Origin: a virus | IMG/VR virus record: IMGVR_UViG_3300021389_000106 | Location: 1-29,386 of that record | Strand: one strand, 5' to 3' | Length of the DNA stretch: 29,386 nucleotides | Shown: piece after piece, positions 1 to 29,386 of the stretch | How the letters are laid out: each line of letters opens with the position of its first letter | Position numbering within the stretch: the first letter of the stretch is position 1 | Notes under the pieces: model-generated | Databases searched by the model: none | Told to the model about the DNA's origin: nothing | What the model saw: the letters and a program-made list of their open reading frames with translations, nothing else | Made by a program: the position numbers and the translations under genes

Positions 1-1292
1 AAATTTCAAAACTTTTCTACGAACGTTTCATTAAGAATGAGCAGATTAGCTTATTCTCACCGCATGACGTACCAGGTCTCTATGATGCTTTTGGTACTGA
101 TGCATTTGACGCTCGCTATGTGGACTATGAATCAGATCAGTCTATTCCAAGAAAGACTATCGGGGCACAAGAACTTATCCTAGATATTCTAAAGGAGAGA
201 GCAGAGACTGGTCGGTTATATCTTATGAATATCGACCATTGTAATGCACATTCTTCCTTTAAGGACAAAGTTTACATGAGTAATCTTTGCCAGGAGATCA
301 CTCTCCCAACAAAACCACTTCAGCATATCGATGACCCTAATGGTGAGATTGCTTTGTGTATTTTATCTGCTGTTAATGTAGGTAAAGTATCAAAGAAAGA
401 TGAACTGGAAGAAATTTGTGATCTTGCTGTTCGTGGTCTGGAGGAACTGGTAGATTATCAGGAGTATCCAGTAGAAGCAGCAGAATTGAGCACTAAGAAT
501 CGTAGATCTCTTGGTATTGGTTATATCGGACTAGCACATTACCTAGCAAAAAATGGAGAACATTATGACGACCCAACCGCATGGAAACTCGTCCATGACT
601 TGTCTGAATCTTTCCAATATTACTTGCTTAAGTCAAGTAATGCCATCGCTCAAGAGAAGGGCAAGTGTGGATATTTTGATAGAACCAAGTATGCAGACGG
701 TATCCTCCCAATCGACACTTACAAGCGTGATATCGATGAGTTCTGTGGAACGGAATTGAATCATGATTGGGATTCTCTTCGGGCATCTATCGCTGAGTTT
801 GGATTACGACACAGCACACTGTCCGCACAAATGCCATCGGAAAGCAGTTCCGTTGTGTCAAACGCAACAAATGGAATTGAACCACCTAGAGGATATTTGT
901 CCACTAAAAAGTCCAAGAAAGGACCACTCAAACAGATCGTTCCTCAGTATGGTAGTCTCAAGAATAACTACACTCTTCTATGGGATATGAAAGACAACGA
1001 TGGATATATTAAAATCGTTGCCGCTATGCAAAAGTTTTTTGATCAGGCAATTTCTGGAAACTGGAGTTATAATCCAGAGAACTATGAGAACAATGAAGTT
1101 CCAGTATCTGTTATGGCAGGTGATTTCCTGAAAACATACAAGTATGGATGGAAAACTTCTTATTATCAAAACACATACGATAATAAAGATGATCAACAAG
1201 AACTAACAGAGGAAAAAAAAGAATCCATTGAAGATTTACTATCCCAAATTCTAGAAACCGAGGAGGACGCCTGTGACAGTTGCAAAATTTAG
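1..1292 (+). CDS. nrdA: Ribonucleoside-diphosphate reductase alpha subunit, class I (5'-truncated by window edge)
   Basis: Reduces ribonucleoside diphosphates to deoxy forms for phage DNA synthesis, as a complex with NrdB. The frame is already open at base 3 (ISKLFYERF...), so about 429 C-terminal residues of a protein normally near 750-780 residues are present. Visible landmarks: 'NLCQEI' with the thiyl-radical cysteine (C439 in the E. coli enzyme), 'ALCILSA' with the redox cysteine matching C462, 'SYYQNT' with the tyrosine pair of the radical-transfer path (Y730/Y731), and a C-terminal 'CDSCKI' with the thioredoxin/glutaredoxin-reduced CxxC pair. All key catalytic residues in this part are intact. 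The gene overlaps the proposed GTG start of nrdB by 20 bases, so the two are translationally coupled. Family and function are secure. Confidence 0.97.
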   Translation, partial: ISKLFYERFIKNEQISLFSPHDVPGLYDAFGTDAFDARYVDYESDQSIPRKTIGAQELILDILKERAETGRLYLMNIDHCNAHSSFKDKVYMSNLCQEITLPTKPLQHIDDPNGEIALCILSAVNVGKVSKKDELEEICDLAVRGLEELVDYQEYPVEAAELSTKNRRSLGIGYIGLAHYLAKNGEHYDDPTAWKLVHDLSESFQYYLLKSSNAIAQEKGKCGYFDRTKYADGILPIDTYKRDIDEFCGTELNHDWDSLRASIAEFGLRHSTLSAQMPSESSSVVSNATNGIEPPRGYLSTKKSKKGPLKQIVPQYGSLKNNYTLLWDMKDNDGYIKIVAAMQKFFDQAISGNWSYNPENYENNEVPVSVMAGDFLKTYKYGWKTSYYQNTYDNKDDQQELTEEKKESIEDLLSQILETEEDACDSCKI

Positions 1293-2457
1293 GACAAACA
1301 ATCAAATGCGTAGTCAAGTAGATGGTATGACGGTATTCAATACAAGTATCGTTGACAGCACCAAGCAAAAGATGTTCTTTGGACCTCCTCTTGGGGTTCA
1401 GAGATATGATAAGTTTAAGTATCCTGTGTTTGATAAACTTACACAGCAACAATTAGGTTATTTTTGGCGTCCTGAAGAGGTATCTCTACAGAAAGATCGC
1501 GCTGACTATCAAGTTTTAAATGATGCACAAAAACACATCTTCACATCGAACCTCAAATATCAGATCCTCCTGGATTCTGTACAAGGTCGTGGTCCTGGCA
1601 TGGCTTTCATGCCTTATTGCAGCTTACCCGAGCTTGAGGGTGCTATGAACATCTGGCAGACCATGGAGATGATCCATAGTCGCTCTTATACTCACATTAT
1701 TAAGAATGTATATGCTGATCCTTCTGATGTCTTTGATAAAATCTTAGATGATGACAGGATTCTTGCGAGAGCACAGTCAGTTACTAGTGCTTATGATGAG
1801 TTTCTACAGGCAGCACAGGAATGGGGTGCTGGTAATCAATGGGAACATGCTTTAGATGAAGTTCCAACAGCACAGATAGAACTTCGTGAACTTAAGCGTA
1901 AATTGTATCGTGCTGTGGTTAATGTCTATATTCTAGAAGGCATTCGTTTCTACGTATCATTTGCTTGTTCGTTTGCTTTTGGTGAACTTAAACTTCTCGA
2001 AGGATCTGCTAAGATTATTGGTCTCATTGCTAGAGATGAGAGTCAACACATGACTATCACCAAGAACATTATCAAAAAATGGTTGGAAGGTGATGATCCT
2101 GAGATGGTTGAGATTGCTAAGGAAGAGGAAGAGAATGTCTATCAGATGTTCCGTGAGTGTGTAGAAGAAGAGAAGTCTTGGGCAGAGTATTTGTTTAAAG
2201 ATGGTTCTCTCATTGGTCTTAACGATAAACTTCTTGCTAAGTATGTTGAGTGGACTGCTAATCGTCGTCTAAAGTCCATTGGATTGAAGGCAATTTTTGA
2301 TACTCCTATCACAAATAACCCTCTACCATGGACCGAGCACTGGTTATCTTCTAAAGGTATGCAAGTTGCTCCTCAGGAAACAGAAGTAGAATCATATCTA
2401 ATTGGGAGTATTAAACAAGATGTTGAAAAAGATACGTTCGCTGGTTTTCAGTTGTGA
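1273..2457 (+). CDS. nrdB: Ribonucleoside-diphosphate reductase beta subunit (R2)
   Basis: Supplies the diiron-tyrosyl radical to NrdA. The iron ligands and radical tyrosine can be placed by alignment with E. coli NrdB from memory: Asp in 'LLDSVQG', Glu/His/Tyr in 'MEMIHSRSY' (E115, H118, Y122 equivalents), Glu in 'YILEGIRFY' and the E/H pair in 'ARDESQHM'. The C-terminus 'FAGFQL' is the tail that docks on NrdA. This is a canonical tyrosine-radical R2 and not a radical-less variant. The GTG start at 1273 follows GAGGAGG by 6 bases and lies inside the end of nrdA. An in-frame ATG at 1327 (MTVFNTSIVD) aligns better with the N-termini of T4 and E. coli NrdB but has a poor ribosome site, so the start is uncertain by 18 residues. 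Confidence 0.96.
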   Translation: MTVAKFRTNNQMRSQVDGMTVFNTSIVDSTKQKMFFGPPLGVQRYDKFKYPVFDKLTQQQLGYFWRPEEVSLQKDRADYQVLNDAQKHIFTSNLKYQILLDSVQGRGPGMAFMPYCSLPELEGAMNIWQTMEMIHSRSYTHIIKNVYADPSDVFDKILDDDRILARAQSVTSAYDEFLQAAQEWGAGNQWEHALDEVPTAQIELRELKRKLYRAVVNVYILEGIRFYVSFACSFAFGELKLLEGSAKIIGLIARDESQHMTITKNIIKKWLEGDDPEMVEIAKEEEENVYQMFRECVEEEKSWAEYLFKDGSLIGLNDKLLAKYVEWTANRRLKSIGLKAIFDTPITNNPLPWTEHWLSSKGMQVAPQETEVESYLIGSIKQDVEKDTFAGFQL

Positions 2458-2615
2458 TAAGATATTCTTTACCTGGTTGGAGGGAAGACCTTCTACAGAC
2501 AAACCTACCCAGTCAGGAGGAGAGAGATCTCCTCTCAAGGGGTCCGTCAAGTCTAGCAAAAGCATTTCAACTACAGGCAATAAAATACAAATACGTGACC
2601 CATGGGACTGAATAA
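2454..2615 (+). CDS. Small 53-residue protein coupled to nrdB, unknown function
   Basis: A GTG codon overlaps the nrdB stop in a GTGA arrangement, and the frame stays open to TAA. The product (VIRYSLPGWREDLLQTNL...KYVTHGTE) is leucine-rich and soluble-looking, with balanced composition. Two competing frames over the same bases give low-complexity Ser/Lys/Gly-rich products and look like shadows. No family is recognised. The overlap suggests expression by re-initiation after nrdB. The middle of the gene also encodes a strong GNRA-capped hairpin (listed separately), so the stretch might instead be a structured 3' region of the nrd message. That is why confidence is moderate. Confidence 0.45.
   Translation: MIRYSLPGWREDLLQTNLPSQEERDLLSRGPSSLAKAFQLQAIKYKYVTHGTE
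2516..2535 (+). other. GNRA-capped RNA hairpin downstream of nrdB
   Basis: GAGGAGA and TCTCCTC form a perfect 7-bp stem closed by the stable tetraloop GAGA, with one flanking G-T pair. No T-run follows, so it is not a standard intrinsic terminator. It could protect the 3' end of the nrd message or mask the purine-rich segment that resembles a ribosome site. Function is inference. Confidence 0.45.
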
Positions 2616-2632
2616 ATAATGGAGGTTATATC

Positions 2633-2772
2633 ATGAGTATGTGGCAGAAAATAAAGAGTATCCGAATCCCTGGATGTATCGTGGGAGCGTCTTTGACGGG
2701 TCTCTTATTGGGGACAACTATGGTTTTGTTTACAAGATTACCAATAAGACCACCGGTAGAAAATATACCTGA
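2633..2772 (+). pseudogene. Decayed GIY-YIG homing endonuclease N-terminus
   Basis: The frame of base 2641 reads VAENKEYPNPWMYRG...IGDNYGFVYKITNKTTGRKYT-stop. This is the N-terminus of a phage GIY-YIG endonuclease: a 'PWMYRG' lead, 'IGDNYGFVY' as the GIY element, and 'GRKY' just where 'KYIGKK' should continue. The frame stops there, so the catalytic domain is gone. A strong ribosome site (GGAGG) precedes the ATG at 2633, but that ATG is in another frame, so a one-base deletion right after the start is likely. The 60-residue product from that ATG (2633-2815) has a hydrophobic stretch but is most simply an out-of-frame by-product. An intact GIY-YIG gene faces it from the opposite strand 23 bases downstream. 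Confidence 0.7.
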
Positions 2773-2794
2773 TAATTCAAGAACTATGATAAAA

Positions 2795-3499
2795 TTAATT
2801 AACAATAAAGATTAGACCTTCTTTTAAATGATTTTTGTATTTTTGAAATCCTATCTTTTTTTCTTTAATATATGAAGTGACACTTTCCCATATATTTTTT
2901 CCATCACTCACTTTTACATTCCTTGATGTAGTGAGTGTTTTTTTATGCTCTTTTGTAAGTTTTTTACCGTACATAGGATTTCCTTCACCAGAATACATTT
3001 TACTAAACTTCTCACGAACTTCTGGCTTATACATTGGATTGTATGATTTATCTTTCATTTTTTCACTTCTCATATCGCAGAACTTATCGTTTCTCATAAC
3101 TACTTCGTAAATTCCTGTTCTTTCACTCACAAAAAATCTTCCTTCAATATTTGTATTATAATAATTATCTGTCATTAGAACATCTCTTTTAAATTGTTCC
3201 ATAGTTTCATAGTAAGACATTGATTTTTTATGAGGACATAGGTAGAGTATTTCTCTCAAAAATTTATCTTCACCAAGAAGTTTTATATCTTCATTTAATG
3301 GATCACAAGAACCGAAATATTTTTTCCAATCACTCTCTTTTGTTTTTCTTCTACCAGTCTTTTTATCTTTTCTTCTTGTCCAAAAAGATTTTTTACCAAC
3401 ATATTTTCTATTATTCGTCAAATTTGTTATTAAATAAACAAATCCTTCTATACCTTTGGGTGCTTCAGTAAAGTCTTCTTCGTTATATCTCCAAGACAT
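2795..3499 (-). CDS. GIY-YIG homing endonuclease with NUMOD3-type DNA-binding repeats
   Basis: A free-standing mobile nuclease that would cut related phage genomes to copy itself. The GIY element is 'GFVYLITN' and the YIG element 'RKYVGKK'. Next comes 'FWTRR' with the usual catalytic-side arginines, and 'YYETMEQF' with the metal-binding glutamate. Behind it are two NUMOD3-like segments ('YNPMYKPEVREKF' and 'GEGNPMYGKKLTKEHKK') and a helical, basic C-terminus. An upstream in-frame ATG at 3517 would add six residues (MVESIF). A TATAAATA late promoter puts the transcript start at about base 3517, so that ATG would have no leader. The second ATG (MSWRYNEEDF) is preferred. Neither start has a good ribosome site. 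The gene is very AT-rich and opposite in direction to its neighbours, as expected of a recent mobile insertion. Confidence 0.9.
   Translation of the reverse strand: MSWRYNEEDFTEAPKGIEGFVYLITNLTNNRKYVGKKSFWTRRKDKKTGRRKTKESDWKKYFGSCDPLNEDIKLLGEDKFLREILYLCPHKKSMSYYETMEQFKRDVLMTDNYYNTNIEGRFFVSERTGIYEVVMRNDKFCDMRSEKMKDKSYNPMYKPEVREKFSKMYSGEGNPMYGKKLTKEHKKTLTTSRNVKVSDGKNIWESVTSYIKEKKIGFQKYKNHLKEGLIFIVN
2905..2944 (+). terminator. Intrinsic terminator for + strand transcription, inside the GIY-YIG gene
   Basis: CACTCAC (2905-2911) pairs perfectly with GTGAGTG (2931-2937). An inner ACAT/ATGT extension sits across a small bulge, and seven T follow at once (2938-2944). It is oriented to stop + strand transcription from nrdA-nrdB while lying in the 3' part of a - strand gene, where it encodes 'TLTTSRNVKVSDG'. 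Confidence 0.6.
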
Positions 3500-3522
3500 A
3501 AAAATACTTTCTACCATAAAAC

Positions 3523-3530
3523 TATTTATA
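3523..3530 (-). promoter_or_regulatory. T4-type late promoter for the GIY-YIG gene
   Basis: On the - strand the sequence is exactly TATAAATA, the T4-family late promoter consensus, read by sigma gp55 with the gp45 clamp. With the usual spacing the transcript starts near base 3517. Confidence 0.7.
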
Positions 3531-3537
3531 CTGATAG

Positions 3538-3546
3538 TGCTATACT
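3538..3546 (+). promoter_or_regulatory. Possible extended -10 promoter upstream of the 84-residue gene
   Basis: TGcTATACT matches an extended -10 element. No -35 box is recognisable at 17 bases. It lies 59 bases before the next gene and back to back with the late promoter of the endonuclease. The string resembles the -10 region of the tRNA promoter (ATAGTG-TATACT). Confidence 0.35.
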
Positions 3547-3604
3547 GCGTTCATATATAACTGTAATGTTATGGAAATTTTGGAAAAGACTCTGCAGGTG
3601 ACCC

Positions 3605-3859
3605 ATGAGTGGGCAGTTGACAGAATGCACATCCTCCCCTTCCTCAGAACCTGAACAAGTAAAATTAGAACCTGTAGAAGAAACTGTTATTATAGAGGAA
3701 GAGACCTGCCAGCTCTTCGTTCACGGTGTTCTGACGGAGGCACTTGACAACGGGACGCCTGTCTACTATAATAGCAACATCCTCGGAAGGTACTACCGTA
3801 AAGACTATTTTGATTATGATGAAACGAATTCTAGCATTGACAGCACTGACATTGACTAG
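3605..3859 (+). CDS. Small acidic protein of unknown function (84 residues)
   Basis: Not recognised. The product (MSGQLTECTSSPSSEPEQV...DSTDID) is strongly acidic, with a Glu-rich middle (EETVIIEEETCQLFVHG) and an Asp/Ser-rich tail, and has no membrane segment. An AGGTG lies just upstream of the ATG. The gene hosts a full-consensus sigma70 promoter in its second half and overlaps the start of the lysozyme-like gene by about 44 bases in another frame. A role beside the lysis gene is possible, but only position suggests it. Confidence 0.7.
   Translation: MSGQLTECTSSPSSEPEQVKLEPVEETVIIEEETCQLFVHGVLTEALDNGTPVYYNSNILGRYYRKDYFDYDETNSSIDSTDID
3744..3772 (+). promoter_or_regulatory. Full-consensus sigma70 promoter for the lysozyme-like gene
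   Basis: TTGACA (3744-3749), a 17-base spacer and TATAAT (3767-3772) match both hexamers perfectly. Transcription would start near 3779, leaving a leader of about 37 bases. The promoter lies inside the preceding coding sequence. Confidence 0.75.
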
Positions 3860-4400
3860 CTCTGCTTGTGCTTCCCCTTCTATTACTGAGATTGATTCTC
3901 CACCACCTGTAGTAGAAACTCCTGCAATCGAGTATAAACTCACATGGAAATGTGTGGACTGTACTCCAGCGGAGCAGTATGTGCTTGAAGAACTTCAGAA
4001 GATGACAAAGATCTCTGATCGTAATGCCCTTGCTGCGATTATGGGTAACATCAAGCAAGAGAGTAAGTTCATCCCCAACATTTGTGAAGGTGGTGCTCGT
4101 GTCTCCTATACTGAATGTAAGGTTGGTGGGTATGGTTTGATCCAGTGGACTAGTATTGGACGCTACAAAGGTCTTGGAAACTTCTGTGCTAAATACGTGT
4201 GCGATCCCAGTAGTCTGGAGGGTCAGACTCGCTGGATGATTAACGAACCTATCTTTCAACGTGTTCTTCCACAATTTGAAGGCGGTGGACAGACTGTATC
4301 TTATTACATGAAACCTGCTTACTACTGGTTGGGATGGGGCATCAAAGGCAACCGTGAAATCTATGCATGGGACTATAGAGAGAAATTTAATTTCTCTTGA
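3816..4400 (+). CDS. Secreted phage tail-lysozyme-like peptidoglycan hydrolase
   Basis: Probable murein hydrolase for lysis or entry. The N-terminus 'MMKRILALTALTLTSSACAS' is a signal peptide with a cysteine that could serve either lipoprotein or signal peptidase I processing. After a proline-rich linker ('DSPPPVVETPA') comes a domain like the Phage_lysozyme2 (tail lysozyme) family: 'AAIMGNIKQESKFIPN' carries the likely catalytic Glu, followed by 'GGYGLIQWTSIGRYKGLGNF', typical of the family. The domain covers about residues 55-180. An open frame reaches back to 3744, but the consensus promoter there starts the transcript at about 3779, so the start is 3816 (or the adjacent ATG at 3819). Function rests on motif recognition, not on a search. 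Confidence 0.75.
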   Translation: MMKRILALTALTLTSSACASPSITEIDSPPPVVETPAIEYKLTWKCVDCTPAEQYVLEELQKMTKISDRNALAAIMGNIKQESKFIPNICEGGARVSYTECKVGGYGLIQWTSIGRYKGLGNFCAKYVCDPSSLEGQTRWMINEPIFQRVLPQFEGGGQTVSYYMKPAYYWLGWGIKGNREIYAWDYREKFNFS

Positions 4401-4425
4401 CAAATAAAATTGGATAGTGTATACT
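4397..4425 (+). promoter_or_regulatory. Sigma70 promoter of the tRNA cluster
   Basis: TTGACA (4397-4402), an exact 17-base spacer and TATACT (4420-4425). The predicted start is about 4432, directly before the first tRNA-like sequence. The -35 box overlaps the stop codon of the lysozyme-like gene. Confidence 0.8.
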
Positions 4426-4430
4426 ATCCA
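4411..4430. promoter_or_regulatory. Palindrome over the -10 box of the tRNA promoter
   Basis: TGGATAGT and ACTATCCA are perfect 8-base arms around GTAT, centred on the -10 hexamer. This is an operator-like position for a repressor. It lies upstream of the expected transcript start, so a DNA role is likelier than an RNA one. No binding protein is identified. Confidence 0.4.
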
Positions 4431-4433
4431 TAT

Positions 4434-4471
4434 GCCCCGTTAGCTCAGGAGACAGAGCAACTGCCTTCTTA
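4434..4471 (+). pseudogene. 5' half of a tRNA-Arg(UCU), broken in the anticodon loop
   Basis: Reads as tRNA positions 1-38: acceptor strand GCCCCGT, TA, D-stem GCTC/GAGC with an 8-base loop, A26, anticodon-stem strand ACTGC, and loop CTTCTTA with UCU in place. The following GAACA cannot pair with ACTGC, and no T-arm follows. The matching 3' acceptor strand, ACGGGGC, appears about 770 bases downstream on the tRNA-Val-like gene (5210-5216). Confidence 0.65.
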
Positions 4472-4569
4472 GAACAACCGTTTGGGCTCATAGTTAAGAG
4501 GATATAACCTTCGCCTTCTAAGCGAATGTCCCTGGTTCGATTCCAGGTGAGCCTGTTGGTTGTTCTAAG
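4468..4569 (+). repeat. 12-bp inverted repeat enclosing tRNA-Arg
   Basis: CTTAGAACAACC (4468-4479) and GGTTGTTCTAAG (4558-4569) are exact reverse complements on either side of the tRNA-Arg(UCU) gene. In the transcript they would clamp the tRNA in a closed stem. Farther out, CCCGT (4436-4440) could pair with ACGGG (4576-4580). Confidence 0.75.
4484..4555 (+). tRNA. tRNA-Arg (UCU anticodon)
   Basis: Complete cloverleaf: acceptor GGGCTCA/TGAGCCT (one G-T pair), D-stem GTTA/TAAC, anticodon stem TTCGC/GCGAA with loop CTTCTAA, and T-arm CCTGG-TTCGATT-CCAGG. CCA is not encoded. It reads AGA, a codon frequent in AT-rich phage genes. It sits inside a 12-bp inverted repeat and follows the half-gene of another tRNA-Arg(UCU). 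Confidence 0.93.
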
Positions 4570-4594
4570 TAACATACGGGTAAGTTGTTACTCT

Positions 4595-4602
4595 TATAAA
4601 TA
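4595..4602 (+). promoter_or_regulatory. T4-type late promoter for the PD-(D/E)XK endonuclease
   Basis: Exact TATAAATA. The expected start is near 4608, which leaves a 16-base leader before the ATG at 4624. Confidence 0.75.
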
Positions 4603-4623
4603 ATAAGAGATAACATAACTTGT

Positions 4624-5106
4624 ATGAAAGAACACCATACTAAAAACAAAGGAGATCTTGGAGTTCTAAAAGCACAACTTGATCTATATGAGAAAGGATA
4701 TCTAATTCTTACTCCTCACACAGAACACTCTCCTTTTGACCTTGTTGCCTATAAAGATAGAAACTTTTTAAGAGTCCAAGTCAAGTATAGAGCATCAAGA
4801 AATGGTAAAATAGCAGTCCCTTTTATGACTTGCTGGACAGATAGAAATGGAACTCATACTCAAGATTATGATAAAAATGAAATTGATGTGATGTGTGTCT
4901 ACTGTCCAGACACAGATAAATGTTACTACATAGATCCAAATGATTGTAGTAAAACATTTGTCCTAAGATTAGTTCCATCCAAAAATAACCAAAAAACTGG
5001 TGTAAATTTGGCTGAAGATTATCTTAGTATTCCCGATAAGCGGTTATCCGTTGGTTCGAATCCAACATCTTCCGTTTCTCGGAGTATCATGGGGCGTGAT
5101 ACTTAA
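4624..5106 (+). CDS. PD-(D/E)XK homing-type endonuclease, C-terminus running into a tRNA 3' half
   Basis: Resembles the cyanobacterial I-Ssp6803I family (PDDEXK_5), small nucleases that target tRNA genes at the anticodon loop. Visible: 'KGDLGVLKAQLDLYEKGY' at residues 9-26, then 'SPFDLVAY' with the metal-binding Asp at residue 39, and 'LRVQVKY' with Gln52 and Lys54, the QxK version of the active site. The acidic residue usually found after 'GDxG' appears to be Val14, so activity is not assured. The family-like part ends near 'NLAEDYLSIP' (about residue 138). The last 23 residues contain 'SVGSNPTSS', which is simply a translated tRNA T-arm. The nuclease gene has thus lost its own end or been fused to a tRNA. 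It has its own late promoter inside the tRNA cluster. Confidence 0.8.
   Translation: MKEHHTKNKGDLGVLKAQLDLYEKGYLILTPHTEHSPFDLVAYKDRNFLRVQVKYRASRNGKIAVPFMTCWTDRNGTHTQDYDKNEIDVMCVYCPDTDKCYYIDPNDCSKTFVLRLVPSKNNQKTGVNLAEDYLSIPDKRLSVGSNPTSSVSRSIMGRDT
5035..5074 (+). pseudogene. 3' half of a tRNA, possibly tRNA-Ile(GAU)
   Basis: From an anticodon-loop-like GATAA through GCGGT, T-arm GTTGG-TTCGAAT-CCAAC and acceptor strand ATCTTCC. No D-arm or 5' anticodon strand precedes it. A GAAGAT upstream (5014-5019) pairs with six of the seven acceptor bases but leaves only 30 bases for the D and anticodon arms, too few for a tRNA. The segment is also read as the C-terminus of the endonuclease gene. The Ile identity is a guess from GAU. 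Confidence 0.55.
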
Positions 5107-5142
5107 TAGAGACCACCCCGAAAGTTGGTTATCGTCCGAGAA
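5076..5142 (+). ncRNA. Structured RNA segment with possible kissing loops
   Basis: TTCTCGGA (5076-5083) and TCCGAGAA (5135-5142) close an 8-bp stem. Inside are hairpin GTATCA-TGGGGCG-TGATAC (5084-5102) and hairpin GACCA-CCCCGAAAGT-TGGTT (5111-5130). The loops carry GGGG and CCCC, so they could kiss. It does not fold as a tRNA. It overlaps the last codons of the endonuclease frame. Phage T4 also has non-tRNA stable RNAs in its tRNA cluster, but no specific family is recognised here. Confidence 0.4.
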
Positions 5143-5145
5143 TCT

Positions 5146-5217
5146 GGCAGTGTAGTTCAGTGGTAGAGCAGCACCTTTACACGGTGAATGTCGGGGGTGC
5201 GAATCCTCCACGGGGCG
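5146..5217 (+). tRNA. tRNA-Val(UAC)-like gene with mismatched acceptor (chimera or pseudogene)
   Basis: D-arm GTTC-AGTGGTA-GAGC, anticodon arm CACC-TTTACAC-GGTG (UAC) and T-arm GGGGG-TGCGAAT-CCTCC are present, with one G-T pair and a changed T-loop (TGC for TTC). The acceptor strands GGCAGTG and ACGGGGC do not pair: only 2 of 7 match. ACGGGGC is instead perfectly complementary to GCCCCGT of the half-gene at 4434. The gene looks like a tRNA-Val 5' part joined to another tRNA's 3' part. A second, normal tRNA-Val(UAC) lies downstream, so loss of this one would be tolerated. Confidence 0.6.
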
Positions 5218-5364
5218 TTAGACAGGGAATGAGCTCGCCTGCGGCGGTGTTAACCACACTGTGATCTGAGAGATGGTTACTCTCTTTGCTCCTTTGGAAA
5301 CTGTTGGTATGTTAGGGTTGGAAAAATGCCCCATAGGAAGCATACCAATAAGTCCATCGTATAA
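5218..5364 (+). other. Non-coding spacer with several stems, possible small RNA
   Basis: No gene is seen. Stems present: CGCC-TGC-GGCG (5236-5246); TAACCA/TGGTTA (5251-5256 with 5274-5279), competing with GAGAG/CTCTC; and a long hairpin TTGGTATG/CATACCAA (5304-5311 with 5341-5348) enclosing GGG/CCC. The density of stems between tRNA genes suggests a stable RNA or processing signals. It matches no RNA class I recognise. Confidence 0.35.
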
Positions 5365-5437
5365 TCCTCTATAGCTCAGTTGGTAGAGCTCGAAACTGTT
5401 AATTTCGCTGTCCCTGGTTCGAGCCCAGGTGGAGGAG
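5365..5437 (+). tRNA. tRNA-Asn (GUU anticodon)
   Basis: Acceptor TCCTCTA/TGGAGGA (one T-G pair), D-arm GCTC-AGTTGGTA-GAGC, anticodon stem CGAAA/TTTCG with loop CTGTTAA, and T-arm CCTGG-TTCGAGC-CCAGG, discriminator G. It is three bases upstream of tRNA-Val and co-transcribed with it. Confidence 0.93.
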
Positions 5438-5440
5438 TTC

Positions 5441-5512
5441 GCTCGAATAGTTCAGCGGTAGAACACTTGATTTACATTCAAGTTGTCGGGGGTTCGATCC
5501 CCTCTTCGAGCA
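5441..5512 (+). tRNA. tRNA-Val (UAC anticodon)
   Basis: Acceptor GCTCGAA/TTCGAGC pairs perfectly. Anticodon stem CTTGA/TCAAG with loop TTTACAT, T-arm GGGGG-TTCGATC-CCCTC with one wobble, discriminator A. It reads GUA. This is the intact counterpart of the mismatched tRNA-Val-like gene upstream. Confidence 0.93.
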
Positions 5513-5540
5513 TTACACATATGAGGTTAAATGCTTACAA

Positions 5541-5789
5541 ATGTTATCTGCAAGATGTAAATTATGCAACAAAGAACTGACAAGCACCAGCAAAGTTCAG
5601 TTCTGTGGATGCCCAAATCAGATGAAAGTCGTAGACGATACTGTAGGAGCAATTGACTTGGGTCAAGTAGTCCTTACAAATTATGACAAAAAAATTAAAT
5701 ATCATGGTATGCTGACACCAGATGACCTAAAATACCAGGAAGAACGACGCCAACGTAAGGTCCGTCGCATTAATTTTGAGGAACGCTAA
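5541..5789 (+). CDS. Small conserved phage protein with zinc-ribbon-like cysteines
   Basis: 82 residues. The N-terminus has two cysteine pairs, 'CKLC' and 'CGC', spaced like a small zinc ribbon, and then an acidic middle and a basic, helical C-terminus (EERRQRKVRRINFEER). I recall similar short proteins from T4-like cyanophages, without a known role. A nucleic-acid or protein-binding adaptor is plausible but inferred only from the cysteines and charge. The stop overlaps the next ATG by one base (TAATG), so the two are coupled. The start is uncertain: the best upstream GAGG sits 14 bases away. Confidence 0.8.
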   Translation: MLSARCKLCNKELTSTSKVQFCGCPNQMKVVDDTVGAIDLGQVVLTNYDKKIKYHGMLTPDDLKYQEERRQRKVRRINFEER

Positions 5790-5995
5790 TGATTAATCTA
5801 GACGCTCGTTATCACGAATACTTACATAGCAATAAATGCTTTACTATTGATGGAGCATGTGAGAAAGTAATTGCCTACGGGTGGACAGATGATGGTTCGA
5901 CCATTGATGGGTATTATGTCTTGACAAAGAACTATAAACTCCGGTATAATATGAAAGAACAATGTATCTCGATGCAGCAACGCATCGGAGTGTAA
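5789..5995 (+). CDS. Hypothetical 68-residue phage protein
   Basis: Not recognised. The product (MINLDARYHEYLHSNKCF...) is soluble with many aromatic residues and no repeats or signals. It is coupled to the preceding cysteine-pair protein by a one-base overlap. Its 3' part contains the full-consensus promoter of talC. Confidence 0.65.
   Translation: MINLDARYHEYLHSNKCFTIDGACEKVIAYGWTDDGSTIDGYYVLTKNYKLRYNMKEQCISMQQRIGV
5921..5950 (+). promoter_or_regulatory. Full-consensus sigma70 promoter of talC
   Basis: TTGACA (5921-5926), an 18-base spacer and TATAAT (5945-5950). The start is expected near 5957, about 50 bases before talC. This fits early, host-polymerase expression of the metabolic gene. 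Confidence 0.75.
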
Positions 5996-6009
5996 TCAAC
6001 CTACTGAAT

Positions 6010-6657
6010 ATGAAAATTTTCCTAGACACTGCTGACTACGAAGCAATTGCTGAACGCTATACGACTGGTCTAGTTGATGGTATTACTACAAATCCTACAC
6101 TAGTTCGTAAGTCTGGTGTAGACTACGTGGAGTTCATTAAAACTCTAGCAAATAACTTTGCCTTTGAAAGCATCTCTGCTGAAGTAGAAGGTGAGTCTTG
6201 CTTTGAGATGCTTACCAATGCTATTAAGTATCGTGATATTGCTGACAATGTTACGATCAAACTGCCCCTCACCGTAGAGGGTCTGAAGGCATGTAAAGAA
6301 CTCACCACTCAAGGTGTGGAGACTAACGTCACTTTGTGTTTCAGCGCCGCTCAGGCAGTGATGGCAGCGAAGGCAGGAGCAACATACATCTCACCATTTA
6401 TTGGCAGACTGAATGACAATTCTTTCAGTGGTGTTGAACTTGTTCGTGCTATCTCTGGTTTGTATTGTGCTCACGGTGTTCGCACCAAGATCCTTGCTGC
6501 CAGTTTGAGAGATGTCCACCATGTCTCGCGTTGCTTCATGTATGGTGCTAATATATGCACATTGCCACCTGCTGTGTTCGACAAGATGTATAACCATGTC
6601 CTGACCGATTCTGGTTTGGCAATTTTTGAAAACGATTTTAAGGAGATCAATGGTTGA
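6010..6657 (+). CDS. talC: Transaldolase (TalC/FSA type)
   Basis: Transfers a dihydroxyacetone unit between sugars in the pentose phosphate pathway. In cyanophages it is a known auxiliary metabolic gene that steers host carbon toward NADPH and ribose for nucleotides, matching the nrd genes here. About 215 residues, the normal length of the short TalC class. 'MKIFLDTAD' with the conserved Asp opens it, 'DGITTNPTLVRKSG' follows, and 'VTIKLPLT' carries the Schiff-base lysine (residue 84). 'SPFIGRLND' is also present. The open frame extends to 5962, but homology to the family start and the promoter position favour 6010. The end overlaps the next gene by 8 bases. Confidence 0.95.
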   Translation: MKIFLDTADYEAIAERYTTGLVDGITTNPTLVRKSGVDYVEFIKTLANNFAFESISAEVEGESCFEMLTNAIKYRDIADNVTIKLPLTVEGLKACKELTTQGVETNVTLCFSAAQAVMAAKAGATYISPFIGRLNDNSFSGVELVRAISGLYCAHGVRTKILAASLRDVHHVSRCFMYGANICTLPPAVFDKMYNHVLTDSGLAIFENDFKEING

Positions 6658-6853
6658 AGTCCCGTTTGCTGAATTTGAAAAAGACTTCGATGCATACATG
6701 GATCGCATTGAAGCAGGTGAATCCTTTATAGTTCGTAAACCAGATGGAACTGCTGTCATGGCAGTCCCTGCTGATGAATACCAAGAACTAGCAGATCAGG
6801 TTACTGATTCTGACTGGGAAGATATGATGACAACACATGACGATGCTAGTTAA
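6650..6853 (+). CDS. Phd/YefM-type antitoxin-like protein
   Basis: 67 residues with an ideal ribosome site (AAGGAG) inside the end of talC. The pattern 'FEKDFDAYMDRIEAGESFIV', then 'KPDGTAVMAVPADEYQEL', matches the Phd/YefM fold: an N-terminal DNA-binding part followed by 'D/EEYxxL', with an acidic tail that in this family neutralises the toxin. No Doc or YoeB-like toxin is encoded next to it. The following gene, which overlaps it by 17 bases, is a membrane protein. It may act against a host toxin, as an autoregulator of the talC operon, or as half of an unknown pair. Confidence 0.75.
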   Translation: MVEVPFAEFEKDFDAYMDRIEAGESFIVRKPDGTAVMAVPADEYQELADQVTDSDWEDMMTTHDDAS

Positions 6854-7250
6854 AAAGTTAATTGCTAAGTATATCTCTCTAATCCAAAAAATTCCAGAGA
6901 GATACTACTGGCCTATCTTTGTGTTTCTGTCTCTATACTTCATCGTTCCGATGAGTGAGATCACAGTTACACTGACAGCAATTCTTTACTTCAAGTTTGA
7001 AAAGAATATTGCTCCTGTAGTAGGTAAAGCCACCAAAAGATTGCCTAACTGGTTGAGGTTTGGTGGTGGTCTCGTCTTCTTCCTTGTGATGATTGATGAT
7101 ACTTTATTCTACTTTGCATTAATTGCTCTAGCATTCTGGAGCAGCAAGCAGGTCAGAAAGAAAACTGGCACACCCCCTTTACATGACGATGAGGAGGTGC
7201 TACAATATGGAAGTAACAAGGAACCCGATGAAACCGACAGTCATTCTTGA
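6837..7250 (+). CDS. Membrane protein of unknown function
   Basis: 137 residues. A basic N-terminus is followed by two hydrophobic regions at about residues 24-52 ('WPIFVFLSLYFIVP', 'TLTAILYF') and 75-101 ('GGGLVFFLVMIDD', 'FALIALAFW'), giving three or four membrane passes. The C-terminal tail is charged and acidic. The start overlaps the antitoxin-like gene, so expression is coupled. The next gene begins within its 3' end. No family is recognised. Confidence 0.7.
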   Translation: MTMLVKKLIAKYISLIQKIPERYYWPIFVFLSLYFIVPMSEITVTLTAILYFKFEKNIAPVVGKATKRLPNWLRFGGGLVFFLVMIDDTLFYFALIALAFWSSKQVRKKTGTPPLHDDEEVLQYGSNKEPDETDSHS

Positions 7251-7488
7251 GAGATTTCCTTACCGCTACGTCCAGTGCGGTCTTCTGGAGATCAATGGTA
7301 GACCTGACTACCGCATTCAAAAAATGAATGAATGGACTAAGCGTTATACAGACATGTATTACCTTGACAATCAGATGCAACTCGACACCTGTCTAGAAGA
7401 TTTTGAGTATGTGCGCTGGCTTGATCCCGATCCAGATGTATGTGCCTATCGTAAATTCAATTCTGTGAGAAATCCCTATGTCAATTAA
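7207..7488 (+). CDS. Hypothetical phage protein (93 residues)
   Basis: Start chosen because GAGGAGGT lies 8 bases upstream. The open frame extends to 7183 without a ribosome site. The product (MEVTRNPMKPTVILERFPYR...) is rich in Tyr, Arg and Asp, with a 'WLDPDPDVCAYRK' segment, and soluble. It overlaps both neighbours in different frames (44 and 11 bases), consistent with a compact operon behind talC. Function unknown. Confidence 0.7.
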   Translation: MEVTRNPMKPTVILERFPYRYVQCGLLEINGRPDYRIQKMNEWTKRYTDMYYLDNQMQLDTCLEDFEYVRWLDPDPDVCAYRKFNSVRNPYVN

Positions 7489-7810
7489 GTCCCATCTTGA
7501 AAAAGCAGAAGATTCTGCACGTCAAGCACTTATCAACGCTCTTGCTGAGGGCGAAGATTATTATCTCACTGACCTCTTTAATTTACTAAATGATGTTCGT
7601 GAGTTAAATCAAAAAGTTGGTAATACTATTCGTTTTACTGACAACTCAACACAATGGGAAAGTGACAGACTTGAATACAACTTCAATCTGTCGTCTGATT
7701 ATCTCAATCGTCCTGGTGGTGATATGGATTCCCTAGATAACGTTCTTGATTTCCCTAAAGGAGACATCGTTATTGATAAAAATGATGATGATACTATCAC
7801 CTTCAGTTAG
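7478..7810 (+). CDS. Hypothetical acidic phage protein (110 residues)
   Basis: The ATG lies inside the last codons of the preceding gene. The N-terminal half is helical (SHLEKAEDSARQALINALAEG), and the C-terminus is acidic and Asp-rich (DIVIDKNDDDTITF). No motif or membrane segment is seen and no family is recognised. It ends the tightly packed talC cluster; a 73-base gap follows. Confidence 0.7.
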   Translation: MSIKSHLEKAEDSARQALINALAEGEDYYLTDLFNLLNDVRELNQKVGNTIRFTDNSTQWESDRLEYNFNLSSDYLNRPGGDMDSLDNVLDFPKGDIVIDKNDDDTITFS

Positions 7811-7883
7811 TCTCGGGATGACTCTAAAAGCGCCCTGGTCGGGTGAATCCCCCTTCTACACACACATACACAGGAGACAAATT

Positions 7884-8093
7884 ATGTCCAAAACACCTTA
7901 TGAGCTTCGCTTTGAAATTTTCAAGCAAGCATACAACATGCTACAAGATAACTACTCTATGGAGTTTGAAGTAGCACAACGACAAAATCCAGATGGTTTG
8001 ATCTCGGCAAATTTTGCTGAAAAATATCCATCACTGGAAGATGTGCTTCAGCAAGCAGAAGTCATCAACAACTTTGTTTCCGAGACAAAGTAG
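7884..8093 (+). CDS. Small helical phage protein (69 residues)
   Basis: AGGAG lies 8 bases before the ATG. An open frame reaches back to 7746 but has no ribosome site and overlaps the previous gene. The product 'MSKTPYELRFEIFKQAYNML' continues mostly helical and acidic. Similar short proteins starting with 'KTPYELR' occur, from memory, in many T4-like cyanophages, with no assigned function. Confidence 0.8.
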   Translation: MSKTPYELRFEIFKQAYNMLQDNYSMEFEVAQRQNPDGLISANFAEKYPSLEDVLQQAEVINNFVSETK

Positions 8094-8278
8094 GTTTCCA
8101 ATTTCCTAAAAGAATTGGTGGTGCGGATGGGACTCTCTCCCGCCTGGTTTCTTGCTTCCAGTTAAAGAGCAAGTGGTGGATCCAAATGACCCCTTCCGTG
8201 TGGTTGATTTCCTGTTTCTCAACTGAATAAAAAACAGGTGGCGTGCATGTGTCCTGGGGATTGACCTCCCCTTTTCAT
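8094..8278 (+). other. Array of three tandem, covarying RNA hairpins
   Basis: Three units share the pattern TTTC-N5-TYC-A-rich loop-N5'-G-TGG(T/C)G. Stems are CAATT/AATTG (8099-8103 with 8113-8117), TTGCT/AGCAA (8152-8156 with 8168-8172) and CTGTT/AACAG (8212-8216 with 8233-8237). Each is closed by a constant C-G pair. The stem sequences differ while pairing is kept, and the flanks stay constant, which indicates selection on RNA structure. The C/G-rich tails after each unit also hold small stems (GGGA/TCCC, GGGG/CCCC). No coding frame is convincing. The array leads directly into tRNA-Gly. Confidence 0.55.
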
Positions 8279-8351
8279 GCGGGTGTAGCTCAGATGGTAG
8301 AGCGTCAGTTTTCCAAACTGAACGTCGTCGGTTCAAGTCCGATCTCCCGCT
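8279..8351 (+). tRNA. tRNA-Gly (UCC anticodon)
   Basis: Acceptor GCGGGTG/CTCCCGC (one T-T mismatch at the sixth pair), D-arm GCTC-AGATGGTA-GAGC, anticodon stem TCAGT/ACTGA with loop TTTCCAA, and T-arm GTCGG-TTCAAGT-CCGAT with one wobble. It stands apart from the main tRNA cluster, behind the hairpin array. A T5 run after it merges into the next late promoter. Confidence 0.9.
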
Positions 8352-8354
8352 TTT

Positions 8355-8362
8355 TATAAATA
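8355..8362 (+). promoter_or_regulatory. T4-type late promoter for the first structural gene
   Basis: Exact TATAAATA. The start is expected near 8368, about 29 bases before the fiber-like gene. Confidence 0.75.
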
Positions 8363-8396
8363 CAAAAGAATAAAAATATACGTTTGACGGGAAGCT

Positions 8397-11288
8397 ATGT
8401 CCCTAGTAAAGACAAACCAATTAACTAATCGTGACAATACAGAGAACTTACAAGTTGAAGTTCTTGAAGGGTTAAAGATAAACTCGGGAAAAACTCTAAG
8501 CGTATTAGGACCTTTACATGATGCTGATGGCGAAGCAGGTGACTCGGGTCAAGTTCTCAGTTCTACTGCAACTGGAATAAATTGGACTAGTCCGGCAGAC
8601 TTAAACACAACTTATAATATTTCTACAATTAATGGTGCTAGTAATACTACGAAAGGATTGCGACTGACTGCAGGTGGAAATGCAGGCGCAGGTGTTACTG
8701 ATGATATTTTCTTTGCAGGTGGAACTTCTGTTAATATAACAAGAGATGATACTTCTGACACATTAACCTTTGGTTTAGTACAAGACATTAGTACTACATC
8801 TAACGTTACTTTTAATGATATTACATCTACTGGTAAATTGGTAGTAAACAGTATTAAAGAAACAGATAGTGATACTGCAGGATGTATCAAGTGGAATCCT
8901 GATGAAGTTAGATGGCAGTTTTCTAATAATGGAAGCACCTATTACAATTTTATATTGCCAACTGAAACTGTTTATGATGTTGCCTCTCAATATGGTGCTT
9001 CAGGAGATGGGAATTCTTATCTTGTAAAAACTAGTGGTGTTGGTTTAAATTCTGGAACAGTTGTTATTGATTCAAATAGTTATTTGCAAGTTGTTTTAGA
9101 TACTGTGGATGATATTCAATATTTTAATACATTACAACAAGTAAAAATATTTGGGGCAAGCACTACACCTGCAATAAACCTTCCAGATGCTCCTAATATT
9201 GCTCAAATAACAATTACTCCTTCATTTGTAGCAAATGAATTTAATGATGTGAACATTGATAAAAAATATTATGTTTATGCATTTGCATCTTACAATCTTC
9301 TTACTGGAGATGTTAGTGAATATGTTGTAATACCTGACACTAAAATTGTTCAAAATTTATCGCCAGCAAATTTAAGTGAATCAAATTATAACACAATTAA
9401 TATTACTAGAAATAGTACTACAGAAGGAATATTAATCTATAGAGGAATATTTGATTCTTTAATTAATGCTGAAAATTCTATATCTGGTATTGGAGGTAAT
9501 CAATCGGCATTCAAATTGTTTGCTGTATTGGGGCAGAAAGAATTTTCTAATCCCTCTACTGGAGTAATTTCTACTCTAACAACAGACTATATTGACTATG
9601 GAGAATATGATGTTCCATCTTGGACAAGTAAAAATGCAGATGGAACGTATAAAACTAATGACATAGTACATTTTAATATCAATCCTCCTGTAAATAAAAA
9701 AAGAGGATGGGCAACAGGGGATGTTAAATCCGTTGATGGAAATAGTAATAGTTTTGTTATTGATATACAAGGATTAGAAATTGATTCTACTTACCCTGTT
9801 TATGTTTATCATGATGATACTGTTGCATTACAGACAGCAATCAATGAATTATCTACAGATGGTACAGATTTTTTAATTATTCCTGGAGGTACATATTTAA
9901 TTGATCAATTAAAAATTCCTGATGGATTTGCTTTACGTGGATTAGATGATGCTACTGTATTAAAAAAACAATATTGGAATACAACAAAAATTAATGACAC
10001 TCCTATGAGTGGATTGAGAAATTCTATGTTTGTTCCTGCAGGATATGATTCTACTGCAGTTCAAACTAATTGGACTACTAAAAACTTTGTCTTGAGAGAC
10101 ATAGTTATTGATGGAAATGCACAATTCCAATTGTTGTATGACCGTTCTTTTTTAGGTATTGAAAGTAATAATTCAGCATTGGGATTTCCTAATAGTGAAT
10201 TTTTAAAATTAAAAGATATTAAAATCAGAAATACTTCTGGGCCAGCATTGTTTGCTGAGGGATCAAAAGATCTTGCAATTTCTGGAACAAATATATCTAA
10301 TGGTTTAGAGACAGAAAGATATTCTACTCTTTGTATATCAGCAAGTGATTCTGAAAATGTTAATATTACATCTACATTCTTCGGTAATTTTCCAGGCGCA
10401 TTAGATTTAACTACAAGCAATGTTCTTTCTATGAATGGTTCTGTTGTAAAAAATTGTGGTTCGGGCATTCAAATATATGGATCAGTCAATGTTTTAGTTC
10501 GTGATAATCTAATTTTAGGTCCAGCAGGAGAATATATTCCTGTTCCTGATTTGTATGATACTGATTATGATGGTGTTAATTTATCAATAGAATATGATGT
10601 TAATCAAGAGACGCCCATTTATCAGTATCAAGCAGATGGTTCTGTTAAAGACTTGACTAACACTATTATTAATTTTGATGTTCATATTGCTACGGTATCT
10701 AATAATATTGAGACTGTAGATCTTTCACAAAAAGTAAATAACGTTGCATTCCAAAGATATATTGATCCAAATGTAAATGCTACTGTAGGACAAATTCAAT
10801 TTAATTTGTCTCAAGACAATAGTAAAAATGTATTTCCTCCAAATTCATCTATAACTAACAATCAATATTATGTTTATAGAATTTTAGGAATTGATTACTA
10901 TGTTCCTACTTATAATAATGTTCCTATTGGTAGCGATCTAGATCCTGTGTTTGGGGGTGGTGAAACAGTAGATAGTAATGCATATTATCAAGTAGATGTT
11001 CTGGATAATGTTGCTTTTGGTCAAATAACTCAAGGAGATTATATTAAATTAGTAGCGCATAACTTTACACCAACTGGTGACGTAAATCTTTGGTATGTCT
11101 TCGGTAAATTTAATGAAGGTGGTCAAAATAAATTAAAACTTCAACCAAAATTTGAACAATCTAATGGAGATGTAATTCCTGCTACTGGATTTACTGGTGT
11201 TGGAGGCGGAACACAAATTGGTGGAGGTTATTATGAACTTAGAAATAAATATGTAATTGCAAAGGGAGTTATCTCTAGAGCATACTGA
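8397..11288 (+). CDS. Large virion structural protein with a beta-helix region (tail-fiber-like)
   Basis: 963 residues. The N-terminus (MSLVKTNQLTNRDN... and 'GDSGQVLSSTATGINW') is of the type found in phage tail fibers and baseplate-attached proteins. 'NVTFNDITSTGKLVV' near residue 140 is a common fiber shaft motif. About residues 470-705 look like a right-handed parallel beta-helix of the pectate-lyase type: 'DFLIIPGGTYLID', 'FALRGLDDATVL', 'NFVLRDIVIDGNA', 'FLKLKDIKIRNTSG', 'NVNITSTFFGNF', 'GSVNVLVRDNLILG'. Such domains bind or cut surface polysaccharide. No catalytic residues can be assigned. It has its own late promoter and heads the structural block. Confidence 0.8.
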   Translation: MSLVKTNQLTNRDNTENLQVEVLEGLKINSGKTLSVLGPLHDADGEAGDSGQVLSSTATGINWTSPADLNTTYNISTINGASNTTKGLRLTAGGNAGAGVTDDIFFAGGTSVNITRDDTSDTLTFGLVQDISTTSNVTFNDITSTGKLVVNSIKETDSDTAGCIKWNPDEVRWQFSNNGSTYYNFILPTETVYDVASQYGASGDGNSYLVKTSGVGLNSGTVVIDSNSYLQVVLDTVDDIQYFNTLQQVKIFGASTTPAINLPDAPNIAQITITPSFVANEFNDVNIDKKYYVYAFASYNLLTGDVSEYVVIPDTKIVQNLSPANLSESNYNTINITRNSTTEGILIYRGIFDSLINAENSISGIGGNQSAFKLFAVLGQKEFSNPSTGVISTLTTDYIDYGEYDVPSWTSKNADGTYKTNDIVHFNINPPVNKKRGWATGDVKSVDGNSNSFVIDIQGLEIDSTYPVYVYHDDTVALQTAINELSTDGTDFLIIPGGTYLIDQLKIPDGFALRGLDDATVLKKQYWNTTKINDTPMSGLRNSMFVPAGYDSTAVQTNWTTKNFVLRDIVIDGNAQFQLLYDRSFLGIESNNSALGFPNSEFLKLKDIKIRNTSGPALFAEGSKDLAISGTNISNGLETERYSTLCISASDSENVNITSTFFGNFPGALDLTTSNVLSMNGSVVKNCGSGIQIYGSVNVLVRDNLILGPAGEYIPVPDLYDTDYDGVNLSIEYDVNQETPIYQYQADGSVKDLTNTIINFDVHIATVSNNIETVDLSQKVNNVAFQRYIDPNVNATVGQIQFNLSQDNSKNVFPPNSSITNNQYYVYRILGIDYYVPTYNNVPIGSDLDPVFGGGETVDSNAYYQVDVLDNVAFGQITQGDYIKLVAHNFTPTGDVNLWYVFGKFNEGGQNKLKLQPKFEQSNGDVIPATGFTGVGGGTQIGGGYYELRNKYVIAKGVISRAY

Positions 11289-11294
11289 TTAAAT

Positions 11295-11302
11295 TATAAA
11301 TA
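11295..11302 (+). promoter_or_regulatory. T4-type late promoter for the giant structural genes
   Basis: Exact TATAAATA shortly after the previous stop. The start is near 11308 and the downstream gene has a TAGGAG ribosome site. Confidence 0.75.
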
Positions 11303-11345
11303 CACAAAGAAACTAGAGTATTTCCTGTAAATATTAGGAGCAAAA

Positions 11346-14300
11346 ATGGCAGCTGTAAATAATAATTCGTCAACTGTTATTGTAGGAAGAACCGCACCAG
11401 TTCCTGCAGGGCAACAAGTGTCAGCAAAATCAATCCCTGTTGTTATTGCCAGTGATCAGTCTGCAATTCCCGTAGAAGAACAAAACAAACAACAATCTGA
11501 AGTTGCGTTATCATTATTAGGTATTCCTAGATCAGAAGTTGCCCTTGGTATTTTTGCTGATGTAAACACTTATGATGTAAATCCAACGGAATGGACATCG
11601 TTCCCTGAACAAATTACATCTTTGGAGATGTATTCTCCAGGAACTACAACTAATCAAGAAAAGTATACTGGTCTTGCAAATCAAGATTGGGGTTTAACTC
11701 ATATTCCTGAAGAAGCAGGAGCAATGATTGAAGCACCAACAGATGAGTATTCTATTCTCACATCAAAAAGATTTTTTAGATATCAACCAGGACGTGTCTC
11801 TGCTGCAACATTTGGTGTCAAATTAAATAGAGCACCATATACAATTACAGATAATGTTGTATCGGGTGGACCAGCAGTAAGAAATCCTGCTATCAAAAAG
11901 TATGGCATTTTTGATAAGTTTGATGGTTATTATTTTGAAAATAGAAATGATGCATATGGAGATAACTTTACTGTTGTAAGAAGAACGCAAGCTATTATTA
12001 GAGATAACCCTCTTCCTTTTGGATCTACTTCAGATAAACAAGATCAAGATTATGCATGGGTTGGTATACCACTGACAGAAACAAATGCTTCTACATATCC
12101 AAATGCAGCAGAAGTATTAAAAGCAAACAAAAGATATCTACAAGAAGTAGCAGTTCCTGTTACTGGAGATGCAGAAAATGATCCGGAGGAATACGATAAG
12201 TGTCGTAGAGATGCTGGTTTAGTTATTGAAGGTATTATTCATGATTTAAAATATGGTGGTAATGCTACTACTGTCTACAATACACTTAGATTTTTTAACG
12301 CAACAGATAGAGACAATATTGTTTTGTATCTAGACAATCCTGCAACTGAGGTTGCTAGGTATACTGCTATTAGAACAGCAATTGCTGATTTATTTTCCGG
12401 AACATCTTTATCGGACTTGAATGGATACTCTGCTACTTCTCCTGGATCTAATATTCCAACTGAAGAAGGTGGATCAACAGCAGCGGTGCAATCTTTACTT
12501 GATATTTTGATTACTGCTTTAACTGGTAGTGGTAATTATTCTTCTGTTCCATCTCCGTCTGGTTCTGTGGCAGGAGAGATGTGCATATATCGTGATGGTT
12601 TAGTGATGACCCATGCAGCAGCGCATGATATTTCTTTACTGAAAGAAAAATGTTATTATGATGTTAAAGCGGTTACAGATGATGGGACAAATAAATGGTT
12701 GAAAATTAAAATACCTTCAAATAAAGATGCTCTGCAAGTAGGACAAAGTTTTTACTTCAACAAAAATAGTAACACCGCTAGTAATATTACTACAACAACT
12801 GGTAGTTTACCTGATGGTAGTATATGGTATGTTCTTTCCATAAAAGATGTTACTGTTGATGCTAATGGAATTTATCAAGAGATTCGTTTATCTAAAGTTC
12901 CTAGTAATGAAGAAATTTATACTAGTGTTGGTGGTGGTAATGATTCAAATCCTTGGTCAACAGAAACTGATACTGCATATACAGCAGAAGAGTTTGTAAT
13001 TACAAATTCACCTGGCGATATTAGTTCGGATGGATTTTCTTTACAAACACCAGTTGCATTTTTATTGCCAGATGATGTGAGAAAATACTCTGGAGTTAAT
13101 TACACAGATGGATCTTTAAATTCAAATGCTAATGGATTTGTAGATGGAGCATTTCCATACTTGTATCCGCCTGGAGCATCTGGAGATACAGCAAACTCTA
13201 AAGGTTATATTGATAGCACCCTTGATGGAAGTAGTGGATTTACAACTCTTAAAAAACAATTTAACTATGTAAATAAAAGACTTTATAAAAACTGGGTTTG
13301 GTTTAATGTTGATCCAAAATATTATAAGGTGTATGAGTATAGAGTTCCACGCTCTAGAATGAGTGGAGAAAAATTGAATGGTAAAATTACTGATATTGTT
13401 TACAGTGATAATGTTCTTGATAAAAAAGCAGGAGATCCTGTAGAAGAACCAACAACTAATGAACAGTTAGAGTTTACTAGTGTATGGGATCTTGATCCGA
13501 CAAAAGTTACCATGTATAAAATTGAATTCTCATGGTATGGTGCTGTTGGTGCTACATTCCTTGCATACGTACCTGTAAGTAATGGAGAGGCACGTTGGGT
13601 TCGTGTTCATCATCTTAGAGCATCTAACCAGTTAAAGGTTGCTTCTCTTGGTAATGCTACTCTACCTATTACTTACATGGTATATGGTGGAGGTAGTGAA
13701 AATAGATATGGATATTTAAATGCTGACAAAATTTCTAATACTGATTCTGGTTATGGATCTATTTCTGAACAGTTAGTTAAATATGGTGCTTCATATTATA
13801 TTGATGGCGGAGACAGAGGAACTGTTAGATTGTTTAGTTATTCATCAGAAACTTTAAAAGAAATTGGTGGATCTAAGTATTTGATTGAGTCTAGTAATAA
13901 TTCTAATTTATTTGATGAGAGTGGAGTAAATCAAGAAGAAAGTCCGGGAACTTCTTATATAAATGCTCCTGCTCTCACTATCGCTGATACCAATGGAGCT
14001 CCTGTATTGAGTGATTATTATATCAATGCTAAAGTATCTACTGGTAATCCAAACGATCAAGATGTTAGAGTGGTATATGTATCTGGTAATAAACTGTATT
14101 TAAGTAAAACATTATCTGCTACGAGCGGTAATATTTCTTTAATTGTAGATAGACCTCAATCTATATTAGGAATTACGTGTAGAACTGAAATTAATGGTGT
14201 TAGGAATAGAGTTCAAATTTATCCAACTAGACTTGCAACGGGATTAACATCTAGTTCAGAATCTTTAGTTGTGCAATTGCTTAAGTCTCCATTGTTTCAA

Positions 14301-14969
14301 ACGTTTGATGTTCCTGCATCTGGTGCATCTGTTGGTATTAATTCTGCTATTAATATTGGAAGAAGAGGAAAGAAAATTATTTTGCCCAGCACAGATATTA
14401 CTGAAACTGGAACATATTTAACTGAAGGACAAAAGACTTATGGTTACTTTAGAACTACTATAGTTGGAGATACTTCTGGAGTGGCTACTACAACTTTAGG
14501 ATTGCTTGAAAAAATTAATGGTAGTTATTACTTTAGTGCTGCAGAAGTAACTATAGATGAACTTAACATTAGAGGTTCTTTCTTAAGAGTGAAAAATTAT
14601 TCTGGTCCTGGAAATGGTGGAGTTGATCCTGATTTAACTTCAACCGTGGAAGATCCTGGGTTTGATGGATTTCCTTCCTCTTCTCTTGCAAGATTATCTG
14701 CAGTTAATATAGATACTGAACAAAGATCTCCAATCCCGGGAACAGGAACAATTGTAACTACATTATTCTCTCCAAATTCTGGAGCAGAGTTTAATCTTCA
14801 GTCTTACTTTGATTACAATAAAGATTATCTATCGTTCCCTCTAACAGATTTAGTTGATTCATTATATGTCTGTGTCTCATCTAAATCTTTTTATAATGGA
14901 TCTGATGGAACGGGAAGTTATGGAAAAAAAGGAGAGATATTGGCAAGTCTTACATGGGAGGAGCAGTGA
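11346..14969 (+). CDS. Giant virion structural protein, paralogue of the next gene
   Basis: 1207 residues. It begins with 'AKSIPVVIASDQSAIPVEEQ', a segment common in phage tail and baseplate proteins. Three blocks are shared with the following 1477-residue protein: 'FRYQPGRVSAATFGVK' (about residue 140), 'TMYKIEFSWYGAVGATFLAY' (about 720) with 'EARWVRVHHLRASNQLK' after it, and 'YGASYYIDGGDRGTV' (about 813). The 'LGIPRSEVALGIFADVNTYDV' region near residue 60 also has a counterpart. No enzyme motif is seen. The location in the late block fits a baseplate or tail-fiber-network protein; the exact T4 equivalent is unknown. Confidence 0.8.
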   Translation: MAAVNNNSSTVIVGRTAPVPAGQQVSAKSIPVVIASDQSAIPVEEQNKQQSEVALSLLGIPRSEVALGIFADVNTYDVNPTEWTSFPEQITSLEMYSPGTTTNQEKYTGLANQDWGLTHIPEEAGAMIEAPTDEYSILTSKRFFRYQPGRVSAATFGVKLNRAPYTITDNVVSGGPAVRNPAIKKYGIFDKFDGYYFENRNDAYGDNFTVVRRTQAIIRDNPLPFGSTSDKQDQDYAWVGIPLTETNASTYPNAAEVLKANKRYLQEVAVPVTGDAENDPEEYDKCRRDAGLVIEGIIHDLKYGGNATTVYNTLRFFNATDRDNIVLYLDNPATEVARYTAIRTAIADLFSGTSLSDLNGYSATSPGSNIPTEEGGSTAAVQSLLDILITALTGSGNYSSVPSPSGSVAGEMCIYRDGLVMTHAAAHDISLLKEKCYYDVKAVTDDGTNKWLKIKIPSNKDALQVGQSFYFNKNSNTASNITTTTGSLPDGSIWYVLSIKDVTVDANGIYQEIRLSKVPSNEEIYTSVGGGNDSNPWSTETDTAYTAEEFVITNSPGDISSDGFSLQTPVAFLLPDDVRKYSGVNYTDGSLNSNANGFVDGAFPYLYPPGASGDTANSKGYIDSTLDGSSGFTTLKKQFNYVNKRLYKNWVWFNVDPKYYKVYEYRVPRSRMSGEKLNGKITDIVYSDNVLDKKAGDPVEEPTTNEQLEFTSVWDLDPTKVTMYKIEFSWYGAVGATFLAYVPVSNGEARWVRVHHLRASNQLKVASLGNATLPITYMVYGGGSENRYGYLNADKISNTDSGYGSISEQLVKYGASYYIDGGDRGTVRLFSYSSETLKEIGGSKYLIESSNNSNLFDESGVNQEESPGTSYINAPALTIADTNGAPVLSDYYINAKVSTGNPNDQDVRVVYVSGNKLYLSKTLSATSGNISLIVDRPQSILGITCRTEINGVRNRVQIYPTRLATGLTSSSESLVVQLLKSPLFQTFDVPASGASVGINSAINIGRRGKKIILPSTDITETGTYLTEGQKTYGYFRTTIVGDTSGVATTTLGLLEKINGSYYFSAAEVTIDELNIRGSFLRVKNYSGPGNGGVDPDLTSTVEDPGFDGFPSSSLARLSAVNIDTEQRSPIPGTGTIVTTLFSPNSGAEFNLQSYFDYNKDYLSFPLTDLVDSLYVCVSSKSFYNGSDGTGSYGKKGEILASLTWEEQ

Positions 14970-14972
14970 TAC

Positions 14973-17900
14973 ATGTCAAAGAAAATAAAAATTGGTAATG
15001 ATAAACAACCAGCACCTTTGGTTGAAAGAAATGTGCCGCTATACAATTTACAAACATCGCAACCTTTAACTGATGAAGGTGGAACACCTTTGGTATCTGT
15101 TGAAGATACTTTTTTGACATCAGAATCTTCATCAAATAAAGCAACTTCTATTGTATATACTTCGGATAAAAAAACTAACAGTCAAAAAAATGTAAGGTTA
15201 TCTGGAAAAAGATTTAAAGCAAATGGCAATATTATTACAGTCGAATCTGGAGATGGGTTGTTTAAAGATGAAAACAAATACAGAATATCTTTTTCAAGTC
15301 TAAATGTAATTAATAATGATTTAACAGATGATACGGTTACAAATGAGAAAACTAATTCTACTGGCACAATAACTTCTTTTAATATTAATACATCTACATA
15401 TAAAACTGGAGTAATAATATTATCAGATTACTCAGATACTAATATATTTCCAGGACAAATACTTAAAAGTTCTAATGATCTGGATGAATTAACTATTGTT
15501 AAAATTGAGTTTATTGGAAAAAAGGGGGAGTTAGAAAATGGAAGTCGATTATTACTACCAACAGGGATTGGAAATTCTCAAGCAGTCTATGAAACTAGAG
15601 TTGTAACTTCTATTAATACTAACAATGAATGTAGTTTAGATTTAAATGTTACTTCAAATAAAGATCTATTTGGCGAATTAATAAAACTTACTCCTGTTGA
15701 AACAAATCCAATCTTAAAAGTAGAAGAAAGTTTTGCAGCATTCAGTGAAGTTAGCACTACTATACTTGGATATCCAAAAGCAGAAGAGCAATTGGGATTG
15801 TTTTCTAATGTTTCTACTTATGGATTAGATGATGATGAATTTATTTCTTATAGAAATAACAGTCCATATACGTATGAAGTATGGGAAACAAGAAAAAATA
15901 AAACTTATGGAAAACATTATACTTCTAGGGTTAGAGAAGTAAAAGAAGAATCAGCAATATCTATTGAATCATATAGAACACCATATACATTTCCTTATGG
16001 TCCTGAAAGTGAATCTTATAATTCTGAAAGTTATAAAAAATTTAATATCTTTTTGAAAATTGGTATGTTATTATATGATACCTATAAAGAAACTGATCCA
16101 GAGTATTCAAAAAACTTTTTACCGTATAAAAGAAATTATTTTGTTTTAGAAACACTTAACGTACCTGATCCTCTGCCGGATAATATCAAATTTTTTATCG
16201 GTGAAGAAATTGAAAGAACTGATACTAATCAAGTTTTAGGTGAGGTAGTTTCTTATAATTTAAGAGACGATATTTTAGAAATAGATAATGAAGTTACTGA
16301 TATTAAAGGTAATGATAATTATGTAGAGATCAGAGGAAAAACTACAGGAACTACTGCTCAGGTTAAAAATTTTTTGGGGATGGATGGAGAAAAAGTTTTC
16401 TCTGCATTACTATCTCCGGTTAATTCATACTATGAAAATGAAGATGATTTATTTTCTCAAATTGATACTTGGACTGAAGTTTGGAGAAGAATACCAACAG
16501 AATCTTTTTTAAGACCAGACAATTTTCCTTTAACAAGAGAAGTAATTAATACATTTTCTTTAATACAAAAATATCTTATTCAATCTGGAGTAATACTAGA
16601 AGGGCAAACTGCATATTCAAATTCTGAACCAGGATACTCTACTTATAGACCAACTCGTGTATACTTAGAGTCCAGAAAAGCTTTTAGATATCAACCAGGA
16701 AGAATCAGTGGATATACTTTTGGTGTTAGAGCATCAAATGATAAAACAGATAATAATAGTACTATTGAGTGGGGAATTGGAAATAACACAGATGATTTAG
16801 TTTTTCAAATTCGTGGATCTAACTTTAGTATTGTAAGAAGAAGTGTTGTCCCATTATCAGAATCAATATTAGAAGCAAATTTTTTAGATCCAGAAGATCA
16901 GGTTACGATAACTAAAGACACACAAAACAATACTGCATATAATGGACTTGAAAATAAACAGGTATATGAAACTGTAATAACACGAGATAAATGGAATGGT
17001 GATAAATTAAATGGCAATGGACCTAGTGGATGGAACTGGTCTGCAGAACAAGTGACAATGTATAAAATTGAATTTGGATGGTATGGTGCTATAGGTATTC
17101 AATTTTATGCTTATGTGCCAGTTAATAATGGAAAAGCTAGATGGGTTAAACTGCATAGATTGCTTATTGAAAATCAATTAAAGCAACCATGCATGGGAGA
17201 TCCATACTACAAATTTAAATATTCACTTATAGTTGATAATCATATCAATACAACTATTCCACAATACTTATATAAGTATGGAACAAGTTGTTATATTGAT
17301 GGCGGAGATGAAGGAACAGTTACTGTAAATTCTGCAACTTCTAATTTAAAAACAACTCCTCAAGTAACAGAAAGTGGTCCTTTATTATCTACTTCTCTTG
17401 TAGGAATACAACCAAAAACAACAATTTCAAATTCAACTGGAAAATTAATAAAAAATAAACAACAAATATTTCCTAAAGAACTATCTGTTAATTGTGATGG
17501 ACTAACAGAAATTGCTATTGTCAAATGCAAATCTTGTCCAGAATTTGGGCATACATATCAACCAAATTTAAATGCAGGATATAATGGTATAGAAAGAGTA
17601 TTTGAAATAGTAGATGCATCTAGAGATAAACTAAGATTAAAAATATTAGAAAAAAATTCTACAGGATCGGGAAATACTTTAACATTAGATAACGTTGACA
17701 ATTTAAGAATTGGTGACGTAGTAGATCCTGCAAATATAGTATCTGACATTCCCGCAAATACTATAATTACTGACATTAATGGCAATGATATTACATTAAA
17801 TAATAGTTTGACAGGTTCTATTAATGAGGTGCTACAGTATCAACCAGTATTTTTAAACTCTAAAGATTTATATGCCAAGGTGATTGCTACCAGAGTTTAT

Positions 17901-19406
17901 CTTACTTACATAAAAGAAATGGAAACTAGTAGTGGTGTAATAAGTATTATAGGTCTAGAAGATAGATATACTACTGCAAAATTAGGAACGATTTCTCCTG
18001 ATTATGATGACACAAAAAATGTAGCAGAACTTCTTGTTGATAGAGAACTTCCCCAGTATTATTCTGTTGGATCGGGGCGTTCATTGCAAATACTTGAAAA
18101 TCCTTCTGAATTTTCTGGTAGATTATCTCAGTATAATGCTCTTGCAGCTTCCTCTATATCTGTGAGTGGTAGTAAAAATAGTTTGAACTTTTTATTTAAT
18201 GCTACTACTGATAGTGGATCGTATTCTTCGGGTCAACTTGCTGATTTTAGAATAGGTATAACTTCTTTAAAACCTGAATATGATGGTACAAATATTACTT
18301 GGAAAGATAACCAAAATAATAGTGTGCAATTTACTGATTCATATAAATTATATGCTGAACTTTTTAATGAAGGTATTAATAGAAATATTGATGGGTATGA
18401 AAATGGAGAAAGTAATATAGGAAGAGTAAGACCTTTTACTATTGATTATAGAATACCAAGACCTCCAGGATCAAATACTGGAATTTGTGCATTTGCTAAT
18501 ATTGAAATTGAAAATGCAATTTTTCAATCGGTAACACAAGTGCAAGGTAGTACTAAATTTAGTGACCCATCTAATATTCAACAAACATTTATAGATGCTG
18601 GTTATACTTATGATGCAAATTCTTATTATTTAATATCAGATACATTTAATGCGATCACATTCAATCCAGAAAATGCTGAAGTAGGATTTGATTCTAATGA
18701 TATTACTCAAATAGAAACATCACCAAGTGTTGGATCTGGTGTTAGATTTGCAAGTAATGTAATTCAATATGAAGATAGTCCAGGTAATTTTAAAAACATA
18801 ATTAAATTATCTAATCATCTACCTGGACAATCGCAATCAGATGAGACTTCTTTAGTTATTTGGTTTGTTCCTATTAAATTGACATCATATAGAAAAAGTA
18901 TTAGCAAATCATTTAACTTTAATCCATACCCACTATACTTCTTTATTGAAATGAAAGATGGATCATCAATAAATGGTGCAACAATTAAAGAAGTGACACA
19001 GGTAACCAATACTTACAATCCAAAGTGGTTTGTATCTAAGGAATTGGGTGATAGTCAAATGACGAGTTCTAATTTATCAATTCAGGTTGGTCCTGTGGGA
19101 GACTTAAAAACAACAACAGGAACTCTTACACAAATTCCTCCAAACTTTAGTTCTGATAATCGTTTGTCATCTGCTTTAATTGATGTTCAAAACCAATCAC
19201 AACTAAGACCATATGAAGTAATTGATAAATTTTATGTTGGACAGGATACTAAATTAATATCTTTATCAAATATATTTGATTTTGAAAAAGAAACAATTAC
19301 TCCCGACTTACTAAATACTACAGCGTACTTTTTCTTGGCAACTTCTAGAGAACCTGGAAATACAACGGATGTTCAAGCTACGTTAACTTACATAGAGCAG
19401 CAATAA
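14973..19406 (+). CDS. Giant virion structural protein, paralogue of the previous gene
   Basis: 1477 residues, the largest in the window. GGAGG lies about 12 bases before the ATG and only 3 bases separate it from the previous stop. Shared blocks with the preceding protein: 'LGYPKAEEQLGLFSNVSTYG' (about residue 265), 'FRYQPGRISGYTFGVRAS' (about 566), 'TMYKIEFGWYGAIGIQFYAY' (about 693) and 'YGTSCYIDGGDEGTVTV' (about 767). It has an extra N-terminal domain of about 200 residues (MSKKIKIGNDKQPAPLVER...) and a long unique C-terminal half. It is poorer in GC than its neighbour. Likely a baseplate or tail component that arose by tandem duplication and divergence. Confidence 0.8.
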   Translation: MSKKIKIGNDKQPAPLVERNVPLYNLQTSQPLTDEGGTPLVSVEDTFLTSESSSNKATSIVYTSDKKTNSQKNVRLSGKRFKANGNIITVESGDGLFKDENKYRISFSSLNVINNDLTDDTVTNEKTNSTGTITSFNINTSTYKTGVIILSDYSDTNIFPGQILKSSNDLDELTIVKIEFIGKKGELENGSRLLLPTGIGNSQAVYETRVVTSINTNNECSLDLNVTSNKDLFGELIKLTPVETNPILKVEESFAAFSEVSTTILGYPKAEEQLGLFSNVSTYGLDDDEFISYRNNSPYTYEVWETRKNKTYGKHYTSRVREVKEESAISIESYRTPYTFPYGPESESYNSESYKKFNIFLKIGMLLYDTYKETDPEYSKNFLPYKRNYFVLETLNVPDPLPDNIKFFIGEEIERTDTNQVLGEVVSYNLRDDILEIDNEVTDIKGNDNYVEIRGKTTGTTAQVKNFLGMDGEKVFSALLSPVNSYYENEDDLFSQIDTWTEVWRRIPTESFLRPDNFPLTREVINTFSLIQKYLIQSGVILEGQTAYSNSEPGYSTYRPTRVYLESRKAFRYQPGRISGYTFGVRASNDKTDNNSTIEWGIGNNTDDLVFQIRGSNFSIVRRSVVPLSESILEANFLDPEDQVTITKDTQNNTAYNGLENKQVYETVITRDKWNGDKLNGNGPSGWNWSAEQVTMYKIEFGWYGAIGIQFYAYVPVNNGKARWVKLHRLLIENQLKQPCMGDPYYKFKYSLIVDNHINTTIPQYLYKYGTSCYIDGGDEGTVTVNSATSNLKTTPQVTESGPLLSTSLVGIQPKTTISNSTGKLIKNKQQIFPKELSVNCDGLTEIAIVKCKSCPEFGHTYQPNLNAGYNGIERVFEIVDASRDKLRLKILEKNSTGSGNTLTLDNVDNLRIGDVVDPANIVSDIPANTIITDINGNDITLNNSLTGSINEVLQYQPVFLNSKDLYAKVIATRVYLTYIKEMETSSGVISIIGLEDRYTTAKLGTISPDYDDTKNVAELLVDRELPQYYSVGSGRSLQILENPSEFSGRLSQYNALAASSISVSGSKNSLNFLFNATTDSGSYSSGQLADFRIGITSLKPEYDGTNITWKDNQNNSVQFTDSYKLYAELFNEGINRNIDGYENGESNIGRVRPFTIDYRIPRPPGSNTGICAFANIEIENAIFQSVTQVQGSTKFSDPSNIQQTFIDAGYTYDANSYYLISDTFNAITFNPENAEVGFDSNDITQIETSPSVGSGVRFASNVIQYEDSPGNFKNIIKLSNHLPGQSQSDETSLVIWFVPIKLTSYRKSISKSFNFNPYPLYFFIEMKDGSSINGATIKEVTQVTNTYNPKWFVSKELGDSQMTSSNLSIQVGPVGDLKTTTGTLTQIPPNFSSDNRLSSALIDVQNQSQLRPYEVIDKFYVGQDTKLISLSNIFDFEKETITPDLLNTTAYFFLATSREPGNTTDVQATLTYIEQQ

Positions 19407-19411
19407 AAAAT

Positions 19412-22400
19412 ATGTCTATTAAAAATAGTAGGATATTTGGTTTATCTGTTTCTCTTTCTTTAGCTGATATTCCAGATACAAAACTTGCTTTAAAAAATCT
19501 TGAATTAGAAAAAAATGATTTAGAAGTAATTAGGGGGATTAGTGCAAGCGGAGTTGATAAAAATGATCTTCAAACTTTATCTAATATATCTGTCCCTATT
19601 TGGCAATCTTTTGATAGATATATAAATGATGTATTAACTTATAGATCAACACTATCATTATCAGGTGGAAGTGATTTTCAACTTAGAGGTAACTTAAAAA
19701 CTGCTGGTGGTATTTCTGCTACAGCATTTAGGTATCCTGTTCTTGATCTTACTCCGGTTACTTTAAATCCAAGTAATAACCCTGTTTTAAAATGGGGAGA
19801 TATATCTACCTCACGAGTTAGTTCTTGGAGTACTTTTGGTAGCACTATTTTATATGGTGCAGACGTAGAAATTGGCGGAACATTAAGTGTTGGTAAAATT
19901 AAAACAAGAACAGTAGCAAAACCAAAAAAATTTAATGCAGAAACTGCTACTCATAAAATAAAAATTGAGGTAGACGGTGCTACGAAATACATTTATGCTA
20001 TGAAAGGAATACCTTTGAGATTTAAAGGGTATTTTAGGAACTTTGATGCAATAGTAGATTTTGTTAATCCAACATTTGGTGTAGATACAGTTAGTTGGAG
20101 AATTGATAGAACAGATGGATTGGGAACTGAAGATTTTACAGATTTTACAGGAGAAAATGGTTCTTCTAATAGATCTAGATTGGAATATCAATCTCCTTTT
20201 GCAGCAGAAAGATTTATTGAAATATATTTTCCTCCTATTGGAATTAAAAATTTAAATTTAAATAATATAAACATAAAAGAAATACCAAAAGTCGTATTAA
20301 ATAATTTAGATTCATTATTTCTCTCTGGTAATGGTTTAGTTGATTTTCCTGATGTTAATTTTATTGCACCGAATCTAGAAACATTAGATATATCTAATAA
20401 TGATTTTTTTAATGCTAGTATAAAAGCAGAAAGAAAATTAAACAATTTTATAACTGCTAAATTGCCATCGTCAACACTAAGATCTTTAAATATTATAGGT
20501 TGTTTTTTTGGTGGAATAGAACAAGGTATATTTGTTCCTTTCCAGGAGTTAAGAACTTTGCAACTTAGTGCATCACGGGGTAAATATTTTTATCCAGATA
20601 GTTCTAATACAGCAGGAGAGTTGCCATTATTTTATGGTGGTAGTGGAAATACTGATCATAAACTATCAACATTAAATGCTAGTGGTAATAATTTTCAGGA
20701 TTTAGGAACTACTGATCTAACTACAACTCCTCACAGAGTAAATGTAGAAAATTTATATTCTTTAGTAAATTTAGATTTAAATAGTAATCCTAATTTAACT
20801 GGAACTTGCAACATTTCAAGTCCGGATATTAAATCAATCAATATTGGAAGAACTAAATTGCAATGTCCAAGAACTTTACAAAATGCGGTAAATTTAGAAA
20901 AATTTTCTGCAGTATTAAATTCAAATTTTGGTTCTTTATTTTCTGGTAGTTCGGAGGCAACATATGCATTCTCTGGATGTAATAAATTAACTTCCCTTGA
21001 TTTGGAAAGATCATCTGTCTCTGGATATATTCCTCTCTTTAATAATGCAAATTTGAGTAGTATTGATTTAAGAGGATGTAATAATTTAATTGCAGGAAGA
21101 CCAGGAGAAAGTGGTACTGCAAAATGTTTGTATAATAGAACTTTTGAAAATTCTCCAAATGTATCTTTCTTTCGTTTGTCGGTGAATAATGCAAATTTTG
21201 CTGGTGAAATAGAACCGAATACATTTCTGCCATTACAAAATAGTTTAACTTATCTTACTATTTCTGCCAGTGGAAGATTTACAGGAGATTTTCCTAACTT
21301 AGAATCTCTTACTAAATTAATACAAATTAATAGTTCTAGTCAAAATTGGGGACAAAGTTCTTCTGTTTCATTACCATCTTTTGCTTCTGCTTCTTTAATA
21401 GAAGAAATACGTCTTGCTAATAATTCTTTTACAGGAAGTATATCTTATTCTAATAAGACATCGTTAAATTATTTAAATGTGTCTAATAATAAATTACAAT
21501 CAATAAGTAATACATTCAATCTTCCAAAATTAAAATCATTTTTTGCTTCTAACAATGAATTTTTTGGACCTTTGCCGAACTTATATAATTCTTGTCCTAT
21601 TGTTGAAAAAGTATCATTAAATGATAATCAATTTACTGATTATTCTAGAGGAAATGGTTTGCAAAGTTTAGAAAGGATTAAAGTTCTTGATCTAGCTTCA
21701 AATGCATTAACCTCTGAATCAATTGATAATATATTGTTTGATTTGTATGATAATTATATAAATTTCCCAAGAAGTAATGTTGTTGTTAATTTAAGTGGAG
21801 GACTCCAAGGTTCTCCTAGTGGATATCCAAAGATTCCTGGTATTGTTAATGGATTAGAGAATATATCACAACCATCTATATCTGGTGGAGATGTTACTTC
21901 TGTTGGAAACGATATAAAAAATTTAGATACTTCTGGACTTTCTCCAATAGAAAAAACATATTCAAATATTATTTTTAATACTGATAATTCTGGAAATGGT
22001 TTTATTGGAACAATAAATGTTAGTGCTGATATTACAAATGGTGTAATAACATCTATAGGAACTCCAACTGTAAGTGACACTACTAAAAATTATACAGGTG
22101 GAAATATTACAGATCCAAACGGAAATGCTGTAGTTAATATAACTGTTGATGGAAATAATTCTGTCACTAATGCTACATTAGTTACTCCTGGATCTGGTTA
22201 TTCTCTAGGAGATAATATTGTAATTCCTCAATCATATCAAGACGGTGAAGGTAATACTATTAATGTAACTATAACTGTTCCTGTTACTGGAGTTAAAGAA
22301 AAGTATTATAACTCTGCATCTTATAGTGTTCAGATAAATAGTGGAGAATCTGGTTATGCTGTAACTGATACTCTTTCTACTCCAAATATTATAGAATTTG

Positions 22401-22546
22401 AAAATGCTAATGGAGATACCGTTAGAGGATCTCTTGAATTAACTGTAAGTAGTATTACTGATCGTTTGAATACTGCTGTTTTTGTCGGCATTACTGCAGC
22501 AGAATTTTTGAGAACTAAAGGTTGGATAATAAAGGTAAATAACTAA
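19412..22546 (+). CDS. Leucine-rich-repeat virion protein
   Basis: 1044 residues. The N-terminal 'FGLSVSLSLADIPDTKLALK' matches the start of the PA14 protein on the other strand and probably anchors it to the tail. About residues 275-770 are irregular leucine-rich repeats of the plant/bacterial LxxLxLxxNxFxGxIP type: 'IKNLNLNNINIKEIP', 'LETLDISNNDF', 'LVNLDLNSNPNLTG', 'LTSLDLERSSVSGYIP', 'IEEIRLANNSFTGSI', 'IKVLDLASNALTSE'. LRRs are protein- or glycan-binding arcs, so a host-recognition role is plausible. The C-terminal 200 residues include 'VTPGSGYSLGDNIVIP', a motif repeated in other phage structural proteins. No signal peptide, as expected for a virion part. Confidence 0.8.
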   Translation: MSIKNSRIFGLSVSLSLADIPDTKLALKNLELEKNDLEVIRGISASGVDKNDLQTLSNISVPIWQSFDRYINDVLTYRSTLSLSGGSDFQLRGNLKTAGGISATAFRYPVLDLTPVTLNPSNNPVLKWGDISTSRVSSWSTFGSTILYGADVEIGGTLSVGKIKTRTVAKPKKFNAETATHKIKIEVDGATKYIYAMKGIPLRFKGYFRNFDAIVDFVNPTFGVDTVSWRIDRTDGLGTEDFTDFTGENGSSNRSRLEYQSPFAAERFIEIYFPPIGIKNLNLNNINIKEIPKVVLNNLDSLFLSGNGLVDFPDVNFIAPNLETLDISNNDFFNASIKAERKLNNFITAKLPSSTLRSLNIIGCFFGGIEQGIFVPFQELRTLQLSASRGKYFYPDSSNTAGELPLFYGGSGNTDHKLSTLNASGNNFQDLGTTDLTTTPHRVNVENLYSLVNLDLNSNPNLTGTCNISSPDIKSINIGRTKLQCPRTLQNAVNLEKFSAVLNSNFGSLFSGSSEATYAFSGCNKLTSLDLERSSVSGYIPLFNNANLSSIDLRGCNNLIAGRPGESGTAKCLYNRTFENSPNVSFFRLSVNNANFAGEIEPNTFLPLQNSLTYLTISASGRFTGDFPNLESLTKLIQINSSSQNWGQSSSVSLPSFASASLIEEIRLANNSFTGSISYSNKTSLNYLNVSNNKLQSISNTFNLPKLKSFFASNNEFFGPLPNLYNSCPIVEKVSLNDNQFTDYSRGNGLQSLERIKVLDLASNALTSESIDNILFDLYDNYINFPRSNVVVNLSGGLQGSPSGYPKIPGIVNGLENISQPSISGGDVTSVGNDIKNLDTSGLSPIEKTYSNIIFNTDNSGNGFIGTINVSADITNGVITSIGTPTVSDTTKNYTGGNITDPNGNAVVNITVDGNNSVTNATLVTPGSGYSLGDNIVIPQSYQDGEGNTINVTITVPVTGVKEKYYNSASYSVQINSGESGYAVTDTLSTPNIIEFENANGDTVRGSLELTVSSITDRLNTAVFVGITAAEFLRTKGWIIKVNN

Positions 22547-23976
22547 TGTCAATATCTGCAAATCAAGGATACGTCAGAAGTTTTAATCTTTCTGAAACTT
22601 TTGATGAATTTTTAAGTTTAAATAATTTAGCTGGTGGAAGTATATCAGAAGACTTGCAGGTGTTTTCTAACAACACAAAGAATGTTAGTACAATAGTATA
22701 TAAACCAGGTGTTAATAATTTTAGTAGACAAGAAACAGGTGTAGCAGGATCGGAAACATCATTATTTGAATTTGACTTGCTATCAATTTATGGTAATGGC
22801 GATCCAGTAAAGATAAGAGCAGCAAGAACTATCTCTACGATGTCTTATCTTGCTGCTACATCTACTGAACCTGAAAGTTTAAGTATTATTCTTAATGAAA
22901 ATCATGGACTTACCAGTAGTGCAGAAGGAAAAACAATAAAACTTTATGATACATTTTTCACAAATGAATCTGGCATTCCAGGAAGTGAATTTTTTAATAA
23001 CAAAAATTTTATAATAAAAGAAGTTAATAACACAACAGGAATAATTGTTACTGATATTAAATGGTCAACATTATTTGAAGGTGATCCGGGAACATTTGAT
23101 TCAACAAATAGATATCCTTATGTAACATGTAATTTATTTCCACTACCAACTTACATAATACCTGATACAACTCCTCTTGTGTCATCTCAATTTTCATATG
23201 ACGAAACTTATAGAGTTGTTTTAACTAATGGAATAAACAACTTTAAAATTGCTTCTTCATATAGCAGACAAGAATTAGTAAAACCTTTTGCTATTGAATC
23301 TCCATTTCAAAGTAGTGATAATATAGACATACCTATAATTTTTGAAAGGAATAATGAAGTTACTAATGAAAATTTATTAAATTTAATTTTTCCAGAATTT
23401 GTTGATGAAACTACGAACACGAGCAATGATAATGATCCAATTTATAATAATGGGGTATTGAGTAATACTATCAATGAAAATTTTAGTAGTTTAGAATTAA
23501 GTTTAGATGCATCTAACTACTTTAGATTAAAAAAGTATGCAAGATCTAATAATAATATTTTTGAAGTAAATCCAATAAAATTAGAAGGATCATTGAAATC
23601 TTTTGATCCAGATAATTTTAATAATGGAACTGCAGATATATTTACAACGACTAGTCCCGGAGTTTTTATTATAAATCCAAGTTCTACAAGGACTAACATA
23701 GAAAAACTTAGATCTTTTTCTGATAACACATCACCATGGGAACTCAATAGTGGAACTAGCACATTAGAATATTCTGCTGCAGCAATATCAAATCCTGCTA
23801 ATCAAGAAATGAGTATAGGTAATATGATTCTCAAAGGAAATCCTATATCAGTAAATAACATTCAGGGTATACAAACCGAATCTGGTACTGTATTACCATC
23901 GCAAAAATTTACACATAAACTTCCTGTAATTATCAATGGAGAAGAATATAATTTGTTGTTAAGTTCAACTCCCTAG
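22546..23976 (+). CDS. Virion structural protein (476 residues)
   Basis: The ATG overlaps the previous stop by one base (TAATG), so it is translated with the LRR gene. The N-terminus 'VRSFNLSETFDEFLSLNNL' resembles the shared anchor motif of the LRR and PA14 proteins (RSLNLADLPDKKETLNNL). The remainder is Asn/Ser/Thr-rich beta-type sequence without recognised domains. The last 12 bases overlap the end of the PA14 gene on the opposite strand. It probably belongs to the same tail or adsorption assembly. Confidence 0.75.
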   Translation: MSISANQGYVRSFNLSETFDEFLSLNNLAGGSISEDLQVFSNNTKNVSTIVYKPGVNNFSRQETGVAGSETSLFEFDLLSIYGNGDPVKIRAARTISTMSYLAATSTEPESLSIILNENHGLTSSAEGKTIKLYDTFFTNESGIPGSEFFNNKNFIIKEVNNTTGIIVTDIKWSTLFEGDPGTFDSTNRYPYVTCNLFPLPTYIIPDTTPLVSSQFSYDETYRVVLTNGINNFKIASSYSRQELVKPFAIESPFQSSDNIDIPIIFERNNEVTNENLLNLIFPEFVDETTNTSNDNDPIYNNGVLSNTINENFSSLELSLDASNYFRLKKYARSNNNIFEVNPIKLEGSLKSFDPDNFNNGTADIFTTTSPGVFIINPSSTRTNIEKLRSFSDNTSPWELNSGTSTLEYSAAAISNPANQEMSIGNMILKGNPISVNNIQGIQTESGTVLPSQKFTHKLPVIINGEEYNLLLSSTP

Positions 23977-26241
23977 TAATATATAAAAAGTATTTCCAGC
24001 AGAGTCTTCTATCGGTAGGTAATCACTTATTGTTTCTGATGCGTAAGCACTTATATTATTAGTGATGTTACCAGTGTCATGTTTAATTTCTAATGCAGAG
24101 TAAGTTACTTTTGAAGAGTTATTTAAAACTCCTCCAGAATTACTAGTAAAATCATTTACTAATGATACATTAAATGGTGTTGTTAATCCAGCAGCATTGG
24201 CAGCAAATGGTGGTGATGTATCAGTTGGTCTGAAACAAACTTCTTTGTTGACATCGGTAGAAGTAAATACGATGTTCTTTATTTTATTCGGGTTGTATTC
24301 TAATCCTGATAGTAAAACAGGAACACCTCCAACACCAGTCAAAGTTAATGTAGTTCCACTTATATTAGTTACCTGAACTTTACTGAATAATTCATTAACA
24401 GTTCCGTCTAATCTTTCTCCAAAATTTACAGCTGGAAACGCATGAACATACATGTTGTTTGTTATACCAGTAACATCATCTACGGTAATGTTAATACTAT
24501 TTGATGCAGTATCATTTTGAGTTGCCATCAAACGTGCCTTCAATACCCCCTGACAGAAATTCTTTAAACCACTGTCAACCAACCCTAACGTCTCGTAAAC
24601 ATAAAACTTTTGATTGCCTATTGAACTTGATGATGAAGCATTTTTAAAGTTTATTACAGATCCAGTATAGTCTTCTGCTAATATACCAACAGCAGTATTG
24701 TTTGTAGTATTATCTATACTGCTATCATATGTAAATGACAAACCAGATGATAATACTATTTGATTATTATCGATGTTTGACAAACCATATGAATTTGTTA
24801 TCGTGTCTATTTTATCATCATATACATCTCCAGTTCCAAATGCAACAAGACCTCTGTGATCTACAAAAGTTAATGTTGTATTACTTGCAGTATTATTAGG
24901 AGCAGGAGATACTACTATATTATTATTAATAACAACACTAGTAACTCTTGTTCCTGGTTGAATACCAGATCCAATTACATAGTTTCCAATCTCAATACCT
25001 TCGGTTGAGTCTGCTTGTAAATTGCTAATAGAAATAGATTGAATATTGTTTTGAACATTGCAACCTTCTATATCGGTTTCTACATCTGATATTTGTTTTG
25101 GGAATTGATAGTAAGAAATTATAGGATTGATGTTACTTAGATTTCTATAACTATCACCTTTTTGTCCCGGAGAACTTGTAAAACTTGCTTGAACATCTCC
25201 AATTGTTCCTCTACTTCCTATTTCAGTTCCGCCAAGAGAAACAGATTTCTCTACAAAATCTCTAAAGTCTCCTATATTATAATTTTGAAAATAATTTTTT
25301 GTAAATAGTTGTTTATAATTTAAATTTGATGTGTCACTAGGAGAACTAATGTCTATGTCTATGGATTTATTTGCGGTTTCGTTTAATGGATATGCATTTG
25401 GATCTGTAAAATAAGTTATTCTTATTTTATATGCTTCCCATTGCACCAATGTTCCAAGATCAAGAACATATGTATGATTAGTATTTAATGCAATACCAGA
25501 ACTACTTCTTACTGCTGTAGTTAAATCTGATGATTGATCTAATTTTGTGTCATCAACTAAAGTAGTTACTTTAGTGAAATCATTATTTACATAATTAAAA
25601 GTTCCAGTTGCAGCATCTGGTATAAAAGTTCTTGATTGTGTTTTATCATCAAATTCTACTTTTAAAAATCCTCCAGTTGTTATTCTTAAACTATAATTTC
25701 CATCTTGTGTGGGTTTAAAATAACCTTCCCATTGCACACCACCATATAAAGAAACAAAATCTACTGAAATTTTATTTTCATATAAAAAATTTCCTCTTTC
25801 CCAAAAATTATCTTGTCTAACTAATAAACTGGTATCAAATCCTGTGAAATTACTGGTAGGATCATTCTCTGTTGTTCTTTGTATTGAATTGGAATCAAAA
25901 TATGATGCTGATAGTCCATTGCCACCAGCAAAATATGGTTCTGATGTAGTAAAGTATGCTTTATCAAAACGATTTTCGAAAGTAATTAATGGATTGTAAG
26001 GAGTTGATACTCCACTACTATTAATTAATTTTACAGTTGCATCAGAAGCAGAAGTAAATGTAGAAGAACTAATATCTGTTAGTGAAATAAATCTTAGTAA
26101 ATTAATATCTTCCCATGTAAAAGTTTCGGTAGAGTCTGCAAGTTTATCTAATAAATTATTTAATGTTTCTTTTTTATCTGGCAAGTCTGCAAGGTTCAAA
26201 GATCTCTTAGCACCAAATTTATTAAAAATTTTCCCTGCCAT
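23965..26241 (-). CDS. PA14-domain virion protein (adhesin-like)
   Basis: 758 residues on the strand opposite the other structural genes. The N-terminal 'FGAKRSLNLADLPDKKETL' matches the anchor of the LRR protein. About residues 115-265 resemble a PA14 beta-barrel: 'GLSASYFDSNSIQ', 'GVQWEGYFKPTQDGNYSLRI', 'GFLKVEFDDK', 'GTLVQWEAYKIRITYF'. PA14 domains bind carbohydrates in bacterial adhesins, so host-surface binding is the natural inference. The rest is beta-rich with 'VDDVTGITNNMYVHAFPAV'-type repeats of structural proteins. An AATAAATA on the same strand 26 bases upstream may be its late promoter. Confidence 0.75.
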   Translation of the reverse strand: MAGKIFNKFGAKRSLNLADLPDKKETLNNLLDKLADSTETFTWEDINLLRFISLTDISSSTFTSASDATVKLINSSGVSTPYNPLITFENRFDKAYFTTSEPYFAGGNGLSASYFDSNSIQRTTENDPTSNFTGFDTSLLVRQDNFWERGNFLYENKISVDFVSLYGGVQWEGYFKPTQDGNYSLRITTGGFLKVEFDDKTQSRTFIPDAATGTFNYVNNDFTKVTTLVDDTKLDQSSDLTTAVRSSSGIALNTNHTYVLDLGTLVQWEAYKIRITYFTDPNAYPLNETANKSIDIDISSPSDTSNLNYKQLFTKNYFQNYNIGDFRDFVEKSVSLGGTEIGSRGTIGDVQASFTSSPGQKGDSYRNLSNINPIISYYQFPKQISDVETDIEGCNVQNNIQSISISNLQADSTEGIEIGNYVIGSGIQPGTRVTSVVINNNIVVSPAPNNTASNTTLTFVDHRGLVAFGTGDVYDDKIDTITNSYGLSNIDNNQIVLSSGLSFTYDSSIDNTTNNTAVGILAEDYTGSVINFKNASSSSSIGNQKFYVYETLGLVDSGLKNFCQGVLKARLMATQNDTASNSINITVDDVTGITNNMYVHAFPAVNFGERLDGTVNELFSKVQVTNISGTTLTLTGVGGVPVLLSGLEYNPNKIKNIVFTSTDVNKEVCFRPTDTSPPFAANAAGLTTPFNVSLVNDFTSNSGGVLNNSSKVTYSALEIKHDTGNITNNISAYASETISDYLPIEDSAGNTFYILLGS

Positions 26242-26266
26242 TTGTATAAAAATTGATTTCCTAATT

Positions 26267-26274
26267 TATTTATT
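26267..26274 (-). promoter_or_regulatory. Possible late promoter of the PA14 gene (one mismatch)
   Basis: AATAAATA on the - strand differs from TATAAATA at the first base. The start would be near 26261, 20 bases before the ATG. Confidence 0.35.
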
Positions 26275-26282
26275 AATAAATA
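26275..26282 (+). promoter_or_regulatory. Possible late promoter of the small membrane-gene cluster (one mismatch)
   Basis: AATAAATA on the + strand, directly back to back with the - strand copy. The start would be near 26288, 16 bases before the ATG, the same leader length as at the PD-(D/E)XK gene. Confidence 0.35.
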
Positions 26283-26303
26283 CTTGAGCCTAACTCTTTA
26301 CTC

Positions 26304-26594
26304 ATGGAATCAAATCCACAGAAGAAAGAGGAAGCCAAAACGGACAACAAATTTGAGTGGGCGGATGAGGGTGTATCAACTCTCGTCCGAGTTATTATTC
26401 TTGGTTGGTCAGCAGCAATTCTGACTCTTAATTATGTAACTGTTCCTGGTATTCCTCAGAAAAATATCGATCCAACTTTTATTGCTAGTGTGTTCACTGG
26501 AACGTTAGCTACTTTTGGTGTCATGCCTTCTAAGAAGAAGGAAGAATCAAAACAAGCACCTACATTGGAGAAGAAAGATGCAAAAATTGATTAA
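26304..26594 (+). CDS. Small membrane protein, holin-like candidate
   Basis: 96 residues. A charged N-terminus is followed by two hydrophobic stretches at about residues 28-48 ('VRVIILGWSAAILTLNYV') and 58-74 ('PTFIASVFTGTLATFGV'), then a very basic and acidic tail (PSKKKEESKQ...). Two membrane spans with a charged tail and this length match class II holins, but I recognise no holin family, and the lysozyme-like gene is far away at 3.8 kb. No clear ribosome site. It overlaps the next gene by 17 bases. Confidence 0.65.
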   Translation: MESNPQKKEEAKTDNKFEWADEGVSTLVRVIILGWSAAILTLNYVTVPGIPQKNIDPTFIASVFTGTLATFGVMPSKKKEESKQAPTLEKKDAKID

Positions 26595-26817
26595 TGGTGT
26601 AGCGTTATTATCTGGTTTAGTTTCTTTAGCTGTCTTAGGGGGTGGTGCTTATCTTTACGTTCAAAAAGATACATTAATTGAAGGTGCTCGGGAGAAAGCA
26701 ACTGCTGCTATCACCGAAGCAATCACAGAAGCACTACCAGGAATGGTAGATGCTGCTATTCCAGGAGTTCCTGAGATGACTGGTCCCGCTATGTCTAGTC
26801 CTGTCATACCATTCTAA
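26578..26817 (+). CDS. Small single-span membrane protein (79 residues)
   Basis: Start chosen at the ATG following GGAGAAGAAAG. The open frame begins at 26515, but its first 21 residues are an Arg-rich shadow of the preceding gene. The N-terminal span 'LLSGLVSLAVLGGGAYLYV' is followed by an amphipathic, Ala/Glu-rich segment (REKATAAITEAITEALPGM) and a Pro-rich end. Function unknown. Probably acts with the adjacent membrane proteins. Confidence 0.65.
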   Translation: MQKLINGVALLSGLVSLAVLGGGAYLYVQKDTLIEGAREKATAAITEAITEALPGMVDAAIPGVPEMTGPAMSSPVIPF

Positions 26818-26819
26818 CC

Positions 26820-27392
26820 ATGAATAAACTTAAGATTGTCGCCGCTTCAGTTGGTGGAGTATTTGTTGTAGCACATATAGGTCTGCTTGGATATGTTTTG
26901 AGGCAAGAACCTGAACCTGTGATTCAACCTCCTACATTTCACATCCCCCGTGGTCCTTATTCTTCTTATAAGATTAAGGCAGGCAAGGATGGTTATGAAA
27001 TTGAATTCCGTGCTGACGATCCTAAGATTTTAGAGTCTGAAAGGTCTCTGGATGTTGACAAGGAACGTAGAGGATTGTTTGGTGGCGGATCAGAAATTAG
27101 AAATGAGTGGCGTCGTGATCAGTTCACCCGTGAAGGTACTCGTAACCTAGGGGGTGCAACAGATGACGAGGGAAAGTTAACTGCCAAACAAGCAGAGTGT
27201 TTAGTGGCGGACGCTGGAGCACGAAGTCAAGGTGCGATGGCAGGTAGTGCTATTGCTGCTGGTGTCGCTGTTCCTGCCCTTGCTAGCGTCCCCTACGTGG
27301 GTTGGTTGGCAGGTGGATGGGCATTGCTCTTAGGACAGAAGGCAGGATCGGAATTAGGATCACAAGTTGGAAGTGTATTTAATGACTGCTGA
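26820..27392 (+). CDS. Membrane-anchored protein with glycine-rich C-terminal span
   Basis: 190 residues. N-terminal membrane anchor at about residues 5-26 ('VAASVGGVFVVAHIGLLGYV'), then a charged soluble middle (RADDPKILESERSLD, RRGLFGGGSEIRNEWRRDQF), and a C-terminal Ala/Gly-rich hydrophobic region ('MAGSAIAAGVAVPALASV', 'GWLAGGWALLLGQKAG') like a glycine-zipper membrane segment. Two cysteines lie in the C-terminal part. It begins 2 bases after the previous stop and overlaps the next ATG by one base. Function unknown. Envelope disruption or virion membrane contact are possibilities. Confidence 0.7.
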   Translation: MNKLKIVAASVGGVFVVAHIGLLGYVLRQEPEPVIQPPTFHIPRGPYSSYKIKAGKDGYEIEFRADDPKILESERSLDVDKERRGLFGGGSEIRNEWRRDQFTREGTRNLGGATDDEGKLTAKQAECLVADAGARSQGAMAGSAIAAGVAVPALASVPYVGWLAGGWALLLGQKAGSELGSQVGSVFNDC

Positions 27393-28198
27393 TGGACATA
27401 CCTATTATTACGGGTAGGGAAATTAGTATTGCTGACATTCAAGTAAATACTATCTCTACCTATGACTTTAATAACACTTCAACATCTATACCATTAGCTC
27501 CGCCAGTAGTTGTAAATATTGGTGTGCCTGTGGTTAATATTCCGGGATGTGTTGAGGCAACGGAAACTAACAGTGCTAAAAATAATCAATTACGAGAGGA
27601 TGATCCTAATGGTTTGGTTACGTATTGCGATTCTGGTGTTCCCAATTTTAATCCTATTTCTTTTGAACCAAACCAGATGATTATGACTGGTCCACCAAAA
27701 GTGGATAACAGAACACCAGATAAACCTACACCACCAGAAATAAAAACAAATACATTACCACCTCCACTACCTACTGCTAATGTAGAGTGTCCTACATTAA
27801 CACAAAAAGCGCAAGAACCTGTGGGAACATTAGTAGAAGGTTTTGAAAAGAGAGTTACTGGTTATGAATTGATTGATAATACTTGTGTTCAGATAACAGA
27901 ACCAGTAGCACTTCCTACACAAATTCTTGCTGGTCTACCTAGTGGTGGTCAGGTAGTACAAGTGGGTGGTATTGTTGTCATCGCTACATCATCAGCACTC
28001 ATGGCAAAACCGCTGGCAGATCTGCTATCGAAAGCAGTTAGACCAGCGATTAAGAAAGTTATGAAAAAAATTGCTACCTTACGTGGTAAGAAACCTCCTA
28101 TCTTGTCTGTAGGGGAGCGCCGAGCAGAGCAGCGTCAGATGAATGAGGCAGTACGGGTATTGCGCTCTGTTTTTCCTCGGAAGAAGAAGAAACTCTAG
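27392..28198 (+). CDS. Proline-rich protein with one membrane span and a basic tail
   Basis: 268 residues. No signal peptide at the N-terminus; a long Pro/Thr-rich region (residues about 100-130, 'DKPTPPEIKTNTLPPPLPTA'), four cysteines, one hydrophobic span at about residues 188-210 ('VVQVGGIVVIATSSALMAKP') and a strongly basic C-terminus (KKVMKKIATLRGKK ... FPRKKKKL). The topology suggests an anchored periplasmic or surface part with a nucleic-acid or membrane-binding tail. The last 101 bases are also coding on the other strand. Not recognised. Confidence 0.7.
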   Translation: MDIPIITGREISIADIQVNTISTYDFNNTSTSIPLAPPVVVNIGVPVVNIPGCVEATETNSAKNNQLREDDPNGLVTYCDSGVPNFNPISFEPNQMIMTGPPKVDNRTPDKPTPPEIKTNTLPPPLPTANVECPTLTQKAQEPVGTLVEGFEKRVTGYELIDNTCVQITEPVALPTQILAGLPSGGQVVQVGGIVVIATSSALMAKPLADLLSKAVRPAIKKVMKKIATLRGKKPPILSVGERRAEQRQMNEAVRVLRSVFPRKKKKL

Positions 28199-28982
28199 GA
28201 ATCTCATGGTAGTGTGGGTGTGTATGTCCTGGTGGATTGTTCACCAACACATCTGCACACACAGAATAGTATGGTGACTTAGGATGGAATTGAATTCCTT
28301 TTAACTTTAACTCGCCACAATTTTTAAGACGAGCTATCTCAAAATCTAATCTTTTATTAGCAACAATTTGACTGGTCAATTCAATCTGTGTAGTTGCTGC
28401 TTGCTTACAAAGGTCTTGTAGTTTCTTATCTGTGGGTGTGCTCCATGTCATAGAGAACCCTACACCTAAACTATAGTTATCTTTTTGTCCAGTCCTAGTT
28501 CTTTTAGTGAACAAAATATCACCGGGATTATCAATCAAACCATCTTCGTTTAGATCGCTAACATCATATACCGGGTCATTAAAGTATGGTTCGTATGGTT
28601 TAGATGCAGAAGCAGATCCTGTTACATATGGTGTGAAGTTACGAGTCGGACCTTGACACTGAATACCCCCGCCATATGTGTTGGTGATGTATGGTCCTTG
28701 TAAAACCTGAATGGCTTGATTGGTAACTGATCCAGAGCTGTTAGCTACTGGACTTGCCGTTGCACTTACACCACCAACAGTTTCAGCATAAGAAGGGTTA
28801 GCAAATAATAATGCGATTATTGAGAAAAAATGGAGGTTGTGTCTGTGGCGCTTTCTACTTCTGTCACTCTTTGGATAATCGTTTGGTTGCTTAAACCAGG
28901 ACCGCGATAAGTTTCTGTGAACTGAAACGCTGCTCCTGGAACTGTTTGTGTGAATTGAGGTTTGCTTGTTACTCCAGTCCAT
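28098..28982 (-). CDS. Exported cyanophage protein with uncertain start
   Basis: The recognisable protein begins at a signal-peptide core 'SIIALLFANPSYAETVGGVS' and continues with 'NQAIQVLQGPYITNTYGGGI', a cysteine-containing domain and a coiled-coil-like 'VANKRLDFEIARLKNCGELK'. It ends with a His/Pro-rich tail ('PGHTHPHYHEIP'). From memory it pairs with the upstream gene in many T4-like cyanophages; function unknown. The only ATG is at 28982, deep inside that neighbour, and would add 54 Ser/Arg/His-rich residues that look like a shadow. An ATA codon at 28820 overlaps the neighbour's stop (ATAA), exactly where an ATGA overlap would be expected, so the true start may be AUA. Coordinates given are for the full ORF. 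Confidence 0.7.
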   Translation of the reverse strand: MDWSNKQTSIHTNSSRSSVSVHRNLSRSWFKQPNDYPKSDRSRKRHRHNLHFFSIIALLFANPSYAETVGGVSATASPVANSSGSVTNQAIQVLQGPYITNTYGGGIQCQGPTRNFTPYVTGSASASKPYEPYFNDPVYDVSDLNEDGLIDNPGDILFTKRTRTGQKDNYSLGVGFSMTWSTPTDKKLQDLCKQAATTQIELTSQIVANKRLDFEIARLKNCGELKLKGIQFHPKSPYYSVCADVLVNNPPGHTHPHYHEIPRVSSSSEEKQSAIPVLPHSSDAALLGAPLQTR

Positions 28983-29251
28983 GATGAAGTCACTCCATTA
29001 ATAGTTACATTCGTAGCACCTGTTCCTGGTGAGAGGTTTCCAGATGCTGTCACACCAGTACCAGTAGCAGAATATTGATACCCAGTGTTATAATCCATCG
29101 AATTGATGGTCTCAGTTATCTTCTGAGTTGTCTCCGTTCTGCTCGTCATTGATCCCTGTGTGAAATTGGGGACGATCGGAACTGCTTGAGCAGCCCCATG
29201 ACATATACCCAAGACAAGTCCTAGACCGATTGCTTCCTTCAAACGATCCAT
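28817..29251 (-). CDS. Exported cyanophage protein (144 residues)
   Basis: Signal peptide 'KEAIGLGLVLGICHGAAQA' with a likely cleavage after AQA, followed by a Thr/Ser/Gly-rich beta-type domain ('NSMDYNTGYQYSATGTGV', 'GPGLSNQTIIQRVTEVES'). A GAGG site lies 7 bases upstream of the ATG. It follows the end of another - strand gene by 8 bases and overlaps the next exported protein, forming an operon. A periplasmic or virion-surface role is likely; the exact function is unknown. Confidence 0.75.
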   Translation of the reverse strand: MDRLKEAIGLGLVLGICHGAAQAVPIVPNFTQGSMTSRTETTQKITETINSMDYNTGYQYSATGTGVTASGNLSPGTGATNVTINGVTSSWTGVTSKPQFTQTVPGAAFQFTETYRGPGLSNQTIIQRVTEVESATDTTSIFSQ

Positions 29252-29259
29252 ATTAAACC

Positions 29260-29386
29260 TCAGTCAATGACAGTAATCTCAGATACAAATTGTCCTGTTG
29301 CTGTAGTACCAGCACCACCAGCCGTCACAGTTAGAGCACCAGTAGTTGCAATAGTACCAGCTAATGTTCCAGCAGTTCCAGCTGTG
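29260..29386 (-). CDS. C-terminus of a structural protein (truncated by window edge)
   Basis: The - strand frame is open from the window edge to TGA and reads TAGTAGTLAGTIATTGAL... ending in 'GQFVSEITVID'. Low-complexity Gly/Thr/Ala sequence with an 'SEITVID'-type end is typical of phage structural proteins. It lies upstream of, and in the same operon as, the two exported proteins. Too short to assign further. Confidence 0.6.
   Translation of the reverse strand, partial: TAGTAGTLAGTIATTGALTVTAGGAGTTATGQFVSEITVID

What the first reader, a model, noticed from the sequence alone, without database searches (positions are those of the whole stretch)
4434..5217. Split and reshuffled tRNA genes: a 5' half and its 3' acceptor strand 770 bases apart
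The sequence shows a tRNA-Arg(UCU) 5' half that stops inside the anticodon loop. Its acceptor strand GCCCCGT has no local partner, but ACGGGGC, a perfect 7-base complement, terminates the tRNA-Val-like gene at 5146-5217, whose own acceptor strands cannot pair. Between them lie an intact tRNA-Arg(UCU), a homing-type nuclease and another tRNA 3' half. The simplest inference is that a mobile block inserted in a tRNA anticodon loop and recombined with neighbours. The exciting alternative is that halves are joined at the RNA level, as in split or permuted tRNAs.
Basis: partly seen in the sequence, partly recalled or inferred. Interest (0 to 1): 0.75.

Follow-up and report, generated by a model that had tools for sequence, protein, structure and literature searches.

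The report
Homing element carrying its replacement tRNA
In this cyanophage a selfish DNA-cutting gene has jumped into the middle of a tRNA-Arg gene and brought along a spare, differently spelled tRNA-Arg that can do the broken gene's job; the two far-apart pieces are the stumps of the broken gene, not parts that are rejoined as RNA.

Summary
4434-4459 and 5190-5219 are the two ends of one tRNA-Arg(UCU) gene. The same gene is present uninterrupted in at least 32 other viral contigs. One of these (L342) has flanks about 99% identical to those of L010, a contig that carries the same 787-nt interrupted unit.

What broke the gene is a 568-nt cassette (4470-5037). It holds a complete but divergent tRNA-Arg(UCU) and a PD-(D/E)XK homing endonuclease gene of the I-Ssp6803I family. 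It sits at the same anticodon-loop position (TTCT|AA) in tRNA-Arg genes with four different acceptor stems, and is exactly 568 nt in every full-length copy. No group I intron is present.

In the window the stumps cannot form a tRNA. The inner 3' half is a tRNA-Ser-like end, and the outer tail is fused to a truncated tRNA-Val. RNA-level joining is therefore not supported here; insertion plus recombination with neighbours is.

Relatives of the nuclease are linked to tRNA-Arg(UCU) across phages and bacteria. Some lie inside group I introns in its anticodon loop, others beside an intact copy, which in phages and Myxococcota has an unusually divergent anticodon arm. I read the cassette as a natural 'home-and-rescue' element. 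Nuclease specificity and rescue are inferred, not shown.

The parts
4434..4459 (+). 5' end of the interrupted resident tRNA-Arg(UCU) (acceptor GCCCCGT, D-arm)
   Evidence: identical to the 5' end of uninterrupted tRNA-Arg genes in >=32 viral contigs
4458..4469 (+). donor-derived flank CAACTGCCTTCT (5' part of a tRNA-Arg anticodon arm that travelled with the cassette)
   Evidence: differs from the intact allele (CGAACCTTCT); the same sequence remains at the cassette's left end in phage Sf-FR1
4470..5037 (+). 568-nt mobile cassette, inserted between TTCT and AA of the anticodon loop (one-base ambiguity at T)
   Evidence: same length and position in window, L010, L011, L014, L015; 92-99.5% identical between distinct copies, window and L010 identical
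4468..4479 (+). left arm of 12-bp inverted repeat around the cassette tRNA
   Evidence: I3; predicted 13-bp stem
4558..4569 (+). right arm of the inverted repeat
4483..4556 (+). intact tRNA-Arg(UCU) carried by the cassette (proposed replacement/rescue tRNA)
   Evidence: ARAGORN, Rfam tRNA 62 bits; the corresponding tRNA is the only tRNA-Arg(UCU) found in Sf-FR1 and Herod complete genomes and in the 79-kb L011 contig
4573..4626 (+). leader hairpin that pairs the nuclease start codon, with a T4-type late-promoter-like TATAAATA (4595-4602) in its loop
   Evidence: fold z=-7.3; TATAAATA identical in 11 aligned leaders
4624..5106 (+). PD-(D/E)XK homing endonuclease gene (domain 4624-5031; the reading frame then runs into the tRNA debris)
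   Evidence: PF11645 E=2.4e-38; profile match to I-Ssp6803I 2ost E=1.7e-9; predicted fold matches 2ost E=1.3e-10
5038..5074 (+). donor-side tRNA 3' half: AAGC.. anticodon part, then a tRNA-Ser-like T-arm and acceptor (5047-5075)
   Evidence: 28/29 bases identical to S-SKS1 tRNA-Ser(GCU) 3' end
5077..5143 (+). structured spacer, donor-derived; core recurs elsewhere in viral contigs
5146..5198 (+). truncated tRNA-Val (5' two thirds), joined at GTCGGGGGT to the tRNA-Arg 3' end
   Evidence: best match ACG-2014i tRNA-Val
5190..5219 (+). 3' end of the interrupted resident tRNA-Arg (T-arm, acceptor ACGGGGC, G73)
   Evidence: identical to the uninterrupted allele, e.g. L342

Best explanation
The locus is a tRNA-Arg(UCU) gene invaded by a homing-endonuclease cassette that is not an intron. 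The inferred mechanism is as follows. The encoded PD-(D/E)XK nuclease cuts the conserved anticodon arm of tRNA-Arg(UCU) genes in co-infecting phages. Break repair copies the cassette into the cut. The insertion destroys both the cutting site and the tRNA, but the cassette brings a complete tRNA-Arg(UCU) with a differently spelled anticodon arm, so AGA/AGG decoding continues and the new copy is presumably not cut. Here the left end of the break recombined in the shared 5' half. The right end found only the 9-base match GTCGGGGGT in the donor's next gene, tRNA-Val. This left the resident tRNA-Arg ends 0.77 kb apart, with donor debris (tRNA-Ser end, spacer, tRNA-Val start) between them. Shown by sequence: the interruption, its exact limits, the empty alleles, the repeated same-site insertion and the linked tRNA. 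Inferred: cleavage, homing, rescue and the order of recombination.
For: (1) Empty sites: uninterrupted GCCCCGT..ACGGGGC tRNA-Arg(UCU) in >=32 contigs. L342 matches L010 at 99.1% over 2500 nt up to the tRNA and at 98-99% downstream, but has a single intact tRNA where L010 has the 787-nt unit. S-SKS1, S-CAM4 and ACG-2014i have intact tRNA-Arg in comparable tRNA clusters. (2) Same-site insertion: 568 nt between TTCT and AA in alleles GCCCCGT, GTCTCAG and GCCCCTG. In a fourth allele, GCTTCAG (L029), the nuclease is deleted but the tRNA remains. The joined halves of L011, L014, L015 and L029 are called tRNA-Arg(UCU) by ARAGORN. (3) Mobile block: Sf-FR1 shares only 4458-5035. (4) Nuclease: PF11645, 2ost/I-Ssp6803I by sequence and predicted fold; dN/dS 0.03-0.28 between homologues. 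(5) Linkage: nearly all tabulated relatives lie beside an intact tRNA-Arg(UCU) or in a group I intron; in seven of the intron cases the exons were checked and form a tRNA-Arg(UCU) anticodon arm. (6) Linked intact tRNAs differ from the target arm at 8-18 of 30 bases (Nostocales 2-3). Phages linked versus unlinked p=0.0009; Myxococcota p=0.0001. (7) The cassette tRNA is the only tRNA-Arg(UCU) found in two complete phage genomes.
Against: Cleavage, homing and rescue were not measured. Nostocales relatives sit beside a canonical, non-divergent tRNA-Arg(UCU), so linkage does not always mean a divergent copy. The divergent cassette tRNA could simply have come from a distant source. Cyanophages may not need their own tRNA-Arg at all. 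The cassette tRNA keeps the central CCTTCTAAG of the target, so resistance would have to rest on outer bases. The sample sizes of the rank tests are small and the rows are not fully independent.
Confidence: 0.8

Rival explanations
1. A SegB-like free-standing homing endonuclease lives in the phage tRNA cluster and drags neighbouring tRNA genes along as passengers. The tRNA-Arg next to it has no rescue role.
For: T4 segB lies between tRNA genes and drives inheritance of the tRNA region (PMC2988022; PMC13096335). Many distant PD-(D/E)XK relatives lie in tRNA clusters next to other isotypes.
Against: In this lineage the neighbour is almost always tRNA-Arg(UCU), across phages, Myxococcota, Nostocales and Woesebacteria, and the target interrupted is the same isotype. 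A random passenger would vary.
Confidence: 0.3
2. The halves are joined at the RNA level (split or permuted tRNA, or an unknown intron), so the interrupted tRNA-Arg is still made.
For: In L014 and L029 the outer acceptor, anticodon and T stems can still pair, and the L029 transcript is predicted to fold as a tRNA inside a tRNA.
Against: In the window no two pieces give a tRNA. L010 has one further change breaking an anticodon-stem pair and L011 has two mispairs. No group I or II intron is found. A spare tRNA-Arg makes joining unnecessary. Surviving pairing in L014 and L029 is expected of young insertions.
Confidence: 0.04
3. The block is a degenerate group I intron that lost its ribozyme core. 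Its bacterial cousins are true introns.
For: Bacterial relatives lie in group I introns in the same anticodon loop, 1-2 bases away (T34^C35), with covarying P3 and R/S motifs.
Against: No trace of the core in the cassette. The phage copies form one clade nested among phage copies that sit beside intact tRNA-Arg genes, which suggests an intron-less ancestor, although deep branches are unresolved.
Confidence: 0.1
4. The arrangement is an assembly artefact of a metagenomic contig.
For: The window is an IMG/VR fragment, and tRNA repeats can mislead assemblers.
Against: L009 (99.95%) and L010 carry the same unit in separate contigs. The cassette is in the complete genome of isolate Sf-FR1, and several more contigs carry it.
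Confidence: 0.02

Closest known systems
I-Ssp6803I, PD-(D/E)XK homing endonuclease in the group I intron of Synechocystis tRNA-fMet (PDB 2ost; Bonocora & Shub 2001, cited in PMC1995217)
   Same: same protein family and fold; specific for a tRNA anticodon region
   Different: there a self-splicing intron restores the tRNA; here there is no intron, the target is tRNA-Arg(UCU) and a spare tRNA-Arg is carried
T4 SegB (PMC2988022, PMC13096335)
   Same: free-standing homing endonuclease in a phage tRNA cluster; late promoter and start-codon-masking hairpin logic
   Different: GIY-YIG enzyme; described target is in the tRNA intergenic/tRNA region; not inserted in an anticodon loop; no paired replacement of the broken isotype described
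Fungal mitochondrial mobile ORF elements with replacement gene ends (Allomyces atp6, Glomus atp6/atp9/cox2/nad3; PMC3630166)
   Same: endonuclease element inserts in a gene, brings a foreign substitute for the disrupted part and leaves the native part as a displaced relic
   Different: they replace only the 3' end of a protein gene and form a hybrid; here a whole tRNA gene is supplied and the old gene is abandoned
Engineered home-and-rescue gene drive (HomeR, PMC7968924)
   Same: inserts at the cut site in a gene and carries a re-coded copy of it
   Different: synthetic, CRISPR-based, in Drosophila; resistance of the phage tRNA copy is not tested
F-CphI and collaborative homing in cyanophages (Zeng et al. 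and Bonocora & Shub 2009, cited in PMC10448857)
   Same: free-standing cyanophage homing endonuclease whose target is an intron insertion site
   Different: different target (psbA); no carried replacement gene

Membership tests
I-Ssp6803I / PDDEXK_5 homing endonucleases | PD-(D/E)XK domain of PF11645 | tested here: met
   E=2.4e-38
I-Ssp6803I / PDDEXK_5 homing endonucleases | same fold and active-site residues as 2ost | tested here: met
   Foldseek top hits 2ost, E=1.3e-10, TMq 0.74; D39 and K54 invariant, Q52 nearly invariant, aligned to 2ost
I-Ssp6803I / PDDEXK_5 homing endonucleases | site-specific cleavage of a tRNA anticodon region | not testable with these tools
   only inferred from same-site insertion
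Intron-encoded endonuclease (group I intron) | group I core (P3-P8, R/S motifs) around the ORF | tested here: not met
   no Rfam hit at E<=1; no R/S motif in the 568 nt
Split, trans-spliced or permuted tRNA | the pieces together form one complete tRNA | tested here: not met
   no combination in the window; joined window halves give no ARAGORN hit. Met only in L011, L014, L015, L029, read here as abandoned halves.
Split, trans-spliced or permuted tRNA | joined mature RNA | not testable with these tools
   needs tRNA sequencing from infected cells
Free-standing phage homing endonucleases (SegB-like in habit) | intron-less nuclease gene beside its target region, with biased inheritance | tested here: inconclusive
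   free-standing and beside/inside tRNA-Arg; inheritance not testable
Home-and-rescue type element | disrupts a gene and supplies a copy of the same gene | tested here: met
   interrupted tRNA-Arg(UCU) plus intact tRNA-Arg(UCU) inside the insert; functionality of the copy judged by sequence only
Home-and-rescue type element | the supplied copy resists the nuclease | not testable with these tools
   13 of 30 bases differ from the target arm; cleavage assay needed

The most novel reading that the evidence does not exclude
This nuclease lineage is a natural home-and-rescue drive against tRNA-Arg(UCU). It cuts the anticodon arm of tRNA-Arg(UCU) genes and travels with, or next to, a recoded cleavage-resistant copy (phages, Myxococcota), or with a self-splicing intron (Acidobacteriota, Bacteroidota). 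These are two alternative solutions to the same problem within one endonuclease family.
Probability: 0.55. Interest if true: 0.82.

Novelty: new variant of a known kind. Interest (0 to 1): 0.68.

Why it matters
Homing endonucleases in essential or useful genes are usually tolerated because an intron or intein removes itself. This locus suggests another route in phages: bring a spare, differently spelled copy of the gene you break. That is the design of engineered home-and-rescue gene drives, with a partial natural precedent in fungal mitochondria. It also offers a mechanism for turnover and mosaicism of tRNA genes in cyanophage genomes, and explains 'split tRNA' debris that could otherwise be mistaken for trans-spliced tRNAs. 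Within the limits of the open literature searched I found no description of it.

Tried and rejected
Group I/II intron in the insert: Rfam with permissive settings and core-motif search, nothing. RF00028 on bacterial genomes holding the intron copies did not reach its cut-off, probably because the ORF splits the model; R/S motifs and a covarying P3 were used instead. I first took the D-loop AGGAGACA for decay; the intact alleles show that it is native. A simple 'T31-A39 protects' rule for the linked tRNAs failed: the cassette tRNA of this clade keeps C31-G39 and L029's target has T31-A39. The Herod cassette has GCCTTCTTAG upstream, perhaps a relic of the same insertion; too short to claim. Covariation of the leader hairpin across both phage clades was not found by RNAalifold. 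A donor carrying the intact tRNA-Val/spacer arrangement was not found.

Full report
WHAT IS THERE. The window is a fragment of a T4-like cyanophage (RNR, transaldolase, tail lysozyme, wcaG RNA).

THE TWO ENDS BELONG TOGETHER. Two pattern scans found it in at least 32 viral contigs, e.g. GCCCCGTTAGCTCAGGAGACAGAGCACGAACCTTCTAAGTTTGCGGTCGGGGGTGCGAATCCTCCACGGGGCG. The first 26 and last 30 bases (with the two bases that follow the gene) are those of the window. L010 carries the same 787-nt unit as the window (99.9%) between unrelated flanks. L342 has L010's flanks (99.1% over 2500 nt upstream, 98-99% downstream) with only the intact tRNA-Arg between them. Contigs L316, L324, L329 and L344 have the intact tRNA-Arg behind the same lysozyme gene as the window (82-84%). 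Empty and occupied alleles are thus seen side by side.

THE CASSETTE. Between TTCT and AA of the anticodon loop, the window, L010, L011, L014 and L015 all hold exactly 568 nt (window and L010 identical, the others 92-99.5%). The interrupted tRNA-Arg genes have different acceptor stems (GCCCCGT, GTCTCAG, GCCCCTG). In L029, with a fourth acceptor (GCTTCAG), the nuclease is deleted but the tRNA remains, as a tRNA inside a tRNA. In L011, L014, L015 and L029 the joined halves are recognised as tRNA-Arg(UCU). The complete genome of isolate Sf-FR1 holds only the cassette with a 12-nt stump, CAACTGCCTTCT, ahead of it. The cassette contains a 12-bp inverted repeat enclosing an intact tRNA-Arg(UCU), a leader hairpin that pairs the nuclease start codon with TATAAATA in its loop, and the nuclease. 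Late promoters and masking hairpins are found for several T4 homing endonucleases (PMC2988022).

THE NUCLEASE. PF11645; profile match to I-Ssp6803I (2ost) E=1.7e-9; an AlphaFold model (pLDDT 88) finds 2ost first. dN/dS is 0.03-0.28 between homologues. [quoted passage not shown]

LINKAGE TO tRNA-Arg(UCU). In phage and bacterial relatives (42-89% identity) the nuclease gene lies next to an intact tRNA-Arg(UCU): the tRNA is upstream of the nuclease in cyanophages, Acinetobacter phage Herod, Nostocales and Woesebacteria, and downstream in Myxococcota and Neolewinella. In Acidobacteriota, Bacteroidota, Ignavibacteria and Longimonas it lies in a group I intron (R/S motifs and, in ten of eleven, a paired and covarying P3). 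In the seven of these whose exons I checked, the intron interrupts the tRNA-Arg anticodon loop after T34, one or two bases from the phage insertion point. ARAGORN labels one linked tRNA Pyl; its loop reads TCT. At least two loci (L074, L088) show neither context. The phage cassette-in-tRNA copies form one clade (100/95, Sf-FR1 included) nested in a phage clade (99/95) whose other members sit beside an intact tRNA-Arg; deep branches are unresolved.

A SPARE COPY WITH A DIFFERENT ARM. The anticodon arm TAGAGCAAYTGCCTTCTAAGCARTCGGTCG occurs uninterrupted in at least 120 viral contigs with many different acceptor stems, so it is a good target. Interrupted targets differ from it by 2-7 of 30 bases; intact tRNA-Arg copies linked to the nuclease differ by 8-18 (Nostocales: 2-3). 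Against unlinked copies: phages p=0.0009; Myxococcota (3' half of the arm) p=0.0001. The samples are small and not fully independent. The cassette tRNA is the only tRNA-Arg(UCU) found in the complete genomes of Sf-FR1 and Herod and in the 79-kb L011 contig. In six of the seven Myxococcota and Neolewinella genomes searched, the linked copy is the only evident tRNA-Arg(UCU) match; G006 has a second.

HOW THE MOSAIC AROSE (inferred). The intact allele reads GAGCA-CGAACCTTCTAAGTTTGCG-GTCGGGGGTGCG; the window reads GAGCA-ACTGCCTTCT-cassette-...-GTCGGGGGTGCG. The left junction lies in the shared 5' half. The right junction lies at GTCGGGGGT, shared between the donor's tRNA-Val and the recipient's tRNA-Arg. 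The inner 3' half ends as a tRNA-Ser (28/29 bases to S-SKS1 tRNA-Ser). One homing event with a short homology on the right would account for all pieces; recombination in steps is also possible.

RNA-LEVEL JOINING. Not supported in the window: 5' half plus inner 3' half mispairs in the acceptor stem, the outer tail starts in the T-arm region, there is no intron, and the sole base change between L010 and the window unit breaks another anticodon-stem pair. L014 and L029 keep their outer acceptor, anticodon and T stems, which fits recent insertion. RNA sequencing would close the question.

STATUS OF CLAIMS. Shown by sequence: split gene, empty alleles, fixed insertion site and length, nuclease family, linked tRNA. 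Inferred: nuclease specificity, homing, rescue, resistance of the carried tRNA. Literature was limited to an open-access library.

Noticed in passing
window 5077-5143: The spacer TCTCGGAGTATCATGGGGCGTGATACTTAATAGAGACC..GGTTATCGTCCGAGA is predicted to fold as a three-way junction. Its core recurs in seven other viral contigs (L381-L387) in a different setting, with different but still complementary outer stems and P3; no Rfam family matched it.
   Followed up: partly
window 5219-5364: A structured-looking spacer of about 140 nt between tRNA genes is shared with phage Sf-CH5 (L008 2577-2716) and partly with Syn1 (L003), with no Rfam match.
   Followed up: no
window 8090-8187: wcaG RNA motif (Rfam RF01761, 93.8 bits) just upstream of tRNA-Gly (8279-8351).
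   Followed up: no
window 2795-3517 (-): A second homing endonuclease, SegE-type GIY-YIG with NUMOD3, lies about 0.9 kb upstream of the tRNA cluster.
   Followed up: no
L095-L126 (Nostocales): About 30 Nostocales loci have a related PD-(D/E)XK domain, often with extra C-terminal residues, about 75 nt downstream of a canonical, intact tRNA-Arg(UCU); function unclear, possibly no longer homing.
   Followed up: partly
L007 2494-2567 (phage S-SCSM2R): A cassette-type tRNA-Arg(UCU) stands without the nuclease behind a tail-lysozyme gene and a small ORF, suggesting nuclease loss after replacement, or the source of the cassette tRNA.
   Followed up: no
L010 4939-4972 and L342 about 3550-3579: A second, isolated copy of the tRNA-Arg 3' end (GTCGGGGGTGCGAATCCTCCACGGGGCGTT) lies about 370 nt downstream of the tRNA-Arg in both contigs, and an HNH-like fragment lies just upstream.
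   Followed up: no
L037, L038, L039, L040: More distant relatives of the nuclease in Streptomyces, Salmonella and Klebsiella phages also lie directly beside tRNA genes of other isotypes (Ser, Asn), so the tRNA habit may be family-wide.
   Followed up: partly

Follow-up and report, generated by a model that had tools for sequence, protein, structure and literature searches.

A wcaG RNA with Three Modules, Comprising Tandem Small Pseudoknots, in a Virus Resembling T4-Like Cyanophages

A run of short hairpins directly upstream of a tRNA-Gly gene in a viral genome raises the question of what kind of RNA is encoded there and on which of the neighboring genes it might act. The stretch of DNA analyzed here in its entirety (the window) is IMG/VR virus record IMGVR_UViG_3300021389_000106, which comprises 29,386 bases. 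The three tandem hairpins reported before tRNA-Gly in a first-pass annotation are present, in an array lying between the end of a small open reading frame (ORF) and the tRNA gene (Table 1). The stems CAATT/AATTG, TTGCT/AGCAA, and CTGTT/AACAG had been placed correctly, but the true stems are slightly longer, at 7 bp each, and the hairpin starts lie 53 and 60 bases apart, compared with an original estimate of about 54 to 63. The parts described as kept, namely TTTC, the A-rich loop, and TGG(T/C)G, are real. Three further features had been overlooked: a pseudoknot pairing between the 4 to 5 nucleotides (nt) before the TTT and the loop, a mini-hairpin between modules, and a terminator-like hairpin that follows the array.

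Table 1. Features of the array and its surroundings in the window (strands a and a' are the two sides of the candidate pseudoknot pairing).
Feature	Coordinates	Strand	Description
Partial tRNA match	5153-5209		34.8 bits, model positions 8-63; absent from the ARAGORN calls; may be a degenerate tRNA
Two small ORFs	7183-7810	+	7183-7488, phrog_481; 7478-7810, phrog_604
X motif	7809-7839	+	H-type pseudoknot with UGGU suffix, before ORF 7884-8093
Small ORF	7884-8093	+	69 aa, without a PHROG match; at other loci, its homologues directly adjoin the array; UAG stop lies in module 1 strand a
Module 1	8091-8126	+	a UAGG 8091-8094; UUU 8095-8097; a' CCUA 8105-8108; suffix UGGUGCGG 8119-8126
Hairpin 1	8098-8118	+	stem CCAATTT/GAATTGG, 8098-8104/8112-8118
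First mini-hairpin	8125-8144	+	GGGA 8129-8132 with UCCC 8138-8141; GG..CC extension possible
Module 2	8144-8181	+	a CUGG 8144-8147; UUU; a' CCAG 8158-8161; AAA; suffix UGGUGGAU 8174-8181
Hairpin 2	8151-8173	+	stem CTTGCTT/GAGCAAG, 8151-8157/8167-8173
Second mini-hairpin	8178-8191	+	GG-A-UC/GA-CC, pairing predicted from sequence
Segment after second mini-hairpin			CCUUCCGUGUG; CGUGUG invariant in window-type arrays (invariant columns, alignment A1)
Module 3	8203-8246	+	outside RF01761; a GUUGA 8203-8207; UUU; a' UCAAC 8219-8223; terminal suffix UGGCGUGC 8239-8246
Hairpin 3	8211-8238	+	stem CCTGTTT/AAACAGG, 8211-8217/8232-8238
Terminator-like hairpin	8256-8275	+	GGGGA-UUGACC-UCCCC, then UUUU
tRNA-Gly (UCC)	8279-8351	+
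T4-late-promoter-like sequence	8355-8362		TATAAATA; between tRNA-Gly and the 963-aa ORF
963-aa ORF	8397 (start)		tail-fiber position in relatives

Much of this array belongs to a family that has already been described. Positions 8090 to 8187 of the + strand match the wcaG RNA (RF01761) with 93.8 bits and an E value of 7e-17 over the window (cmscan; gathering cutoff, 42 bits), and the match runs through modules 1 and 2 end to end over all 98 model positions. A GGG..CCC hairpin flanked by two others, a feature of RF01761, is present in the window, as judged by alignment and counted pairs. Weinberg et al. described the motif in 2010, drawing on marine metagenomes and on cyanophages (PMC2864571), and it has been annotated in cyanophage genomes (PMC9602691, PMC9964418). 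All 86 phage records of wcaG are Synechococcus or Prochlorococcus phages; the RNA is present in 25 of the 25 phage genomes that we checked (above the cutoff in 24), with one locus per genome in these complete phages. A pattern scan of bacterial genomes gave, among the matches listed, only chance matches without paired modules. The window shares with RF01761 its T4-like cyanophage hosts and its inter-gene setting, and the neighborhood of talC, small ORFs, tRNAs, and an ORF in the tail-fiber position matches that of T4-like Kyanoviridae cyanophages such as S-CAM4, S-RSM4, and S-WAM2. It differs in adding a third module and a trailing hairpin outside the model. Module 3 alone scores 18.7 bits against RF01761 (E value of 0.4 on 501 bases), which is under the cutoff, and to judge from sequence it is related to wcaG by module anatomy only. 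The earlier statement that no described motif has this form is wrong for modules 1 and 2; module 3 and the modular grammar exceed the Rfam model. On comparative evidence, the array is a three-module version of wcaG, a series of tandem small pseudoknots, and a genuine structured RNA found in viruses of marine cyanobacteria. In the literature searched, we found no function for the wcaG RNA, which is apparently still an orphan.

The claim that the hairpins reflect a selected RNA structure was borne out by comparison with relatives, in which pairing goes well beyond chance. The single-sequence folding energy is unremarkable (z of +1.5), and the evidence for structure is therefore comparative. Relatives came from pattern scans of IMG/VR and from 25 annotated phages, a sample picked by sequence pattern. 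Among 62 distinct module 2 sequences (alignment A2), 681 of 682 cells pair (99.9%, versus 81.7% when shuffled) and the covariation score is 0.592 versus 0.218 when shuffled, comparisons whose significance is overstated because the sequences are related; slid controls, which are free of that weakness, reach at most 0.156. Both helices of module 2 are 99.6 to 100% paired, 127 cells are changed on both sides, and two-sided changes occur at 8 of the 11 pairs. The pseudoknot joins the 4 nt before UUU to the first four loop bases and takes the forms CUGG/CCAG, CAGG/CCUG, CCUG/CAGG, CCAG/CUGG, CUAG/CUAG, and UCAG/CUGA. The stem of module 3 is 100% paired in 28 relatives with 3 of 7 pairs compensated, and its pseudoknot is 98.2% paired in the same number of sequences, with UA, CG, and AU at one pair and the variants GUUG/CAAC, GCUG/CAGU, and GAUG/CAUC in the window subtype. 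This strong covariation indicates that modules 2 and 3, at least, are H-type pseudoknots. The module 1 stem is likewise paired (0.994 among 125 unique core modules); 98% of the core modules could form its pseudoknot, with weak covariation that is not clearly above that of shuffles. A pseudoknot in the leading module, which carries the suffix UGGUGGAG, was rejected, as comparison gave it no support. Each nonterminal module is followed by a mini-hairpin; the first of these in the window, GGGA/UCCC, is 92.9% paired among relatives, and 2 of its 4 pairs show compensatory changes. Outside the helices, the modules keep invariant unpaired UUU, AAA, and UGGYG elements, and such high conservation of unpaired bases suggests that each module binds a shared partner, whatever the mechanism. 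A coding explanation was rejected: no protein frame over modules 2 and 3 is consistently open in the 36 window-type arrays, and the coding sequences annotated across arrays in relatives differ from one another in position and length.

At least about 150 distinct arrays that end in the terminal suffix were found in cyanophage and IMG/VR contigs, and they point to a grammar of modules. The arrays listed hold two to four modules with position-specific suffixes in a strict order: an optional UGGUGGAG, then UGGUGCGG, then an optional UGGUGGAU or UG, and last always UGGCG(A/U)GC or, rarely, UGGCGGGC. Two-module arrays are canonical wcaG. Three-module arrays take one of two forms, with either an additional module in front (S-IOM18, S-RS29, and S-SRM01) or the terminal suffix shifted to module 3 (the window, S-RSM4, S-WAM2, S-RIM32, and others), and four-module arrays also occur among those listed. 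In window-type arrays, the invariant CGUGUG (8194 to 8202 in the window; GUGUGAG in some relatives) may resemble the complement of the conserved loop of the host small RNA Yfr1. Repeated pseudoknots are shared with the STAXI motif, a pseudoknot that is described as occurring in at least two, and usually three, successive copies; there, however, the stated association is with genes for proteins that bind or manipulate DNA, and the likeness is descriptive, with no claim of homology (PMC2864571). A literature search for tandem pseudoknots in phages returned nothing usable.

A companion element, the X motif, occurs upstream of many arrays. Its 34-nt consensus is AGUC-UYGGN-GACU-NNNAAAA-N'R-CCC-UGGU. 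The motif is absent from Rfam 15; at the window copy, a search at an E value of ≤10 gave no match at or above the cutoff. In 45 sequences, the motif is 100% paired, with 58 doubly changed cells and full covariation, including a covarying Y-R pair that breaks the simple helix order. At least 62 distinct copies lie ≤500 nt upstream of wcaG arrays, and among the arrays listed, 87 of 204 have one on the same strand within that distance. In some relatives (e.g., L001, L002, and L251), X stands in for module 1. Copies far from the wcaG locus were seen in HQ317383 (near 9458) and OQ504981 (near 91751).

The surroundings of the arrays bear on which neighbor the RNA serves. Among canonical two- and three-module arrays with enough flank, an intrinsic terminator follows within 90 nt in 102 of the 118 listed, and in 91 of those 102 there is also a TATAAT-like box. 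The terminator loop usually holds a −35-like hexamer (TTGCAT in 51, TTGACA in 17, and TTTACA in 15 of the 102 array-linked composites listed), and the best −35/−10 spacing is 17 in 99 of these 102; similar composites elsewhere in 2.0 Mb number only 28, several of which adjoin arrays that the scan missed. At L008, L012, L022, and about 100 other loci, the combined terminator and promoter lies just behind the array with the U run in the spacer. Promoter-like sites were found ≤110 nt downstream of 102 of 152 arrays and ≤150 nt upstream of 29 of 151 among those listed, versus 82 of 468 random windows, and the next ORF usually starts 66 to 82 nt past the array. On the upstream side, many arrays begin 1 to 4 nt after a stop codon, and two protein families, whose window homologues are phrog_481 and phrog_604, are the commonest neighbors (83 of 150 arrays listed). 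Downstream genes vary; sugar-nucleotide genes are common, alongside hli, tRNA-Gly, tail-fiber, and other genes. The terminator and promoter-like signal, the conserved upstream neighbors, and the variable downstream genes together indicate that most canonical arrays form the 3' end of the transcript that precedes them. As predicted from these signals, canonical arrays are mostly upstream of the next gene's promoter and are not a simple 5' leader. A minority (L058, L268, L297, and L303) have no terminator and are followed directly by the next gene; by their layout, these look like a leader or intercistronic element. A literature search for cyanophage start-site maps returned nothing usable.

This layout departs from the emphasis placed on the family so far. 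Rfam types RF01761 as Cis-reg, and the 2010 paper stresses the downstream genes, proposing a riboswitch candidate tied to exopolysaccharide or high-light genes (PMC2864571), whereas most arrays here precede a terminator and a promoter-like signal. A 5' untranslated position before such genes is also not found in the window, where the array is followed by tRNA-Gly and then the ORF in the tail-fiber position. A 5' untranslated position is a contextual feature of wcaG and not one that defines the family.

We favor a reading, which we regard as evenly balanced between right and wrong, in which the array is a structured 3'-terminal element of the upstream message. Together with the hairpin behind them, the pseudoknots would give the transcript a compact 3' end. 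At canonical loci, termination would produce this end; at the window locus, weak termination or RNase P cleavage before tRNA-Gly would do so. Such an end would shield the message or give rise to a stable 3'-derived RNA, and all modules would also bind one common factor from host or phage. This reading fits the terminator and the separate promoter as well as the conserved upstream neighbors and the variable downstream genes. Of the first-pass suggestion that the hairpins protect the 3' end of the talC message, the 3'-end idea is the best-supported part, but the nearest upstream gene is the small ORF at 7884 to 8093 and not talC. Counting against a 3'-end element are a sequence conservation greater than a plain stability element would need, the minority of loci without a terminator, and the window type itself, which has no promoter between the hairpin and tRNA-Gly, so that some transcription must pass through.

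The same terminators could instead be what the array acts on, by letting polymerase pass, through attenuation or polymerase modification, and so switching on the downstream sugar, hli, tRNA, and tail-fiber genes. The put RNA of HK022 acts by direct modification of polymerase, as does the EAR/epsC element, and EAR is linked to exopolysaccharide genes. Like them, wcaG is a structured RNA upstream of terminators, and the exopolysaccharide link of EAR is a further parallel, but we found no sequence relation. Read-through would fit the terminator directly behind most canonical arrays, the window tRNA-Gly that is reachable only past the 8256-8275 hairpin, and the conservation of the array while terminator stems vary (36 distinct stems among arrays listed), as would be seen for a polymerase-acting element. 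However, downstream genes at canonical loci possess a promoter-like signal of their own past the terminator. Terminator arms are no more complementary to their own array (7.32) than to other arrays (7.18), which does not point to a locus-specific antiterminator, and the small margin above shuffled arms (6.66) is generic. A base-pairing antiterminator was rejected because this complementarity is not locus specific, and we consider read-through in general rather unlikely. With equal reserve, we offer the speculation that wcaG and X might be interchangeable pseudoknot modules of one combinatorial RNA system, two to five in a fixed order at one junction, which would control how transcription ends and restarts there via a hairpin that would serve both as terminator of one transcript and as −35 box of the next promoter.

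A ligand-binding riboswitch, in which each module would be an aptamer and the array would control downstream metabolic genes, draws on module architecture. The preQ1-I and SAM-II riboswitches are small pseudoknots of the H type whose loops are U rich and A rich, as are the wcaG modules with their UUU and AAA loops and invariant flanks, and sugar-nucleotide genes are common downstream. wcaG modules differ in forming arrays and in having no known ligand, and cmscan found no sequence match to either class at an E value of ≤10. In most canonical loci, the array comes before the promoter predicted for the downstream gene, the downstream genes (sugar genes, hli, tRNA-Gly, and tail fiber) have no evident common metabolite, module number and type vary, and no small-molecule binding by wcaG is reported in the literature searched. 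We consider a riboswitch distinctly improbable.

The window subtype is set apart by what follows the array. Its terminator-like hairpin has a 5-bp stem and only four U residues, and stricter criteria for terminators retain 10 of 34 window-type relatives; stems in relatives are compensated (GGGAG../CUCCC and GGGGG../CCCCC) with the UUGACC loop kept, and the U run is longer or absent. A tRNA-Gly promoter inside this hairpin was rejected, since TTGACC would place the −10 within the tRNA. No promoter fits the gap between hairpin and tRNA, so either some polymerases read through or the hairpin terminates inefficiently. At L260 (S-CREM1), L045, and L105, canonical arrays are followed by a tRNA, with a hairpin that has a TTGACA loop and a TATAAT 17 to 18 nt later; lacking a long U run, this hairpin looks like a tRNA promoter. 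A role of the modules as a tRNA-Gly leader that aids tRNA processing or expression would draw on the tRNA-Gly that lies 31 to 37 nt past the last suffix in 24 of 36 window-type arrays, but in the other 12, no tRNA occurs within 260 nt downstream, and most canonical arrays lack a following tRNA. The link to tRNA processing proposed at first pass thus narrows to one subtype, with canonical arrays preceding sugar-nucleotide, hli, and other genes, and we consider a leader function very improbable.

A 3'-end element, the reading that we prefer, would change how this family is approached. If most copies mark the 3' end of the preceding transcript and stand before a separate promoter, ligand searches guided by the downstream genes would be misdirected, looking to the wrong gene. 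Mutants and constructs for probing in cultured cyanophages can be designed directly from the module grammar, the covarying pseudoknots, and the X motif.
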